A stretch of DNA of 60,659 nucleotides from positions 1-60,659 of the forward strand of contig JAFWXO010000012.1 in the NCBI GenBank assembly GCA_017545865.1, in the 5' to 3' direction. The position numbers and the translations under genes were made by a program. Shown piece after piece: positions 1 through 60,659 of this stretch; positions within the stretch are counted from its first letter, which is position 1, and each line of letters starts with the position of its first letter. The notes under the pieces are model-generated. The model made no database searches. It was not told the DNA's origin and saw nothing but the letters and a program-made list of their open reading frames with translations. Source of the DNA: Clostridia bacterium (lineage in GTDB: Bacteria > Bacillota > Clostridia > Christensenellales > Borkfalkiaceae).

Positions 1-62
1 TAGTCAAATACCACTAAAAAACACGCTATTATTAAGTCCCTTCAAGGGATTTTAGACAATAT

Positions 63-95
63 AAAAGACTAACGAACACCTTTCGTTAGTCTTTT
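63..95. terminator. Bidirectional Rho-independent terminator at window edge
   Basis: A 12-bp perfect stem (AAGACTAACGAA with TTCGTTAGTCTT) has A and T runs on its outer sides, so it could end transcription in either direction. The remainder of the first 240 bases holds no gene I can support. The frame that ends in the TAA at 70-72 is closed by a TAG at 1-3. Confidence 0.75.
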
Positions 96-240
96 GTATT
101 GCTCCGCGAAAGCTCACGACTTTGCTTACAAAGTATAGTGTGCTACACTTTTTACTAAATTATCTTTTTAAAACTTTTACATATTGGAACTACCGATAGA
201 ATTATCTATTTCTTGCATCATAAATGTCCCGAGTAGTCTA

Positions 241-615
241 TCATATTGTATGGAATCCATAAGGACTAATTCTTACTTTTCCTATTGAACTAACAAAAAT
301 AAATATTGCTGCTAAGAAATATAAAACAGCCAAAACAAGAGATAAACAAACTGATATCAAATTAAAATATACCACAAAGAAAAAACCAATCAAGTGCTTT
401 ACAGCGTGCACCAAACTAGATTCATCATTAGAATCTTTTCTTAATATCCTTTTTGATTCGACAACTAATAAATCAAATAGTAAATACACTGATGTAACTA
501 TATAATAAGCTAACCATAAAACTGTCACAATAATAGCAAAAGGAACCACAAGGAACCAATTTTTTGTTTTAATAGTTTTTCTAATAAAATCATTCATCAA
601 ATTCAGTTTTTCCAT
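241..615 (-). CDS. Small integral membrane protein of unknown function
   Basis: This 124-residue protein is not a family I recognise. Hydrophobic segments at about residues 20-48 and 70-112 are separated by a charged stretch rich in K, R, D and E, giving two to four membrane spans. The start is well supported: GGAGG lies six bases before the ATG, and a promoter (TTGAAA, 17 bp, TATAAT) lies at 662-690 on the same strand. It stands alone between the terminator downstream of pyrH and the window edge. It lies where frr would be expected, so it may belong to inserted DNA; that is inference from position only. Confidence 0.65.
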   Translation of the reverse strand: MEKLNLMNDFIRKTIKTKNWFLVVPFAIIVTVLWLAYYIVTSVYLLFDLLVVESKRILRKDSNDESSLVHAVKHLIGFFFVVYFNLISVCLSLVLAVLYFLAAIFIFVSSIGKVRISPYGFHTI

Positions 616-661
616 ATTTTACCTCCAATACCTTTGTTACATCACATTTTGTAGCATAATT

Positions 662-690
662 ATTATAACAGTTATAAAAAAATTTTTCAA
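662..690 (-). promoter_or_regulatory. Promoter of the small membrane protein gene
   Basis: On the minus strand TTGAAA and TATAAT are separated by 17 bases, about 45 bases before the start codon at 615. Confidence 0.65.
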
Positions 691-711
691 GTAGTTTTGT
701 GTGGATAAAAG

Positions 712-740
712 AAAACTCGACTTTTTACAAGTCGAGTTTT
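712..740. terminator. Terminator downstream of pyrH (bidirectional)
   Basis: A 12-bp perfect stem (AAAACTCGACTT with AAGTCGAGTTTT) has a 5-base loop and T tracts on both strands. It is the first terminator after pyrH on the minus strand. Confidence 0.8.
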
Positions 741-811
741 ATAAATTATTAAATTTAAATCCCTAAGAGTGAGCCCTTTTAAGCGTGCTTTTTATTATAG
801 TATAATGTTTT

Positions 812-930
812 GCGGTGCTAGAAACAAGCAAGACAAGGCTCGCAAAGACTTTGGGGTGAATTAGACCTTGTTGGTCAATGAAGTCCAAAGTCAAAGCAGA
901 AACGTAGTATTGCGCCGTTTATAGCGACGC
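812..930. repeat. Structured dispersed repeat, copy 1
   Basis: This is one of three copies (others at 9129-9249 and 28701-28820). Shared blocks include AAGCAAGACAAGGCTCGC and GTAGTATTGCGCCG. Nested stems can be drawn: GCGGTGCTA with TAGCGACGC (one mismatch), GGC-GCAA with TTGCGCC, GACTTTGG (847-854) with CCAAAGTC (885-892), and an apical GACC/GGTC hairpin. The 847-854 stem differs from the other copies on both arms in a compensatory way. The copy is flanked by an 18-bp direct repeat (781-798 and 933-950). The second repeat copy overlaps the end of pyrH. Function unknown. Confidence 0.75.
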
Positions 931-946
931 AAAAGCGTGCTTTTTA

Positions 947-1651
947 TTATCTTATCCAAGTGCCGAGTTCTTCGCCTTGAACCGCCCTAACGAGCGCGTT
1001 TTCTTCGTCTAAACCGAAAGCCAAAATCGGAGTTTTATTTTCTTTGCAAATTGCAACGGCAGCAGTATCCATTGCTTTGAGTTCTTGACTTATAAAGTCA
1101 AGGTATTTGATTTCTTTATACTTTTTAGCGTTTTTGTTAACCTTAGGGTCGCTATCGTAAATACCGTCAACGTTCTTTGCAAGAAGAATAACTTCCGCGC
1201 CGATTTCAGCAGCCCTTAAAGCAACTGCCGTGTCAGTCGAGAAGAAGGGGTTACCCGTTCCGCAAGCAAAAATAACAACTCTACCTTTTTCTAAGTGTGA
1301 GTGAGCCTTTCTTGCAATATAAGGCTCGGCAACTCTAGTAATGGTGAGCGCAGTTTGAACTCTCGTGGGAACGCCACGGCGTTCAATAGCATCTTGAAGG
1401 GCGAGCGCGTTAATAACCGTTGCGAGCATACCCATGTGGTCTGCAGTTGCTCTATCCATTTCCGTGCCTTGACGACCGCGCCAGAAATTACCGCCACCCA
1501 CAACTATGCCTATTTCAACGCCAAGTTCGTGAACGGCGCAAATTTGACTTACAACTCTATCTAAAACGGCTTGGTCAAAACCCATACCCTTTTCGCCTGC
1601 TAAGGCTTCGCCACTAATTTTTATAATAACTCTTTTATATTTAACTGCCAT
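947..1651 (-). CDS. pyrH: UMP kinase
   Basis: PyrH phosphorylates UMP to UDP in the cytosol and belongs to the amino-acid-kinase fold, unrelated to eukaryotic UMP/CMP kinases. At 234 residues it has normal length. The N-terminal KISGEAL phosphate-binding loop, the [12 protein letters not shown] segment, the [10 protein letters not shown] stretch and the [12 protein letters not shown] loop are all present. AAGGAG lies seven bases before the ATG. It follows rpsB and tsf as in most Firmicutes, but a terminator at 1717-1741 separates it from tsf, so it may have its own promoter or depend on readthrough. The usual next gene, frr, is absent. Confidence 0.97.
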
Positions 1652-1716
1652 AACAACTCCTTAAAATCATTTATTATATTTTATACCCAACGGTAACTAA
1701 TGTCAATACCGTAAAA

Positions 1717-1741
1717 AAAGGAAGTATAGAATACTTCCTTA
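1717..1741 (-). terminator. Terminator between tsf and pyrH
   Basis: A GGAAGTAT-AGA-ATACTTCC hairpin is followed on the minus strand by a run of T, directly after the tsf stop codon. Confidence 0.75.
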
Positions 1742-1752
1742 ATTTTTTGAAA

Positions 1753-2412
1753 TTATTTCTTCATATTAGCAACTTGTTCAGCAACAGCGTCTGCCAAGTT
1801 TTCGTTCTTCTTTTGTAAGCCTTCGCCCATTTCGTAACGAACGAATCTTCTAATAGAAATCTTTTCACCGATAGTAGCGGTTGCTTCGGTAACTAATTGT
1901 TCAATAGTCTTATCGGGGTCTTTAACGAACTTTTGGCAAAGCAAGCAGTTATCGTTATAGAAGGTTTTAATTCTGCCTTCAACCATTCTTTCAATGATTT
2001 TTTCGGGCTTGCCTTCTTCAATAGCTTGAGCGCGCAAAATTTCTTTTTCCTTTTCGATAACGTCAGCAGGAACTTCTTCAGCTGAAACGTAAGAAGGGTT
2101 AGCCGCTGCGATATGAAGAGCGATATCGTGAACGAGTTCTTTAAATTGATCGCCACGAGAAACGAAGTCAGTTTCGCAGTTAACTTCTACGAGAACGCCA
2201 ACTCTGCCACCCATGTGGATATAGCTTTCAACTAAACCTTCAGCAGCAATTCTACCTGCTTTCTTAGCAGCCTTAGCAATACCCTTTTCTCTCAAATAGT
2301 CAACAGCTTTATCCATATCGCCGTTGGTTTCAACGAGAGCGTTTTTGCAATCCATCATACCTGCGCCCGTTCTTTCACGGAGCGTCTTAACGTCACTTGC
2401 AGTAAAACTCAT
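1753..2412 (-). CDS. tsf: Elongation factor Ts
   Basis: EF-Ts exchanges GDP for GTP on EF-Tu. The N-terminal UBA-like segment contains [12 protein letters not shown], followed by the [12 protein letters not shown] signature at about residues 75-87. At 219 residues it is shorter than the E. coli protein (283) and matches the compact class with a reduced core dimerisation module. The C-terminal region carries a [10 protein letters not shown] stretch in place of the common LLEQ-FVKD. It lies 12 bases after rpsB, and the pair is presumably transcribed from the promoter at 3319-3347. Confidence 0.97.
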
Positions 2413-2424
2413 TTTCAGTTCTCC

Positions 2425-3195
2425 TTATTCAGCTTTTTCTTCAACGGGTGCTTCTGCTACAACTTCTTCTTGAGAAACTTCTTCATCGTCAAAATTTCTC
2501 TTAACAGCGTCAGCGCCTTGGTTTGCTTCAATAACAGCGTCAGCAATAATAGATGCGATAAGTTTTACCGCGCGAATTGCATCGTCGTTACCGGGGATAA
2601 CGTAATCAATGTTATCAGGGTCACAGTTAGTATCAGTGATAGCAACTACGGGGATACCGAGTTTCTTTGCTTCTTTGATAGCGATTTCTTCACAGTGGGG
2701 GTCAACTACGAAAAGCGCGCCGGGAAGAGTGTGCATTTCTCTAATACCGCCAAGGTTTAATTGAAGTTTTTCTCTTTCTTTGTTAAGTTCGATAACTTCT
2801 TTCTTGGGAAGAAGGTCGAATTCGCCTGCTCTTTCCATAGCGTCAAGCTTGTTAAGTCTATCTACTCTTGAACGAATAGTCTTGAAGTTGGTAAGAGTAC
2901 CGCCAAGCCATCTTGAATTGATGAAGTATTGACCGCATCTTTCAGCTTCTTGAGCGATTGCTTCTTGAGCTTGCTTTTTAGTACCAACGAAAAGAATTGA
3001 CTTGCCTGCTTTTGCAACTTCAACAACGAACTTGTAAGCCTTTTCAATTTCTTCTACGGTAAGTTGAAGGTCAACGATATGAATGTTGTTTCTTGCGCCG
3101 TAGATGTACTTCTTCATTTTGGGGTTCCATCTCGAAGTTTGGTGACCAAAGTGCACGCCTGCTTCAAGAAGTTGTTTCATAGAACATACTGCCAT
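2425..3195 (-). CDS. rpsB: 30S ribosomal protein S2
   Basis: S2 binds the head/body junction of the 30S subunit. The N-terminal [20 protein letters not shown] and the later [19 protein letters not shown] and [13 protein letters not shown] segments are typical. The protein is 256 residues, with a short acidic C-terminal tail ([14 protein letters not shown]) that is common in Firmicutes. GGAGG lies eight bases before the ATG. It is the first gene of the rpsB-tsf unit, behind a leader of about 117 bases. Confidence 0.98.
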
Positions 3196-3347
3196 AAAAA
3201 TTTCCTCCGTTTATTCCTCCCGCAACGCGTTTTTACTCGGCTCTACCCCGCATGAAAAATTGAAATTTACGAGGCAACGAACGCCGAACGACGTTTCGGT
3301 GTGAATTTTAGCCTTTACATATTATCACATTTTTTTGTATTTGTAAA
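3196..3347 (-). promoter_or_regulatory. rpsB promoter and 5' leader
   Basis: On the minus strand TTTACA (3342-3347) and TAATAT (3319-3324) are separated by 17 bases. The transcript would carry a leader of about 117 bases with a CCGAA-ACGTCG-TTCGG hairpin and two purine-rich Shine-Dalgarno-like stretches. Autoregulation by S2 is possible but I cannot match a known leader class. Confidence 0.6.
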
Positions 3348-3375
3348 CTTTTTTAACGCCGTTTTTCAACAAAAA

Positions 3376-3400
3376 ACCCGCCCGATATATTCGAGCGGGT
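3376..3400 (-). terminator. Terminator of the NhaC-family gene
   Basis: A 9-bp GC-rich stem (ACCCGCTCG with CGGGCGGGT on the minus strand) is followed by a T run directly after the stop codon at 3416. Confidence 0.8.
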
Positions 3401-3415
3401 AAATTTTATTAAGTT

Positions 3416-5017
3416 TTACGCCTTTTTAACTTTATTTAAGATAAATCTTAAACCGAATAAAGTTCCAACCATGATAGCGATTGAGAGCGGGAGCATTACG
3501 AACCAGTACGGAACAAAACCTGCGATAATATAGCATACGAACGAAACGCCTGCAACCATCATAGCGTAAGGAATTTGAGTTTTAACGTGGTTAAGGTGGT
3601 TACATTGAGCGCCTGCGCTCGCCATAATAGTGGTATCGGAAATCGGGGAGATGTGGTCACCGCAAACTGCGCCTGCCATAGCAGCGGAGATTGCAACTAA
3701 AAGGTGCGGGCCGATTGCTCCGCTTACGGGTACGATAATACCTAAGAGCAAGCCGAAAGTTCCCCAAGACGTTCCCGTTGCAAACGCGATTGCAAGAGCA
3801 AGCACGAATAAGATTGCGGGAAGGAAATAACCAAGAGTGGGGTTACCGATGAAACTTTCAACGAAAGTTGCCGCTTCTAAGTATTCGCGAGATACAGAGC
3901 AAAGAGTCCAAGCAAAGCATAAGATTAAGATTGCGGGAACCATCGCTTTGAAACCTTCGGGAATAGCGCCCATCATATCTTTGAAAGATAAAACGCCACG
4001 GCAAAGGTAGAACACAACGGTGAATAATAAGCCGATGAGTGAGCCGATAACTAAACCAACTGACGCGTCTGAGTTAGAGAACGCTTCAATAACGGTAGCG
4101 CCGTCTAAAATACCGCCAGAGTACATCATACCGAAGATGCACGCGCCGATTAAAACTAAAACGGGGGCAATAAGGTCGATAACCTTGCCTTTACCAACAA
4201 CGTCGTCCGCCGAAACGGTTTCGTAGGGGCGTTCGCCTTCAGAATAAAGGTCACCGTTTGCGGCGTTATCTTCGTGCTTTTTCATCGGGCCGAATTCAAA
4301 CTTCATTAAAGTGATTGCAATAATGGTTACGATTGTAAGAATTGCATAGAAGTTGAACGGAATTGCTTGCAAGAAGATTTGGAAGCCGTTAACGTCAGGA
4401 TTGTTAATGTAACCCGTAACGGCAGCCGCCCAAGACGAAATGGGAGCGATAATACAGATAGGCGCGGCAGTCGCGTCGATAATATAAGCAAGTTTAGAAC
4501 GGCTTACGTTATGCTTGTCCGTAACGGGGCGCATAATGTTACCAACGGATAAACAGTTAAAATAGTCGTCGATAAAGATTAAGCAACCAAGACCGAAAGT
4601 TGAAAGTAAAGCGCCTTTTTTGGTTTTAATTTTCTTAACTGCCCACTCGCCGTAAGCTTTTGAGCCACCTGCTCTGTTCATTAACACAACGATAATGCCA
4701 AGCACTACTAAGAAGATTAAAATACCCATATTGTAGCTATCGCCGATGTTAGAAACGAACGCTTCAACGGTAGTGTCAATCGTAGCTCTTAAATCAAATC
4801 TCGTGTAAATTAAAATACCCGAAACGATACCTACGAATAAAGAAGAATAAACTTCTTTGGTGATAAGCGCAAGCACGATTGCAATTACCGGGGGTAAAAG
4901 CGAGAAAATCGTACCAACGGCAGTTGCTTCTTCACTCCAAAACTTTGGAACGAAGATGCAAGCAAGGATAAGCACGAGCAAGGTAACGCCCGATACTATC
5001 ATGTTCCTAATTTTCAT
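3416..5017 (-). CDS. NhaC-family Na+/H+ antiporter
   Basis: This 533-residue protein has about a dozen hydrophobic segments and matches the NhaC/MleN-type antiporter family. Diagnostic segments are FIDDYFNCLSVGNIMRPVTD at about residues 150-170, with the conserved acidic pair inside the membrane, and the C-terminal GDHISPISDTTIMASAGAQC stretch. It probably exchanges Na+ (or an organic anion coupled to Na+) for protons at the cytoplasmic membrane. AGGAGG precedes the ATG. The gene is monocistronic: it has its own promoter (5084-5112) and terminator. Substrate assignment within the family is uncertain. Confidence 0.88.
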   Translation of the reverse strand: MKIRNMIVSGVTLLVLILACIFVPKFWSEEATAVGTIFSLLPPVIAIVLALITKEVYSSLFVGIVSGILIYTRFDLRATIDTTVEAFVSNIGDSYNMGILIFLVVLGIIVVLMNRAGGSKAYGEWAVKKIKTKKGALLSTFGLGCLIFIDDYFNCLSVGNIMRPVTDKHNVSRSKLAYIIDATAAPICIIAPISSWAAAVTGYINNPDVNGFQIFLQAIPFNFYAILTIVTIIAITLMKFEFGPMKKHEDNAANGDLYSEGERPYETVSADDVVGKGKVIDLIAPVLVLIGACIFGMMYSGGILDGATVIEAFSNSDASVGLVIGSLIGLLFTVVFYLCRGVLSFKDMMGAIPEGFKAMVPAILILCFAWTLCSVSREYLEAATFVESFIGNPTLGYFLPAILFVLALAIAFATGTSWGTFGLLLGIIVPVSGAIGPHLLVAISAAMAGAVCGDHISPISDTTIMASAGAQCNHLNHVKTQIPYAMMVAGVSFVCYIIAGFVPYWFVMLPLSIAIMVGTLFGLRFILNKVKKA

Positions 5018-5083
5018 AATTCCTCCTAAAACGTGAGCGTTTGCTCGTTAAATACGGCCCGCCCGCGCGTTTGTATTGCAAAT

Positions 5084-5112
5084 AATATACAACAGTTGTG
5101 AAATATTGTCAA
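5084..5112 (-). promoter_or_regulatory. Promoter of the NhaC-family gene
   Basis: A perfect TTGACA and TATATT are separated by 17 bases on the minus strand, about 67 bases before the start codon. Confidence 0.75.
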
Positions 5113-5236
5113 ACGTTTGTGTGTTTTTGATGAATTTTGTTGGTTTGTTGTACAAAAAAGGCAAAAGTGTTAAAAAACTATTGCGAAGATTAAATTGATA
5201 TGTTAAAATGAACGTAAATTAAAAAAGGGGTGCGAA

Positions 5237-6037
5237 ATGGCGAAAAAAAACAAGGAACTTAAAGTTCCAACTGGAAGAAGTTTATTATATTTCATTTTAA
5301 AACCCATAATATTGTTTGCGTATAGAAAAAAACCGAAAATTATCAACTTGGCAGGCGAACTTAGAAAGGACGCTATCATCGTTTCCAACCACTCGGCAAT
5401 GAGCGGTCCGCCGTCGCTTGAACTTTATTACCCCGTTAAAACTTGCAAGTGGGGCGCGCACGAAATGTTCGGCAACCACAAAGCAAGAACGGCTTACATG
5501 CGCGATATCTTATATATAAAGAAAAAGCACATGAAACCAGGCTGGAAAACTTCGCTCAAGGCTTGGCTTCTCGCTTGGCTTAACCCGTGCGTATATAAGG
5601 GCATGAAAAACTTGCCAACGTATACTGACGGTAGGCTTGGTAAAACGATTAAGGTTAGTATTAAAGCGATTGAAAAAGGCTATTCGGTTATGATTTTCCC
5701 CGAAAACTCGAACGAAGGTTATTTTGACGTTTTAACGGAGTTTTTCCCAGGTTTTGTTATGCTTGCCCAACATTACTTTGCAGTTAAAGGTGAAGATATT
5801 CCCGTTTATCCCGTTTATATTTCCGTTTCCAAGCATATTATCGTTATCGATAAACCGATGTTCGTTCAAGATTACGTTAAACAGGGTTTAAACAGATATC
5901 AAATTGCGGAAATTTTTAAAGATAAAGTTAACGACCTTTACTTTAAATACGTTGAAAACGCTGAAGTTTACGATGATAAAGCGGAACAAAAAAGATTAAA
6001 AGCCGAACGTAAAGCGCTTAAAAAAGCAAGTAAATAA
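5237..6037 (+). CDS. Lysophospholipid acyltransferase-like protein (PlsC superfamily)
   Basis: This 266-residue cytosolic or membrane-associated protein resembles 1-acyl-glycerol-3-phosphate acyltransferases. It has NHSAMSGP near residue 52 where the family has the catalytic HX4D motif, and FPENSNEG near residue 155 where the family has FPEGTRS. The aspartate of HX4D is replaced by glycine, so catalysis by the standard His-Asp pair is doubtful. The C-terminus is a Lys-rich helix, probably membrane- or nucleic-acid-proximal. GGGG lies seven bases before the ATG, and a weak promoter (TTGCGA, 17 bp, TAAAAT) is visible upstream. It is a single-gene unit. Confidence 0.75.
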   Translation: MAKKNKELKVPTGRSLLYFILKPIILFAYRKKPKIINLAGELRKDAIIVSNHSAMSGPPSLELYYPVKTCKWGAHEMFGNHKARTAYMRDILYIKKKHMKPGWKTSLKAWLLAWLNPCVYKGMKNLPTYTDGRLGKTIKVSIKAIEKGYSVMIFPENSNEGYFDVLTEFFPGFVMLAQHYFAVKGEDIPVYPVYISVSKHIIVIDKPMFVQDYVKQGLNRYQIAEIFKDKVNDLYFKYVENAEVYDDKAEQKRLKAERKALKKASK

Positions 6038-6043
6038 ACTCTA

Positions 6044-6070
6044 AACGCGGTGAACACCACCGCGTTTTTA
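6044..6070 (+). terminator. Terminator of the acyltransferase-like gene
   Basis: AACGCGGTG pairs with CACCGCGTT and is followed by a T run. Confidence 0.8.
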
Positions 6071-6071
6071 T

Positions 6072-6100
6072 TTGACATTTTTAATGCGCAAGAGTAAGAT
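6072..6100 (+). promoter_or_regulatory. Promoter of the AEC transporter gene
   Basis: TTGACA and TAAGAT are separated by 17 bases, 19 bases before the ATG at 6119. GGAG lies inside the short leader. Confidence 0.7.
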
Positions 6101-6118
6101 TATATTCGGAGAATATTT

Positions 6119-7126
6119 ATGATACAAACTTTTTTAGCAACCTTAAACCCTATGCTCACTTTGTTTATCTGCATAGTTTTAGGGTTTTTGTTAACGAAAC
6201 TTAATATTTTGCCCGAAAACGCAAGTAAGGTTATGGCAAAACTTGAAACTTACGCCTTCTGCCCCGCCCTTAGTTTTTACACTATGGCAAGAAATTGCAC
6301 CATTTCTAACATCGGCGAACACGGCATAAACCTTATATTGTTCACAGCGTTAGTAATCGTTTGCGTTATTTTATCTTACGCGCTCAACGGCTTGTTCGTA
6401 AAAAATAAAAAAAGTTACGACCGCGGAGTTTTCCTTTACGCTTTAGCCTTTGCAAACATAGGTTACGTTGGCGATCCGCTTGCGCTTGCTTTGTTTGGCG
6501 ACGCAGGCTTTTCCTTTTACAAACTCGCTTGCCTTCCCCTTTCTATCGTAATTTACGTTTGGGGCATTTCCGTTTTAGTTCCCAAAAAGGAAAGTTCAAG
6601 CAAGTTATCGTCGCTTAAAAACGTGTTCAACGTGCCGACCGTTGCACTTTTAGTGGGTATCGTTGTAGGGCTTCTTGGCGGTGGCGAATTTATTCTCGGC
6701 AAGGAAGGAGATTTGAACTTTATCGGCTCAACTCTTACCGCCCTTAAAGGTTGCATGGGCCCCGTTGCTATGCTTATTGCTGGTTGCACTATTGCAAGGT
6801 ATAGTTTCAAAGCGATGATAACGAACAAAAAAGTTTACTTTGCAACGGCGTTAAGGCTCGTTTTAATACCCTGTTTGTTAGTTCCTATGGTGTTTGGTCT
6901 TAAAACGCTTATGAACGTTTGCTTTAATCTCTCGATTAGTAATTTTGTCGTTCACTTATCGTTTATCGCTCTCGGCTGTCCGCTTGGGCTTAACACGGTT
7001 GTCTTCCCCGAAGCCTACGGTGGCGACGCGAAAACGGGCGCTGGCATGGCTATGATTTCTCACAGCCTTTGCGTTATAACTATTCCCCTTCTTTACGCGC
7101 TCGTTGCAATATTATTCCCCTTATAA
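6119..7126 (+). CDS. AEC-family transporter (auxin efflux carrier superfamily)
   Basis: This 335-residue protein has ten predicted hydrophobic spans in two halves separated by a short Lys/Ser-rich loop at about residue 155. The N-terminal PMLTLFICIVLGFLLTKLNI and the C-terminal SFIALGCPLGLNTVVFPEAYGGD are typical of the bacterial AEC family (PF03547-type), which transports organic acids such as malate or malonate. It would act in the cytoplasmic membrane. The substrate cannot be read from the sequence. It has its own promoter and a strong terminator, so it is monocistronic. Confidence 0.85.
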   Translation: MIQTFLATLNPMLTLFICIVLGFLLTKLNILPENASKVMAKLETYAFCPALSFYTMARNCTISNIGEHGINLILFTALVIVCVILSYALNGLFVKNKKSYDRGVFLYALAFANIGYVGDPLALALFGDAGFSFYKLACLPLSIVIYVWGISVLVPKKESSSKLSSLKNVFNVPTVALLVGIVVGLLGGGEFILGKEGDLNFIGSTLTALKGCMGPVAMLIAGCTIARYSFKAMITNKKVYFATALRLVLIPCLLVPMVFGLKTLMNVCFNLSISNFVVHLSFIALGCPLGLNTVVFPEAYGGDAKTGAGMAMISHSLCVITIPLLYALVAILFPL

Positions 7127-7131
7127 AAAAC

Positions 7132-7162
7132 AAACCGCAGTAGTTTTGCTACCGCGGTTTTT
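7132..7162. terminator. Terminator after the AEC gene
   Basis: AACCGC-A-GTAG and CTAC-C-GCGGTT form a stem with one internal mismatch, followed by T6. Confidence 0.75.
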
Positions 7163-7202
7163 TAATTAGTTTTCTAAACCCATTAAATAAGATGAGTTTT
7201 AT

Positions 7203-7360
7203 TTTTAGCCTTGTGGCTAAAAGTGATATTAAATAAATCCACAACTTTCCCGAAAGGGAAAATATCACTTTGCGTTAGCAAAATATAACGCCGAAGGCAT
7301 ATCACTTGCCGTTAGGCAAATATAGTTGTGGCGTAGCAATAATCCCTATTGCTAAGCCAC
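7203..7360. repeat. Hairpin array with GTGATAT / ATATCAC linkers
   Basis: A run of short inverted repeats is separated by GTGATAT or its complement ATATCAC: TTTTAGCC-ttgt-GGCTAAAA, TTTCCC-gaaa-GGGAAA, TTTGC-gtta-GCAAA, GCC-gaa-GGC and TTGCC-gtta-GGCAA. The array is bounded by CCACAAC and GTTGTGG and ends in a longer hairpin (GTGGC with GCCAC around TAGCAAT/ATTGCTA). It fills the gap between two convergent genes. See the hairpin-array findings. Confidence 0.75.
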
Positions 7361-7767
7361 TAATCTCTGCGGTTTTTATTTTGTTTTTTTCTTTCAAAGG
7401 GGATAAAGAGTATCAATAAGAAAACGATTGCATCAATATAGAAAGGGATAGGTTTAATTTGCTTTGGAGAATAAGATTTTTTAACTAAGCCGAGCGTTGT
7501 TAACGCGTCAATATCCGATTGAGTTGCATCGATTAAATAACTCGTATCGCTCGTTGCGATATAGAGTTTATATTCGTAATCGCCCTTTTTGGCTATCTTT
7601 TTATAATATTCAACCTTTTCAATATCGGTTGCAAGTTTAATAACTTCGGTATACGTTCCATCAAAATCCGTTTGCGTGCGACCTTTATCGAAAGTGAATA
7701 TTCTATAATTCATTAAACCAAAAACTATAATGCCAAACAGCAAGAAAAGTTTTATAACCGATTTCAT
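7360..7767 (-). CDS. Hypothetical membrane protein with two spans
   Basis: The 135-residue protein is not a family I recognise. A hydrophobic N-terminal segment (about residues 4-22) could be an uncleaved signal anchor. A second span lies at about residues 107-123 and is followed by a basic tail (RKKQNKNRR). Between them is a soluble region of about 85 residues that would lie outside the cell. GGAGAACGGGT precedes the ATG. No operon partner is visible. Confidence 0.6.
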   Translation of the reverse strand: MKSVIKLFLLFGIIVFGLMNYRIFTFDKGRTQTDFDGTYTEVIKLATDIEKVEYYKKIAKKGDYEYKLYIATSDTSYLIDATQSDIDALTTLGLVKKSYSPKQIKPIPFYIDAIVFLLILFIPFERKKQNKNRRD

Positions 7768-7826
7768 ACCCGTTCTCCAAAAATTAAGTTATAAATATAT
7801 TAACATAATTTTAAGTTGTTGTAAAC

Positions 7827-7860
7827 AAAAAACCACGATAGGTTTTCTATCGTGGGGTTT
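7827..7860 (-). terminator. Second copy of the tRNA-Ser terminator
   Basis: CCACGATAG-gtttt-CTATCGTGG is flanked by A and T runs. It is nearly identical to the hairpin at 7977-8012 and is followed by a copy of the last 16 bases of the tRNA-Ser gene. Confidence 0.7.
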
Positions 7861-7976
7861 TGGCGGAAAAGGCGGGTGTTCTGCCCCTTGATAAGGGGAA
7901 GGCAAACGAAGTTTGCGAGGGGATTGCCGTCCGTGGCTAACGATTGAACCCTTGGGTGAAAATCACGCCTATATGC
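7861..7976. repeat. Duplicated tRNA-Ser 3' end plus a hairpin-rich segment
   Basis: 7861-7876 repeats the 3' end of the tRNA-Ser gene (TGGCGGAAAAGGCGGG). The bases up to 7976 contain CCCCTTGATAAGGGG, GCAAACGAAGTTTGC and GCC-GTCCGT-GGC hairpins joined by short linkers. This resembles the hairpin arrays elsewhere in the window. The segment is open in one minus-strand frame, but I do not regard that frame as a gene. Confidence 0.55.
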
Positions 7977-8012
7977 AAAAAACCACGATAGCAAAAACTA
8001 TCGTGGTTTTTT
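7977..8012 (-). terminator. Terminator of tRNA-Ser
   Basis: A 15-bp stem (A6 CCACGATAG with CTATCGTGG T6) lies directly after the tRNA 3' end on the minus strand. Confidence 0.85.
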
Positions 8013-8103
8013 GGCGGAAAAGGCGGGATTTGAACCCGCGCTACGTTATTCACGTACTACTCCCTTAGCAGGGGAGCCCCTTCAGCCACTTGGGTACTTT
8101 TCC
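8012..8103 (-). tRNA. tRNA-Ser(GCU)
   Basis: The minus strand folds into a class II tRNA with acceptor GGAAAAG/CTTTTCC, discriminator G and an encoded CCA. The anticodon loop is CTGCTAA, giving anticodon GCU for AGC/AGU codons. The long variable arm and the GGTTCGAATCC T-arm are present. A promoter (TTGACT, 17 bp, TATTAT) lies at 8143-8171. Confidence 0.95.
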
Positions 8104-8142
8104 TTAACTGAATAAAAACAAAATTATTTAGTTAGCCTATAC

Positions 8143-8171
8143 ATAATATCACAATAATACGATAAAGTCAA
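8143..8171 (-). promoter_or_regulatory. Promoter of tRNA-Ser
   Basis: TTGACT and TATTAT are separated by 17 bases on the minus strand, about 40 bases upstream of the mature tRNA. Confidence 0.7.
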
Positions 8172-8224
8172 AATATTTTTTGCTTTTTTTAAAATTATTA
8201 TTCTTGGACTAAATTTTATCCGAC

Positions 8225-8253
8225 TTGACATTAAAGCGTGTTTATTGTAAAAT
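8225..8253 (+). promoter_or_regulatory. Promoter of the YwaF-like gene
   Basis: TTGACA and TAAAAT are separated by 17 bases, 36 bases before the ATG at 8290. Confidence 0.75.
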
Positions 8254-8289
8254 GATTGTATATTACTTTTTACTTGGGGGCTTTTACTT

Positions 8290-9066
8290 ATGGAACTTTG
8301 GTCGCCACAACACGTTAAAACTCTACTCCCATCGCTTATAGCAATGATAGCGGTTGGCGCTCTGCTTAGACTTTTTCTTATTAAAAAATCGGAAAGGATA
8401 CGTTTTATCCCCTTTCAAATAATTGCGGTTTTTATCTTCGTTATTGAAGTTATTAAACAAATAAAGGAATTTACGTCACCCACCGGATACGATTTATACT
8501 CTATCCCCTTGCATTTTTGCTCTTTATTTATTTTTATGCTTCCGCTTATGGCTTTTTATAACGGAAAACACAAAGATAAAGTTCGCGGTATCACAACGGC
8601 GCTTAGCGGATCACTCTTTTTGCTTATGACGATATATCCAAATTTGATATACAGTGGCGCTGCAATAGAAAACTGCTTTAACGATTTCTGGGATTTCCAC
8701 ACGACGTTCTTCCACGTTTTTGCAACGTTTGAATTTATTTTAATCATCGCGCTTGACCTTCATAAGCCGAACGTTAAAAAAGATATGGTGGCAATCTTAA
8801 TATTTATTCTTTGCTACTGCGTTATTGCAGGCGTTATGGCTCAAGTTTTAAAAACCAACTTTAACAACTTCTACGAGTGCAACGTTCCCCCGCTTGAAAA
8901 CGTTAGACTTTCGGTAAAAGCGTCAATCGGAAACGGAATAGGACAAGCGCTTTACGTTGTTATCGTTACGATTGCAGACGTTATATTCGTTTCACTCGCC
9001 TACCAGTTCTACCGCCTTTTAAACTTTATCGTTAAAAAGATTTCAAAACTGTTTCAATCAAATTAA
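8290..9066 (+). CDS. YwaF-like integral membrane protein (TIGR02206-type)
   Basis: The 258-residue protein has about seven hydrophobic spans. It carries the family signature IPLHFCSLFIFMLP at about residues 76-90 and a conserved FHTTFFHVFA stretch near residue 138. Both match the YwaF/TP0381 family related to eukaryotic TMEM164. The His and Cys of the LHFC motif are probably functional, since related proteins have an acyltransferase-like fold, but no bacterial role is established. CTTGGGGGC precedes the ATG. The gene is a single unit with promoter and terminator. Confidence 0.78.
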   Translation: MELWSPQHVKTLLPSLIAMIAVGALLRLFLIKKSERIRFIPFQIIAVFIFVIEVIKQIKEFTSPTGYDLYSIPLHFCSLFIFMLPLMAFYNGKHKDKVRGITTALSGSLFLLMTIYPNLIYSGAAIENCFNDFWDFHTTFFHVFATFEFILIIALDLHKPNVKKDMVAILIFILCYCVIAGVMAQVLKTNFNNFYECNVPPLENVRLSVKASIGNGIGQALYVVIVTIADVIFVSLAYQFYRLLNFIVKKISKLFQSN

Positions 9067-9071
9067 ATATT

Positions 9072-9104
9072 AAACGCGTTGCGGAATAACCGCAACGCGT
9101 TTTT
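9072..9104 (+). terminator. Terminator of the YwaF-like gene
   Basis: AAACGCGTTGCGG pairs perfectly with CCGCAACGCGTTT and is followed by T. Confidence 0.85.
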
Positions 9105-9128
9105 ATTTTGTTTATTAGCAATTTCGAT

Positions 9129-9249
9129 TAAGACGTTAGAAACAAGCAAGACAAGGCTCGCGAAGTGTTTTGGATGAGATTGACCTTGCTGGTCATCGAA
9201 GTCAAAACACTAAGCAGAAACGCAGTATTGCGCCGTTTATAACGGCTTA
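9129..9249. repeat. Structured dispersed repeat, copy 2
   Basis: The outer stem is TAAGACGTTA (9129-9138) with TAACGGCTTA (9240-9249), with one mismatch. Inside it are GGC-TC-GCAA with TTGCGCC, GTGTTTTG (9165-9172) with CAAAACAC (9203-9210), and TGACC-TTGC-TGGTCA at the apex. The right end overlaps the stop codon of the M24 gene. Confidence 0.8.
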
Positions 9250-10434
9250 GCATTTTATCTCAAATAATTCACGGGGATAGTTAGTTAAGTTTTCGCAACC
9301 GTCTTTAGTTACTACGACAACGTCTTCCATTCTAAGACCGATTTCTTTTTCCTTAGAGCCAAGGAAGATATCAACGCAGAAACTCATATTTTCTTCGAGT
9401 AAATAATCGGAGTTAGTTTCAATCCAAGGCGCTTCGCCTTCCATAGTGCCGTTGCCGTGGCAAGGGCCGTATAAGAGCCAGTCGCCATAGCCCATTTCGG
9501 TAACGTTTTTAACGTGGAACTTAGCAACTTCGCACGCGGGCACGCCTGCTTTAAGCATAGAGATAACGTCTGCTTGAGCCTTGTAGCCAACTTCAATGAG
9601 TTCTTTTTGTTCTTTGGTTGCCTTGCCAAATACTACGGGGCGACCGATACTTGAAGCGTAACCGTCAACCCTTGCGCCGATTTGAAGGAAGGTCATATCG
9701 CCTTTTTCAATCGCTTTGTTTCTCGGGCGGGAAATTGCTTGGTTAGAGCCTTTGCCCGTAAGCACCCAAAGGGGATAACCTTCTCTTTCAGCGCCGAGTT
9801 CGTGCATTTTGCCAAGGGCTAAGCCAACAACTTGTTGTTCAGTCATACCAACTTTGATATTTTCTAAAACGTAATCGAAAGTTTTTCTAGTAATTTCGGC
9901 AGCGGCGCGCATGCATTTGAGTTCGTTTTCAGTTTTTCTCATACGGATATCGTTAACAACGTAGTCCGCCTTTTCGATTTTTATATCGCCGTAAACTTTT
10001 AAACTTTCTTGGAGCGCTTCGTAAACGCCGATAGTCATAAGCGGAAGACCTGCAACGCCTAAACGTTTAACGGGCTTGTCGCCTAAAAGTTCGGTGATAA
10101 CAGTGTTGAAAGTATCGAGCTTGTGGCCGGGGTATTCGGGTTCGGAAGATTCTCTGAACGCTTTAAGTCTTCTAATTTCAGCGATTTTTGAACGGTCGCT
10201 TGCGTAAGTGAAACTTTCAGGTCCGATAAGAAGCATAGGGTCGCCTTCTTGAGCGATAATAACGCCCGCAGTTTCAAACGACGGCCAGTACGCCGAGAAA
10301 TATCTAACGAATTGCGGTTCTGCTTCGTTGCCGTAAGCAAGGATAATATCGTATCCTTCTTTTTTCATTGTTGCTTGAACTTTTTTAACTCTATCCTTAT
10401 ACTCTTGCAAAGGAATTGACGGGATGTTTAACAT
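9247..10434 (-). CDS. Creatinase-like M24 family protein lacking metal ligands
   Basis: The protein is 395 residues. An N-terminal creatinase-type domain (about 1-165) is followed by a pita-bread M24 domain (about 170-395). M24 metallopeptidases bind two metals through Asp, Asp, His, Glu and Glu. Here the first two positions are Gln251 and Ser262, the third is kept (His326 in CHGNG), the fourth is Asp355 and the fifth is Glu370. This pattern resembles the metal-independent creatinases more than Xaa-Pro peptidases, so hydrolysis of a small C-N substrate is as likely as peptidase activity. It lies 22 bases after the phosphotriesterase-like gene and probably shares its transcript. Confidence 0.8.
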   Translation of the reverse strand: MLNIPSIPLQEYKDRVKKVQATMKKEGYDIILAYGNEAEPQFVRYFSAYWPSFETAGVIIAQEGDPMLLIGPESFTYASDRSKIAEIRRLKAFRESSEPEYPGHKLDTFNTVITELLGDKPVKRLGVAGLPLMTIGVYEALQESLKVYGDIKIEKADYVVNDIRMRKTENELKCMRAAAEITRKTFDYVLENIKVGMTEQQVVGLALGKMHELGAEREGYPLWVLTGKGSNQAISRPRNKAIEKGDMTFLQIGARVDGYASSIGRPVVFGKATKEQKELIEVGYKAQADVISMLKAGVPACEVAKFHVKNVTEMGYGDWLLYGPCHGNGTMEGEAPWIETNSDYLLEENMSFCVDIFLGSKEKEIGLRMEDVVVVTKDGCENLTNYPRELFEIKC

Positions 10435-10456
10435 TTTTATTTCTCCTTATTATTTA

Positions 10457-11494
10457 TTAGTGAAGTAACCATGCTTTCGGGTTTTCAACGAGCATGGTGT
10501 TGATTTGTTCGTTAGTGATTCCTTCGTCTTCCATCATGGGAACAACGTTTGAAAGAAGATGGTCGTAACCCCACCCACCGTATTTGTGAAGTAAGTTTTT
10601 CAAGCATACGTCACAAGAAAGAAGGATTTGCGCAAGATAACCGTCGTCAATCATTTTCTTTAAAAGTTTAACGCGGTCGGTATCGTGCACGAATAAGCCG
10701 TAACCTGAATTTCTAACTTCGCGCTTGATATAATATTCTTTGCCAAAGTTATCAAACTCAACGTAAACGCCTTTTTGTAAAAGCGCGTAAATATATTCTT
10801 CACGATTTTCAACGTCGATATGCGAAATGCAAATTTTCTTGGGGTCAACGCCCTTTGAAAGTAAGATATCAACGGCTTCTAAACCGTTAGTAGTCCAAGG
10901 ATTGATATGAACGTTGATTGCAACGCCTGTTTTCTTTTGAGCGTGAGCGGCGGCGCGCAATACACGGCGTTCCTTATCATCGAAAATTTCACTTATGCCG
11001 ATTTCACCGATGTAACCTGCCTTAACGCCGTTAACGCCGATTGTGAGTTCTTTTACCATAAGTTCGCCGATTTCTTCATCGGTCATACTATCAAGGGCTT
11101 TGGGGTGCGTTTCGCCAACGTAAAAACCCGTGCCCATAATAATATTAAGCCCAATTTCTTTAGAAATGCGAACGAGCGCTTCGGGGTCTCTACCGATACC
11201 GTCGAGCGACGCGTCAACAACGGTGTTTCCACCCGCGTTTTTGAAGAAGTTGAGTTCTTCAATCGCCACTTGCTCGTTATCGAGAAGTAAGTTATCTTTA
11301 AGCGCGTAACAGTCACGGCTTAAAATGCCTAAGTTCCACATTTCAACCTTTTGGGTTGCAGGGTCATCAATGCCTGCAACGGGAAGGGCTTGATAAAAAG
11401 CGGTAAGGTCAAGTAAAACGTGTTCGTGAGTGGTAACCACGCCAAGATCGTTTTCGTTTAAAGTTTTAGTAACACTCTCTACTTTTTTTGACAT
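10457..11494 (-). CDS. Phosphotriesterase-family amidohydrolase
   Basis: This 345-residue TIM-barrel hydrolase has the binuclear metal ligands of the phosphotriesterase family. THEHV is at about residues 22-26. The bridging-lysine region is GVKAGYIGEIG near residue 155. His ligands lie in INVHIN and SHID, and the final Asp in LLSCDVC. Members of the family hydrolyse lactones, phosphoesters or N-acyl bonds, and the substrate cannot be read here. The gene lies directly upstream of the creatinase-like gene, suggesting a shared degradative pathway. Between it and the 11792 gene lie a hairpin array and a structured element. Confidence 0.85.
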   Translation of the reverse strand: MSKKVESVTKTLNENDLGVVTTHEHVLLDLTAFYQALPVAGIDDPATQKVEMWNLGILSRDCYALKDNLLLDNEQVAIEELNFFKNAGGNTVVDASLDGIGRDPEALVRISKEIGLNIIMGTGFYVGETHPKALDSMTDEEIGELMVKELTIGVNGVKAGYIGEIGISEIFDDKERRVLRAAAHAQKKTGVAINVHINPWTTNGLEAVDILLSKGVDPKKICISHIDVENREEYIYALLQKGVYVEFDNFGKEYYIKREVRNSGYGLFVHDTDRVKLLKKMIDDGYLAQILLSCDVCLKNLLHKYGGWGYDHLLSNVVPMMEDEGITNEQINTMLVENPKAWLLH

Positions 11495-11512
11495 ATATTT
11501 TGCTCCTATATT

Positions 11513-11622
11513 AAATGTTTGCTAACGCAAACGCTAAATGCAACCTTTGGTTGCGCTAAATTACTTCGTAGCTAAATGTTGCCGTTGGCAACGCTAAATG
11601 CAAAACAGAGTTTTGCGCTATT
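11513..11622. repeat. Hairpin array with GCTAAAT linkers (five units)
   Basis: The units are GTTTGC-taac-GCAAAC, GCAACC-ttt-GGTTGC, TAC-ttc-GTA, GTTGCC-gtt-GGCAAC and GCAAAAC-aga-GTTTTGC, separated by GCTAAAT. The last unit equals the last unit of the array at 28494-28640. It is followed by TGATTTTATTTGCC and TATTACAACT, as there. Confidence 0.85.
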
Positions 11623-11650
11623 GATTTTATTTGCCTATTACAACTTATTT

Positions 11651-11793
11651 AAGACGTTAGAAATAAATAATAGGGCTCCCGAAAATGTTTTGTGAAACAA
11701 AAGATTTTTGGGAAAAAGGAGCAACCGCTTTTTAGTCTTAGCGTTTACCTTTAGGTTAACGCTTGACCATTAAAGCGTGTTGCGACGCGTCTT
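11651..11793. repeat. Structured element related to the dispersed repeat
   Basis: The outer arms are AAGACG and CGTCTT. Inside, CCCGAAAAT pairs with ATTTTTGGG around TTTTGT-gaa-ACAAAA, GCTCC can pair with GGAGC, and AGCGTT-t-ACC pairs with GGT-t-AACGCT. The left end shares AAGACGTTAGAAA with copy 2 of the dispersed repeat, but the interior differs. It ends in the stop codon of the 11792 gene. Confidence 0.55.
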
Positions 11794-12601
11794 AAATTTC
11801 GGGGACTTCGTCGTCTGCGTGCTCCTCTATCCACTTCATAGCAACGTCGTAAGATTCTAAATCAAGGTCTGCCATGGTGTTGGTGTGTAAAACGATACCT
11901 TCGGCTTCGCCTTTTAAGATTTGTTCACGATAGAAGTTAAGTTGCCACTCTACTTTTGATCCAGTTGCGGGCTTTTCATCGCCGAAGTTCCAAAGGTAGC
12001 AACCAAACATTCTCTTTTGCTTGGGGGTGATCGCTTTGAATTCTTCCCACTTTTCAGGAATTACTTCAACGCCGGTATCTTCCCACCATGTCCACATAAT
12101 AACGCCGTCAAACGGTTCAATGTATTTTTTGAACTGCTCGTTAGTTTCGGGGTATTTGTTGAGTTTATCGCCAAATTCGTGAGTGTATAAAACCATCCAC
12201 ATATCAAGCGGTCTTACGTCGTTATTGTGAAGTTTTTCGTGAACTTTCCAAAGGTTTTCAACGGGCATTTTCATAAAAGAGCCGTAACGGTGGAAATCAT
12301 CGAAAACTACTCTCGTGATGTTTTTGAAATCGCCAGCCTCTTTAATGAGCGGATCAACAACCGACGGATCGTTACCTGCATCGTAACACTCCCAGCCAAC
12401 TTCCTTTAAAGGCTTAAACGATTTGTTATATTGACGGCGATCAACCTTAACGCCAACGGGAACCATAAAAGTTCTATCAAAGCCAAGGTATGCGCAACAC
12501 TCCATAGGAGTCATACGAGACGCGCTGTGATTGCCGAATTCGTTATTATATCTTCCTTCAGGGTGACCCCAAAGCCAAAGTCTATCTCTAAGTTTTGCCA
12601 T
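11792..12601 (-). CDS. Conserved-looking cytosolic protein of unknown function
   Basis: This is a 269-residue soluble protein with no signal peptide, and I do not recognise the family. It is rich in Trp and acidic residues. Segments such as VVFDDFHRYGSF, DGVIMWTWWEDTG and EGIVLHTNTMADLDL recur at spacings that suggest an alpha/beta barrel with a metal- or sugar-binding site; this is a guess from pattern only. AAGGAG precedes the ATG. It is upstream of the phosphotriesterase-like and creatinase-like genes on the same strand. Its promoter carries a palindrome over the -35 box, so it is probably regulated. Confidence 0.7.
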   Translation of the reverse strand: MAKLRDRLWLWGHPEGRYNNEFGNHSASRMTPMECCAYLGFDRTFMVPVGVKVDRRQYNKSFKPLKEVGWECYDAGNDPSVVDPLIKEAGDFKNITRVVFDDFHRYGSFMKMPVENLWKVHEKLHNNDVRPLDMWMVLYTHEFGDKLNKYPETNEQFKKYIEPFDGVIMWTWWEDTGVEVIPEKWEEFKAITPKQKRMFGCYLWNFGDEKPATGSKVEWQLNFYREQILKGEAEGIVLHTNTMADLDLESYDVAMKWIEEHADDEVPEI

Positions 12602-12662
12602 AATAAAATTCTCCTTGTTAGTTGTAAAAAATCACTCACATTTTATACAAGTGTATGATAAT

Positions 12663-12692
12663 ATTATAAACCTAAATTGACTAAAAGTCAAT
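12663..12692 (-). promoter_or_regulatory. Promoter with a palindromic operator over the -35
   Basis: TTGACT (12686-12691) and TATAAT (12663-12668) are separated by 17 bases on the minus strand. ATTGACT-aaa-AGTCAAT (12676-12692) is a perfect inverted repeat covering the -35 box, as expected of a repressor site. Confidence 0.65.
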
Positions 12693-12730
12693 ATCTATCT
12701 AAATTTTTTTAAAGTATTTTAAAAAGAGAG

Positions 12731-12825
12731 TGGTTGCATACACAACTGCGTTGTGATTACATACTCGCTGGCGCGAGATTACATACACCTTGCGGTGATT
12801 ACATACCAAAACCCAAGGTTTTGGA
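12731..12825. repeat. Hairpin array with GATTACATAC linkers (four units)
   Basis: The units are ACAAC-tgc-GTTGT, TCGC-tggc-GCGA, ACC-ttgc-GGT and CAAAACC-caa-GGTTTTG, each preceded by CATAC or the full GATTACATAC. It lies between the 11792-12601 gene and the terminator of tRNA-Leu. Confidence 0.75.
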
Positions 12826-12832
12826 TATAAAA

Positions 12833-12860
12833 ATACCGAGCCTTATAGACTCGGTGTTTT
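12833..12860. terminator. Terminator of tRNA-Leu
   Basis: ACCGAG and CTCGGT form a stem with a 9-base loop and T tracts on both strands, directly after the tRNA 3' end. Confidence 0.7.
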
Positions 12861-12861
12861 T

Positions 12862-12944
12862 TGGTGCGAGCGATGAGATTTGAACTCATACGGTTGCCCA
12901 CAGGCTTCTGAGACCTGAGCGTCTGCCAGTTCCGCCACGCCCGC
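12862..12944 (-). tRNA. tRNA-Leu(CAG)
   Basis: The minus strand folds as a class II tRNA with acceptor GCGGGCG/CGCTCGC, discriminator A and an encoded CCA. The anticodon loop CTCAGAA gives anticodon CAG for CUG codons. A variable arm and the GAGTTCAAATCTC T-arm are present. It lies 24 bases after the esterase gene, so it may be co-transcribed and processed. Confidence 0.93.
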
Positions 12945-12968
12945 GCCCCCTAAGGCGATTTTATCGCC

Positions 12969-13835
12969 TTACTTTTTTGAAATAGCTTTAATGGTAAATC
13001 CACGTTCGGTAAGCCAAGTGAAGATTTGGGGAAGCCAGTCGTTGTAGTTGGCGGGAGAAGTCGGCTCACGCTCTAAAAGAGTTTCGGGCGCATCGCTCGT
13101 TAAATCGTTAACGGATAAGCCGTGATGACCTTTTTCTAAAATATGCAAGGTAAAGGGAACGCCGTTTTCTTCGTAAGCGCACGCCATTAAGAGAGCGTTT
13201 TTAGAAGGAACGCAAGCATCCATATTAGTTGCGAAAATGTAAGCGGGAACGGAGTCTTTAGTAACTCTGTTTTCAAGCGATAAAAACTCTTTGAGTTTTT
13301 CATCTCCACCGCTTATATTGTTGATAGAGCCAGCGTGGCTCTTTCTCGTTGAAGTGATAACGGGATACATTAAACCGCAAGCATCGGGTTTAGCAAGGGG
13401 CTTTTTATCGCCCAAAAAGTCAAGAACGCTATCGCCTGTTAAAGTTGCCAAGCAACCGCAAAGGTGACCGCCAGCGGAGAAACCTATCGCCAAAACTTTA
13501 TCGGGCATAAGGTCGTATTCCTTATAATTTTCACGGATATAAACCATAGCCATAGCCGCTTCCCTAAAAGCAACGGGGTAAGTTGCGGGAGCGCAGGTAT
13601 AGCGAAGAACAAACGCCGAATAGCCTTGCGCTAAGAACTTGAACGCAACGGGTTCTGCTTCGCGATCACTCGTGTACTCATAACCGCCACCCGGTAAAAC
13701 GAGTACTGCAGGGCGAGCGCAATTATAGTATTGCGAGGGATGGGTGTGAGGGATCAAAACTTCGAGATTGCCTTCGGCGTTTTCGGGTTTATCCAAGCCA
13801 AAATATTCGTACAAGTTAACTATTTTACTAATCAT
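12969..13835 (-). CDS. Alpha/beta-hydrolase esterase
   Basis: This 288-residue cytosolic hydrolase has the oxyanion-hole motif GGGYEYTSDRE (about residues 49-59) and the nucleophile elbow GFSAGGHL (about 117-124). The acid is in the TNMDACVP region and the base in EKGHHGLS. It fits the acyl-carbohydrate esterase (BD-FAE/axeA-like) group, which often removes acetyl groups from xylo-oligosaccharides; the substrate is inferred from family only. Its ATG overlaps the trmB stop codon (ATGA), so it is the last protein gene of the yqfC-era-trmB transcript. Confidence 0.85.
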   Translation of the reverse strand: MISKIVNLYEYFGLDKPENAEGNLEVLIPHTHPSQYYNCARPAVLVLPGGGYEYTSDREAEPVAFKFLAQGYSAFVLRYTCAPATYPVAFREAAMAMVYIRENYKEYDLMPDKVLAIGFSAGGHLCGCLATLTGDSVLDFLGDKKPLAKPDACGLMYPVITSTRKSHAGSINNISGGDEKLKEFLSLENRVTKDSVPAYIFATNMDACVPSKNALLMACAYEENGVPFTLHILEKGHHGLSVNDLTSDAPETLLEREPTSPANYNDWLPQIFTWLTERGFTIKAISKK

Positions 13836-14506
13836 AATTTTACCTTTGCAACTAATTTATTTATATTTTTTCCAAGAGATACGAACTTTTTCTCGTACTC
13901 CGTCATAACGTTATCGGTGGGGTTTTCGGCGTGAAGGTCACGCGTTTTGTAAATAATTTCAAACCCGTTTTCTAAGAAAGATTGTTCGGAAAACAAAAAG
14001 AAATCGTCGTTATCCGTTTTGAAGTGAATTTCCGCCCCGACTTTTAAGAGATATTTATAAATATCTAAAAAGTACCAGTAAGTTAGGCGGTGGTTTTCGT
14101 ACTGCTTTTTGGGGTACGGGCAGGAAAAGTTGAGATAGAGTTTATCTATTGAACTTTTTTCAAGTTCGTAGTTTAAAATCTCCGCTCCGCAGTTGAAAAG
14201 TTTAACGTTTGTTAAGCCCTTTTCTCTAACTTTTTCAGCGGCGGTTATCAAAACGTTTAACTGAATTTCAACGCCGAGATAGTTTACGTTTGGGTTTTGT
14301 TGCGCCTTTTCAGCGATAAAGCCACCCTTCCCGCAACCGATTTCAAGTTCAACGGGGTTGTCGTTATTAAACAGTTGAAAATTCGACTTAACGTCAAACC
14401 GCTCGCTTTCGGGAAGCCCCAAATGCTCGCTCGTTTTTTGAACGACGATTATGTCGCGGATATTATCCGCCCTTTCGTCTAAGTGTTTTTTACGCCTTGC
14501 TCTCAT
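13832..14506 (-). CDS. trmB: tRNA (guanine-N7)-methyltransferase
   Basis: TrmB methylates G46 of tRNAs using SAM. The SAM-binding EIGCGKGGFIAEKA motif, the YLGVEIQ segment, the LYLNFSCPYPKKQ catalytic region and the C-terminal TEYEKKF are present. I chose the ATG of MRARRKKH at 14506, which matches the usual family start. A TTG four codons upstream is also open but has poor Shine-Dalgarno spacing. The gene overlaps the 3' end of era by 17 bases, which supports translational coupling. Confidence 0.93.
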   Translation of the reverse strand: MRARRKKHLDERADNIRDIIVVQKTSEHLGLPESERFDVKSNFQLFNNDNPVELEIGCGKGGFIAEKAQQNPNVNYLGVEIQLNVLITAAEKVREKGLTNVKLFNCGAEILNYELEKSSIDKLYLNFSCPYPKKQYENHRLTYWYFLDIYKYLLKVGAEIHFKTDNDDFFLFSEQSFLENGFEIIYKTRDLHAENPTDNVMTEYEKKFVSLGKNINKLVAKVKL

Positions 14507-15383
14507 CGGTATAACCAAACTCCGTTATAAGCGACTCCCTATCACGCCAGTTTTCCTTTACCTTTACAAAAGTTGTTAAGAAAACTTTTGCGCCTAAGAA
14601 TTTTTCCATATCTTGGCGGGCAAACGCGCTGATTTCTTTAATCATAGCGCCTTGCTTGCCGATAATTATCGCCTTGTGGTTTTGTTTTTCGCAAACGATA
14701 TCTAAACTTATCTCGTAAACGCCGTTTGGCTTTTTCTCAAAAAGGTTTACGAGCACGGCTACGCCGTGGGGAATTTCTTTATCGAGTTTAAGAAGAATTT
14801 TTTCTCTCAAAATCTCGGAAACCATAAACTTTGAAGACTTATCGGATATTATATCTTCTTCAAAGAGTTTTGCTTGGGTTGGAAGATATTTAAGTATCGT
14901 TTGAATAAGTTCGTGAACGTTGCGGTTCTTTCTTGCGGAAACGGGAATTATCTCGGAAACACCTTCAACGCTCGCTATCTTAACGAGATTTTCGGGGATA
15001 TTTTCCTTGGGCATAATGTCAGTTTTACTCATCGCAACGATGACTGGGATTTCACCCGTTACGCACGAAGATAATAAGGTTAAGTCTTCTTCCTTTATCC
15101 CGTCGTGCCCGTCGAGAACGAATAAAACAACATCAACGTCCTTAGCGGTTTTACGAGCCGTTTTTTGCATTTTTTTGTTAAGTTCGGTTTTGGACCTATA
15201 AAAACCGGGCGTGTCTTCAAACACGATTTGGTAGTTATCAGTCGTGAGTATTCCGAGTATTCTATCTCTCGTTGTTTGGGGCTTTGGCGAAACGATTGCA
15301 ACCTTTTCCCCTACTATAACGTTTATAAGCGTTGATTTACCGGCGTTTGCCTTGCCGATAACCGCAACAGTACCACTTTTCAT
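14490..15383 (-). CDS. era: GTPase Era
   Basis: Era is a GTPase that binds 16S rRNA during 30S assembly. G1 is GKANAGKST, G2 lies in PQTTRD, G3 is EDTPG, G4 is MSKTD and G5 is SARK. A KH domain with GKQGAMIKEI follows at about residues 240-255. I chose the ATG at 15383, preceded by AAGGTG. An upstream in-frame GTG that overlaps the ybeY stop codon is also possible. Order and overlaps match the standard Firmicutes ybeY-era arrangement. Confidence 0.96.
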   Translation of the reverse strand: MKSGTVAVIGKANAGKSTLINVIVGEKVAIVSPKPQTTRDRILGILTTDNYQIVFEDTPGFYRSKTELNKKMQKTARKTAKDVDVVLFVLDGHDGIKEEDLTLLSSCVTGEIPVIVAMSKTDIMPKENIPENLVKIASVEGVSEIIPVSARKNRNVHELIQTILKYLPTQAKLFEEDIISDKSSKFMVSEILREKILLKLDKEIPHGVAVLVNLFEKKPNGVYEISLDIVCEKQNHKAIIIGKQGAMIKEISAFARQDMEKFLGAKVFLTTFVKVKENWRDRESLITEFGYTDESKA

Positions 15384-15385
15384 AT

Positions 15386-15856
15386 TCACCTTGTAAGATT
15401 TAAAATTTCCATAGCCCTATCGGCTAACGCGCGCATTTCAACGTCGTCACTCTCTATCATATGGTCGTAACCGAATAAATGAAGTAGACCGTGAGCGCAA
15501 AGATAAGAAAGTTCCCTTTCGTAAGAGTGCCCGAAAGACTTTGCTTGCTCCATAGCCACATCTTCACATATTAAAATGCTACCTAAAAACACTCTGCCAC
15601 GATTACTGTCGAGCGGAAAGTCTTTTGCCAAAACGGTTTTATACCTTATTCCGTCAAGCGTGGGGTAAGACAAAACGTCCGTCACCCTATCGATACCGCG
15701 CGTTTCACGATTAAGCGTTTTTATATACTCTTTGTCAACGGCGTTAATCTCAACGGAAAGTTTTCCCGTTTGGTTTAAAACGGAATAAACGGCGTTTGCA
15801 ACAGACTTTGCGTCAAAAGAGAGTTTTTTATTTTTGGATATAGTGATTTTTTCCAC
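15386..15856 (-). CDS. ybeY: Endoribonuclease YbeY
   Basis: YbeY is a single-strand endoribonuclease needed for 16S rRNA 3' maturation and ribosome quality control. The Zn-binding motif HGLLHLFGYDH is near residue 118, and TDVLSYP is upstream of it. The length of 156 residues is normal. The start codon is GTG, overlapping the last base of the pgpH stop and preceded by GGGGGGAAG. Confidence 0.95.
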   Translation of the reverse strand: MEKITISKNKKLSFDAKSVANAVYSVLNQTGKLSVEINAVDKEYIKTLNRETRGIDRVTDVLSYPTLDGIRYKTVLAKDFPLDSNRGRVFLGSILICEDVAMEQAKSFGHSYERELSYLCAHGLLHLFGYDHMIESDDVEMRALADRAMEILNLTR

Positions 15857-17310
15857 TATCTTCTTCCCCCCGATTTGAGTTTGGGGTATTTAACTCTATC
15901 GTGATATACGCCCGATAAAGTGTTGGTAATCGTATTACGGATAACGTCAAGTTCTTGGAAGGTTATATCGCACTCGTTGAACTGGTCCATATCCATTCTT
16001 TCTTCAATAATTTCTTTAACCGCCTTATCAACGTTTTCGTGCGTGCGGTTGCTAACCGTTCTAACCTTTGCTTCACAAGCATCGCAAATCATAATGATAG
16101 CGTTGATTTTGTTTTGGGGTTTAGGCCCGTAATAACTAAAGTTTTCAAGCGAAAGTTTACCGTCTGTAAACTTGCTTGCCTTCATATAGAAATATCTAAT
16201 GGGGAGCGTGCCGTGATGTTGTTCGGCAGCGTCTGCAAACGCTTCGGGGAGTCTTCTCTTTCTAATAAGGTCAGCCCCGTCACGCGCGTGGGAGCGGATA
16301 ATATCGGTTGAAAGCTCGGGAGAGAGCGCGTCGTGCGGGTTTTTGCCCGTTTGGTTTTCCGTGAACATTTCAGGGTTTTTGAGTTTACCCATATCGTGAT
16401 AATACGCGCAAGCGCGAACGAGAAGTGGGTTTTCACCTATGGCGTTACCGCACGCTTCGGCAAGCATAGCGACGATAATGGTGTGGCTAAACGTTCCGGG
16501 AGCGGAAAGCGAAAGTTCTTTTATGAGCCTTGACTTATGGTCGGTGAGTTCCGTAAGTCTAAAATTAGTAAGAGCGCCGAAGGAAACTTCAAAGATAGGA
16601 AGAGTTATCGTCATAAGCGCAGTTGCTAAAACACCGCTACCGAGCGCGTAAAGAACGGGGAATAAAAGTTTATCGATTTGGGTTGTAAACTCAATTACCA
16701 CCGAAGCAATAACAACGGGGATTGAAACGATAAAGCCCATCGCTAAAACCTTTCCGCGCGAGCCTTCGCCGTCTATCATAAACACGGAGAACATACCCAC
16801 CGAGAAAGATAAAATTAAACTGATTAAAACGTAATTCCCGTCACCGCCGAAAGACGAACACAAAACGTCGGTTAAAAGCATCAAGAGCGTAAACACGCAA
16901 TTTATATAAACCGCCGTGCGCTTGTCCTTTAAAATCAAGATAAGTAAAGCGCAAAGCGATATCGGGCGAAGGTAAACGTTGATTTCGCCGAACAAATAGC
17001 AAAACGCCATTGACAAACCCATAACACCGTAAATCATAGTTATGAACTTGCGCTTTTTAAACACTTCTCTATTTTGGCTTAAAAAGTAGAAAAAGTTCAC
17101 TACCGTTAGCACGAAAACGGAAAAGAACACGAATATCGTGCGCTTTGCAGTTGCGCCTATAAACGCTGCGGTTTCTTTAATACCACCGCATTTAACGAGC
17201 AAGAAAATTATCATAACCGCGATGATAAAACAGGTGTTGAAAAATAAGTTTATACCCGTTTTGAAAAGTTCTTTACCCGTGAGTTTTTTGTTTTTATCTA
17301 TCACTCTCAT
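15856..17310 (-). CDS. pgpH: Short PgpH-like 7TM-HD phosphohydrolase
   Basis: PgpH-type proteins hydrolyse cyclic di-AMP at the membrane. Seven or more hydrophobic spans fill residues 20-240. The cytosolic HD domain that follows has HTIIVAMLAEACG, YYHDMGKLKNPEMF and EQHHGTLP (about 275-375). At 484 residues it is more than 200 shorter than B. subtilis PgpH (711). The large extracytoplasmic 7TMR-HDED domain normally found after the first span is missing. It overlaps phoH by 17 bases and is coupled to ybeY. Confidence 0.88.
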   Translation of the reverse strand: MRVIDKNKKLTGKELFKTGINLFFNTCFIIAVMIIFLLVKCGGIKETAAFIGATAKRTIFVFFSVFVLTVVNFFYFLSQNREVFKKRKFITMIYGVMGLSMAFCYLFGEINVYLRPISLCALLILILKDKRTAVYINCVFTLLMLLTDVLCSSFGGDGNYVLISLILSFSVGMFSVFMIDGEGSRGKVLAMGFIVSIPVVIASVVIEFTTQIDKLLFPVLYALGSGVLATALMTITLPIFEVSFGALTNFRLTELTDHKSRLIKELSLSAPGTFSHTIIVAMLAEACGNAIGENPLLVRACAYYHDMGKLKNPEMFTENQTGKNPHDALSPELSTDIIRSHARDGADLIRKRRLPEAFADAAEQHHGTLPIRYFYMKASKFTDGKLSLENFSYYGPKPQNKINAIIMICDACEAKVRTVSNRTHENVDKAVKEIIEERMDMDQFNECDITFQELDVIRNTITNTLSGVYHDRVKYPKLKSGGRR

Positions 17311-18280
17311 TTTTATTTTCCTTTTGAGATTTTTCTTCGCTTATCGTATACGCTTTTACGATTTCCGTTACGAGCGGATGCCTTACCACGTCTTTATGCG
17401 TAAGGTTAACGATTTCAATACCTTCTATGTTTTTAAGAATTTTAGTGGCGTTTTTAAGCCCGCTTTCTTTGCCGAAAGGAAGGTCAATCTGAGTAACGTC
17501 ACCCGTGATTAGCATTTTGCTGTTTTCACCAAGCCTTGTTAAAAACATTTTCATTTGTTCTTTGGTGGTGTTTTGCGCTTCGTCTAAAATAACGTAACTA
17601 TTAGAAAGCGTTCTACCGCGCATATAAGCAAGCGGGGCAATTTCTATAACGCCTTTTTCAATTAGTTTTTGATAAGTTTCAAACCCGAACATTTCGCTGA
17701 GCACATCGTATAAAGGTCTTAAATACGGGTCTACTTTGTTTTGAAGATCCCCCGGCAAAAAGCCGAGTTTTTCGCCCGCTTCAACGGCGGGGCGAGTTAA
17801 GATGATTTTTTCGGTGAGTTTTTGTTTGTAAGCAAGCGCCGCCATACAAACCGCAAGATAAGTTTTACCAGTACCCGCAGGGCCAACGCCGAAAACAACG
17901 GTGTTTTTCTTAATAGCGTCAACGTACTTTTTTTGACCAACCGTTTTGGGTTTTATTTGCTTGCCTTTTGAAGTTACGGCAACCACTCCGCTAAACGTTT
18001 TTTCAATCCCGTCTAAACTTCCTTCTTTTGCCATTTCAATACAGTATAAAATGCGTGTTTTATCAAGCGGTTCGTTAACGCTTACAACGTCGATAAGTTT
18101 TTCGATTACCGTTTTTGCAAAGTCAACTTTCGCCTTTTCGCCGGTAACTTTTATAAACCCGTCTTCAACGAAAACAACAACGCCGAGTTCTCCGCTTAAA
18201 ACGTTTAAGTTTTCGTCGAACACGCCTAAAAATTCGGCTATTTTATTTCCACTTTTAATTTCAACCGTGTAATTTTTCAA
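17294..18280 (-). CDS. phoH: PhoH-like ATPase
   Basis: This 328-residue cytosolic P-loop ATPase is of the PhoH/YbeZ type. Walker A is GPAGTGKT near residue 137, Walker B lies in YVILDEAQN near residue 232, and LITGDVTQIDLP is conserved. An N-terminal KH-like segment precedes it. The start codon is TTG: GGAGG lies six bases upstream and the codon overlaps the yqfD stop (TTGA). Its neighbours ybeY and era point to a role in rRNA handling, as proposed for YbeZ-YbeY pairs. Confidence 0.95.
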   Translation of the reverse strand: MKNYTVEIKSGNKIAEFLGVFDENLNVLSGELGVVVFVEDGFIKVTGEKAKVDFAKTVIEKLIDVVSVNEPLDKTRILYCIEMAKEGSLDGIEKTFSGVVAVTSKGKQIKPKTVGQKKYVDAIKKNTVVFGVGPAGTGKTYLAVCMAALAYKQKLTEKIILTRPAVEAGEKLGFLPGDLQNKVDPYLRPLYDVLSEMFGFETYQKLIEKGVIEIAPLAYMRGRTLSNSYVILDEAQNTTKEQMKMFLTRLGENSKMLITGDVTQIDLPFGKESGLKNATKILKNIEGIEIVNLTHKDVVRHPLVTEIVKAYTISEEKSQKENKNESDR

Positions 18281-19188
18281 CTGTTTCCTCCGTATAACAC
18301 ACGCCTTACCGTTAGCGTTACGGTTATTTTATTTCCATTTATTTTATGAGATTTTTCAACTACTTCCACGTCGTTTAACTTGAATTTTGAAAGGGCGTAA
18401 CACCTATCTATAACGCTATCGTCAACAAACGGCGTTTGATATTCAAAAGATAGCGTTTGCAAAACTTTAACTCTTGCAACCACGAAGGTTTCAAACCGCT
18501 CCCCGTCTTTACCTTCTAAATACGCGCCCACTAAAACGCTACCCGCCGAAACTTTATCTCCAACTTTTACAAGCGGAGTTCCGCGAAGGACTGAAACTTC
18601 TTCAATAGTTCCGTCAAACTCACAAACCAAGTCCCCGTCAAACTTAGATAAAGGCTTATCTTCACTGCTTGATAGTTCCACGTTCACAACCAAGGTGTTT
18701 CCACGCTTGTAAACGGAAACGAAAGATATTTTATCGTTGGCTAAAAGTATTGCGTTTTCAACTTCACGATAGTCGATTTGAGAAAAGCGAGAGAGCCTTT
18801 TTATAGATAAACTTTCAAGTTTTGATAGCGTTTCCGCTTCCAGCCTTTTCCCGCTACCTTCAACCGATACGTTTAAAATTATTCCGCTAAAAAACCAAAC
18901 GGAAAGGGCAAATGCAATCGCGCCTAAAACAACGCCTATTTTATAAAAAGCCTTTGCAAAAGGGGATAATATCCCCTTATATCCCGTTACTTTTTTATTA
19001 TAGCACATATTTTTGCAAATAGCAAAAAAAATATTTCGGTCTTTATAGTCAATATTTACTAAACTTTCGTTTTCACCGAGCATTGAAAAACTATAAACTG
19101 AAACTTTTTTCAAATGGAGATAAACAGGAAGGTTTCTTATATTTTTTCCGCTAACTTTGTAAGTTATTCTCAAATGGCCTTTTTTCAC
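18277..19188 (-). CDS. yqfD: Sporulation protein YqfD
   Basis: YqfD is a mother-cell sporulation membrane protein related to SpoIV-type factors. The 303-residue protein has an N-terminal soluble domain and a membrane span at about residues 83-105. The C-terminal part contains GTIEEVSVLRGTPLVKVGD, the conserved stretch of the family. The start is GTG overlapping the yqfC stop (GTGA). Its presence with yqfC indicates a sporulation-competent lineage, or at least ancestry from one. Confidence 0.88.
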   Translation of the reverse strand: MKKGHLRITYKVSGKNIRNLPVYLHLKKVSVYSFSMLGENESLVNIDYKDRNIFFAICKNMCYNKKVTGYKGILSPFAKAFYKIGVVLGAIAFALSVWFFSGIILNVSVEGSGKRLEAETLSKLESLSIKRLSRFSQIDYREVENAILLANDKISFVSVYKRGNTLVVNVELSSSEDKPLSKFDGDLVCEFDGTIEEVSVLRGTPLVKVGDKVSAGSVLVGAYLEGKDGERFETFVVARVKVLQTLSFEYQTPFVDDSVIDRCYALSKFKLNDVEVVEKSHKINGNKITVTLTVRRVLYGGNS

Positions 19189-19445
19189 GTTGTAAACTCC
19201 GTTTTTATAATTTTTCCAACGACGGTAACGTCCTTTTCGATAAAGGAAGAAAGGGTTAAATTTTCACCGTGAAAAGTTAGCGTTCCACCGCTAACTGCAA
19301 AGGATATTTTCTGTGGCGAAAGATCGATAACTTTCTTCACGCCTTCAATTAAAGCGCAAGTGTTTCCAAGCGCGGTAACGCGATAAGGCGCGTTGCCAAC
19401 GTTATAAAGCGAAAAAAAACCGTTTATACTTTCTCTAAAACCCAC
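19185..19445 (-). CDS. yqfC: YabP/YqfC-family sporulation protein
   Basis: The 86-residue protein has the YabP/YqfC pattern of repeated short beta strands and a G-L-beta motif (GGTLTFHGENLTLSSF). Members are expressed in the mother cell early in sporulation. The start is GTG, preceded by GGGGGG nine bases upstream. It heads the seven- or eight-gene operon yqfC-yqfD-phoH-pgpH-ybeY-era-trmB-esterase and is divergent from galM. Confidence 0.85.
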   Translation of the reverse strand: MGFRESINGFFSLYNVGNAPYRVTALGNTCALIEGVKKVIDLSPQKISFAVSGGTLTFHGENLTLSSFIEKDVTVVGKIIKTEFTT

Positions 19446-19465
19446 TAAATACCCCCCTTTCTCAC

Positions 19466-19494
19466 TTGACTAAACTTAATAAAGTTGTTAAAAT
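19466..19494 (+). promoter_or_regulatory. Promoter of galM-asnA
   Basis: TTGACT and TAAAAT are separated by 17 bases, 27 bases before the ATG at 19522. Confidence 0.7.
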
Positions 19495-19521
19495 TAAGTA
19501 TATACTTAAAGGTAACTTTTT

Positions 19522-20529
19522 ATGATAGAAAAAACACTATTTGGAAAAACTGCAAACGGGGAGCAAGTTTTTAAATATAAAATTACTTCTCAAAAAGCGT
19601 GTGCAAGCGTGATAACTTTCGGAGCAACCCTTCAATCTTTTATCGTTCCGTCAATAAGCGGGGAAAAAGATATCGTTTTGGGCTACGATAAGTTAAGCGA
19701 CTATGAAACGCTTGGCAACTACCTTGGCGCAACCGTTGGCAGAAATAGTAACCGCATAAAAAACGGCGAGTTTACGTTAAACGGTGAAAAGTTTACCCTT
19801 AATAAAAATAACGGCAAAAATAACCTTCACGGCGGAAACGTTGGCTTTTCGCACAGAGTTTGGGAAGAAGACTTGGTTAGCGATAATTCTGTAACTTTAA
19901 AAATTTTTTCCGCTGACGGCGAAGAAGGCTTCCCCGGGAATATGACCGCTAAGGTTAAGTTTACTTTAATAGGCTCGTCGCTCGATATTGAATACTTTGC
20001 AAGTAGCGATAAAGATACGCCTTGTAATTTCACCAACCACTCCTATTTTAATCTTGACGGGGCAGGTAGCGAAACGGCGCACCAAAACTATCTTAAAATT
20101 ATTTCCGACCGCTATACCGAAGTTGACGAAACGCTTATTCCAACGGGCAACTTACCTTCGGTAAAAGGAACGCCTTTCGACTTTACTGAGTTTAAAAAAA
20201 TCGGCAAGGATAACCACTTGGTTGGCTGTTACGATTTAAATTATTGTTTAAGTGACGACGGGGTTTATAAACCCGTTGCTATCGCTTATTCAGACGAAAG
20301 CAAAATTAAACTTACCGTTCTTACCGACCGCCCCGCTATTCAACTTTACGCTGGCGCTATGAGTGAAAGAGTTGGCAAAAACGGCGTAACCTACAAAACG
20401 CTTGACAGTTATTGTTTAGAAACGCAAGCGTATATCGATGCGGTTAATCAACCGTCTTTCCCAACGGCAATACTTAAAAAAGGTGAAAAACACTACACCA
20501 AAACCACCTTTAAATGTGAGATTATATGA
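19522..20529 (+). CDS. galM: Aldose 1-epimerase
   Basis: GalM interconverts alpha and beta anomers of aldoses such as galactose and glucose in the cytosol. The 335-residue protein has the typical GATVGRNSNRI and NNGKNNLHGG stretches. The catalytic His lies in FTNHSYFNLDGAG near residue 175 and the catalytic Glu in CLETQAYIDAVNQP near residue 304. AAAGG precedes the ATG. It overlaps asnA by four bases (ATGA), so the two are translationally coupled although their pathways are unrelated. Confidence 0.93.
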   Translation: MIEKTLFGKTANGEQVFKYKITSQKACASVITFGATLQSFIVPSISGEKDIVLGYDKLSDYETLGNYLGATVGRNSNRIKNGEFTLNGEKFTLNKNNGKNNLHGGNVGFSHRVWEEDLVSDNSVTLKIFSADGEEGFPGNMTAKVKFTLIGSSLDIEYFASSDKDTPCNFTNHSYFNLDGAGSETAHQNYLKIISDRYTEVDETLIPTGNLPSVKGTPFDFTEFKKIGKDNHLVGCYDLNYCLSDDGVYKPVAIAYSDESKIKLTVLTDRPAIQLYAGAMSERVGKNGVTYKTLDSYCLETQAYIDAVNQPSFPTAILKKGEKHYTKTTFKCEII

Positions 20530-21533
20530 AAAGTTTAGTAATACCAAAGAACTATAAACCAAACTGCGATTTGATAACCAACCAAAAGGCAATCAAATTC
20601 GTTAAAGATAACTTTGAAAGAGTTTTTGCTGAAAAGTTTAACTTAACGAGAGTTTCCGCGCCTATACTCGTTTATTCTGACACTGGGCTTAACGACGATT
20701 TGTCGGGCGTTGAAAGGGCGGTTAGGTTTGACGTAAAAGAACTTGAACGTGACGCTGAAATCGTTCAAAGCCTTGCAAAGTGGAAAAGAACTGCGCTTAA
20801 AAAGTACGGTTTTAAGGCGGGCGAAGGTTTATACACCGATATGAACGCTATCCGCCGTGACGATAAGGTTGACAATATTCACTCAATCTACGTTGATCAA
20901 TGGGACTGGGAAAAGGTTATTTTGCGCTCGGATAGAACGGTTGAGTTTTTAAAGCAAACCGTTCAAACTATAGTTGACGCTATTGCAGACGTTTCTGAAA
21001 TGGCTAAAAAGGAATTCCCCTTCTTAACCTTAAACGTAAACCGAAACGTTAAGTTTATCACCGCGCTTGAAGCGGAAGAACTCTACCCCGATATGACCGA
21101 TAAAGAAAAGGAACTTGCGCTCACCAAAAAATACGGCACGGTATTTTTAATGGGCATAGGCTCTCCTCTTAAAAACGGCAAACCGCACGACAATAGAGCG
21201 CCCGATTACGACGACTGGGCTTTAAACGGCGATATTTTATTCTACAACGAAGTGTTAGACGCTCCGCTTGAAATTTCAAGCATGGGAATTAGAGTTGATG
21301 AAAAATCTCTCTTATCTCAACTCAAGTTTGCAGGCAAAGAAGAAAGGCTCGCTTTTGATTACCATAAGCAAATTATCGCTGGCGAACTTCCGTTAACTAT
21401 CGGCGGTGGCATAGGTCAATCAAGGCTTTGCTTGTTCCTTTTACAAAAGGCGCACATCGGCGAAGTTCAAGTTTCCTTGTGGCCCGACGGTATGGAAGAA
21501 GAAGCAAAACTCTTAGGCGTTGAAATATTATAA
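20526..21533 (+). CDS. asnA: Aspartate-ammonia ligase (AsnA type)
   Basis: AsnA makes asparagine from aspartate, ammonia and ATP and is related to class II aminoacyl-tRNA synthetases. The 335-residue length is normal. Conserved segments include SVERAVRF-like LSGVERAVRFD, YTDMNAIRRDD, YVDQWDWE and the C-terminal GGGIGQSRLCLFLL ATP-binding motif. It uses free ammonia, unlike AsnB. It lies directly behind galM and ends in a terminator shared with the convergent exonuclease gene. Confidence 0.96.
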   Translation: MKSLVIPKNYKPNCDLITNQKAIKFVKDNFERVFAEKFNLTRVSAPILVYSDTGLNDDLSGVERAVRFDVKELERDAEIVQSLAKWKRTALKKYGFKAGEGLYTDMNAIRRDDKVDNIHSIYVDQWDWEKVILRSDRTVEFLKQTVQTIVDAIADVSEMAKKEFPFLTLNVNRNVKFITALEAEELYPDMTDKEKELALTKKYGTVFLMGIGSPLKNGKPHDNRAPDYDDWALNGDILFYNEVLDAPLEISSMGIRVDEKSLLSQLKFAGKEERLAFDYHKQIIAGELPLTIGGGIGQSRLCLFLLQKAHIGEVQVSLWPDGMEEEAKLLGVEIL

Positions 21534-21537
21534 CAAC

Positions 21538-21573
21538 AAAAAACCCGAAGTTAAGGCTTACTTCGGGTTTTTT
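21538..21573. terminator. Bidirectional terminator between asnA and the exonuclease gene
   Basis: ACCCGAAGT pairs with ACTTCGGGT, with A and T runs outside the stem. The exonuclease stop codon lies inside the hairpin. Confidence 0.85.
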
Positions 21574-22589
21574 ATTTTTAAATTTTCTTTTTTCTTTTCT
21601 AAACGCTTTTGCCTTTGCTCTCGGCGGTGCTTTTTGATAAGTTCCACGTCCTTTGAAAAATCAAGTTCGGGAAGCGTGCCGAATATCTTTAACGCGTCTT
21701 CTAAGGTGATAGGAGTTATTCTCTTTCTCCCTTCGTTTCTAAGCGATAGCGAACGTTTTTCCTTTTCGGTAAACTCACCCTTCACGCTTACGAAGTGGTT
21801 GCAGTTTTCTATTTGACCTACCCTGCCGTTAAGTTCGTAAATTCGTTTCATCATGCGGCGATAAAGATCAACGTCACCAAACTTTATCTCGTCTGAAAAA
21901 GCGAACGACTTATAAGAAAGCCCACCCTTGTAACGACGGTTGTGGCGGTAATTATGCTCAATAAAGTCGTTTATAAGGTAGTTAAGTTCCTTTTTCGTGT
22001 ATACGCCGTTAGTGCAAGGCGTTGTTTCTTCTTCACTGTTAACGCCTTGTGTTATATGATACTTAGATAAAACTTCTTCTATCGTAAGGTTTAACTTTTC
22101 GGTTATTGACTTTAATAAAAGCAACGTTACGCGCGCATCTTCATCGCTACGGTGAGCAAGATATTCAACGCCCATTTCTTGCGCCACGCTTTCAAGCCCG
22201 CGTGGATTTGGAAGTTTTTCAACCGTTTTGTGAAGAAGTTGAATATCCAAAAACTCGTATTCTATCTTTTCAAGCCCGTAAAGTTCGCAAGCGTTATTTA
22301 AAAAGTCAACGTCGTTAGAAACGGAAAAGCCTATAATTAAATCGCTAGTTTTGAAAAGATTTTTGATTTCTTCATAGAAATCGGGAAAAGGTTTTTGCGC
22401 TTTGATAAACGCCTTATCGTAATGGAGTTTAATCTTCGATTCATACCTTTTTCCGCGTGGGCGCATTACGATATCCCTTTGCTCGATTATATTAAATTTT
22501 TCATCTGCAATGCAGTAACCGAAGGTGCACATACTCGCATCACTGTGGCTTCCCGTAGTGCTTTCGATATCGTAAGACAGTATTCTCAT
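21558..22589 (-). CDS. DnaQ-like 3'-5' exonuclease (DEDDh)
   Basis: The 343-residue protein begins with an exonuclease domain of about 170 residues. Motif I is YDIEST (Asp and Glu), motif II is SVSNDVDF and motif III is HRSDEDAR with the catalytic His and Asp. This is the pattern of DNA polymerase III epsilon-like and RNase T-like enzymes. The C-terminal half, after about residue 175, has no match I recognise. It contains an Arg/Lys-rich tail (KKHRREQRQKRLEKKKE) suited to nucleic-acid binding. Its role could be proofreading, repair or RNA processing. Confidence 0.85.
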   Translation of the reverse strand: MRILSYDIESTTGSHSDASMCTFGYCIADEKFNIIEQRDIVMRPRGKRYESKIKLHYDKAFIKAQKPFPDFYEEIKNLFKTSDLIIGFSVSNDVDFLNNACELYGLEKIEYEFLDIQLLHKTVEKLPNPRGLESVAQEMGVEYLAHRSDEDARVTLLLLKSITEKLNLTIEEVLSKYHITQGVNSEEETTPCTNGVYTKKELNYLINDFIEHNYRHNRRYKGGLSYKSFAFSDEIKFGDVDLYRRMMKRIYELNGRVGQIENCNHFVSVKGEFTEKEKRSLSLRNEGRKRITPITLEDALKIFGTLPELDFSKDVELIKKHRREQRQKRLEKKKENLKIKNPK

Positions 22590-22604
22590 ATTTTCCCGTA
22601 AAAA

Positions 22605-22631
22605 GTCCGCCGTTTATATCCATCGGCGGAC
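22605..22631 (-). terminator. Terminator of the 22640-24187 lipoprotein gene
   Basis: GTCCGCCG pairs with CGGCGGAC and is followed on the minus strand by T5. Confidence 0.8.
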
Positions 22632-22639
22632 TGTTTATT

Positions 22640-24187
22640 TTATTCTTCGTCAGTTTCTTCAGGGTAAGTAGCGTCAAGTGAAGCGTTAAACGCATCTTTA
22701 TCGCTACCAGTCATCTTACCAACGATTGTTTCGCTAAGCGCAGTAACCTTTTCTCTATCAAGAGTTGCTAAACCGCTAATATATTCGCCATACTTATCTT
22801 CGTTAGCAAAATCTTTAAGATCAATAGCGTATAAGTAGTTTTGGAAAATGCTATCGCCGTAAACGGTGATGAATTTATCGCCAACAACTCTTGGAACGAA
22901 CCACTCGGTAAGACCTTTAGATGCAATCGCGTTGATTTGACGGTAATCAGCGTTTTCGCCTTGAGTTACGTCAACCCTATAATAGATACCGTCAGTTCCG
23001 CTAACGTAGATAAAGTTACCGTCCATAAACGCAAGGTTTGCGCCGTTTGCTTTACCAGTTAATAAAGTTCTACCACGAGTTACTTCGCCAACTTTAGAGT
23101 AATCAAACTTAACTAAGCCTTTTAAGTAAGTTGAATTTTCAATATAGTAGATAGAGTTTAAATCAGCAACTACTGCGGTGGAAGTTAAAGCAGTGTCAAT
23201 ATAAGTGTTGGAAGAACCCATGTTTACAAGGTTTTCCTTTTTAACTTCTTTTGAAAGATCAAGCCCGAAATAGCAAGTGGTGGAGTTAGTATCAAGACTT
23301 GCAAGTTTGAAGATTAAGAACTTGCCGGTGTTTTTAACGATTGTTAAAGTTGCGCCGGAAAGATCGGTATAATCTAAAATCTTAGCCTTGTAATCATCGC
23401 TGTTTCTGTTATCTCTGCCGAGAGCGTTTTTACCACAACCGCTAAATACCATATCGGCAGAAGAATTACCTGCAACGTAGCAGTAAATTTCGCTAAACGA
23501 TTCGTCTGCGTCTAAGTCTTCAGAATAAGCGTTCTTTGCAAAGAAGATTTTGCCTTGATTATCGTCCGCAAAGAAAAGCCCCGTATAACCGTCAACCGAA
23601 TAAACGCTATCGCCGTTTGACGCGTCTAAAACTTTAAGTTTCTTCTTTTCAGCGCCGTCAACCGTTTCAGAGTATTCGTAAGCAAGGTAAACTTTGTTTC
23701 CGTTTTGTAAGAATTGATATTTAGAAACGCTGTTTTTCTCATAGCCGATTCTTTCGGAATTTCCGTCTTTAAGATTAAAACTTCTAAAATCAACGTAATC
23801 ACTTCTAACCGTACCCGTCTTATCCTTTTCATCGTAAGGGGAAGCGTAGTAAACGTTGTCACCATAAATAAACACGCCGTTCGTTGCAGAACCAGTTGTT
23901 GCAAGTTTTGGAATAACGCGCTCAACGTTTGCGTTTTTAGTTCCCATTTCAGTTAACTTAACGCGGTAAAGAGCGCCCTTTTCAACGTCACCCATCTTAT
24001 TGTCGGTAAAGTTGCTTGCAACGCCGTTAACAAAGTAAAGATACTCACCTTTTTCAATAGCGAAAGTGCCGTTACCAGACTTAACAACTCCGTTTTCGTA
24101 AGCAACGGTATCAACCTTGTCTTTACAACCCGTTAAGCAAAACGCCATAGCAAGAACGGTAAGTAATAATGCAATAAGTTTTTTCAT
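22640..24187 (-). CDS. Lipoprotein with repeated beta-strand (propeller-like) region
   Basis: The 515-residue protein starts with a lipoprotein signal peptide (MKKLIALLLTVLAMAFCLTGC, lipobox LTGC), so it is predicted to be anchored outside the membrane. Recurrent blocks containing FIYGDNVYYASP, KIFFAKNAYS, SIYYIENSTYLKG and FIYVSGTDGIYYR resemble the blades of DUF5050-type beta-propellers. No catalytic motif is evident. It is a single-gene unit with a terminator. Function unknown. Confidence 0.75.
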   Translation of the reverse strand: MKKLIALLLTVLAMAFCLTGCKDKVDTVAYENGVVKSGNGTFAIEKGEYLYFVNGVASNFTDNKMGDVEKGALYRVKLTEMGTKNANVERVIPKLATTGSATNGVFIYGDNVYYASPYDEKDKTGTVRSDYVDFRSFNLKDGNSERIGYEKNSVSKYQFLQNGNKVYLAYEYSETVDGAEKKKLKVLDASNGDSVYSVDGYTGLFFADDNQGKIFFAKNAYSEDLDADESFSEIYCYVAGNSSADMVFSGCGKNALGRDNRNSDDYKAKILDYTDLSGATLTIVKNTGKFLIFKLASLDTNSTTCYFGLDLSKEVKKENLVNMGSSNTYIDTALTSTAVVADLNSIYYIENSTYLKGLVKFDYSKVGEVTRGRTLLTGKANGANLAFMDGNFIYVSGTDGIYYRVDVTQGENADYRQINAIASKGLTEWFVPRVVGDKFITVYGDSIFQNYLYAIDLKDFANEDKYGEYISGLATLDREKVTALSETIVGKMTGSDKDAFNASLDATYPEETDEE

Positions 24188-24388
24188 ATCTTCTCCCTTA
24201 TACCTAACCTAATCGAAAAACCGATTAGTTAGATGGAATAATTAGACTTGTTTGCTCATAGTTTAATATAAACGCGTATATGCGCGCATTTAGAGCATTA
24301 TACATATAACATTATATACCAAAACTTTATAATAATCAATAATTTTTTAACGAAAAATAGGCTAAGATTTGCAAAATTAAAGGTAAAA

Positions 24389-24610
24389 ATGGAAAAATTT
24401 GGATTGTTTGATATAATTGAAAAACTTGCGCCGTTAACAAGCACGGCAAAAACCCTACTTCCCGCCTTAGAAAAAATCAAAAACTCTCCGCATAAAACGG
24501 AAAGTAAACACCAAAGCGAAAAGAAAAAAACTTCTTTGCCGAGCGCAATCAACTATATTCGCCGTCACGAAGAAATGAGCAGAAGAATTGACGCGAATAA
24601 TAAAGGATAA
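24389..24610 (+). CDS. Small hydrophilic protein of unknown function
   Basis: The 73-residue product starts with an amphipathic segment, has a Lys/Ser-rich linker at residues 34-48 and ends in YIRRHEEMSRRID. A Shine-Dalgarno (AAAGG, five bases from the ATG) and a terminator at 24631-24658 support it as a real gene. A frame on the other strand overlaps it but has no ribosome binding site. I do not recognise a family. Confidence 0.6.
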   Translation: MEKFGLFDIIEKLAPLTSTAKTLLPALEKIKNSPHKTESKHQSEKKKTSLPSAINYIRRHEEMSRRIDANNKG

Positions 24611-24630
24611 ATAATTTTTAATTGTAATTA

Positions 24631-24658
24631 AAAAAGGTAGGCTAACGCCTACCCTTTT
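24631..24658. terminator. Bidirectional terminator
   Basis: GGTAGGC-taac-GCCTACC has A and T runs outside, between the small gene and the patatin gene. Confidence 0.8.
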
Positions 24659-25472
24659 ATCTGCTTGACGACCTTTCTTGGTCTTTAATTTTTTTCTCAA
24701 TAATCGCTTTTATTTTATCGGCGTTTTCAATGCCCGCCTTGTAGCCCTGCTCGTAAGCAAAGCGCAAATTTTCAACTTTAAACTGGCTCATATTGCCAAG
24801 TTCAGGACAAATTAAAAGGTCGTGATTGTGGCTCTTTAACTGTTTACGGCGTAAAAACGCGCTGTTCGCGTCAACCGCGCGCAAAATGTAAGTTAACAAA
24901 CCCTTGTGGCGTTGAAATTCGGGGAGCGGACCTAAAACGTCAACCACGATAACGGCGTCCGCCTTAAAATCTTTAACGCAATTTAGGGGCAACGGCATAA
25001 AAACGCCACCGTCAATAAGCACCTTATCGCCCATTTCAACGGGGCGGAAAACGGCGGGAATTGCAGAACTTGCCCTAACGGCTTCCGCAACGCTACCCGT
25101 TTTTAAGGTAACCACTTCGCCCGTAACTATATCGCCTGCGATACACTCAAAGGGAATTTTGAGTTTATCAAAAGTAACGTCGCCTAAAAGTTCTTCAAGT
25201 CTTTTTCTAAGCTTGCTTGATTTTAAAATGCTCTTTTTGTTAAAAGGAAATAACGAAGCGTCTGCAAGTTGATTCATTTTTAAAGAGTCAACGATTTCAA
25301 TCATAGCCTTAGGCGTCATACCGCTTGCATAACATCCGCCGATAACCGAGCCCATTGAACAACCTGCGATGAAGTCGGGTTTTATCCCACACTCGTCCAT
25401 CGCTTGCAAAAAGCCTACGTGCGCTATACCGCGAGCGCCGCCCGCGCCTAATACGAAACAAGTTTTAACCAT
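24657..25472 (-). CDS. Patatin-like phospholipase (RssA type)
   Basis: The 271-residue protein is a Ser-Asp dyad lipid acyl hydrolase. The oxyanion motif GAGGARGIAHVG is near residue 9, the nucleophile elbow GCSMGSVIGG near residue 38, and the catalytic Asp is in DGGVFMPLP near residue 155. All three are intact. There is no signal peptide, so it acts in the cytosol or at the inner face of the membrane. GGAG lies nine bases before the ATG. The physiological substrate of this family in Gram-positive bacteria is not known. Confidence 0.9.
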   Translation of the reverse strand: MVKTCFVLGAGGARGIAHVGFLQAMDECGIKPDFIAGCSMGSVIGGCYASGMTPKAMIEIVDSLKMNQLADASLFPFNKKSILKSSKLRKRLEELLGDVTFDKLKIPFECIAGDIVTGEVVTLKTGSVAEAVRASSAIPAVFRPVEMGDKVLIDGGVFMPLPLNCVKDFKADAVIVVDVLGPLPEFQRHKGLLTYILRAVDANSAFLRRKQLKSHNHDLLICPELGNMSQFKVENLRFAYEQGYKAGIENADKIKAIIEKKIKDQERSSSR

Positions 25473-25516
25473 ACTTTTATTCTCCGCAGTAGTAAAATTT
25501 TTATACGGGGCAAAAA

Positions 25517-25540
25517 ACCGCCGCGAATAGTCGCGACGGT
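25517..25540 (-). terminator. Terminator of pckG
   Basis: ACCGTCGCGA-ctat-TCGCGGCGGT on the minus strand is followed by T6. Confidence 0.8.
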
Positions 25541-25572
25541 AGTTGCTTTTATCTTAACTTAATAAGTTAAAC

Positions 25573-27390
25573 TTATTTGCTAAGTCTTGCTTCTAAAGCT
25601 TCGAGTTCTTTAGCAAGTTCAGCAGGAAGTCTGTCGCCAAATTGAGCGTAGAATTCCTTAATGCCCTTAACTTCTTCAAGCCAAGTTGCAGTGTCAACGT
25701 TAAGAAGTTCTTTAACGGTTTCAACGTCGATATCAAGACCTTCAATATTGATGTCTTCAGCGTTGGGAACGTAACCGATTGCTACTTCGTTAGCGCCAAC
25801 TTCACCCTTACATCTCTTGATAATCCATTCAAGAACGCGAAGGTTATCGCCAAAGCCCGGCCAAATGAAGTTGCCTTCATCGTCAGTTCTGAACCAGTTA
25901 ACGTTGAAGATCTTGGGTTGGTTACCGATCTTTTTGCCCATTTCAATCCAGTGAGCAAAGTAGTCAGCCATATTGTAACCTACGAACGGACGCATTGCCA
26001 TCGGGTCACGACGAACTACGCCTACTGCGCCAGTAGCGGCAGCGGTAGTTTCAGAAGCCATGATAGAACCTACGAATACACCGCTGTTCCAATCTCTTGA
26101 TTGATATACGAGCGGAGCAGTTTTAGCACGTCTACCACCAAATACGATAGCGGTAACGGGAACGCCTTCGGGCGCTTCGAATTCAGAAGAAATGCAGGGG
26201 CAGTTAATAGCCGGCGCAGTGAAACGGCTGTTGGGGTGAGCAGCCTTAACTTCCTTACCGTCTTTATCAACGGTGTCAGGAGTCCAAGGATTGCCCTTCC
26301 AGTCAATAAGTTTAGCGGGTTTCTTCTTGTCAGCAACGTCTTTTTCCATTGCTTCCCACCAAACGGTGTTAGTTTCAGGATCTAACGCAACGTTCGTAAA
26401 GATTGTGTTCTTCATGGTTGAATATAATGCGTTGGGGTTAGATTTTTTGTTAGTACCAGGAGCAACGCCGAAGAAACCGTTTTCGGGGTTGATAGCCCAA
26501 AGTCTACCGTCTTTACCTACTCTAAGCCAAGCAATATCATCACCTACGCACCATACGTTGTAACCCTTCTTAGCGTAAATTTCGGGGGGGATAAGCATTG
26601 CAAGGTTGGTCTTACCGCAAGCCGAGGGGAAAGCAGCAGTGATATAGTTGATTTCGCCTTGGGGGTTTTGAATACCAACGATAAGCATGTGTTCAGCCAT
26701 CCAGCCTTCGTTCTTACCTTGATAAGATGCGATACGGAGAGCGAAACATTTTTTACCTAAAAGAACGTTTCCGCCGTAACCGGAGTTAACCGACCAAATA
26801 GTATTGTCTTGGGGGAAGTGAAGAATATATCTCTTTTCAGGATCAAGATCTGCTTTAGCGTGAAGACCACGAACGAAATCGTTGCTGTCGCCTAAAACGT
26901 CAAGAACTGCTTGACCGATTCTGGTCATAATCTTCATAGAAACTACAACGTAGATAGAATCGGTAACTTCGATACCAACCTTGGAGAAGGTTGAACCAAC
27001 TGCGCCCATAGAATAAGGAATAACGTACATCGTTCTACCCTTCATAGCGCCGTCGAAAATCTTACCAACTTTGTCGTATGCTTCAGCAGGAGCCATCCAG
27101 TTGTTGATCGGGCCTGCATCTTCTTGCTTGTCACAGCAAATAAAGGTTCTGCCTTCTACACGAGCAACGTCGTTAACGTCAGAACGGTGAAGGTAACAAC
27201 CGGGGAGTTTTTCTTCATTAAGTTTAATAAGTTCGCCAGTCTTAAGGGCTTCTTGTCTTAAACCTTCAAGTTGCGCTTCATCACCAGTAATCCAAACGAT
27301 ATTATCGGGTTTGCAAAGATTTGCGCTGTCTTCAACGAATTTTAAAACTTGAGCGTTTTTAGTATATTCGTTAGTAATTTGATACTTCAT
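25573..27390 (-). CDS. pckG: Phosphoenolpyruvate carboxykinase (GTP)
   Basis: This enzyme interconverts oxaloacetate and PEP using GTP/GDP. The 605-residue product has the GTP-type signatures: the P-loop AAFPSACGKTNLAML with the hyper-reactive Cys, the metal-site CVGDDIAWLR stretch and FGGRRAKTAPLVYQSRDW. I chose the ATG of MKYQITNEY at 27390 because GGAGG lies 11 bases upstream. Longer in-frame starts run through that site and are unlikely. In anaerobes it often works in the anaplerotic direction, capturing CO2. It is monocistronic. Confidence 0.96.
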   Translation of the reverse strand: MKYQITNEYTKNAQVLKFVEDSANLCKPDNIVWITGDEAQLEGLRQEALKTGELIKLNEEKLPGCYLHRSDVNDVARVEGRTFICCDKQEDAGPINNWMAPAEAYDKVGKIFDGAMKGRTMYVIPYSMGAVGSTFSKVGIEVTDSIYVVVSMKIMTRIGQAVLDVLGDSNDFVRGLHAKADLDPEKRYILHFPQDNTIWSVNSGYGGNVLLGKKCFALRIASYQGKNEGWMAEHMLIVGIQNPQGEINYITAAFPSACGKTNLAMLIPPEIYAKKGYNVWCVGDDIAWLRVGKDGRLWAINPENGFFGVAPGTNKKSNPNALYSTMKNTIFTNVALDPETNTVWWEAMEKDVADKKKPAKLIDWKGNPWTPDTVDKDGKEVKAAHPNSRFTAPAINCPCISSEFEAPEGVPVTAIVFGGRRAKTAPLVYQSRDWNSGVFVGSIMASETTAAATGAVGVVRRDPMAMRPFVGYNMADYFAHWIEMGKKIGNQPKIFNVNWFRTDDEGNFIWPGFGDNLRVLEWIIKRCKGEVGANEVAIGYVPNAEDINIEGLDIDVETVKELLNVDTATWLEEVKGIKEFYAQFGDRLPAELAKELEALEARLSK

Positions 27391-27477
27391 ATTGTAAAAT
27401 GCCTCCATTAAAATATCTTTAAATAATTGTCGATTTTTACGTTTATATTTATATAAACGCAAACTTTCACTGTAAGT

Positions 27478-27506
27478 ATTTTAGCATAGGTTTAGCAAAT
27501 TGTAAA
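27478..27506 (-). promoter_or_regulatory. Promoter of pckG
   Basis: TTTACA and TAAAAT are separated by 17 bases on the minus strand, giving a leader of about 80 bases. Confidence 0.65.
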
Positions 27507-27610
27507 TAGTTTTTATCTATTTTTTATTTTTTTTACGATTAACGATAAAAAACTTTGTTTTTCGTTATTTTATTCAGTAAAAAATAATATATTTTTAAAG
27601 GGAGAAAAGT

Positions 27611-28444
27611 ATGAAGGAATTTTTAATTTTCAAAAAACTAAGCGGTGGCTTAGATTTAAAACTCAACGCGTGGCTTAAAGTGGAAACGATTGATAACTTA
27701 GTTTTTGTTTTGGGCGAGATAACCGCGCCCGTTTGGAACCTTGATGGGTTTTCAACTTATATCGTTACAAGCGACGCTACCATTTTGTTAAGCGACGGGC
27801 TAAGTTTTAAAAAAGAACTTAGTTTAACCGCTATAAATAGCGGTTTTATTGCAGTGGTTACTAAAACTTTAGACAAAACGCCCTTGCTTTACGTTAATTA
27901 TAAAAAGGCAGAAAGCGAACTTTCCTTGGCGCTTGAAAAGATTAAAAACGGGGCGTATAACGATGAGGAAATCGCCACCGAAAACTACTTTAACGGAGTT
28001 AATTATGAAACCGAACGTGTTTATAACGATGATAACGACGGGGGCTTTGAAGATAAAAAAAGCCCGCCAAAAATCACGGCAGATAGCCAAGCTTTACTAC
28101 ATGAAAACTTGGGCGCTCAAAAGGGAGAATTCTACGATACCGTCAAAGAAAAATTCGACCAAATAATATATTGCCACGCGCGTGACGAAGAACTTTGCTC
28201 CGCCCTACCCTTAGGCGAGTTTTGCAAGATTTTTTACGATAAAGATAGATTTTATTCCGTTGGGCGAATTTTTGATAACGGAAAAGTTAAATATTTGTGT
28301 TACGCCGTTAAGGGCGATATAAATTCCGCCCCGAAAGAAGTATTTAAATACTCTAAGTTTTTACCCGTTTCGCCATACGAAAAAACTATCGGCTATTACG
28401 TTATTTTTCAAAACGCAAAAAACGGAGAAATTATCACGAACTAA
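27611..28444 (+). CDS. Hypothetical protein
   Basis: The 277-residue cytosolic protein is not a family I recognise. An N-terminal region of about 95 residues is predicted mainly as beta strands. A polar linker containing YNDEEIATENYF and a DDNDGGF acidic patch follows at about residues 112-145. A C-terminal region of about 110 residues contains YSVGRIFDNGKVKYLCYAVKG. AGGGAG lies eight bases before the ATG. It is a lone gene divergent from pckG. Confidence 0.65.
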   Translation: MKEFLIFKKLSGGLDLKLNAWLKVETIDNLVFVLGEITAPVWNLDGFSTYIVTSDATILLSDGLSFKKELSLTAINSGFIAVVTKTLDKTPLLYVNYKKAESELSLALEKIKNGAYNDEEIATENYFNGVNYETERVYNDDNDGGFEDKKSPPKITADSQALLHENLGAQKGEFYDTVKEKFDQIIYCHARDEELCSALPLGEFCKIFYDKDRFYSVGRIFDNGKVKYLCYAVKGDINSAPKEVFKYSKFLPVSPYEKTIGYYVIFQNAKNGEIITN

Positions 28445-28493
28445 CCGTTTGGGTTATTGATTTGATTTTATATTGATAGAATATTTTAAGCCG

Positions 28494-28640
28494 TTAAATG
28501 TTGCCGTTGGCAACGCTAAATTACTTCGTAGCTAAATGTTTGCTTTGCAAACGCTAAATGTTGCCGTTGGCAACGCTAAATTACTTCGTAGCTAAATGTT
28601 GCTAACGCAACGCTAAATGCAAAACAGAGTTTTGCGCTGT
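28494..28640. repeat. Hairpin array with GCTAAAT linkers (seven units)
   Basis: The units in order are GTTGCC-gtt-GGCAAC, TAC-ttc-GTA, GTTTGC-ttt-GCAAAC, GTTGCC-gtt-GGCAAC, TAC-ttc-GTA, GTTGC-taac-GCAAC and GCAAAAC-aga-GTTTTGC, separated by GCTAAAT. The stems change completely while the linker stays fixed. The block from 28494 to about 28546 is repeated in part from 28555, showing growth by unit duplication. Confidence 0.85.
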
Positions 28641-28700
28641 TGATTGATTTTTTCATTTTAAGCCTATTACAACTATTTTAAGCCGTTAGAACTGAGATTT

Positions 28701-28820
28701 TAAGCCGTTAGTTGCAAGCAAGACAAGGCTCGCAAAGTGTTTTGGATGAAATAGACCTTTTGGTCATTGAAGTCAAAACACGAAGCAGTAACGTAGTATT
28801 GCGCCGCAAATAACGGAATA
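28701..28820. repeat. Structured dispersed repeat, copy 3
   Basis: The outer stem CCGTTA (28705-28710) pairs with TAACGG (28811-28816). GTGTTTTG (28737-28744) pairs with CAAAACAC (28774-28781), and GACC-tttt-GGTC forms the apex. Two extra copies of the left end (TTTTAAGCCGTTA) lie upstream at about 28484 and 28677, next to the hairpin array. Confidence 0.8.
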
Positions 28821-28849
28821 AAAAAAGAGTGGGTTAACCACTCTTTTTT
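28821..28849. terminator. Terminator of rplU-rpmA
   Basis: A6 GAGTGG pairs with CCACTC T6 around a 5-base loop, just after the rpmA stop on the minus strand. Confidence 0.85.
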
Positions 28850-28860
28850 ATGCCTTAAAA

Positions 28861-29133
28861 TTAGTTTTCGTATACCGAAACTTGTTTACGGTCTTTACCA
28901 AGTCTTTCAAACTTAACAACGCCGTCAACGGTAGCAAATAAAGTGTAATCTTTACCGCAACCTACGTTTTTACCGGGATAGAATTTCGTGCCTCTTTGTC
29001 TAACTAAAATAGAACCTGCGAGAACTTTTTGGCCGTCAGCACGCTTAATACCTAAGCGCTTAGCTTCGCTATCACGACCGTTTCTGGAACTACCTACACC
29101 TTTCTTATGAGCAAATAATTTAATTAAAAACAT
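28861..29133 (-). CDS. rpmA: 50S ribosomal protein L27
   Basis: L27 reaches the peptidyl-transferase centre. The core [20 protein letters not shown] is typical. The eight residues before it (MFLIKLFA) look like a shortened form of the Firmicutes N-terminal extension that is removed by the protease Prp before ribosome assembly. The gene follows rplU after two bases. The prp (ysxB) gene that normally lies between them is missing here. Confidence 0.97.
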
Positions 29134-29135
29134 AA

Positions 29136-29447
29136 TTATTCTCCTTTAACAATGTCGGTAATCTTAACAGCCGTAAACGGTTGTCTGTGACCTTGTTTCT
29201 TTCTGATGTTCTTCTTCGCTTTGTATTTGAACACGATGATTTTTTTCATCTTGTCTTGAGCGAGAACTTCACCGGTTACTTTGAACGCCTTCGCGTCCTT
29301 GCCTACTTTTACACTCTTTCCGTCGGTCACGAAGATTGCGTTGAATTCTACGCTCGCGCCAACTTCGGCATCAAGTTTTTCAAACTTAACGGTATCGCCT
29401 ACCGCAACTTTGTATTGCTTAGAGCCGTTTTCGATAATTGCGTACAT
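29136..29447 (-). CDS. rplU: 50S ribosomal protein L21
   Basis: L21 binds 23S rRNA early in 50S assembly. The 103-residue protein has the usual [18 protein letters not shown] start and the [20 protein letters not shown]-terminal RNA-binding stretch. AGGAGG precedes the ATG. It is co-transcribed with rpmA from a strong promoter at 29533-29561, behind an 80-base leader. Confidence 0.97.
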
Positions 29448-29527
29448 ACTAAGTACCTCCTGTCTAATCTCGCCGAATTTAAAGGCGGTGAATAGTCACT
29501 CTTCTGGAGCCTTTTCCGAGCGGTTCT
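29448..29527 (-). ncRNA. rplU 5' leader, possible L21 autoregulatory RNA
   Basis: About 80 bases separate the predicted transcription start from the rplU ATG. The leader contains CTCGG-AAAAGG-CTCC and CACCGCC-tttaaatt-CGGCG inverted repeats. Firmicutes rplU genes often carry a conserved L21 leader. I cannot confirm the match by eye. Confidence 0.35.
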
Positions 29528-29532
29528 ATCGT

Positions 29533-29561
29533 ATGATACAATTTTTTTAATTTTTTGTCAA
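29533..29561 (-). promoter_or_regulatory. Promoter of rplU-rpmA
   Basis: A perfect TTGACA and TATCAT are separated by 17 bases on the minus strand. Confidence 0.8.
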
Positions 29562-29619
29562 CTAATTTTACATACATTTAGATATAATGCTCACTATAAA
29601 ATCAAAGGGGGGATACACT

Positions 29620-30054
29620 ATGCAAAATTGCAATCTTGAATTTATCGGCGAAGTTATGCGCAACGCAAGCGTTGCTCTACTTTCAATTAAAAACGTTATC
29701 GAAAAGGTGGACCACGCCGAACTTAGAGCGGAACTAAGGTCTGAATACGAAAAGTACGACGCTTTTATTGAAGAACTTAAATCTTATATGACCGAGAAAG
29801 GTTACGAGATTAAAGACGTTTCCAAAATGAAAAAAATGATGATGTGGTCTGCAATCAAAATGAACGTTGCAGTTGACGATAGCCGAACGCACGTTGCGCA
29901 AATTATGGTTAAAGGCACGGTTATGGGAATAACTGAACTAACCAAAATTTTGAACGATAAAGGGTGCGTTAGCGATGAAAAGGCGATTGAATACGCATCA
30001 AGGCTACTTGAATTAGAAGAACAATTCGAAGAAAATTTAAAAACTTTTTTATAA
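29620..30054 (+). CDS. Small alpha-helical protein, possibly ferritin-like fold
   Basis: The 144-residue product is almost wholly helical by composition, with heptad-like Leu/Ile spacing and Glu/His positions in HAELRAEL, EYEKYDAF and RTHVAQIM. The overall pattern suggests a four-helix bundle like the ferritin-like DUF2383 group, but no metal-binding ExxH motif is clear. I chose the ATG at 29620 because GGGGGG lies seven bases upstream. A -10 box TATAAT at 29583-29588 is visible. Function unknown. Confidence 0.65.
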   Translation: MQNCNLEFIGEVMRNASVALLSIKNVIEKVDHAELRAELRSEYEKYDAFIEELKSYMTEKGYEIKDVSKMKKMMMWSAIKMNVAVDDSRTHVAQIMVKGTVMGITELTKILNDKGCVSDEKAIEYASRLLELEEQFEENLKTFL

Positions 30055-30080
30055 AAAAACGCTCCGAGAAGGAGCGTTTT
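30054..30080. terminator. Bidirectional terminator
   Basis: AAAACGCTCC-gaga-AGGAGCGTTTT lies between two convergent genes. Confidence 0.8.
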
Positions 30081-30083
30081 AAT

Positions 30084-31562
30084 TTATTTTACGGGTTTTT
30101 CTTCGTAAACTGGCGAGCTTGTTAAAACTATGCCGAGTTTTCTAAGCATCTTCACGTCAATATGCGGAAGTAGTACCGACGAGTGCATTTGCGCTCCGCG
30201 AAGAAGGGGAAGTTTGCTGATTGCAAGTTGAGCGTTCTTATTCGTGTAAGACGAAGAAGAAAGGGCGATAAGCATTTCGTCAATATGCAATCTTGGGGTT
30301 ACGGAAGAGAGATATTTTACTTTAAGTTCAGTTATGGGAACTATTCTTTCAGGGAGCAACAAGTTTTCTTCATCTGGGATATTTGCAAGATATTTTAAAG
30401 CGTTTATAAGCATCGCGCTTTGGCTTTCTAAAATATCGCTCGTTTTGCCCGTAATGAACGTTCCGTCAGGCATTTCAATCGCCGAGCAAGGAACTTTAAC
30501 TTTTGCTTGCTTTTTAACGCACGCGTTGTAAACTTCCCTGTCTTCAACGGAAACGTTCAAACCTTGCATTAAGTATAAAATCTTCTCAGATTCGTCAGGA
30601 TCTAAGTTGTTTCTTCTCTCGTTTTCAAGCGCTTTAAAATAACGGCGAATAATCTCTTGCTTGGACGCGTTTTGGCACGCCTCGTCGTCACAGATTGCAA
30701 ACCCTGCCATATTAACGCCCATATCCGTTGGCGACTTATACGGCGATACGCCCATTAGTTTTTCAAACAACGCGTTTAAAACGGGGAAAATCTCCACGTC
30801 ACGATTATAGTTAACCGTGGTAACGCCGTAAGCGGATAAATGCCAAGGGTCAATCATATTAACGTCATTAAGGTCGGCGGTGGCGGCCTCGTATGCAACG
30901 TTAACGGGGTGTTTAAGCGGTAAATTCCAAATCGGGAAAGTTTCGTATTTAGCATACCCAGATTTTATACCGCGCTTTAAGTCGTGATAAATGTTTGATA
31001 AACAAGTTGCCATCTTTCCGCTACCGGGGCCGGGGGCGGTTACAACGACTAAGTTTCTCGTCGTTTCAATATAGTCGTTCTTGCCGTAACCGTTATCGCT
31101 AATAACGTGGGGAACGTTTGAGGGATACCCGTCGATAACGTAATGGCGGTAAACTTTAAGCCCCATTTTTTCAAGGCGCTTTTTAAAGCGGAGAGCGGGT
31201 TCGTTGTTTTTATCAAATTTTGATAAAACTACGCTTTGAATAAACAAACCGTAACTTCTAAAAATGCCGATAAGCCTAATAACGTCTTGATCGTAAGTGA
31301 TGCCAAGGTCGGCGCGAACTTTGTTCTTTTGAATATCAATGGCGTTTATAACTATAACGATTTCAGCTCTATCTTTAAGTTTAGAGAGCATTTTAATCTT
31401 ACTGTCAGGCTCAAAACCCGGAAGAACGCGCGCAGCGTGATTATCGTCAAAAAGTTTACCGCCGAATTCAAGGTATAACTTTCCGCCGAACTCGTTAATG
31501 CGCTCGGTTATCTTTTCGGACTGCATTTGAAGATATTTTTCACTATCAAACCCGATTTTCAT
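30084..31562 (-). CDS. DUF1846 family protein
   Basis: The 492-residue cytosolic protein matches the DUF1846 family throughout: MKIGFDSEKYLQMQSEKI at the N-terminus, GGKLYLEFGGKLFDD, VTAPGPGSGKMATCLSN at about residue 170 and TDMGVNMAGFAI near residue 280. The GPGSGK stretch resembles a nucleotide-binding loop. The biochemical activity is not established. I chose the ATG at 31562 because GGGAG lies eight bases upstream. Confidence 0.9.
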   Translation of the reverse strand: MKIGFDSEKYLQMQSEKITERINEFGGKLYLEFGGKLFDDNHAARVLPGFEPDSKIKMLSKLKDRAEIVIVINAIDIQKNKVRADLGITYDQDVIRLIGIFRSYGLFIQSVVLSKFDKNNEPALRFKKRLEKMGLKVYRHYVIDGYPSNVPHVISDNGYGKNDYIETTRNLVVVTAPGPGSGKMATCLSNIYHDLKRGIKSGYAKYETFPIWNLPLKHPVNVAYEAATADLNDVNMIDPWHLSAYGVTTVNYNRDVEIFPVLNALFEKLMGVSPYKSPTDMGVNMAGFAICDDEACQNASKQEIIRRYFKALENERRNNLDPDESEKILYLMQGLNVSVEDREVYNACVKKQAKVKVPCSAIEMPDGTFITGKTSDILESQSAMLINALKYLANIPDEENLLLPERIVPITELKVKYLSSVTPRLHIDEMLIALSSSSYTNKNAQLAISKLPLLRGAQMHSSVLLPHIDVKMLRKLGIVLTSSPVYEEKPVK

Positions 31563-31639
31563 ATCAACTGCTCCCATCTAAAATTCCATATAATTGTAAC
31601 ACAATTAAAAATTAAAATCAATAAGACGGGCGCAAAATG

Positions 31640-31668
31640 TTTACTTTATTTGAAGTAAAGTATATAAT
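31640..31668 (+). promoter_or_regulatory. Promoter of mrp-yqeY
   Basis: TTTACT and TATAAT are separated by 17 bases, 31 bases before the ATG at 31700. Confidence 0.7.
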
Positions 31669-31699
31669 ATATTTATAAAATTTATAAAAGGATAGAAAA

Positions 31700-32521
31700 A
31701 TGAGTAACTGTTCACACAACTGTTCTTCCTGCTCGCAAAGTGACTGCAAGGATAGAAATCAATTTGAAATTAAGGCAAAAGACGGCGTTTCCTTTAAAAA
31801 GACCATCGCCGTTATGAGCGGTAAAGGTGGCGTTGGCAAATCGCTTATCACCAGCCTTTTAGCCGTTGAATCAAAAAAGCGTGGGCTTGAAGTTGCCGTT
31901 TTAGACGCGGATATTACCGGCCCTTCAATCCCCAAAACTTTCGGTGTTGACCACCTTAGAGCGCAAGGTAGTGACGAAGGGTTATACCCCGTTTATTCAA
32001 ACGGCGGTGTTAAAATTATGTCAATCAACCTTTTACTTGAAGAACCGAGCATGCCCGTCGTTTGGCGCGGTCCTGTTATTTCGGGCGTTGTTAAGCAGTT
32101 TTATACCGACGTTTTGTGGGGAGAAAACGATATTATGTTTATCGATATGCCCCCTGGAACGGGCGACGTTCCGCTCACAGTTTTTCAAAGTTTGAAAGTT
32201 GACGGAATTATCGTTGTTACCACCCCGCAAGACCTTGTTTCTATGATAGTTGAAAAGTCGGTTAAGATGGCGAATATGATGAATATTCCCGTTCTTGGCG
32301 TGGTGGAAAATATGAGTTACGCCGTTTGCCCTAAGTGCGGTGAAAAACTTTACGTTTTCGGCGAAGGCAAAACCGAACAAGTTGCTAAGGAATACGGTTT
32401 AGAAGTGCTTGCAAAACTTCCTATCAACCCAGAAGTTGCAAACCTTATCGATCTTGGTCAAGTTGAAAAAGTTGACACGGCGACAATTGCAAACGCCGTA
32501 AATACCATTTTGGAGAAATAA
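31700..32521 (+). CDS. mrp: Mrp/NBP35-family Fe-S cluster carrier ATPase
   Basis: The 273-residue P-loop ATPase is of the ApbC/Mrp type, which carries and delivers Fe-S clusters. It starts with a Cys-rich leader (four Cys in the first 17 residues, CSHNCSSCSQSDC). The deviant Walker A loop SGKGGVGKS is near residue 41, and the paired CPKC motif near residue 214 forms the bridging cluster site. The N-terminal Cys group is like that of NBP35. GGATAG precedes the ATG. yqeY follows two bases after its stop. Confidence 0.93.
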   Translation: MSNCSHNCSSCSQSDCKDRNQFEIKAKDGVSFKKTIAVMSGKGGVGKSLITSLLAVESKKRGLEVAVLDADITGPSIPKTFGVDHLRAQGSDEGLYPVYSNGGVKIMSINLLLEEPSMPVVWRGPVISGVVKQFYTDVLWGENDIMFIDMPPGTGDVPLTVFQSLKVDGIIVVTTPQDLVSMIVEKSVKMANMMNIPVLGVVENMSYAVCPKCGEKLYVFGEGKTEQVAKEYGLEVLAKLPINPEVANLIDLGQVEKVDTATIANAVNTILEK

Positions 32522-32523
32522 TT

Positions 32524-32946
32524 ATGACTCTTGAACAATTTAAAAAAGCGAAAATTGACGCTATGAAGCAAAAGGACAAAGATAGAGTTTCCGCTCTTAA
32601 CGTTATCATAACTAAAGCAATGGCTTTAACTATTGAAAAGCGCGCGGTAGGTCAAGAACTTTTAGAAAGCGATATTGACACTCTTCTTCAAAAAGCGGAA
32701 AAGGAACTTTCCGAAGAAAGAGAAGGCTTTATAAAGGCTGGCAGAGAAGAAAACGTTATCTCTCTTACTAACCAAATTGAAGTTATTAAGGAATATCTCC
32801 CCAAACTTTTATCGGCTGAAGAGATTAAAGCGATAATCGACACGCTTGAAGATAAATCAATCCCGTCGGTTATGAAACACTTTAAGCAAAACTATCAAGG
32901 GAAAGCCGATATGCGCCTCGTAAACGCGATTGCAAGCGGAAAATAA
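32524..32946 (+). CDS. yqeY: GatB/YqeY domain protein
   Basis: The 140-residue protein is the stand-alone YqeY domain, related to the C-terminal tRNA-binding tail domain of GatB. It has the conserved MKQKDKDRVSALN, EKELSEEREGF, KEYLPKLLSAEEI and C-terminal GKADMRLVNAIASGK segments. It is co-transcribed with mrp and followed by a strong terminator. Its role is unknown beyond a possible tRNA link. Confidence 0.93.
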   Translation: MTLEQFKKAKIDAMKQKDKDRVSALNVIITKAMALTIEKRAVGQELLESDIDTLLQKAEKELSEEREGFIKAGREENVISLTNQIEVIKEYLPKLLSAEEIKAIIDTLEDKSIPSVMKHFKQNYQGKADMRLVNAIASGK

Positions 32947-32953
32947 TAAAATT

Positions 32954-32987
32954 AACGCGGATTTTTTAAGTGAAATCCGCGTTTTTT
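32954..32987 (+). terminator. Terminator of mrp-yqeY
   Basis: AACGCGGATTT pairs with AAATCCGCGTT and is followed by a T run. Confidence 0.85.
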
Positions 32988-33079
32988 CGCCTTGTAGGGC
33001 GGTTTTTTCAAAAAACCCTTGTTTTTTTGTTTAAAATATTATATACTAATGGTAAATAAACTAAAAACAAGGAGATATT

Positions 33080-34006
33080 ATGGCTTTTAAAGATAATAAC
33101 GGCGTTCAAGAAGACGTTTTATTTACAAATATCAACTCTGATATCAACACCGAAGTTTTATTCAAATCTATTGAAACGGAAGAGCTTGACTACCTTGAAC
33201 CTATTGCCCCCATGCCTGAGCCTGCCGAAGCGCCCGCTCAAAGCGTAGAATTTTTTACCGACATGGACATGATGGAAGAACCGCTTTTTGCTGACGTTCC
33301 CACCACTCCGCAAGCGGAAGACCTTTCAACCGAGCCCCTTTTAGATCATCACACCGATGAAGGCACGATTTTGGAAACCCCGCGTGAAGTCGTTGAACCT
33401 CAGACGGTTGTTGCGGAAGAAAACCTTGATTTCGTTGAACCTATCCGCCCCGACTTTGTTGACGAAGAAGTTTTATTTGACGAAGATCAATCGGCTACGC
33501 CCGAAGTTTTAGAAGCGCCAAGCGTTGTTAGCGCAGAACTTTCCGCTCTTGCCACCGCTCCGCAAAAACCCAAATATATTGAAAAGAACTTTGCTCAAAA
33601 ACTTTTAGAAGCAGATTACGAAATTATCAAGCGTTACGACGAACTTAAAAATTATATGCTCACTTTCAAGGGCGTAAAATCAAGAGTTTCTAACGACTTT
33701 GATAGTTTTAATATGGGCAGAACTCAACTTATCAAACTCGGCTACTCTACAAAATCACTTAAACTTTTCTTGAACTTAGATTACGCTCAAGTTGAAACAA
33801 GACTTAAGTGTAAAGACGCTGGTCACAAGAAAGCTTACGCTGAAGTTCCCGTATTTTTAAGAATAAAATCGGATAGAGCGATGAGAAACGCTAAATACCT
33901 TATCAATCAAGTGGCTGCTAAGTTTGAACTTAAACCAAACCCCAAAGCAGTTTACGTTGATAGCGTTAAGATTTTGAGAACTAAAGCAAAAACTTACGAC
34001 AACTAA
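33080..34006 (+). CDS. Acidic disordered protein with a conserved basic C-terminal domain
   Basis: The 308-residue protein has two parts. Residues 1-170 are acidic, rich in Pro, Glu and Val with repeats of the form EPIxPxP and EVLF, and probably disordered. Residues 175-305 form a basic domain that begins FAQKLLEADYEIIKRYDELKN and contains FKGVKSRVSNDFDSFN, LFLNLDYAQ and IKSDRAMRNAKYLINQ. I have the impression that this domain recurs in clostridial proteins, but its function is not known to me. AAGGAG lies seven bases before the ATG. A promoter (TTGTTT, 17 bp, TATACT) precedes it. Confidence 0.75.
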   Translation: MAFKDNNGVQEDVLFTNINSDINTEVLFKSIETEELDYLEPIAPMPEPAEAPAQSVEFFTDMDMMEEPLFADVPTTPQAEDLSTEPLLDHHTDEGTILETPREVVEPQTVVAEENLDFVEPIRPDFVDEEVLFDEDQSATPEVLEAPSVVSAELSALATAPQKPKYIEKNFAQKLLEADYEIIKRYDELKNYMLTFKGVKSRVSNDFDSFNMGRTQLIKLGYSTKSLKLFLNLDYAQVETRLKCKDAGHKKAYAEVPVFLRIKSDRAMRNAKYLINQVAAKFELKPNPKAVYVDSVKILRTKAKTYDN

Positions 34007-34007
34007 T

Positions 34008-34036
34008 AAAAAGCACGGCAATCGCCGTGCTTTTTT
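34008..34036 (+). terminator. Terminator of the 33080-34006 gene
   Basis: AAAAAGCACGGC-aatc-GCCGTGC is followed by T6. The 101-bp repeat begins inside its T run. Confidence 0.85.
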
Positions 34037-34130
34037 AGTTATGAGTTGGACACGCCAACGCTATGAGCGAACTGTTGTTCGCGTTATGAGTAATCTTTGA
34101 TTACGTTATGAGTAAACTATCGTTAACGCT
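34030..34130. repeat. 101-bp direct repeat, left copy: hairpin array with GYTATGA linkers
   Basis: It is identical base for base to 34680-34780. It contains four hairpins separated by GTTATGA or GCTATGA: GTTGG-acacg-CCAAC, GCGAAC-tgtt-GTTCGC, GTAATC-ttt-GATTAC and GTAAAC-tatc-GTTAAC (one mismatch). Both copies begin in the T run of a gene terminator and are followed by TAGGATTGA or TGGATTGA. Confidence 0.95.
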
Positions 34131-34178
34131 TAGGATTGAGTTTTATATAAATTAAATTCTTGCAGATTGTTTTTTCAG

Positions 34179-34379
34179 TTAAATAACTAAGTCTTTAATG
34201 TGCAAATCTAAAACTCTACAAATCTTAAACAACGTTGATACCTTTGTGTTGCTACAACCATTTAAAACACTATTAAGCGTTGCAACACTTATTTTGCAAA
34301 GTTTAGCAAATTTATTTTTACTCAAGTTGTTTTTTGCTATATAAAAGTAAATTTTCTCAGCGTCTATTAAACTTTTCAT
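34179..34379 (-). CDS. Small XRE/Cro-type regulator
   Basis: The 66-residue protein is little more than one helix-turn-helix domain: NLSKNKFAKLCKISVATLNSVLNG is the HTH at about residues 18-41. GGGGTG precedes the ATG. Its promoter is excellent: TTGACA (34420-34425) and TACAAT (34397-34402) with a 17-base spacer. The spacer is exactly the palindrome ATATACCGTTTGGTATAT. It is divergent from a second XRE gene, like the two arms of a phage-type switch, but no phage genes are nearby. Confidence 0.85.
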   Translation of the reverse strand: MKSLIDAEKIYFYIAKNNLSKNKFAKLCKISVATLNSVLNGCSNTKVSTLFKICRVLDLHIKDLVI

Positions 34380-34396
34380 ACTATCACCCCTTACGT

Positions 34397-34452
34397 ATTG
34401 TAATATACCGTTTGGTATATGTCAAGACTTTTTATTCCATTTGGAATATAAT
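34397..34452. promoter_or_regulatory. Divergent promoters with two matching operators
   Basis: Operator 1 is ATATACC-GTTT-GGTATAT (34403-34420), between the -35 and -10 of the minus-strand gene. Operator 2 is ATTCC-ATTT-GGAAT (34434-34447), overlapping the -10 TATAAT (34447-34452) of the plus-strand gene. Both fit ATWCC-RTTT-GGWAT, with centres 29 bp apart. One regulator probably binds both. Confidence 0.75.
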
Positions 34453-34458
34453 TATGCT

Positions 34459-34662
34459 ATGAATACGTTTGGTGAAAGATTAAAAGAATTAAGGCTTGAA
34501 AAGGGTTTAACTCAAACAGAACTTGCAAAATCAACTGGGTTTACTCAACCAGCAATCGCAAGGTGGGAAAATGCATTGCAAATTCCAAACGTTGAAACGG
34601 CTATTGTGTTTGCAAAATTTTTTGGCGTAACAACGGATTATCTTTTAGGTTTAGAAAATTAA
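34459..34662 (+). CDS. XRE-family regulator, probably leaderless
   Basis: The 67-residue protein from MNTFGERL is a classic XRE HTH: KGLTQTELAKSTGFTQPAIARWENALQIPNVETAI, then FFGVTTDYLLGL. I chose the ATG at 34459. An in-frame TTG at 34441 lies upstream of the -10 box and cannot be in the transcript. There is no Shine-Dalgarno. TATAAT ends six bases before the ATG, so the mRNA would start at or next to the A of the start codon. It is probably an autoregulator of the divergent pair. Confidence 0.85.
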   Translation: MNTFGERLKELRLEKGLTQTELAKSTGFTQPAIARWENALQIPNVETAIVFAKFFGVTTDYLLGLEN

Positions 34663-34686
34663 AAAGACGGCTTAGCCGTCTTTTTT
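34661..34686 (+). terminator. Terminator of the plus-strand XRE gene
   Basis: GACGGC-tta-GCCGTC is followed by T6. The second 101-bp repeat begins in the T run. Confidence 0.8.
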
Positions 34687-34780
34687 AGTTATGAGTTGGA
34701 CACGCCAACGCTATGAGCGAACTGTTGTTCGCGTTATGAGTAATCTTTGATTACGTTATGAGTAAACTATCGTTAACGCT
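34680..34780. repeat. 101-bp direct repeat, right copy: hairpin array with GYTATGA linkers
   Basis: It is a perfect copy of 34030-34130, exactly 650 bp away, with the two XRE genes between the copies. A GCTAAAT array follows it directly. Confidence 0.95.
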
Positions 34781-34793
34781 ATGGATTGATTTT

Positions 34794-34915
34794 TGAGCTA
34801 AATGTTGCTTACGCAACGCTAAATTACTTCGTAGCTAAATGTTTGCTAAAGCAAACGCTAAATGCAAAACGGTGTTTTGCGCTATGGATTGTTTTCTATA
34901 TAGAAAATATCCATA
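34794..34915. repeat. Hairpin array with GCTAAAT linkers (four units) and closing hairpin
   Basis: The units are GTTGC-ttac-GCAAC, TAC-ttc-GTA, GTTTGC-taaa-GCAAAC and GCAAAAC-ggt-GTTTTGC. A longer palindrome follows: TATGGAT (34883-34889) pairs with ATCCATA (34909-34915) around TTTTCTATATAGAAAA. That hairpin may also end rhaB transcription. Confidence 0.85.
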
Positions 34916-34932
34916 ACGCGTCTTTATTTGTT

Positions 34933-36318
34933 TTAAATTTCTACTACTTCAAAAGAATTCTTAACAACTAATCTTGCTTCGGGTAAATCTTTGATTTCGC
35001 CTGCGGAGATTATTTGAGCAAGCAAGTTACCAACGGCTGTGCCTTCGGTTGGGCCTGCTAAAACTCTCTTACCAGTATATTCTTTAGTGAGTTTATTGAG
35101 ATAACCGTCTTTACTGCCACCGCCAACGATGTTTAAAACTTCAAACGTTTTGCCGGTTACTTGTTCGGTCATCTTGATAGTTTCAGCGTAAATTGACGCT
35201 AAAGAACGATAAATAACGTCCATAATCTCGCCAACCGTTTGGGGAACGACTAAGCCGTAATCTTTGCAGTAGCCCTTGATTGTTTCAATCATACTGTCGG
35301 GCGCTAAGAACCTATCGTCGTTAAGGTTAACGATAGAACCCGTTGACTTGCACTCTATTGCAAGGTTCATAAGATCGTCGTAACTATACTTGCCGTTAAG
35401 TTCCTTCTTAACGCTTTGGATAGTCCACATACCCGTAATGTTTCTTAAAAATCTAATAGTGCCAGCGTAACCGCCTTCGTTGGTGGCGTTGAATTTATAC
35501 GCCTCTTCGTTGGTTATAGGAGCATTGAGTTCCGTTCCGAGAAGCGACCAAGTTCCACTTGATATATAAAGGGGTTGACCTTTAATTGCGGGAACTGCCA
35601 TTACCGCGCTTGCCGTATCGTGTGACGGGGGGAACACAACCTTAGTGTCAAACCCAACGATTTCTTGAATTTCCTTTTTCAAGTTACCAACCACTTCGCC
35701 CGGCTTATAGAGTTTGCCAAATATCTTTCTCGGATAACCAAGCGCGTCGATAAGTTCCCAAGACCAGTCGCCCGTCTTCGCGTCTAAAAGACCACTCGTT
35801 GAAGCGTGAGTGTATTCGTTCTTTTTAACACCGCTTAAAAGGTAGTGAAGATAGTCGGGAATAGAAAGCATAGTTTCCGCTTTTGAAAGTTTACCCGAAA
35901 TCTTATCTGCGTAAAGTTGATAAATGGTGTTGTATTGCGCGCGTTGAATACCCGTTACTTCGTAAAGTTTTTTAAAGGGAACAACCTTTTCAGTTTCAAG
36001 CATAGAAACGCTCGTTCTATCGTCACGATAAGAGAACACTTCGCTAATGAGTTTGCCGTCCCCGTCTAAAAGCGCGTAGTCAACGCCCCAAGTGTCAATA
36101 CCAACGGAATAGGGAACAACGCCGAGTTTACCGCACTCTTTCAAACCTTCAACGATGTTTTTGAAAAGTTCTTCAGTATCCCAAACAAGTTTTCCGTCAC
36201 GCTTAACAGCGCCGTTAGAAAAACGATAAATTTCTTTTAAAATAAGTTTGCCTTCTTTATACTCGCCAAGAATATGCCTACCGCTTGACGCGCCTATATC
36301 TACTGCTAAATAATACAT
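34933..36318 (-). CDS. rhaB: Rhamnulokinase
   Basis: RhaB phosphorylates L-rhamnulose in rhamnose catabolism. The 461-residue FGGY-family kinase has the N-terminal DIGASSGRHILG phosphate loop, SVGIDTWGVDYALLD, YRDDRT, the HDTASAV motif near residue 236, SSGTWSLLG and the C-terminal NIVGGGSKDGYLN adenine-binding region. The DTWGVD and GTWSL variants are those of rhamnulokinases. AAAGGAG precedes the ATG. No rhaA or rhaD is in the window. Confidence 0.93.
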   Translation of the reverse strand: MYYLAVDIGASSGRHILGEYKEGKLILKEIYRFSNGAVKRDGKLVWDTEELFKNIVEGLKECGKLGVVPYSVGIDTWGVDYALLDGDGKLISEVFSYRDDRTSVSMLETEKVVPFKKLYEVTGIQRAQYNTIYQLYADKISGKLSKAETMLSIPDYLHYLLSGVKKNEYTHASTSGLLDAKTGDWSWELIDALGYPRKIFGKLYKPGEVVGNLKKEIQEIVGFDTKVVFPPSHDTASAVMAVPAIKGQPLYISSGTWSLLGTELNAPITNEEAYKFNATNEGGYAGTIRFLRNITGMWTIQSVKKELNGKYSYDDLMNLAIECKSTGSIVNLNDDRFLAPDSMIETIKGYCKDYGLVVPQTVGEIMDVIYRSLASIYAETIKMTEQVTGKTFEVLNIVGGGSKDGYLNKLTKEYTGKRVLAGPTEGTAVGNLLAQIISAGEIKDLPEARLVVKNSFEVVEI

Positions 36319-36370
36319 AATTTGCTCCTTTAATATATATAATATATATTAACACTTTTAATTAGGTTTT

Positions 36371-37096
36371 TCAAGGTTTTTTGATAAGATTGTGCCTATC
36401 TTCGTTAACGAGCGCGTTAAAAAGATTGTCCTTTATAAGCGGATATTTTTTTGAAAGTTCTTCAAGCGTTAACTTAACTTCTTCCCTTTGAGTAAACTTG
36501 TCAACTGGGCAGGGGTTAACTAAAATAGGCTTATCTTTCGTGAAAGATTTGATAACGTGTTCTTTAACGTAAATCATAGGGCGAATAACCGTTAAATCTG
36601 CCTTTGAAAGATAGGTTACGGGTTGAAAAGTAGAAAGCCTGCCTTCGTAAATCATAGAAAGGAAAAAAGTTTCAATCAAATCGTCAGCATGGTGGCCGAG
36701 AGCAACCTTGTTACAGCCGAGTTTTTTAGCCGTTTGGTTGAGCGCGCCACGGCGCATATTTGCGCAGAGCGAACAGGGGTTTTTCTCCTTTCTTTCTTCA
36801 AAAACAATTTGGTAAATCTCCGTTTTTTCAACGTGATAAGTAACGCCAAGGCTTTCAACGTAGGCTTTTAAACTTTCTTCTTCAGCCTTGTCGTAATCAA
36901 TGCCCGTGTCAATTCTAACGGCAACGATTTCAAACGGCTCTGGATAAAAACGCCTAAGCCCAGCGAGAGCGGAAAGCATAGCGATGCTATCTTTCCCACC
37001 CGATAAACCAACGGCAATTTTATCTCCGCTTTCAATCATTTTAAAATCGCTAACCGCGCGGCGCACGGGCGACATAAGTTGTTGTAAAGTTATCAT
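36371..37096 (-). CDS. TtcA-like tRNA thiolation ATPase
   Basis: The 241-residue PP-loop ATPase has SGGKDSIAML near residue 34 and a CSLCANMRR pair near residue 107. The LGHHADDLIETFFLSM region follows at about 133-148. This is the pattern of TtcA, which thiolates C32 of tRNA using a [4Fe-4S] cluster held by Cys. The first PXXC-type Cys pair and a further Cys (NPCPVD) are all present. A related 2-thiouridine enzyme is possible. AAGGGAA precedes the ATG. Confidence 0.88.
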   Translation of the reverse strand: MITLQQLMSPVRRAVSDFKMIESGDKIAVGLSGGKDSIAMLSALAGLRRFYPEPFEIVAVRIDTGIDYDKAEEESLKAYVESLGVTYHVEKTEIYQIVFEERKEKNPCSLCANMRRGALNQTAKKLGCNKVALGHHADDLIETFFLSMIYEGRLSTFQPVTYLSKADLTVIRPMIYVKEHVIKSFTKDKPILVNPCPVDKFTQREEVKLTLEELSKKYPLIKDNLFNALVNEDRHNLIKKP

Positions 37097-37107
37097 TTTT
37101 TATTCCC

Positions 37108-37136
37108 TTGCAATATTTATACGAATATGATAAAAT
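37108..37136 (+). promoter_or_regulatory. Promoter of the COG2426 gene
   Basis: TTGCAA and TAAAAT are separated by 17 bases, 35 bases before the ATG at 37172. Confidence 0.55.
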
Positions 37137-37171
37137 AATTTATAAGTAAAATCAATCTTTTTAGGAGAATT

Positions 37172-37783
37172 ATGGGAGATTTTTTGCTAAAACTACTATC
37201 TGGGATAAACAACCCCGAACTTACCACCTTATTAGTTTCGGCGTTTCCGCTTGTTGAACTAAAAGGGGCAATACCTATCGGAACGGGGCTTGGGCTTTCG
37301 CTCGTTCGCTCGGCGCTACTTGCTTACGCAGGCTCTTCACTCGTTGTTATTCCCGTGTTTTTCTTGCTTATTCCCATATTTAACCTTTTAAAAAAGATTA
37401 AGTTTATTAAAAAACTCGTTCAAAAAATAGAAGCGGTGTTTAACAAAAAAGCGCAAGACTTAGCAAAGAAGAGCAACGGAGCGCCCGAAGATAAAGTTAG
37501 AAAGATTTTAATGATAGCGCTGTTTATCTTCGTTGCCGTTCCATTCCCCGTAACGGGAGTGTGGACGGGGACTGCAATAGCCGTGTTTTTGAATATGAAG
37601 TTTAAAGATTCCTTTTTGCCGATAATTCTTGGCAACTTGGTTGCAGGCTCGATTATAACGCTAATAACTTTCTTGTTTAAAGATTACGTTAACCTTATTA
37701 TAACCGCGTTATTTATAATTGCGATAATAATGCTAATTATCCTTATTATAAAGATAATAAAATCAAAACCTATTGAAGAATAA
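37172..37783 (+). CDS. Putative small multidrug export protein (COG2426/PF06695-type)
   Basis: The 203-residue membrane protein has about five spans. The family signature PLVELKGAIPIGTGLGLS is at about residues 26-43 and VAVPFPVTGVWTGTAIAVFL near residue 120. A basic cytosolic loop at about 75-105 separates them. The family name comes from early genome annotation and no transport has been shown for most members. AGGAG lies eight bases before the ATG. It is monocistronic. Confidence 0.85.
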   Translation: MGDFLLKLLSGINNPELTTLLVSAFPLVELKGAIPIGTGLGLSLVRSALLAYAGSSLVVIPVFFLLIPIFNLLKKIKFIKKLVQKIEAVFNKKAQDLAKKSNGAPEDKVRKILMIALFIFVAVPFPVTGVWTGTAIAVFLNMKFKDSFLPIILGNLVAGSIITLITFLFKDYVNLIITALFIIAIIMLIILIIKIIKSKPIEE

Positions 37784-37785
37784 AA

Positions 37786-37815
37786 AAAGAGTTTGGCTCG
37801 TTGCCAAACTCTTTT
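37786..37815. terminator. Bidirectional terminator
   Basis: AAAAGAGTTTGGC pairs perfectly with GCCAAACTCTTTT between two convergent genes. Confidence 0.85.
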
Positions 37816-37835
37816 ATTTTTAAATATCAAATGCC

Positions 37836-39011
37836 TTAGGTTAAATCAATTTCGCCGAACGCTAAACTGCCAAGGAGCGAATCAACGTCACCAAACTTTT
37901 TGCCGTTTAAGTAAAGTTTATCTTTGTTGCAACCTGCGAACGCGCTAATTTGAATTCTAATATCGGCGTTTGCAGTAACCTTTTTAAGATCGGAACAACC
38001 TGCGAAAACGCCCGTTTTAATTTCAGTAACTCCTGCGCCGATTTCAACGTATTTTAAGAGAGCGCAACTTGCAAACGCGTTGTTTCCAATATATTTAACG
38101 CTTGCGGGAATAACGAGCTTGATTGCCGATTCATCTTCAGTAACGTAGTTATAACCAAGGTAAGAACAACCGTTGAAAGCGCTGTCGCCAATAAATTCAA
38201 GGGCGCTACCAAACGCTACTCTTTGTAACGCAGAGCAACCAGCGAACGCATTGTCGTTAATAAAGGTAACCGCGGGGAGATTTACGGAAATGAGTTTAAC
38301 ACATCCCGAGAAAGCGCTTGCGCCAACGAAAGTTGCGTTATCCATAACGATTTCTTCAAGCATATTGAAACCGAAAAAAGCGCACTCGGTAACCTTTTCT
38401 CCAACGAAGGTAATCTTTTTAAGGTTTGAGGGAACTTTGAAAGTTAAATCAGTGGTAGTGAGTTCGTCATACGCCTTAGCAGTAACGTCCGTAAGACCTG
38501 CAACCGCCGTGCCAGAACCGAACACGAAACCTAAAACTCTTTCTTCGCCAGCAGCGTCAACCGACTTGCCGATGAAAGGAAGGTTGATGATTTCTTCTAA
38601 GTTAGCGCATCCTGAGAAAGCGCCTGCGCCGATAGTTTTAATCTTAGTGTCTAATTCAAACTTGATGCTCTTGATGATAATTCTATCTGCAAACGCTGCG
38701 GGGGCAATTTCTTCAACGTTCTTGCCGTTGTATTCGTTAGGAATAACGATATCTCTCTTACCGCTAACGGTAGAGAAATCGCCGTTTGCCATTTTAAGCG
38801 CGTCTTCACTCGTTACGGTGTAACCGGTAATTTTATAATATTCGTACTCTTCGCCAGCATCGTCTTCACCAGTTGCAAGTTCGTAAATAAACTCGCCGGT
38901 AGTAGCGTCACCCGAATCGCTCGTTTCGCCACCCTTATCGCACGCGATAAAGAAAACCGATAAACAAAGAGCCAAAATCATGGTTGTTAAAAGTTTAAAA
39001 AGTTTTGACAT
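37836..39011 (-). CDS. BspA-type leucine-rich repeat lipoprotein
   Basis: The 391-residue protein has a lipoprotein signal peptide (lipobox FIAC near residue 24). It contains about eight LRR_5 repeats of the form FxGCxxLxxVxLPxxVxxIGxxAFxGC. Examples are AGAFSGCANLEEI, ASAFSGCVKLISV, NAFAGCSALQRV and SAFNGCSYLGYN. Such proteins are surface-exposed in gut anaerobes and may bind host or microbial surfaces. It has its own TTGACA promoter. Substrate or partner unknown. Confidence 0.9.
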   Translation of the reverse strand: MSKLFKLLTTMILALCLSVFFIACDKGGETSDSGDATTGEFIYELATGEDDAGEEYEYYKITGYTVTSEDALKMANGDFSTVSGKRDIVIPNEYNGKNVEEIAPAAFADRIIIKSIKFELDTKIKTIGAGAFSGCANLEEIINLPFIGKSVDAAGEERVLGFVFGSGTAVAGLTDVTAKAYDELTTTDLTFKVPSNLKKITFVGEKVTECAFFGFNMLEEIVMDNATFVGASAFSGCVKLISVNLPAVTFINDNAFAGCSALQRVAFGSALEFIGDSAFNGCSYLGYNYVTEDESAIKLVIPASVKYIGNNAFASCALLKYVEIGAGVTEIKTGVFAGCSDLKKVTANADIRIQISAFAGCNKDKLYLNGKKFGDVDSLLGSLAFGEIDLT

Positions 39012-39091
39012 TTTGGGAAAAACTCCTTCAATACTGCATAGTTAATTTATTTTAACACTATTTTTCCCGTTTTGTCAATGCTTTTTAAAGT

Positions 39092-40525
39092 TTAATATAT
39101 TACTTCTGCTTTTCCTTGCACGAAATCTTTAAAAAATTTGCCCGCTCCACGCTTTTTCTTGTCAAAAACGCTAATAAAATCATCGGTTGTGGCATTTGAA
39201 AAGGCTTTTTCACTAACGAACTTTTTGAGCGCTTTTTTAAATTTTTTATCGCCGACGTAACCTTTTAATCCGTCAATCGCTATAAGCGAACGCTTATACG
39301 CTATCATAACGTATTCAATCTCGCTTGAAAAATCTTTTAGGTTTCGCTCCATAATAGGCGGAGTGGTAACCCCTTGATAAACGAGGGCGTTTTTAACGTC
39401 TAAATACTCGCGCTTTGCAGTTTTTACGTACTCGCCGTAATCTCCGTCCCCCCGATCGCTTAAAAAACTTATCGTTAAATACTCCGTAAGCCCCTCGTCA
39501 AGATACCCTATCTCGCTTTGGTTAACGCCAACTATCCCGTAAAACCATTGATGAGCCGTTTCGTGCGCAACAACGTAATCTCGCTCGCTGTAAGCGCTAT
39601 CTGAAATTAGGCTTAAACAGGGGTATTCCATACCGCCGTATAAAAAATCTCCTTCGCAAACGACGTATTCGCCGTAAGGGTATTTATAATACTCGTTTGA
39701 ATAATATTCAAGCGACTGTTTCGCCGTTTCAAGCGTTTTTTCGGGGTTTTCGTCATCGTAATAATAGTAAGAAATCTCAACGCCGTTATGGTTACATTTT
39801 GCAATTTCAAACTTTTTTGAGAGTACGAACGCTATTTCTCTAACGTTTTTTCGCTCGTAAGAATACTCCGTTTCTCCGCCCGACCAAACCGTTCCCGTTG
39901 GCGTTAGAGAAGACGCCACCGAGTAGTCTGACGGAACGGAAAGAGTTACCGTGTAGTCTTTACACTCAGAGTAAAAGGGATCGCCCGCTGGATAGTAAGC
40001 GTTAACTATAAATTCCCCATTTTCATAAATGCAAGGCGTTGGGTAAAAACCGCTTAAATTAACGGTATCATCCCCGTAGCCAAAGCGGTGATAAGCATTT
40101 GGCAAAATCGTTTTAAACTCAATATAAAGGCTCGATTTTTCCCCTTTTTTAAGTTGTTTCGTTAAAAAAACGGTTAGCGTTTGCTCGTTAATTCCGTTAA
40201 CGGTAAAACTTGCCTTTTCCCCGCCTTCTTTTACCGATAAAATATCGATATACCCCTTTGAAAAACCGTTTGGATACGCTAATGAAAAATCGCTTTCATA
40301 AACGGGCGAACTTCCCTTAAAAGCGTTTGGGTAAAGGTTGAAAACGCAAGTTGAAAGGTCGTTTTTAGGCGAAGTGAAAACGTATTCCATAACCCCGTCA
40401 ACAGTCATATCTTCGCTAAAAGTTAGGTAAAGATTAACTAAATTTCGGCTTTCGTTATCCTTTTTGCACGAAGATAAAACGGGCAAAAAAACTAAGCACA
40501 GTAAAAAGCAAACGATTTTTTTCAT
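39092..40525 (-). CDS. M1-family metallopeptidase lipoprotein
   Basis: The 477-residue protein has a lipoprotein signal (lipobox LSSC near residue 19). The catalytic HETAHQW near residue 317 and the downstream YLDEGLTEY give the full HEXXH-X18-E zinc site of M1 aminopeptidases. YGGMEYPCLSLIS is in the GAMEN-like position. The protein is short for M1 because it lacks the C-terminal helical domain, like other small clostridial members. It would act outside the membrane on peptides. Confidence 0.88.
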   Translation of the reverse strand: MKKIVCFLLCLVFLPVLSSCKKDNESRNLVNLYLTFSEDMTVDGVMEYVFTSPKNDLSTCVFNLYPNAFKGSSPVYESDFSLAYPNGFSKGYIDILSVKEGGEKASFTVNGINEQTLTVFLTKQLKKGEKSSLYIEFKTILPNAYHRFGYGDDTVNLSGFYPTPCIYENGEFIVNAYYPAGDPFYSECKDYTVTLSVPSDYSVASSLTPTGTVWSGGETEYSYERKNVREIAFVLSKKFEIAKCNHNGVEISYYYYDDENPEKTLETAKQSLEYYSNEYYKYPYGEYVVCEGDFLYGGMEYPCLSLISDSAYSERDYVVAHETAHQWFYGIVGVNQSEIGYLDEGLTEYLTISFLSDRGDGDYGEYVKTAKREYLDVKNALVYQGVTTPPIMERNLKDFSSEIEYVMIAYKRSLIAIDGLKGYVGDKKFKKALKKFVSEKAFSNATTDDFISVFDKKKRGAGKFFKDFVQGKAEVIY

Positions 40526-40568
40526 AAAAATCCCCCTAAGTTATATTACTTAGGGGTTTTGATTTTTA

Positions 40569-41237
40569 TTACTTATCGCTACCTATTAAATACTTATTCG
40601 GGTCTACTTTTACTCCGTTTTCTAAAACTTCAAAGTGAAGGTGCGCCCCGTCTAAATACTCCGTTTTGTTGTTGAGTGAAACGTAGCCGATGGCATCGCC
40701 CTTTTTAACTGACGCGCCTTCCAAAAGTTCTTCTCTTGCGTCAATGCTGTTGTAAACGCTTTTTAGTCCGTTGCCGTGATCGACGGTAACGGTAGTTCCG
40801 TTTATTTTTGAAATTTCAATGCTTTCAATAACCCCGTCGTAAACGCAAAAAACGGTTGCACCCTCTTCCGCGCCGAAATCAATGCCTTTATGCCCCGTGT
40901 ATACGCCTAAGGTTTGGTTGTATATAACGCTTGCGCCAACGTAATCTTTAATAATTTCGCCGTCAACGGGCATATCGAAAATTATAACCGTGGGTTCTGG
41001 CTCTTCGCTCGGGTTTTCTTCGCTTGGGTTATCGCTCGGTTTTTCTTCGCTTGGGTTGTCGCTCGGCTTTTCAGTTTCCACTTGCGCTCCGCCGTTAACT
41101 TCTAACGAGCCTTTAGAGTTTTCTGAAACGATTAAACTAACCGTTATTACAACTAAAACCGCAAGGCATAAAACGAACGCCAAATAATAAGCGTTTCTCT
41201 TGACAAAATCTAAAATTCTACTGTTGTTTTTTGACAT
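40569..41237 (-). CDS. M23 peptidase-domain membrane protein (SpoIIQ/LytM-like)
   Basis: The 222-residue protein has one N-terminal membrane span (about 16-36) and a low-complexity linker built of PSDNPSEE/PSEENPSEE repeats (about 57-83). The M23 domain follows, with HKGIDFG near residue 118 and AHLHFE near residue 198, which complete the zinc site. Size and topology resemble the sporulation protein SpoIIQ. A cell-wall hydrolase or regulator is the alternative. It is co-directional with the secreted protein at 41257, 19 bases upstream. Confidence 0.85.
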   Translation of the reverse strand: MSKNNSRILDFVKRNAYYLAFVLCLAVLVVITVSLIVSENSKGSLEVNGGAQVETEKPSDNPSEEKPSDNPSEENPSEEPEPTVIIFDMPVDGEIIKDYVGASVIYNQTLGVYTGHKGIDFGAEEGATVFCVYDGVIESIEISKINGTTVTVDHGNGLKSVYNSIDAREELLEGASVKKGDAIGYVSLNNKTEYLDGAHLHFEVLENGVKVDPNKYLIGSDK

Positions 41238-41256
41238 AAATTACCTCCGTTATGTA

Positions 41257-41628
41257 CTAATACCCAAAGTAAATAAAAGGAACGCCCACGGTATAAATTT
41301 CGCCCTTTTTAACGGCGTGCAAATTAACTCTTTTGCCCTTTATCACTTCTTTTTTCAACACTTTTGGTGAATAAAAATACAAGGTTTGAACGTTTTCAAA
41401 CGAAAACTCTGCAATTTTTTCAAAAGAATAATTTGAAATCAAGTTTTCAAATTCCGCTTGAGAAAGGGAAAAGGAAACCCCGTCGAAACCCATATTTTGA
41501 TAAACTTCGCTATCAAAATAAAACTCGCCTTGAGATTTACCACCCACGCAAACGGTAACTTTACCGCTACTTAAAAACAACGCGCTAAATAAAACCACCG
41601 ACAATAGCGCCGTTAACGTTTTAGCCAT
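41257..41628 (-). CDS. Small secreted protein of unknown function
   Basis: The 123-residue protein has a hydrophobic N-terminal signal sequence (about residues 4-20) and a small extracytoplasmic domain with a GFDGVSFSLSQAEFENLI segment. I do not recognise a family. It lies just upstream of the M23 gene on the same strand, so the two products may act together outside the membrane, perhaps in sporulation or wall remodelling. That is inferred from position only. Confidence 0.6.
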   Translation of the reverse strand: MAKTLTALLSVVLFSALFLSSGKVTVCVGGKSQGEFYFDSEVYQNMGFDGVSFSLSQAEFENLISNYSFEKIAEFSFENVQTLYFYSPKVLKKEVIKGKRVNLHAVKKGEIYTVGVPFIYFGY

Positions 41629-41689
41629 AAAAAAATTCCCACCCGTTACGGTAGGAATTATTGACTGAGATTTTTAATTTTATACTCGA

Positions 41690-42502
41690 TTACAAATAAT
41701 TTTTAACGTCGTTTAAACTTTCCAAGATAAAGTCGGGGGCTTTGGGAGCGGAAGGAATCATTTCTTCCGTCGTTTCTCCACTCAAAACGAGCATGGCGTA
41801 AAACCCTGAGTTTTTACCAAAGGCAATATCCGTGTAAAGCCTATCGCCAACCATAATAAATTCTTCGTCATCGTTAGAGCCAAAGCGAATTTTAAGGTTT
41901 TTGCCCATAATATCGTTGGGTTTGCCGATTATTAGCGAAGGAGTGTAGCCCGACGCTACTTCTATCATTTTGATATAAGAGCCAACGTCTGGAACGTAAA
42001 CGTCTTTCGCGGGGCAGTTGTTATCGGGGTGAGTTGCAATATAGGTTGCGCCAAAATGAACGTTTCTTAAAAAATTGCAAAGTTTTTCATAGGTAAGCTC
42101 GGTATCGTAAGACATCAAAGCAACGTCTGCATCCAAACCGTCGGTAAGGTTAATGCCGTTTTCGATAAGTTCAGTTTTAAATGATTTAGTGCCTAAGCAG
42201 TAAACTTTTTTGCCGGGGTAATTTCTGTTTAAATATTCAACGGCGGCAAGCCCAGAAGAGTAAACTAAATCGCCTTCTTTATAAAAACCGATGTTTTTAA
42301 GTTTTTCAACGTAAGTATCCGTTCCCCTTGACGAGTTGTTGGTAAGGTAAACGAGTTTTTTGCCGTTCGCCCTTAATACGTCCAAAGTTTCAGCCATATT
42401 GCCGATGGGTTTTCCTTCAAGATATAAAGTTCCGTCAAGGTCTAATAAAAAATATTTGATTTTAGTTAATGCTTCTTTTAATCCTTTATCTAATTTGCGC
42501 AT
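41690..42502 (-). CDS. HAD-IIA family phosphatase (NagD-like)
   Basis: The 270-residue cytosolic hydrolase has HAD motif I DLDGTLYLEGKPI near residue 20, motif II LTNNSS near residue 53, Lys of motif III in IIGKPN and motif IV in MVGDRLYTDIAFG near residue 218. The C2a cap lies between motifs II and III. Family members dephosphorylate nucleotides, sugar phosphates or glycerol phosphate. It overlaps the preceding dehydrogenase-like gene by 13 bases, so a linked substrate is plausible. Confidence 0.9.
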   Translation of the reverse strand: MRKLDKGLKEALTKIKYFLLDLDGTLYLEGKPIGNMAETLDVLRANGKKLVYLTNNSSRGTDTYVEKLKNIGFYKEGDLVYSSGLAAVEYLNRNYPGKKVYCLGTKSFKTELIENGINLTDGLDADVALMSYDTELTYEKLCNFLRNVHFGATYIATHPDNNCPAKDVYVPDVGSYIKMIEVASGYTPSLIIGKPNDIMGKNLKIRFGSNDDEEFIMVGDRLYTDIAFGKNSGFYAMLVLSGETTEEMIPSAPKAPDFILESLNDVKNYL

Positions 42503-43710
42503 GATAATACTCCTAAATCTCTCATAAGCGTTAAAACGCTCGTTTTATCGGTAAGATACGGGCTTAAAGTTACCGCGTTTTTAATTTGCTTGTATGAAAT
42601 ATTCCCGTCCCCCATAACGCCCGTTAAAGATGAGTAATACTTTTTAATTTTATAAAACGCTTTGAGTATCGCCGTGGTTTCACTTAAAAAATCATCTCTC
42701 GTTTTATCTATTAAAAGATTTATTAAAAGCCTTCTTTTTTCGCTTGGAATTTTCAAGTTGCCAAGCAAAAACTCCTTGCTAATATTAAATTCTTTTTGCA
42801 ATTTTTCTATATCTAAAAAATACTCGGGCGTTGATAAAAGGGAAGAAAAATCGTTTGAAAAAAAGGCGTGGTAAAGTTTTAAAACCTTTTCAAAAGATAT
42901 TATCTCTTTCTTGCAGTCTTTTGATTCGGGAGCGCATTTTGAAAGGGCAAAAACAAGCGTTTCCGCGCCCGAATTTATAATGGCGGGCGCTTTGCCAATC
43001 ACGATTGACAAAAGCGTTTGAGAGGCGATTATCGCCGATTTGCCGTTTTCATAACTTGGCGCGGATAAACAAACGTTAACGGCTTTTTTAACTAAACTGA
43101 AAACCCCTTCGTCAACGCTTGCGCCAGACAAAAAGCACCCCATTTTGTAGTCGATTAAAGAAGTGAGTTTCTTTACCGAGCAAGCGTAAGCTTCGGCAAA
43201 ATTTTCGCTTCTTGATTTTAAAATGAGCGACTCGTCAACTAAAACCTTTTCAAACTTTTTAGCAGGGCAAATTTCCACTTCGCCGTTTCGTTTAAGGTAA
43301 ACGTTATCGCTAAAAACCTTGTCAAACGACGGGCTCGTTACGATTGCCACGCACGGAATTTTTGATAAAGAAGAATAATATCTCACCGCCGATAAAAGAT
43401 ATTTATCCCCAACCGCTATTGAAATATCAGTTTTGCTATCTATCGCTTGTTTAATTGCCGAATAGGTTAAATCGCTCACGCTAACTATCGTGAGCGTAGC
43501 GTCGCTTTTAAAAGATTTTATCTTATCAAAAAGTGGAGCGCCAACCTTTTTAAAGTCTTTTTCAGGCATAAAAACTTTAACTTTACCGCCCGTTAAATTT
43601 TTTAACGGCGTTAAAAAATCATCAAGCGAGCCTATAAAAAGTTCGTTTGGAAGTGTTTCGCTATCAAGCGCGAGCGATATAAAAGTTTTAAAGTCAAACA
43701 CCTTTTTCAT
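42490..43710 (-). CDS. Fe-ADH / glycerol-1-phosphate dehydrogenase-like protein, degenerate
   Basis: The 406-residue protein has an AraM/EgsA-like layout: a nucleotide-fold N-terminal half with SIAVGDKYLLSAVRYYSS and IPCVAIVTSPSFD, then a helical half. The conserved metal-binding His residues of the Fe-ADH superfamily are not apparent, so activity is doubtful. I chose the ATG at 43710: the promoter (TTGACA 43742-43747, 17 bp, TACAAT 43719-43724) places the transcription start at about 43712. No Shine-Dalgarno is present, so the mRNA looks leaderless. An in-frame ATG at 43716 lies only three bases from the -10. Confidence 0.55.
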   Translation of the reverse strand: MKKVFDFKTFISLALDSETLPNELFIGSLDDFLTPLKNLTGGKVKVFMPEKDFKKVGAPLFDKIKSFKSDATLTIVSVSDLTYSAIKQAIDSKTDISIAVGDKYLLSAVRYYSSLSKIPCVAIVTSPSFDKVFSDNVYLKRNGEVEICPAKKFEKVLVDESLILKSRSENFAEAYACSVKKLTSLIDYKMGCFLSGASVDEGVFSLVKKAVNVCLSAPSYENGKSAIIASQTLLSIVIGKAPAIINSGAETLVFALSKCAPESKDCKKEIISFEKVLKLYHAFFSNDFSSLLSTPEYFLDIEKLQKEFNISKEFLLGNLKIPSEKRRLLINLLIDKTRDDFLSETTAILKAFYKIKKYYSSLTGVMGDGNISYKQIKNAVTLSPYLTDKTSVLTLMRDLGVLSCAN

Positions 43711-43718
43711 ACGCATTT

Positions 43719-43747
43719 ATTGTAAACTTTATTCAGTTAGTTGTCAA
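43719..43747 (-). promoter_or_regulatory. Promoter of the dehydrogenase-like/HAD operon
   Basis: A perfect TTGACA and TACAAT are separated by 17 bases, nine bases before the ATG used. Confidence 0.75.
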
Positions 43748-43780
43748 CACGGAAATATGTAAATTTTTTCAAATTTCCCC

Positions 43781-43836
43781 TTGAATTTGTACAATAATAT
43801 GTTATAATATACATATAATGTGCATTTACAGCACAC
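43781..43836 (+). promoter_or_regulatory. Promoter of the HU gene with a small palindrome
   Basis: TTGAAT and TATAAT (43803-43808) are separated by 16 bases. TGTGC-atttaca-GCACA follows at 43820-43836, in the early leader. Confidence 0.6.
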
Positions 43837-43850
43837 AATAGGGGGTATTT

Positions 43851-44123
43851 ATGAACAAAAGCGAATTCACAAGAGCGTATGCTGACAGGCTCGGCGTTAC
43901 TATAAAAGAAGCGGAAGTTTTAGTTGCAACTTTTATTGAAACTGTTACTGAGTGCCTTAAAAACGGTGAGTACGTTCACATCTCAGGTTTTGCAACGTTC
44001 GACTTAAAAGACAAGAAGGCCCGCGAAGGCGTTAACCCTTCTTCTAAGGAAAAGGTAGTTATTCCTGCTTGTAAGTCGCCTAATGCAAAATTCTCAAAAT
44101 CCTACAAAAAATTATTTAACTAG
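43851..44123 (+). CDS. HU-family DNA-binding protein
   Basis: The 90-residue nucleoid protein has the HU/IHF fold. The N-terminal helices are MNKSEFTRAYADRLGVT. The beta-arm begins ISGFATFDLKDKKAREGVNPSSKEKVVIPACKSPNAKFS, where the usual RxGxNPxTG is REGVNPSSKE. The protein probably bends DNA without sequence preference. GGGGG lies eight bases before the ATG. It is monocistronic with a strong promoter. Confidence 0.95.
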   Translation: MNKSEFTRAYADRLGVTIKEAEVLVATFIETVTECLKNGEYVHISGFATFDLKDKKAREGVNPSSKEKVVIPACKSPNAKFSKSYKKLFN

Positions 44124-44133
44124 TTCATAAACG

Positions 44134-44165
44134 AAAAGACCAGCGGTAACCCCGTTGGTCTTTTT
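44134..44165 (+). terminator. Terminator of the HU gene
   Basis: AAAAGACCA and TGGTCTTTT flank an imperfect GC stem, followed by T. Confidence 0.7.
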
Positions 44166-44261
44166 GTGTGTTTTGCTTGCTTTTTACGTTCGTTAGTAGT
44201 ATGATAAGATTATTGAAAAAACTCTCTTGTTAGGCTATTATTTTATCAAGGAGAAAATTTT

Positions 44262-45512
44262 ATGTCTTACCTTTCTCTTGGAATTTTAGGCTTTACGTTA
44301 TTATACGTTGTAACTTCTACTCTACTTGGGCTTTTGCGCGGTAGAAATAGAGCGATATTAAGGCTCGTTTTAGTGCTTGCTTCGGCAGTTTTATCCGTCG
44401 TTTTAATCGACGTTTTAGCGCCGTTGATTTTAAATATTCAAATTAAAGGTCAACCGATAAAAGAAGCGATTGCATCGGCTTTAAACTCTGGCGAAACGGC
44501 TTTGCCTGAAAAGTTCCAACAAATTATTTTAACTCTCGTTGAAATTATTTTGGGAATAGCGGTGTTCTTTATAGCGTTTATGCTTTTAAGGTTTATAACT
44601 TGGGCGCTTTTCTTCCCCATTTTGAAAATCTTTGTTAAAAAAGGCGAGAAAAAACGCGTTTTATCGGGCATGATTATAGGCTTAGTTCAAGGCGTTTTAG
44701 TTGCGCTTATGGTGTGCGCGCCGATAACGGGCTTAGTTGGAGATATAAGCAAGATTTCTTCAATAGAAATAAGTGGCAATAAAATGTTGCCTATCCCCGA
44801 AGAAGTAGGCTTTGAAGAATATAAAAACTCTACGCTCTTCACCGTTTACGACAAGGCTGGAAATTGGCTTTATAAACTCGTTTCTTCCAAAAAAACCGAC
44901 GGGCAAAACGTTTCTATCTCAGACACGATTGACGTTGTTGTTGCCACCACCGATATTGCAAACAATGCGCAAAACTTATCGTCGGGCGTTGAGTCGCTCA
45001 CGAAAGACGGGGCTACCGCTCAAGATAAAGTTAGCGGTTTAGACCAAATTGGGCAAGCGCTCGTTGAGATTGACAACTCTATAAATTCTCTCGGCGAAGA
45101 CGGAAAGGAACTTTTTAAAGAACTTATCGAAAGCGTAGCTCAATTGGCAGGTGGAGAAGAAGGCGACCTTCCGCCCGAAATTTCCGATTTCGTTGAAAAT
45201 CTTGACGTTTCAGACCTTTCTTTAAAGCAGACGGGCGAAGCGCTCCAAGGAATCGCTTCTTACGTTGAAAAAACCACCGAAGGTTTTGAATCTTTCGGCG
45301 AAGAAGTTTCTCAAAATGAAGTTGACTCTATCGTGAACGGCTTATCCGCAAACACTTTTATTTTGGATATGCTCGCTAGCGAAGGAGAAGTTCCCACCCT
45401 TATCCCCGTTGATACGGAAAACGCAAGTAAGTTTGAAAGTTCAATAAACTCAAACACCACGCTTACGAGCGAAGAAAAAGAAACGCTTAAAAAATTGTTC
45501 GGCATAAATTAA
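44262..45512 (+). CDS. CvpA-like membrane protein with a long C-terminal domain
   Basis: The 416-residue protein has four membrane spans in its first 160 residues. The RGRNRAILRLVLVL and SGMIIGLVQGVLVALM stretches resemble CvpA-family proteins. Residues 180-416 form a polar, acidic, Ser/Leu-rich region with heptad spacing, predicted helical and possibly coiled coil. CvpA relatives affect envelope homeostasis, but the mechanism is unknown. AAGGAG precedes the ATG. It is monocistronic. Confidence 0.65.
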   Translation: MSYLSLGILGFTLLYVVTSTLLGLLRGRNRAILRLVLVLASAVLSVVLIDVLAPLILNIQIKGQPIKEAIASALNSGETALPEKFQQIILTLVEIILGIAVFFIAFMLLRFITWALFFPILKIFVKKGEKKRVLSGMIIGLVQGVLVALMVCAPITGLVGDISKISSIEISGNKMLPIPEEVGFEEYKNSTLFTVYDKAGNWLYKLVSSKKTDGQNVSISDTIDVVVATTDIANNAQNLSSGVESLTKDGATAQDKVSGLDQIGQALVEIDNSINSLGEDGKELFKELIESVAQLAGGEEGDLPPEISDFVENLDVSDLSLKQTGEALQGIASYVEKTTEGFESFGEEVSQNEVDSIVNGLSANTFILDMLASEGEVPTLIPVDTENASKFESSINSNTTLTSEEKETLKKLFGIN

Positions 45513-45520
45513 AGCAAAAG

Positions 45521-45548
45521 AAAAAACGGCTCAAACGAGCCGTTTTTT
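45521..45548. terminator. Bidirectional terminator
   Basis: AAAAAACGGCTC-aaac-GAGCCGTTTTTT ends both the CvpA-like gene and the T-box operon. Confidence 0.9.
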
Positions 45549-45553
45549 AATGC

Positions 45554-45985
45554 TTAAAGTTTATTAACGTCATTTTCCGTTATAAGTTTAAAGCCAGCGC
45601 CAACTAAAACCTTTTCGGCAAGAGCGTTATCTTCAACTCTTAAAACAACGTAAGCGTGCTTTTCGGTGCGAGCCATAAACGCATATAAATATTCCATATT
45701 TATACCCGCTTTGTCAAGAACGCCGAGCGCTTCGGTAAGTTTACCGGGTTCATCGCTAATCTTAACGCCAACAACGTCAATAACCTTTATGAGATAGCCT
45801 TCTTCTGTGAGCGTTTTTTCAGCGGTTTTTTCATCGTTAACGATAAGGCGCAAAATGCCGAATTCTTGCGTTTCAGCGATAGAGAGCGCTCTCATATTAA
45901 CGTTGTGTTTTGCAAGCGTGTCCGTAACTGCAACGAGCGCGCCTTGTCTATTTTCAACAAAAACTGTTAATTGTTTGATTGCCAT
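45554..45985 (-). CDS. Tandem ACT-domain protein
   Basis: The 143-residue protein consists of two ACT domains, residues 1-65 (VFVENRQGALVAVTDTLAKHNVNMRAL) and 68-140 (VVGVKISDEPGKLTEALGVLDKAGINMEYLYAF). ACT domains bind amino acids as regulatory ligands. Proteins of this form are often encoded beside phenylacetate-CoA ligases and 2-oxoacid ferredoxin oxidoreductases. With the Phe T-box upstream, an aromatic amino acid ligand is likely. It is the last gene of a three-gene operon. Confidence 0.88.
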   Translation of the reverse strand: MAIKQLTVFVENRQGALVAVTDTLAKHNVNMRALSIAETQEFGILRLIVNDEKTAEKTLTEEGYLIKVIDVVGVKISDEPGKLTEALGVLDKAGINMEYLYAFMARTEKHAYVVLRVEDNALAEKVLVGAGFKLITENDVNKL

Positions 45986-45999
45986 ACTCTTTTCTCCTT

Positions 46000-47307
46000 T
46001 TAAATAAGTTTGCGGTTATCAATAACTCTCTTTGCCTTACCTTCGCTTCGCGCTATTGTTTTGGGAGCAACGAGCCTTACGGTAGGATTGATGCCAAGCA
46101 TAATTTTCATAGCGTTAGCAAGCGATTTTTCCATCGCTAAAATTTCGCTAACCTTGTCGGTAAATTGTTCGGGGGCAAGTTCAACGTTAACTTCAAACGT
46201 ATCGGTATTGTTAACTCTATCAACGATGATTTGATAGTTGGGTTGATAACCTTCGTTTAAAAGCACCGTTTCAATTTGGCTTGGGAATACGTTTACGCCA
46301 CGAATAATAAGCATATCGTCCGTTCTGCCCATGGGCTTAGCCATTTTGATTAAAGTTCTTCCGCAAGAACATTTCTTTCTTGATAAAACGCAAATATCTC
46401 TCGTTCTGTAACGAAGAAGGGGGAAGGCTTCTTTATCAAGCGCGGTGAACACAAGTTCGCCCTTTTCGCCTTCGGGTAAAACTTCGCCAGTATCAGGATC
46501 GATAATCTCGGCAAGGAAATGGTCTTCGTTGATGTGCATACCCGTTTGTTCTTCACACTCGAACGCTACGCCCGGGCCTGAAGTTTCGGTAAGCCCGTAG
46601 ATATCGTAAGCCTTAATACCAAGCGTTTCTTCAATGTTTTTGCGCATTTCTTCAGTCCAAGGCTCTGCGCCGAAAATACCCGCTTTTAAGGGAATATCTT
46701 GGGGTTTAAACCCTTGTTCTTTTAAAGATTCGCCGATATACGCCGCGTAAGACGGGGTGCAACATAAAATAGTTGCAGATAAGTCGTTCATAAATTGAAT
46801 TTGGCGTTCGGTGTTACCTGACGACATAGGAAGGGTTAAACAACCAACCTTGTGCGAACCGCCGTGAAGCCCTGCGCCACCAGTGAACAAGCCGTAACCG
46901 TAAGCAACTTGGCAAACGTCGTCACTCGTTCCGCCCGCGGCTACGATTGCTCTTGCGCAACAGTCTTCCCAAAGGTCAACGTCGTTTTGGGTGTAGAACG
47001 CAACTACGCGCCTACCAGTCGTTCCGGAAGTTGAGTGAATTCTAACGCAGTCTTTAAGCGGTTTTGCAAGCAAGCCGTAAGGATAAGCGTCACGAAGGTC
47101 AGCCTTTGATAAAAAGGGAAGTTTGTGTAAATCTTCAATACCCTTGATATCTTCGGGTTTAACGCCCTTTTCATCCATTAAGTTTCTGTAATACTCAACG
47201 TTTTCGTAAACGTGTTTTACTTGCTTAACGAGTTTTTCAGATTGAAGTTTTTTAATATCTTCAACCGCCATCGTTTCAATTTCTTTTTGATAATATCTCT
47301 TTTCCAT
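46000..47307 (-). CDS. paaK: Phenylacetate-CoA ligase
   Basis: PaaK activates phenylacetate (or a related aryl acetate) with ATP and CoA. The 435-residue adenylate-forming enzyme has the loop HSTSGTTGRRVV near residue 92, the GAEPWTEEMRK stretch, YGLTETSGPGVAFEC near residue 237, RTRDIC and MGRTDDMLIIRGVNVFPSQIE. All are typical of the anaerobic PaaK group. It lies 14 bases after the SSS symporter gene and 14 before the ACT gene. In anaerobes the product can be carboxylated reductively to phenylpyruvate and then to Phe. Confidence 0.93.
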   Translation of the reverse strand: MEKRYYQKEIETMAVEDIKKLQSEKLVKQVKHVYENVEYYRNLMDEKGVKPEDIKGIEDLHKLPFLSKADLRDAYPYGLLAKPLKDCVRIHSTSGTTGRRVVAFYTQNDVDLWEDCCARAIVAAGGTSDDVCQVAYGYGLFTGGAGLHGGSHKVGCLTLPMSSGNTERQIQFMNDLSATILCCTPSYAAYIGESLKEQGFKPQDIPLKAGIFGAEPWTEEMRKNIEETLGIKAYDIYGLTETSGPGVAFECEEQTGMHINEDHFLAEIIDPDTGEVLPEGEKGELVFTALDKEAFPLLRYRTRDICVLSRKKCSCGRTLIKMAKPMGRTDDMLIIRGVNVFPSQIETVLLNEGYQPNYQIIVDRVNNTDTFEVNVELAPEQFTDKVSEILAMEKSLANAMKIMLGINPTVRLVAPKTIARSEGKAKRVIDNRKLI

Positions 47308-47321
47308 AAGTTTTTACCTTC

Positions 47322-48845
47322 TTATTTTTCGTTATAACACTTAAAAATGCCTTCTACCCTTTCTAAATCGTTATTCCTTGTTAGCAAACTAACTATCGGA
47401 ACGACTACGAGTGACACCGCCATCGCAATAACGCCCATTTCAGGCGATTTTGACGCGGCAAACGCAAAACCGTTTGTTGCCGATAAAATTATCGTTCCGA
47501 TAGCAACCGTCAAAAGCCCTGCTATCATACCTGCAAAAGAACCGATTTTGGTAATCTTTTTCGAATATAAGCCCCAAACGTAAGGTCCGATAAACGAGCC
47601 CGAAACAACGCCCCAGGAAAAAGACATTAAACTTACGATAATGGGTATGTTTTGAGTTGCAAATATAAACGAGCAAGCAACGAACGCTAAGCACAAAATT
47701 CTCGTGAGCAACATTTGCTTTTTCGGCTCGGGTTTTTCTTTTAAGAAAGACGGGATAAGGTCAACCGAGATTGCCGATGCGGAAGTTAAAACTACCGAAA
47801 CGAGCGTTGACATTGATGCGGAAAGTAAAAGAATCATTATAACCGCAAGCAATAATATTCCAAACGCTCCACCGCCTAAAACTTTTAAAAGCAAGGTGGG
47901 AATAACAGCGTCAACCCCGCCGGCGGGAAGTTGACCGTTTAAAATCAACGTTGAAGTGCTACCTACAAGGTATGCGCCACAACCTATTACGAAACAGAAT
48001 ATCGTTGAAATTATCGTTCCGCGCTTGATAGCGGCGGTATCTTTAATGCCGTAAAACTTGCTTACCATTTGCGGTAAACCCCACGTTCCAAAACTCGTGA
48101 GCATTATGTTTACACATAAGAACTTGAACGCCGAGCCACCGAAAATGCTCGTTAATTGTTCGCCGTTAGAAGAATTTTTCAAGTTTTCAAACAAACCGCT
48201 AATTCCACCAACGCTACCGTGGCAAAGCACCACGATTATTAAACACACAACGCCAACTATCATTATAACGCCTTGAACTAAGTTGGTGTAAGCCGTGGCA
48301 ACGTATCCACCGATAACTAAGTAAACTGCAGTTAAACAAGCGATGATGAGCATCCACACCCATTCGGAAACGTTTGGGAAAATTGCGCTAAATAGCGAGC
48401 CTAAGCCCTTGTAAACGGCTGCGGAATACGGGAGCAAGAATATAAATATTATGATAGCGGAAAGCATTTTTAAATATTTGCTATCGTATCTCTTTTCAAA
48501 AAATTCAGGCATTGTTTTAGCGTCAAGCGCCTTAGTCATCTTTCTCGTGCGGTTTGCAAGTAAAAGCCAAGAAAGAAGGCATCCAAGAACGGCGTTACCA
48601 ACGCCTATCCAAATACTGCCAACGCCTATATTCCAACCGTGTTGACCAGCGTAACCCACGAAAACAACCGCCGAAAAGTAAGTTGTTCCGTAAGCAAACG
48701 CGGTAGCCCATGCGCCTATCTTTCTTCCGCCTATCAAAAACCCGTCAAGCGTTTTGGACTTGCCGTAACTTATAATGCCGATAACCGCCATTATAACCGC
48801 GTATACGCCAAGCGCAACGATTGTGTAGATTTGTGCGTTAGTCAT
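47322..48845 (-). CDS. SSS-family symporter, predicted phenylacetate/aryl-acid uptake
   Basis: The 507-residue protein has about 13 membrane spans with the sodium:solute symporter pattern: SYGKSKTLDGFLIGGRKIGAWATAFAYGTTYFSA, the GVGNAVLGCLLSW span and TKALDAKTMPEFFEKRY. I chose the ATG at 48845 because GGAGG lies five bases upstream; an in-frame TTG four codons earlier overlaps that site. Its leader is a T-box whose specifier reads UUC (Phe). The next gene is paaK. Some phenylacetate permeases are SSS proteins, so uptake of phenylacetate is the best guess. Phe or another aryl acid is the alternative. Confidence 0.82.
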   Translation of the reverse strand: MTNAQIYTIVALGVYAVIMAVIGIISYGKSKTLDGFLIGGRKIGAWATAFAYGTTYFSAVVFVGYAGQHGWNIGVGSIWIGVGNAVLGCLLSWLLLANRTRKMTKALDAKTMPEFFEKRYDSKYLKMLSAIIIFIFLLPYSAAVYKGLGSLFSAIFPNVSEWVWMLIIACLTAVYLVIGGYVATAYTNLVQGVIMIVGVVCLIIVVLCHGSVGGISGLFENLKNSSNGEQLTSIFGGSAFKFLCVNIMLTSFGTWGLPQMVSKFYGIKDTAAIKRGTIISTIFCFVIGCGAYLVGSTSTLILNGQLPAGGVDAVIPTLLLKVLGGGAFGILLLAVIMILLLSASMSTLVSVVLTSASAISVDLIPSFLKEKPEPKKQMLLTRILCLAFVACSFIFATQNIPIIVSLMSFSWGVVSGSFIGPYVWGLYSKKITKIGSFAGMIAGLLTVAIGTIILSATNGFAFAASKSPEMGVIAMAVSLVVVPIVSLLTRNNDLERVEGIFKCYNEK

Positions 48846-48872
48846 AGCGACCTCCAAAAGTAAAATGAAAAA

Positions 48873-49125
48873 CCCTTGAGCAAATGCTCAAGGGACGATT
48901 TAAACCGTGGTACCACCCAAATTTATCCTATACGGACCTTTTGCGTTCAAAAAAACGCTAGTTCTATAACGGGAACACCCGCCGTTGCCTACGCATTTAA
49001 TAAAAAACTTCAGTACGGGGCTTCTAAAATGAATTCGCCAACGATTCGGCTCTGCCTTTCACCAAACGGCAGTTCTCTACGCCCGTTTTAGTTGGGTACT
49101 ACTTCTTAGTCTACGCCTTTAATAT
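48873..49125 (-). promoter_or_regulatory. T-box riboswitch, Phe (UUC) specifier
   Basis: The leader has stem I with AGTA on the 5' side, an AGAGA bulge and a GGTG distal loop on CTGCC/GGCAG. The upper helix is CCAAC/GTTGG and the lower helix CTAAGA/TTTTAG. The specifier loop between them reads GAA-TTC-AT, giving codon UUC at 49031-49033. The T-box GGTGGTACCACGG is at about 48903-48917, with UGGU matching an A discriminator. The terminator CCCTTGAGCA/TGCTCAAGGG is at 48873-48894 and is followed by T5. Confidence 0.88.
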
Positions 49126-49138
49126 TTGATTACTTACA

Positions 49139-49167
49139 ATATTAGCACAATTTTTTTCATTAGTCAA
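49139..49167 (-). promoter_or_regulatory. Promoter of the T-box operon
   Basis: TTGACT and TAATAT are separated by 17 bases on the minus strand, just upstream of stem I. Confidence 0.75.
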
Positions 49168-49187
49168 CGAAAATTTTTAGCAAAAAT

Positions 49188-49208
49188 AAAACGGCATAGA
49201 GCCGTTTT
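49188..49208 (-). terminator. Terminator of the pyrimidine operon
   Basis: AAAACGGC and GCCGTTTT flank a 5-base loop right after the pyrB stop, with T on the minus strand. Confidence 0.75.
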
Positions 49209-49209
49209 G

Positions 49210-50289
49210 TTATTTTGCCTTTGCCTCGCAGTAAACGCAACGATATTCTCCGCTTTCAGTCTTTTTGAAAATATGCGGAAGTTCTTGTTCCGTTTTAGAA
49301 ATGCAAGCGGGGTTTTTGCACTTGTGTTCCCCAACGACGAGTTCGCCTTTAATAAGGCTTTCTTTAACGGGGTTTTTAGCGTCGTTTAAAAGTTTTAAGA
49401 TGAGCGCCATACGCATAAGTTTGCCGTTTTCAACTTGGTTGAAATATTGCGCTCTCGGATCTTTATCGATTTGAACGGAAATTTCGTTAACTCTCGGAAG
49501 GGGGTGCAAAATCGCCATATCGGGTTTAGCGTTAACGAGTTTTTCAGGGGTTAAAATGTAACTATCACGAAGTCTTAAATACTCGTCTTTATCTTCAAAC
49601 CTTTCCCCTTGAACTCTCGTCATATAAAGCACGTTAAGCTGAGGGATAACGCTTTCAAGGTCAGCCGTTTCAACGTATTCCATACCGAACTTATCTAAAA
49701 CTTCTTGCTTAACGTAAGAAGGAAGTTTAAGTTCGTTTGGCGAGATTAAAATAACTTTAACGTTTTTATATCTTGACAAAGCGTTGATTAAAGAGTGAAC
49801 GGTTCTGCCGAACTTTAAGTCACCGCAAAAACCGATTGTGAAATCGTTTAAACTGCCCCTTGAACGAGAAATAGTTAAAAGGTCGGCAAGCGTTTGAGTT
49901 GGGTGACAATGCCCACCGTCGCCCGCGTTGATAACGGGGATATCCGCGTTTTCACTCGCAACGAGCGGAGCGCCTTCTTTAAAGTGGCGCATAGCGATAA
50001 TATCGGCATACTTTGATAAAACCTTGCTCGTATCCGCCATGCTTTCGCCCTTGCTTGCAGACGAACTTGACGCGGAAGACATACTTATAACTTGACCGCC
50101 AAGCCTGAGCATAGCCGTTTCAAAACTAAGCCTCGTTCTCGTTGACGGCTCGAAAAATTGAGTTGCCAAGATTTTGCCTTTGCACTTTTTAGAATACTTT
50201 TTAGGTCTTTTCAAAATATCTTTGGCGGTGCTAATAAGCCCGTCGATTTCTTCTACGGTTAAGTCAAGAATATCAATAACGCTTTTCAT
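49210..50289 (-). CDS. pyrB: Aspartate carbamoyltransferase with C-terminal zinc module
   Basis: PyrB condenses carbamoyl phosphate with aspartate. The catalytic domain (about 1-310) has FFEPSTRTRLSFE, the Ser/Lys loop SSASSSSASKGES, HPTQTLADL and HPLPRVNEI. The last 40 residues add Cys324, Cys329, Cys351 and Cys354 in a CX4C-X21-CX2C pattern. This resembles the zinc domain of the regulatory subunit PyrI, but PyrI's nucleotide-binding domain is absent. GGAG precedes the ATG. It is the last gene of the operon, separated from pyrE by a 150-base hairpin array. Confidence 0.94.
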   Translation of the reverse strand: MKSVIDILDLTVEEIDGLISTAKDILKRPKKYSKKCKGKILATQFFEPSTRTRLSFETAMLRLGGQVISMSSASSSSASKGESMADTSKVLSKYADIIAMRHFKEGAPLVASENADIPVINAGDGGHCHPTQTLADLLTISRSRGSLNDFTIGFCGDLKFGRTVHSLINALSRYKNVKVILISPNELKLPSYVKQEVLDKFGMEYVETADLESVIPQLNVLYMTRVQGERFEDKDEYLRLRDSYILTPEKLVNAKPDMAILHPLPRVNEISVQIDKDPRAQYFNQVENGKLMRMALILKLLNDAKNPVKESLIKGELVVGEHKCKNPACISKTEQELPHIFKKTESGEYRCVYCEAKAK

Positions 50290-50310
50290 TTTTTCTCCTT
50301 ATAAATATAA

Positions 50311-50462
50311 GTAACCTATGGTTACGCTAAATGTTGCCGTTGGCAACGCTAAATTCGGCTTTGCCGAGTGATATTTACCTTGCGGTAAGTGATATTTTAC
50401 GCAAAGCGTAAAGTGGTATTCGGCGTTGCCGAGTGATATGCTACCCTTGGTAGCGTTGTGGA
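50311..50462. repeat. Mixed hairpin array inside the pyrimidine operon (seven units)
   Basis: The units are GTAACC-tat-GGTTAC, GTTGCC-gtt-GGCAAC, TCGGC-ttt-GCCGA, TTACC-ttgc-GGTAA, TTTACGC-aaa-GCGTAAA, TCGGC-gtt-GCCGA and GCTACC-ctt-GGTAGC. The first two linkers are GCTAAAT and the rest are GTGATAT or GTGGTAT. The array ends in GTTGTGGAT. It must be transcribed with pyrE and pyrB unless a promoter intervenes, and I see none. Confidence 0.85.
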
Positions 50463-50470
50463 TGTTTTCT

Positions 50471-51109
50471 TTATTTTATCCAAGATTCGTCAGACGGATT
50501 GTTCCTAAAAGCAATAAGTCTTTCAACGTCTTCTTCCTTAATGTAATTTTCCTTTGCGGCAACTTCGGCGATAACGTCAAAATTAGTTAAGGAAACGTTT
50601 TTAACCGATGCTTCTTCAAGCCTTACTAAGCCCTTTTTCATGCCGTAAGTGAAAATGGAAACGATGCCTAAAACTTCAGCGCCTGCTTCTCTTAAAACAT
50701 TAACTACTTCAATGCAAGAGCCACCAGTTGAAATAAGATCTTCAACGACTACTACCTTTTGACCTTTTTCAAGTTTGCCTTCAATTTGGTTTTGCCTGCC
50801 GTGGTCTTTTGCGCCAGAGCGAACGTAACCCATAGGCATACCTAAAATGTGAGCGGTTATCGCTGCGTGAGCAATACCTGCGGTTGAAGTTCCCATTAAA
50901 ACTTCAACGCCTGGATAGTTTTCTTTAATTAAGGTTGCTAAGCCGTTTTCAACGTCCGTTCTAACTTTAACGGAAGTGAGAGTTAAACGGTTATCGCAAT
51001 ACACCGGGCTTTTGATACCGCTTGCCCAAGTGAAAGGTTCTTCGGGGCGGAAGAAAACCGCCTTGATAGATAATAAATCTTTTGCAATAAGTTCTTGTAA
51101 GTTAGTCAT
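50471..51109 (-). CDS. pyrE: Orotate phosphoribosyltransferase
   Basis: PyrE converts orotate and PRPP to OMP. The 212-residue protein has the PRPP-binding motif VVVVEDLISTGGSCIEV near residue 120 and the N-terminal PFTWASGIKSPVYCDNR substrate loop. The YVRSGAKDHGRQNQIEG loop with the catalytic Lys and His is intact. It starts two bases after pyrF ends. The hairpin array lies downstream, before pyrB. Confidence 0.96.
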   Translation of the reverse strand: MTNLQELIAKDLLSIKAVFFRPEEPFTWASGIKSPVYCDNRLTLTSVKVRTDVENGLATLIKENYPGVEVLMGTSTAGIAHAAITAHILGMPMGYVRSGAKDHGRQNQIEGKLEKGQKVVVVEDLISTGGSCIEVVNVLREAGAEVLGIVSIFTYGMKKGLVRLEEASVKNVSLTNFDVIAEVAAKENYIKEEDVERLIAFRNNPSDESWIK

Positions 51110-51111
51110 AA

Positions 51112-51813
51112 TTACTCTCCTAAAAATTCTTTAACGCATTGTTTGTACGCTTTAACGGGATCTTCCGCGCCCGTTATCGATCTACCAACAACGATATAGT
51201 CAGAGCCGAGTTCTTTTGCCACTTTTGGAGTGGTAACTCTCTTTTGATCGCCAACCGCGTCACCTGCAAGTCTAACACCGGGGGTTACGGTTAAGAAGTT
51301 TTCACCGCAAACGCCGTGAACTTTGCCTGCTTCAAGGGGGGAACAAACAACCCCGTCAAGCCCGGCGATTTTAGCGTTATTTGCATAATGCATAACTACT
51401 TTATCAATAGGCTCTTTGATTAAAAGGTCGTTTTCCATACTCTCTTGGTCGGTTGAAGTGAGTTGGGTTACGGCGATAAGTAAGGGGCGAGTGCCGTCTG
51501 CTCTCGTTAAGCCTTCGAGCGCGCCTTTCATCATGTTTATAGTACCGCTAGCGTGCAAATTAGTCATATCAACGTCAAGTTCAGATAAAACTTTCATCGA
51601 TTTTTTAACGGTGTTGGGGATATCGTGAAGTTTAAGGTCTAAAAAGATTTTGTGACCGCGCTTTTTGATTTCTTTAACGATTTCAGGGCCTTCGGCATAG
51701 TAAAGTTCCATACCGATTTTTACAAAAGGCTTGCAGTCAACGAACTTGTCTAAAAAACTAAACACTTTTTCTTTACTGTCGAAATCAAGCGCTATAATTA
51801 CGTCTTTATTCAT
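51112..51813 (-). CDS. pyrF: Orotidine 5'-phosphate decarboxylase
   Basis: PyrF decarboxylates OMP to UMP. The 233-residue TIM barrel has [11 protein letters not shown] at the N-terminus, the catalytic [16 protein letters not shown] (Asp-Lys-Asp set) near residue 60, MTNLHASG and [10 protein letters not shown]. It belongs to the B. subtilis-like subgroup by length. Its ATG overlaps the pyrD stop (ATGA), so translation is coupled. Confidence 0.96.
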
Positions 51814-52724
51814 ACTCTTGCTTCTCCTATAATTTCGCTAAGCGAATTGATTTTATATTTTTCCATTACCCTTGGCAAGTCGGCAATAATATCACGGCAA
51901 GCGTAAGGGTTAACTAAGTTTTGCGCGCCAACTTCAACCGCGGTTGCGCCGGCTAGCATCATTTCAATAACGTCTTCCGCCGATGCAACGCCACCCATAC
52001 CGACAACGGGAATTTTAACGGCGCTAGCTACTTGATAAACCATGCGGAGAGCGACGGGGAAAATTGCGCTTCCCGAAAAACCGCCCATAACGTTTTTGAT
52101 AACGGGTTTTTTGCGGTTAAGGTCAATCCTCATACCTAAAAGGGTGTTTATCAAACTGATACCGTCTGCGCCCGCGTCTTCACACGCTTTTGCGATTGAA
52201 ACGATATCCGTAACGTTTGGCGAAAGTTTGATAATAACGGGCTTGGTCGTTACCTTTTTAACGGCTTTTGTTACTTCAGCCGCAGCCGACGGCTGTGTGC
52301 CGAAACTCATACCGCCACCGTGAACGTTTGGGCAACTAACGTTAACTTCAAGCCAACCAACCTGCTCTTCTTTATCTAATCTTTCGCAAGTGTAAGCGTA
52401 ATCTTCAACGGAAAATCCGCTAACGTTAGCCATAACTTTTTTGTTAAAGCATTTTTTAAGACGGGGAAGTTCTTCCGATATAACTTTATCAACGCCGGGG
52501 TTTTGAAGCCCAACCGCGTTTATCATACCCGAAGTGCACTCGGCAATTCTCGGAGTGGGATTACCAAACCTTGCGTCCTTAGTAGTTCCTTTAAAGGAGA
52601 AAGTGCCAAGTATATTTATATCGTAAAGCTTTGAAAACTCGTAGCCGTAACCAAAAGTTCCGCTTGCGGGAATAACGGGGTTATCAAGTTCAATGCCGAG
52701 TAAATTAACTTTGGTGTTTACCAT
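51810..52724 (-). CDS. pyrD: Dihydroorotate dehydrogenase, class 1B catalytic subunit
   Basis: PyrD oxidises dihydroorotate to orotate with FMN. The 304-residue protein has [22 protein letters not shown], the active-site Cys in [15 protein letters not shown] near residue 130, and [15 protein letters not shown]. Class 1B enzymes use a PyrK partner to pass electrons to NAD+, and pyrK lies directly upstream with a 7-base overlap. Confidence 0.96.
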
Positions 52725-53446
52725 AAAATTTCCCCCTTTTTAAGCACTGGGCCTTCTTTACAAATGCGCTTATAACCCGTGAGCGTTTTGCACGAACAAC
52801 CCATGCACGCGCCAAAACCGCAACCCATGCGTTCTTCAAAACTAAGTTCGCCGTCTGTTACGCTTGATTTGTGAACGGCTTTGAGCATAGGCTCTGGTCC
52901 GCAAGTATAAAAGAAAGAATATTCTAAATCTTTCATAGCGTCGGTTACGAAACCTTTAACGCCGTAACTTCCGTCAACGGTGGTAACGATAACCTTTGCA
53001 CCCAAGTTTTCAAACTCTTTTTCGTAAAAAATTTCCGCCTTGGTGTTAAAACCAAGAATAACCGTTACCTTTTTACCGCTTGCGATAAGTTCTTTTGCAA
53101 GTTCGAACATAGGCGGAACGCCAACGCCACCGCCGATAAGCAAGGGGGTTTCGCCTGAAAGAGATAAATCGTAACCGTTGCCAAGATTTGTTAAAAGGTC
53201 TAAAACAGTTCCCTTTTCCATCTTGCTCATCTCTTCAGTTCCCCTGCCAACTATTTTATAAATAATAGTTAAAAGATCGCCGTTTATTTCGCAAACGGAT
53301 ATGGGGCGGCGGAGAAACAATCCGTCAATTTTTATATTTACGAACTGCCCCGCTTTAACGCCACTCGTATCCCCCTTTAAAACCATCTTCATAATGAGTG
53401 AGTTTAAATGGGTGTTTTCTATAATTTCAAAATACGCTTGTTTCAT
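52718..53446 (-). CDS. pyrK: Dihydroorotate dehydrogenase electron-transfer subunit
   Basis: PyrK carries FAD and a [2Fe-2S] cluster and links PyrD to NAD+. The 242-residue protein has the FAD motif RRPISVCEI, the nucleotide-binding LLIGGGVGVPPMFELA and the C-terminal cluster ligands in CGFGACMGCSCKT plus RICKEGPVL. All four Cys are present. It lies between carB and pyrD, as in many Firmicutes pyr operons. Confidence 0.96.
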   Translation of the reverse strand: MKQAYFEIIENTHLNSLIMKMVLKGDTSGVKAGQFVNIKIDGLFLRRPISVCEINGDLLTIIYKIVGRGTEEMSKMEKGTVLDLLTNLGNGYDLSLSGETPLLIGGGVGVPPMFELAKELIASGKKVTVILGFNTKAEIFYEKEFENLGAKVIVTTVDGSYGVKGFVTDAMKDLEYSFFYTCGPEPMLKAVHKSSVTDGELSFEERMGCGFGACMGCSCKTLTGYKRICKEGPVLKKGEILW

Positions 53447-53448
53447 AA

Positions 53449-56400
53449 TTAACTATCAATCGTTGATACCGTGAAGGTGATTTCTTCTAACACGTCGAGA
53501 AGGACTTTAACCGTATCGAGCGCGGTAAATATAGTAACGTTATTTTCAGTTGCCGCGCGCCTAATTTCAGCGCCGTCCGTACTTTGACCGTTAGACGCAA
53601 CGTCTTTAGTGTTGATAACGTAACTTATAACGCCTTCGTGAATTCTATCTAAGATTTCATCAGAACCGTCGGAAAGTTTATTAACCGCGCGAGTTTTGAT
53701 GCCGTTTTCTTTAAGGAATTTTGCAGTGCCGTGGGTTGCCATAATGTTAAAGCCAAGATTATAAAATCTCTTAACGAGCGGTAACGCTTCTTGCTTATCT
53801 TTATCGGCAACGGTAACGAGCACCGTTCCGTAGTTTTGAACGCTCATGCCCGACGCTTGTAACGCCTTGTAAAGCGCTCTATAGAACTTATCGTCGTAAC
53901 CGATGGCTTCGCCTGTCGACTTCATTTCGGGAGAAAGGTATGCGTCTAAGCCCCTAAGTTTATTGAACGAGAACACGGGAACTTTAACGTACCAACGTTT
54001 CTTTTCATCGGGATACATCGTAAAGATGCCTTGTTCTTTCAAAGTTTTACCCATAATAACTTCGGTTGCAATATCTGCAAGCGAATAACCCGTTGCTTTT
54101 GAAAGGAAGGGAACAGTTCTTGACGAACGGGGGTTAACTTCGATAATATAAACGTCGTCTTTCTCGTCAACGATAAATTGAATATTATATAAACCCTTAA
54201 TGCCGATGCCAAGACCTAATTGCTTAGCGTATTGAAGTATAATACCCTTAACTTTATCGGAAATACTAAAGGTTGGGTAAACGCTTATTGAGTCACCGCT
54301 GTGAATACCCGTTCTTTCAACGAGTTCCATAATGCCGGGAACGAAAACGTCAACCCCGTCGCAAATAGCGTCTATTTCAACTTCTTTGCCTTGGATATAT
54401 TTGTCAACTAAAACGGGCTTGTCTTCGTCGATTTCAACGGCAGTTTTAAGATAGTGGATAAGTTGCGCTTCGTCGGCAACGATTTGCATCGCTCTACCGC
54501 CCAAAACGAAAGAGGGGCGAACGAGAACGGGATAGCCGATTTCAGCGGCAGCCTTAACACCGTCTTCAATCTTGGTAACCGCCTTGCCTTTTGCTCTTGG
54601 AATATTGAGTTCGTTTAAAAGATTTTCAAACGCGTTTCTATCTTCCGCTCTATCAATCGCAGCGCAGTCAGTTCCGATAATCTTAACTCCCCTATCAAAA
54701 AGCGGTTGAGCAAGGTTGATTGCAGTTTGACCGCCAAGCGACGCTACAACGCCTTCGGGCTTTTCAAACTCAACGATGTTCATAACGTCTTCTGGTGTTA
54801 AGGGCTCAAAGTAAAGTTTATCAGCCGTCGTATAGTCGGTTGAAACGGTTTCGGGGTTGTTGTTGATAATTATCGCTTCGTAACCTGCGTTTTTAATAGT
54901 CATAACGGCGTGAACGGTTGAATAGTCGAATTCAACGCCTTGACCTATACGGATAGGACCTGCGCCAAGAACGATTATCTTCTTTTTGCCCGTAAGCCTT
55001 GAAGCGTTTTCACCCGTGTAAGACGAATAAAAGTATGGAATATACGCGTTAGTGTGGCAAGTATCAACCATTTTAAACACGGGGAAAAGGTTGTGTTCCT
55101 TGCGCATATTATAAACGTCAAGTTCAGCGCACTTCCAAAGTTTAGCGATATATTTATCGCTAAAGCCCATTTTCTTAGCCTTGGTAAGAGCTTCAATATC
55201 CTTATTTACGCGGAGTTCTTCTTCCATATCGATAATGTTTTTGAACGCTTGAAGGAAGAAAGGCGTTATCATAGTGATTTCGTGAAGTTTTTCAATGGAA
55301 ACACCGTGATAGATAAGTTCGGTAATAGCGAAAATATTATCTGAGCGGAATTCCTTGATATAGTCAAGAAGTTCTTCAACGCTCATATTGTCAAACTTAG
55401 AGTGATAAATGTGGTTTGCGCCGATTTCAAGCGAGCGAACACCTTTTAAAAGGGCTTCTTCAAGGTTAGAGCCGATGCCCATAATTTCGCCCGTTGCTTT
55501 CATTTGAGTGCCGAGTTTGTTGCTTGCTGAAGCAAACTTGTCGAACGGGAAACGTGGCAATTTTGCAATAACGTAGTCAAGTTTTGGTTCAAAAGCGGCG
55601 TTTGTGTTTGCAATCTTGATTTCTTCAAGAGCCATACCAACTGCGATTTTTGCAGTTACCCTTGCAATAGGATAACCAGACGCTTTAGACGCGAGCGCCG
55701 AAGAACGAGAAACTCTTGGGTTAACTTCTATAAGATAGTATTCGCTCGTTTTCGGGTTGAGCGCAAATTGAACGTTACAACCGCCTTCGATTTTAAGTTC
55801 CTTTATGAGTTTGATTGCCGAGTCGTTGAGCATCTTTTCATCTTCTTTAGAAAGAGTCATGATAGGCGCAACAACGCAAGAGTCGCCCGTGTGAACGCCA
55901 ACGGGATCGATGTTTTCCATACCGCAAATGGTGATTGCTTTGCCGTTAGAATCGCGCATAACTTCAAACTCGATTTCTTTATAACCTTTAACGCTCTTTT
56001 CAATAAGAACTTGGTGTACGGGAGAAAGTTTGAAAGCGTTAAGACCGATTTCAACAAGTTCTTCTTCGTTGTTGGCAAAACCGCCACCCGTTCCACCTAA
56101 AGTGAACGCCGGGCGAAGAACAACAGGGTAACCTATCTTATTTGCCGCTTGTTTTGCTTCTTCAATAGAATAAGTTATTTCAGAAGGAATAGTAGGCTCG
56201 CCGATAGACTGGCAAAGTTCTTTGAACATTTCTCTATCTTCCGCTCTTTCAATACTTTCAGAAGACGTGCCGAGAAGTTCTACCCCACACTCTTTGAGTA
56301 TGCCTTTCTTTTCAAGTTGCATAGCAAGGTTTAAACCCGTTTGACCGCCGATACCGGGAAGTATTGCGTCCGGTCTTTCGTAGCGAAGAATTCTTGCAAC

Positions 56401-56619
56401 GTATTCAAGCGTTAAAGGTTCCATATAAACCTTATCGGCAATAGTCGTGTCAGTCATAATGGTTGCGGGGTTGGAGTTAACGAGCACAACTTCGTAACCT
56501 TCTTCTCTTAAAGCAAGGCACGCTTGAGTGCCAGCGTAGTCAAATTCCGCTGCTTGACCGATTATGATCGGGCCTGAGCCTATAATGAGTATCTTTTTTA
56601 AGTCAGTTCTCTTTGCCAT
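53449..56619 (-). CDS. carB: Carbamoyl-phosphate synthase large subunit
   Basis: CarB makes carbamoyl phosphate from bicarbonate, ATP and ammonia delivered by CarA. The 1056-residue protein has two ATP-grasp halves: IGSGPIIIGQAAEFDYAGTQ at the start of the first, and LGAGPIRIGQGVEFDYSTVHA near residue 550. The C-terminal MGS-like regulatory domain spans about 930-1056. Length is normal. carA is not adjacent and not in the window, so the glutaminase subunit must be elsewhere. Confidence 0.97.
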   Translation of the reverse strand: MAKRTDLKKILIIGSGPIIIGQAAEFDYAGTQACLALREEGYEVVLVNSNPATIMTDTTIADKVYMEPLTLEYVARILRYERPDAILPGIGGQTGLNLAMQLEKKGILKECGVELLGTSSESIERAEDREMFKELCQSIGEPTIPSEITYSIEEAKQAANKIGYPVVLRPAFTLGGTGGGFANNEEELVEIGLNAFKLSPVHQVLIEKSVKGYKEIEFEVMRDSNGKAITICGMENIDPVGVHTGDSCVVAPIMTLSKEDEKMLNDSAIKLIKELKIEGGCNVQFALNPKTSEYYLIEVNPRVSRSSALASKASGYPIARVTAKIAVGMALEEIKIANTNAAFEPKLDYVIAKLPRFPFDKFASASNKLGTQMKATGEIMGIGSNLEEALLKGVRSLEIGANHIYHSKFDNMSVEELLDYIKEFRSDNIFAITELIYHGVSIEKLHEITMITPFFLQAFKNIIDMEEELRVNKDIEALTKAKKMGFSDKYIAKLWKCAELDVYNMRKEHNLFPVFKMVDTCHTNAYIPYFYSSYTGENASRLTGKKKIIVLGAGPIRIGQGVEFDYSTVHAVMTIKNAGYEAIIINNNPETVSTDYTTADKLYFEPLTPEDVMNIVEFEKPEGVVASLGGQTAINLAQPLFDRGVKIIGTDCAAIDRAEDRNAFENLLNELNIPRAKGKAVTKIEDGVKAAAEIGYPVLVRPSFVLGGRAMQIVADEAQLIHYLKTAVEIDEDKPVLVDKYIQGKEVEIDAICDGVDVFVPGIMELVERTGIHSGDSISVYPTFSISDKVKGIILQYAKQLGLGIGIKGLYNIQFIVDEKDDVYIIEVNPRSSRTVPFLSKATGYSLADIATEVIMGKTLKEQGIFTMYPDEKKRWYVKVPVFSFNKLRGLDAYLSPEMKSTGEAIGYDDKFYRALYKALQASGMSVQNYGTVLVTVADKDKQEALPLVKRFYNLGFNIMATHGTAKFLKENGIKTRAVNKLSDGSDEILDRIHEGVISYVINTKDVASNGQSTDGAEIRRAATENNVTIFTALDTVKVLLDVLEEITFTVSTIDS

Positions 56620-56629
56620 AAATTTCTCC

Positions 56630-57823
56630 TTATTTTTCGTATACGGCTTTACCGTTTAACGCGGTAAGATAGCAAGTTCCGTAAAATTCCATGCCTTCAA
56701 AAGGCGTTGCTTTACCCATCGATATAAAATCTTTGGGGTTTACTTTGTAACTTTCGTTTAAATCAAACGCTGTAAAGGCGTTTTCAAAAGGCAAGTTAAA
56801 TCTTATTCTTGGATTTATCGCCATAAGTTCAATTAGTTTTTCAAGCGTGATAATTCCCGTTTTTACAAGGTGGGTATAACACGCCGAAAGGGAAGTTTCA
56901 AGCCCAACCACACCAAACGCGCTCTTTTCGAGTCCCTTTGACTTTTCTTCAGCGCTGTGCGGAGCGTGGTCGGTTGCTATCATTTCAATAGTGCCGTCAA
57001 CTATTCCTTCAATTAAAGCGTTCTTATCTTCTTCTGAACGAAGTGGTGGGTTCATTTTAAACCTGCCGTTTTCTTGAAGGTCTTTATCGCTTAAAATTAA
57101 GTAGTGCGGGCCAGTTTCGCAAGTAACGTCAACCCCGTCCTTTTTCGCTTGGCGGATAAGGGCAACGCTCTCTTTGGTTGAAACGTGGCAAACGTGATAA
57201 CTAATGCCCGTTTTCTTAACGAGTTCTAAGTCCCTTGCAACTTGGGCGTATTCACTCTCGGAACAAATACCCCTATGCCCGTTAAGTTTAGCATACTCCC
57301 CGTCGTGAATATAACCGCCGTTTAAAAGGGAGTTTACTTCACAGTGGGCAACTATCATCTTGCCGTTCTCTTTAGCAAGGAGCATAGCGTCTTCCATCAT
57401 CTTATCGTCTTGAACGCCACGCCCGTCGTCAGAAAAAGCAACGGCGAGTTTTGATAAACTTTTAATATCCGTTAACTTTTCGCCTTTTTGCCCAACCGTT
57501 ATCGACGCGTAAGGATAAACGTTGATTTTCGCCGTTTCTTTAATGATGCCGAGTTGAACGTTTAAGTTTTCAACGCTGTCTGGCACGGGATTTAAGTTGG
57601 GCATTGATAAAACGGAAGTAAAACCACCGCGCGCGCCCGCCATAGTCCCGCTTTTTATGGTTTCTTTATAAGAAAAACCAGGCTCTCTTAAATGAACGTG
57701 CACGTCGCAAAAAGACGGGAATATCGTTAAACTTTCTCTATTATATAAGGAAAAGTCGTTTATTAAACTTTTTTCAATCTCCCCTTTTAAAAAATCGGGG
57801 GCAACAATTTTCGCTTTTAACAT
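56630..57823 (-). CDS. pyrC: Dihydroorotase
   Basis: Dihydroorotase closes carbamoyl aspartate to dihydroorotate. The 397-residue protein is a class I (PyrC/AllB-type) amidohydrolase: DVHVHLREPGF with the metal HxH near residue 40, GGFTSVLSMPNLNPV, His in VAHCEVNSL, YHVCHVST and IATDHAPHSAEEK. The N-terminal composite domain is about 25 residues shorter than usual. It follows pyrR after one base. Confidence 0.95.
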   Translation of the reverse strand: MLKAKIVAPDFLKGEIEKSLINDFSLYNRESLTIFPSFCDVHVHLREPGFSYKETIKSGTMAGARGGFTSVLSMPNLNPVPDSVENLNVQLGIIKETAKINVYPYASITVGQKGEKLTDIKSLSKLAVAFSDDGRGVQDDKMMEDAMLLAKENGKMIVAHCEVNSLLNGGYIHDGEYAKLNGHRGICSESEYAQVARDLELVKKTGISYHVCHVSTKESVALIRQAKKDGVDVTCETGPHYLILSDKDLQENGRFKMNPPLRSEEDKNALIEGIVDGTIEMIATDHAPHSAEEKSKGLEKSAFGVVGLETSLSACYTHLVKTGIITLEKLIELMAINPRIRFNLPFENAFTAFDLNESYKVNPKDFISMGKATPFEGMEFYGTCYLTALNGKAVYEK

Positions 57824-57824
57824 A

Positions 57825-58355
57825 TTATTCTTTTATATATACTGCCGTTTCGCCGTCAGTTTCGCTAAGGCAAACGGCAACGCTTTCGGTTTTTGACGTG
57901 GGAACGTTTTTGCCAACGTAGTCGGGGCGGATAGGAAGTTCTCTATGCCCGCGGTCAATAAGCACCGCAAGCTGAAGTTCTTTGGGGCGAGCGTAAGAAA
58001 AGGTTGCTTCTATCGCCGCGCGCGCCGTTCTACCCGTGAACATAACGTCGTCAACGATGATAACGGTTTTATCGCGAATATCACAAGGGAACTTGCAATC
58101 TCCTTTAGACACCGTTTTTTGCGTTTCCGACAAATCGTCACGATGGAGCGTTATGTCAAGATACCCGAGCGGAACTTCAACGCCTTCAAACTTTTTAATA
58201 TTGTCAAAAAGTTTTTGGGCAAGCGGAACGCCACGCGTTTTAACGCCGAGTAAACACACGTTTGAAACGCCCTTATTTCTCTCGATGAGTTCGTGGGTTA
58301 TGCGGGCAAGCGCTCTTGCGATTGCCGTTTCATCCATAATTAACGTTTTTCTCAT
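57825..58355 (-). CDS. pyrR: PyrR, UMP-responsive attenuator and uracil phosphoribosyltransferase
   Basis: PyrR binds its leader RNA in the presence of UMP and stops transcription; it also has UPRTase activity. The 176-residue protein has the PRPP loop VIIVDDVMFTGRTARAAIEA near residue 92 and TRGVPLAQKL. I chose the ATG at 58355 (MRKTLIMDET). An in-frame ATG nine codons upstream lies inside the attenuator hairpin. The Shine-Dalgarno AAGG is in the 3' arm of that hairpin, seven bases before the ATG. Confidence 0.96.
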   Translation of the reverse strand: MRKTLIMDETAIARALARITHELIERNKGVSNVCLLGVKTRGVPLAQKLFDNIKKFEGVEVPLGYLDITLHRDDLSETQKTVSKGDCKFPCDIRDKTVIIVDDVMFTGRTARAAIEATFSYARPKELQLAVLIDRGHRELPIRPDYVGKNVPTSKTESVAVCLSETDGETAVYIKE

Positions 58356-58471
58356 AAAAAAACCTTGCCAAGAGTATGGCAAGGTAAGGTTTCGGTATAG
58401 TCCACCCCATAGAAAAAGGGCTTTGATATAAAACGCGCTCTTGCCGATATCTCTGTATCGATTTAAAGATT
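58356..58471 (-). promoter_or_regulatory. PyrR-type attenuator leader
   Basis: The minus-strand leader carries a hairpin CGATA-CAGAGA-TATCG (58445-58460) with the CAGAGA core of PyrR sites. GGCAAGAG follows and can pair with the left terminator arm (CTTGCC) as antiterminator. The terminator CCTTGCCA/TGGCAAGG lies at 58363-58384, followed by T7. This is the standard anti-antiterminator, antiterminator, terminator layout. Confidence 0.85.
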
Positions 58472-58477
58472 ACATTT

Positions 58478-58506
58478 ATTATATATAATAAATATACTTT
58501 TGTCAA
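58478..58506 (-). promoter_or_regulatory. Promoter of the pyrimidine operon
   Basis: TTGACA and TATAAT are separated by 17 bases on the minus strand, a full consensus promoter. Confidence 0.85.
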
Positions 58507-58550
58507 GTTATATAAGGATATAAAACCGTAAATTTTTTTGCGTTTAAAAT

Positions 58551-58581
58551 AATAAGCATAGGCGCAAAACCTATGCTTATT
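58551..58581 (-). terminator. Terminator of the 58617-59804 lipoprotein gene
   Basis: AATAAGCATAGG pairs perfectly with CCTATGCTTATT. Confidence 0.75.
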
Positions 58582-58616
58582 AAAACTATTTTAAAAAGTT
58601 TATTATTACTTAAATA

Positions 58617-59804
58617 TTACGCTGCCGTTTCTTCGGTCAATTCATTATACATTGCTTCCCAGTCTGCTTCCGCTTTCGCCTTTGCGCTAGCGTAAGCCGT
58701 TTCAAACTCAGTGGTAAACTCGGTAAGCGCAGATTTTTGTTTTGCCGAAATTTCGTTTAAGTGTTCGTTAACCTTAACGCCTAACGTTTCAATCGCAGAA
58801 ATAACTGCATCGAACGCCGATTTAAGCGACGCTTCAGCGTTAGAAATAGCCGTATTTGCGGATTCGCCTATTCCTAAAAGCCCTGCTTCAGCATTGTTGA
58901 ACGCTTGTTCTAAGCCGTTTAAAATATTCGTTTGCGTTTCGGTAATTTCTACTCCAGATTCTACTAAACCTTTTCTGTAATTTAAATACTCAACTTTTTT
59001 AGCGCGTAAATCAGCAAGAGCAATTTGATATGCGCCGTTCTCGTCAACGAGAGCGTTTCTCGCTATCATAAGCGCTTCAACAGCGCTGTCGTAAATCGAT
59101 TCAGCGGAAGCAATCGCTGCGGATGCTAATAAGCCTGCGTGTTCTTTAAGAGCGTTGAGTTCCGCTTTTTGCATCGCTACCGACTTCATTGCGTAATAAG
59201 TATTTTTAAGTTCTTGCGAATAATATTCAGCCGTTTCTTTTCTACTCTCTTGAAGCTTGGCGATAAGTTCGTCGTAGTTAAGTTTAGCGATTTCTTCGTC
59301 GCTAAGGTATAAGCAAACTTGAGATACGATTTCTTCAAGTTCGGCTTCGGTATACGCCTTAACCTTAGTTACGTCAACGGTAACGTTTATTGAAGAAAGA
59401 TAACCCGTGATTTCACCCTTAACCGATTCGTATAATTTTTGAGCGTTTTCTTCGTCGCCCGTGATGGAAATTTCTAACGCGTTATCACCTATTGAGCCTT
59501 CAACTAAAAAGCCCGATTCTTTGGAAACTTTAACGAAAAGTTCAGCCGCGTCCTTAGCGGACATTCCTTCAACGTTTACGAACGCTTCGGCAGAAATTAT
59601 TAAGTTGCCTTCTTCGTTCAACGCGTTAACGGTTACAACTTTATCGTCTTTATCCAAGATAAATTCTACTTTGGGGTTTAAAGAAACGTTCATGATTTTC
59701 GCTTCTTTGCCGTCATCTTTATCTTTGCAAGCCGTGAGAGGTAAAATGGCAAAAGCCAATAGCAAAGATACTAAAATACTTGTAAATTTTAAGGTTTTTT
59801 TCAT
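58617..59804 (-). CDS. Lipoprotein with RsgI-like domain and long helical tail
   Basis: The 395-residue protein has a lipoprotein signal (lipobox LTAC near residue 26). Residues 36-105 (VSLNPKVEFILDKDDKVVTV, ALNEEGNLII, KDAAELFVK) resemble the central extracytoplasmic domain of RsgI-type anti-sigma factors. Residues 165-395 are almost wholly helical and Ala/Glu/Lys-rich with heptad spacing, probably a coiled coil. The cytosolic sigma-binding domain and membrane span of true RsgI proteins are absent. It may be a surface sensor or scaffold. It is monocistronic. Confidence 0.7.
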   Translation of the reverse strand: MKKTLKFTSILVSLLLAFAILPLTACKDKDDGKEAKIMNVSLNPKVEFILDKDDKVVTVNALNEEGNLIISAEAFVNVEGMSAKDAAELFVKVSKESGFLVEGSIGDNALEISITGDEENAQKLYESVKGEITGYLSSINVTVDVTKVKAYTEAELEEIVSQVCLYLSDEEIAKLNYDELIAKLQESRKETAEYYSQELKNTYYAMKSVAMQKAELNALKEHAGLLASAAIASAESIYDSAVEALMIARNALVDENGAYQIALADLRAKKVEYLNYRKGLVESGVEITETQTNILNGLEQAFNNAEAGLLGIGESANTAISNAEASLKSAFDAVISAIETLGVKVNEHLNEISAKQKSALTEFTTEFETAYASAKAKAEADWEAMYNELTEETAA

Positions 59805-59934
59805 ATTACATCTCCTTTAATTTGGTATTAAAATTATAAACCACCAAACCCCTCGTGTCAATATTTTTTAAAATTTTCTTGTGCAAGTGTTAAAAATTTT
59901 TCTTATTTTTAGCAATTATAGTATTTTTTGTCAC

Positions 59935-59965
59935 AAAAAAAGCGTGCCTCAGCACGCTATTTTTT
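59935..59965. terminator. Bidirectional terminator
   Basis: AGCGTGC-ctca-GCACGCT has A7 before and T6 after it. Confidence 0.8.
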
Positions 59966-60129
59966 ATTTATTTTTGATTGCTGCTTGTGCTCGTTATCTT
60001 TTGCCCTTAGCGACAAATTGCCCGTTTAATATTAGGCTGTTATCACGATACCATTATCCATATATTTATCCGCCGTAGCGGTTGTATTCAGTTTTAATTT
60101 TTTTAAGTTTTTCCCTTATCATTCTTATG
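59966..60129. other. Short intergenic stretch beside the recombinase
   Basis: On the minus strand a 19-codon frame (MIREKLKKIKTEYNRYGG, ending about 60078) follows the recombinase stop without a convincing Shine-Dalgarno. It is too short to call a gene. Otherwise I see nothing supportable here. Confidence 0.3.
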
Positions 60130-60659
60130 TTATATAAACACCTTTACCGTCAAATCTTGCCATTGATTTGGTCTAAGCATACCGTTCTTTTCCTTTCTAT
60201 AAGACCTTGCCGATTTATAATCAATCGTAAATTCCCATACCAACTTTTTCATATCGTTTGGCACGTCAATTAAGTCAAAATTCATATACCAATTAAAGCA
60301 CGTTTCCGTTACGGGAACAATGGTATGAACGAACTGTTTAATCACTTCTCTATCTACGTAGTGTTCGGTAAAATCCATTTTCGACAACAAGAAGTCTTCC
60401 ACCTTTTTTGCAGGATCTTCTTCCCCGTCTTCGTTTGGAACCATCCCCGCATCAAGAATACGCCTTTTGTTTATAAGTTCGATTTTCTCTTGCTCAATTT
60501 CCTTTTTGAGTTCTAAGTAAGATTCTTTCGGAATTTCGTCTTCCAAGCGCATACGAGTTAAGCGTTTTAGTTTTTCGTCTAACTTTGCTATCTCTTTATC
60601 AACCGTTGCCTTGATTTCCGCCGCTTTTTGATATTCTTGAAACACACCGATTTGATATA
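60130..60659 (-). CDS. C-terminal part of a large serine recombinase (cut by window end)
   Basis: The frame is open to the right edge, so the N-terminal catalytic domain lies outside. What is visible is the coiled-coil motif of large serine integrases (KEIAKLDEKLKRLTRMRLEDEIPKESYLELKKEIEQEK), then DREVIKQFVHTIVPVTE and a beta-rich C-terminus. Such enzymes move integrative elements or conjugative transposons. It marks the border of a mobile element that continues past the window. Whether the gene is intact cannot be seen. Confidence 0.8.
   Translation of the reverse strand, partial: YQIGVFQEYQKAAEIKATVDKEIAKLDEKLKRLTRMRLEDEIPKESYLELKKEIEQEKIELINKRRILDAGMVPNEDGEEDPAKKVEDFLLSKMDFTEHYVDREVIKQFVHTIVPVTETCFNWYMNFDLIDVPNDMKKLVWEFTIDYKSARSYRKEKNGMLRPNQWQDLTVKVFI

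Follow-up and report, generated by a model that had tools for sequence, protein, structure and literature searches.

Hairpin arrays in a Clostridia genome as probable gene-less copies of a small PF05635-carrying element

The arrays of short hairpins found in a 60,659-nucleotide stretch of DNA from a Clostridia bacterium (the window, i.e. that whole stretch) are probably dispersed, non-autonomous copies, gene-less and partly reshuffled, of the hairpin region of a small mobile element with a PF05635 gene, PF05635 being the family of the "23S rRNA intervening sequence protein". In its complete form, read in other families and in relatives of the bacterium, the element is ~0.6 kb long and consists of a double hairpin array placed directly 5' of the PF05635 gene. 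This occurrence of the arrays as 5' leaders was not part of an earlier note on the same DNA. We take as established the build of the element, its association with PF05635, its dispersal, the differences between species at the same site and the near-identity of copies across families.

The array at 28494-28640 had been described in the earlier note as seven hairpins joined by a fixed GCTAAAT linker, and this description was confirmed: GCTAAAT lies between every pair of hairpins and GTTAAAT precedes the first one. The stems are GTTGCC/GGCAAC, TAC/GTA, GTTTGC/GCAAAC, GTTGC/GCAAC and GCAAAAC/GTTTTGC, and two units occur twice. The arrays at 11513-11622 and 34794-34880 share this linker and the last unit, as had been stated. 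Arrays which the note did not contain have GTGATAT/GTGGTAT, GCTATGA/GTTATGA or ATTACATA linkers, and two linker types are fused in a single array at 50311-50454 (Table 1). The array with ATTACATA linkers is similar in build to the others and is, on that ground, a candidate member of the same class only. The GCTAAAT array at 11513-11622 is separated by ~20 bp from the start codon of an oppositely oriented PTE-family gene, and the mosaic array occupies the gap between a pyrB-like gene and a phosphoribosyltransferase gene. In the segment 34006-34932, a small ORF of 73 aa is located between the two GTTATGA arrays, with a terminator-like hairpin before each of them.

Table 1. Hairpin arrays located in the window.
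Feature	Position	Strand	Description
GCTAAAT array	28494..28640	+	7 hairpins at 28500-28635; ends GCTGTTGAT
GCTAAAT array	11513..11622	+	5 hairpins at 11517-11616; last unit as in 28494-28640
GCTAAAT array	34794..34890	+	4 hairpins at 34804-34880; last unit as in 28494-28640; ends GCTATGGAT
Mosaic array	50311..50463	+	7 hairpins, GCTAAAT linkers then GTGATAT/GTGGTAT linkers; ends GTTGTGGAT
GTGATAT/GTTATAT array (GTGGTAT also listed)	7246..7328	-	4 hairpins; Rfam Gut-1 match
GCTATGA/GTTATGA array, copy 1	34045..34144 (copied segment 34030..34144)	+	directly 3' of a terminator-like hairpin
GCTATGA/GTTATGA array, copy 2	34695..34794 (copied segment 34680..34794)	+	97% alike to copy 1 over 115 nt
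ATTACATA-linker hairpin array	12741..12824		adjoins tRNA-Leu

An array finder requiring at least three hairpins with similar linkers detected 20 arrays in 291,994 bases of the genome under study (the window and 20 further stretches), three of which score low and look like chance, and 0 in one first-order Markov control. The 23-mer GCTAAATTACTTCGTAGCTAAAT of the 28494-28640 array occurs 11 times in the genome vs 0 in the reversed control, confirming that linker and units recur there. The bare heptamer GCTAAAT, however, is not enriched in the window (22 occurrences vs 17.8 expected; 17 of 100 shuffles reach 22). The proposed recurrence of the linkers beyond chance holds for the combination of linker and hairpins rather than for the heptamer itself. 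Among gaps of at least 60 bp in the same 291,994 bases, as delimited by simple ORF calls, an array is present in 7 of 16 convergent, 4 of 51 codirectional and 0 of 20 divergent ones (Fisher p 4e-4).

With the covariance model of the Rfam family Gut-1 (RF01706; cut-off 50), a match of 53.9 bits was obtained at 7257-7328 on the minus strand. A second match, at 50324-50400 in the mosaic array, has 50.0 bits in a scan of 118 genomes of the class and is absent from the Gut-1 match list of the window alone; the array at 28494-28640 itself is absent among the Gut-1 matches listed. Since two arrays of the window are at or over the cut-off, the repeat, which had been put forward as a possibly undescribed system, is already described in part, as an orphan "noncoding RNA". 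The consensus of the model, three hairpins joined by GUGAAAU, has the same linker-hairpin build as the arrays. Gut-1 was found in 26 of the 118 class genomes at an E-value of 0.001 or better, with 15 genomes over the cut-off, and the richest genomes contain 29, 24, 19, 15, 12, 11 and 10 matches; the one with 19 is the genome under study, in which 7 matches are at or over the cut-off. These copy numbers indicate that Gut-1 is a dispersed repeat. In the 14 control genomes a single match, in E. coli and below the cut-off, counts against specificity. In PMC2864571 Gut-1 is entered among likely noncoding RNAs, with human gut as its only source, and a search of open papers revealed no link between PF05635 or Gut-1 and such hairpin arrays. 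A scan of 84,980 species genomes for three GCTAAAT linkers gave at least 118 stretches and at least 80 loci. Visual inspection of the 80 listed loci showed 42 to be hairpin arrays and the rest to be plain tandem repeats or chance; the records of these 42 are titled Clostridia, Ruminococcus, Oscillospiraceae, Ruminococcaceae, Clostridiales or Bacillota and are mostly from gut or rumen.

In the complete element, as read in other families, the array is often double and runs from a leading hairpin or terminator through a forward half and a centre to a reverse half; in many cases the centre carries the complement of the first stem again. In only 36 of 91 arrays, which counts against the element reading, is the last forward hairpin followed by the complement of the first arm; swapped arms gave a mean of 6.0 and a maximum of 12 in 300 swaps. 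A strict three-way change of first stem, partner and centre is above chance over the arrays but fails in the close copy L544, and is for this reason not used as a basis here. At 14 of 60 loci scanned, the array is immediately preceded by the 3' end of a tRNA or tmRNA (hand comparison), and several rumen arrays start after the T-run of a terminator. The motif GGCATCTAAACCATTCGG caps some double arrays on their outer side and elsewhere stands by itself between ordinary genes (L200, L201, L214 and L223-L242); with up to 2 mismatches it was found in 10 of 60 class genomes, the reversed control giving 2 hits. A reading as cassette arrays was rejected, as the GGCATCTAAACCATTCGG clusters adjoin ordinary genes where tested (six proteins checked).

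PF05635 matches were obtained in 41 of the 118 class genomes, i.e. in 20 of the 26 Gut-1-positive vs 21 of the 92 Gut-1-negative ones (Fisher p 7e-7), and in 0 of the 14 control genomes. The 6 Gut-1-positive genomes out of 26 that are without PF05635 count against the element reading. At least 14 of the 88 PF05635 matches are at most 0.7 kb from a listed Gut-1 match (hand comparison). A finder of same-linker clusters detected them at 9 of the 18 PF05635 loci ranked 13-30 of the class list (1.62 clusters per 10 kb), at 6 of 22 loci of relatives (1.34 per 10 kb) and at 6 of 10 loci picked in Gut-1-positive genomes (3.41 per 10 kb), background stretches giving 0.11 and 0.26 per 10 kb. At the 12 top-scoring PF05635 loci of the class list the cluster finder revealed 0 arrays, which again counts against this reading.

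Leaders were parsed at 12 of 22 PF05635 loci given, which had partly been picked for having arrays; the unpicked array rates at PF05635 loci are those of the cluster finder. An array stands before the start codon in 10 of the 12 parsed loci and ends at most ~110 bases from it. Seven of these leaders are fully double, L504 and L524 contain the forward half only and L510 is cut by the contig end; no array was found at L505 and L522. Sequence relatives of known structure for the PF05635 protein are 2rld and 2gsc. In three further loci (L519, L529 and L533), the PF05635 genes are flanked by quite different linkers (ATGAATT/AATTCAT/AATTCAC), and at L076 (6000-6420) two near-identical arrays surround, by eye, the apparent broken start of a PF05635-like frame.

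Within the genus, PF05635 is present in 6 of 8 relatives, and two more loci with array and PF05635 gene were recognised by eye in G006 and G003, behind an apparent tRNA-Asn. No PF05635 match was obtained in the genome under study (94.85% complete), in G004 or in G005, though G005 has an array, and this counts against the proposed reading. In the G003 locus (L527), the last 18 nt of the apparent tRNA-Asn are repeated, by eye, on both sides of the unit formed by array and PF05635 gene; the outer 18-nt copy has one change, and the arrangement is attachment-site-like.

The unit of array and PF05635 gene (about 560-600 bp) appears to have spread between families, a conclusion well supported by the comparison of G101, G128 and G057, which belong to three families. 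Their units are 85.7-88.4% identical whereas their carB genes are 56.7-64.2% identical; the flanks do not align and the borders of the unit are sharp. The carB frame has 1352 codons in G101 vs 1060 in G128 and 1061 in G057, so that for G101 the comparison may involve different carB lineages, a reservation that does not touch the G128-G057 pair (62.2%). The exact 23-mer of the 28494-28640 array is present in the leaders of all three units, and whole stems are changed in both arms between the copies.

The content of the arrays also varies at the same site between species of the genus, as had been predicted for an active system, and this was seen at two intergenic sites. The site of the 28494-28640 array, between a 277-aa gene and rpmA, was obtained from 7 of 8 relatives: it holds a GTTATGA array in G003 and two hairpins with a GTGATAT linker in G007, whereas in G001 and G005 the two genes are ~50 bp apart with no array. 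The array finder found none at this site in G004 and G006, which have other sequence, or in G002, which has another gene. In the gap beside pyrB, three different arrays are present in the genome under study, G003 and G005; the pyrB-side genes adjoin in six relatives by match coordinates, and the junction was read in five of them, G002 excepted. No array was seen in G003 and G005 in the PTE gap, the site of the 11513-11622 array. These comparisons are between species of one genus, and no movement as such was seen.

The pairing of the units was analysed on segments between two linkers, in arrays where another unit is a perfect hairpin; the pairing and loop scripts took all 80 loci of the GCTAAAT scan and kept only the units beside a perfect hairpin. 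From 615 linker-bounded units, 413 distinct ones were obtained, 406 of which have at least 60% Watson-Crick pairs and 284 of which are perfect, in agreement with the earlier observation that stems differ while both arms change together. In the 291,994 bases of the genome under study, all 28 distinct units are mostly paired and 26 are perfect. After exclusion of the 7 distinct units below 60%, the 2236 pair cells read on the linker (Gut-1) strand consist of 2079 Watson-Crick, 17 G-U, 37 A-C and 103 other combinations, and G-U amounts to 37 when the units are read on the complement strand. In 83 distinct tRNAs from the same loci, 1635 Watson-Crick and 121 G-U pairs were counted among 1756 bracketed pairs, a comparison in which A-C is unmeasured because ARAGORN brackets standard pairs only. 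On the linker strand A-C exceeds G-U (binomial p 0.009), whereas an RNA fold there would give clearly more G-U than A-C. The loops are biased as well: on the linker strand, 113 of 204 triloops are TNC, i.e. GNA on the complement, vs 2 GNA, and 84 of 152 tetraloops are GNNA on the complement, including 41 GNRA. C-G-closed hairpins outside the arrays (n = 204, same 291,994 bases) have no loop bias, with 17 TN..C vs 18 GN..A, and in 23 distinct units a tandem mismatch reads G-A/A-G on the complement. C-G-closed GNA loops are exceptionally stable as DNA. The rarity of G-U and the loop bias favour arrays acting as folded DNA on the complement strand rather than as RNA, both the strand and the choice of DNA being read from statistics only; the processed RNA suggested in the earlier note is thereby disfavoured.

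The manner of movement and any role of the PF05635 protein can be inferred as follows. The four-helix-bundle protein would recognise a string of short perfect hairpins whose linkers and loops are conserved and whose stems can change in both arms. The form recognised would probably be DNA, either extruded or single-stranded and folded, and its strand the one that reads ATTTAGC/ATATCAC. With the help of the protein, copies would come to lie in the gaps that follow gene ends, terminators and tRNAs, and recombination between arrays would let the copies lose or exchange units. Such a role agrees with the earlier proposal of a mobility function for the IVS gene (PMC4990558) and with the resemblance of the protein to Avd (PMC10053308). 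In the genome under study, which is without PF05635, the arrays would be relics or would depend on a lost or missing helper.

Other origins have been weighed against these data. Structured RNAs, as Gut-1 has been described, might serve as leader control of PF05635 or as small RNAs with the fold kept, the dispersed copies acting on other transcripts. The position of the arrays before PF05635 start codons, the joint change of the hairpin arms and the publication of Gut-1 as a probable noncoding RNA in its entry in PMC2864571 are compatible with such a function, which we nevertheless consider unlikely: G-U pairs are rarer on either strand than in tRNAs, sister species have other arrays or none at a given site, arrays are most frequent where neighbouring genes converge, and the loop bias changes strand between the two halves of one element, so that one transcript could not read both in the favoured sense. 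More doubtful still is a BIME/REP-like repeat for which other host functions (an IS200-type transposase, repair or gyrase) provide movement or maintenance, PF05635 being a frequent passenger of the same sites. Mosaic arrays lying in gaps between genes, with the orientation preference given above, would suit such a repeat, and only a few hundred bases separate one array (L209, i.e. G139:C102) from a Y1_Tnp match with two stops. Y1_Tnp is, however, absent from the genome under study and not associated with Gut-1 (16 of 26 positives vs 76 of 118 genomes overall), the stems are not conserved, and different families share the array together with the PF05635 gene, as a single sharp-bordered unit. 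Inert local repeats, produced by slippage and template switching at inverted repeats, would account for perfect stems, short units and units duplicated within an array (28500-28635); they are highly improbable in view of linkers and a leader position that recur across several families, of near-identical units between families and of linkers kept while stems change.

Several movers or carriers were rejected. IS200/RAYT is absent in the genome under study and without association in the 118 genomes, and the reverse transcriptase PF00078 has a match in just one of the 9 genomes that represent the genus, and that one is not the genome under study. Viral scans gave 92 stretches for GTGAAAT (80 taken as loci) and 60 loci for GCTAAAT, and 8 loci were flagged by script; L383 is a plain tandem repeat, and L317, L350, L358, L371, L381, L387 and L440 look like hairpin arrays. 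With seven array-like loci among the viral loci scanned, phages are not the main carrier.

The preferred reading, gene-less copies of a PF05635-carrying element, can be set beside known systems. With the Gut-1 RNA the arrays share the three-hairpin, GUGAAAU-linker build of the model, but here this build is one part of a larger double array that is multi-copy and PF05635-linked, with signals that favour the opposite strand. REP/BIME and REPIN sequences are mosaics of palindromic units with constant connecting pieces in intergenic gaps. The arrays have the same mosaic build but their stems are not conserved (413 distinct units), and the Y1 transposase of REP/BIME with RAYT gave 0 matches in the genome under study. 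In integron attC sites the fold, and not the stem sequence, is kept; the arrays are alike in this, but no gene cassettes were noticed between them. Unlike CRISPR, they have 7-nt linkers and short self-complementary units, and no long unique spacers, so the earlier separation from CRISPR and from REP elements with fixed stems is supported. The intervening sequence (IVS) of 23S rRNA with an S23p/IVP gene is also a small element with inverted-repeat ends and a protein of the same family, the function of which is given as unknown in the passage of PMC4990558 on it, where it is said to have once been proposed as needed for mobility. The loci read here, however, are strings of hairpins not inside 23S rRNA, and gene-less copies abound. 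The arrays of the genome under study lie between protein genes or beside tRNAs and not in a 23S rRNA helix, and an S23p/IVP gene accompanies the complete elements of relatives and other families but is absent from this genome. PF05635 resembles Avd, according to a section of PMC10053308; with diversity-generating retroelements an Avd-like protein is shared, but not the reverse transcriptase.

Taken further, the data could define a new minimal class of mobile element, a possible rather than a probable reading which we advance tentatively. A string of perfect DNA hairpins and a single Avd-like four-helix-bundle protein, without transposase, integrase or reverse transcriptase of their own, would spread between families and seed gene-less arrays in Clostridia; the Gut-1 "RNA" would correspond to its cis-acting part, with the model built on the less likely strand, and the 23S rRNA IVS would be relatives. 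If true, the orphan Rfam family Gut-1, known for over a decade, would get a home, PF05635 proteins, sporadic in 23S rRNA and kin to Avd, would gain a natural nucleic-acid partner, DNA could be moved via a folded hairpin string without a known recombinase, and the hairpin repeats of gut and rumen Clostridia genomes would be explained. Some hairpin repeats lie at contig ends and may break assemblies. The pair of PF05635 protein and array is small enough for direct testing.

Two other elements were observed in the window. A dispersed repeat of 117 nt is present at 810-926, 9128-9244 and 28700-28816, with inverted ends TTTAAGNCGTTAG ... ATAACGGNTTAAA; it has many copies in the genus, its stems vary among copies and it is often located 3' of hairpin arrays. 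A T-box leader (Rfam RF00230) lies at 48888-49122 on the minus strand.
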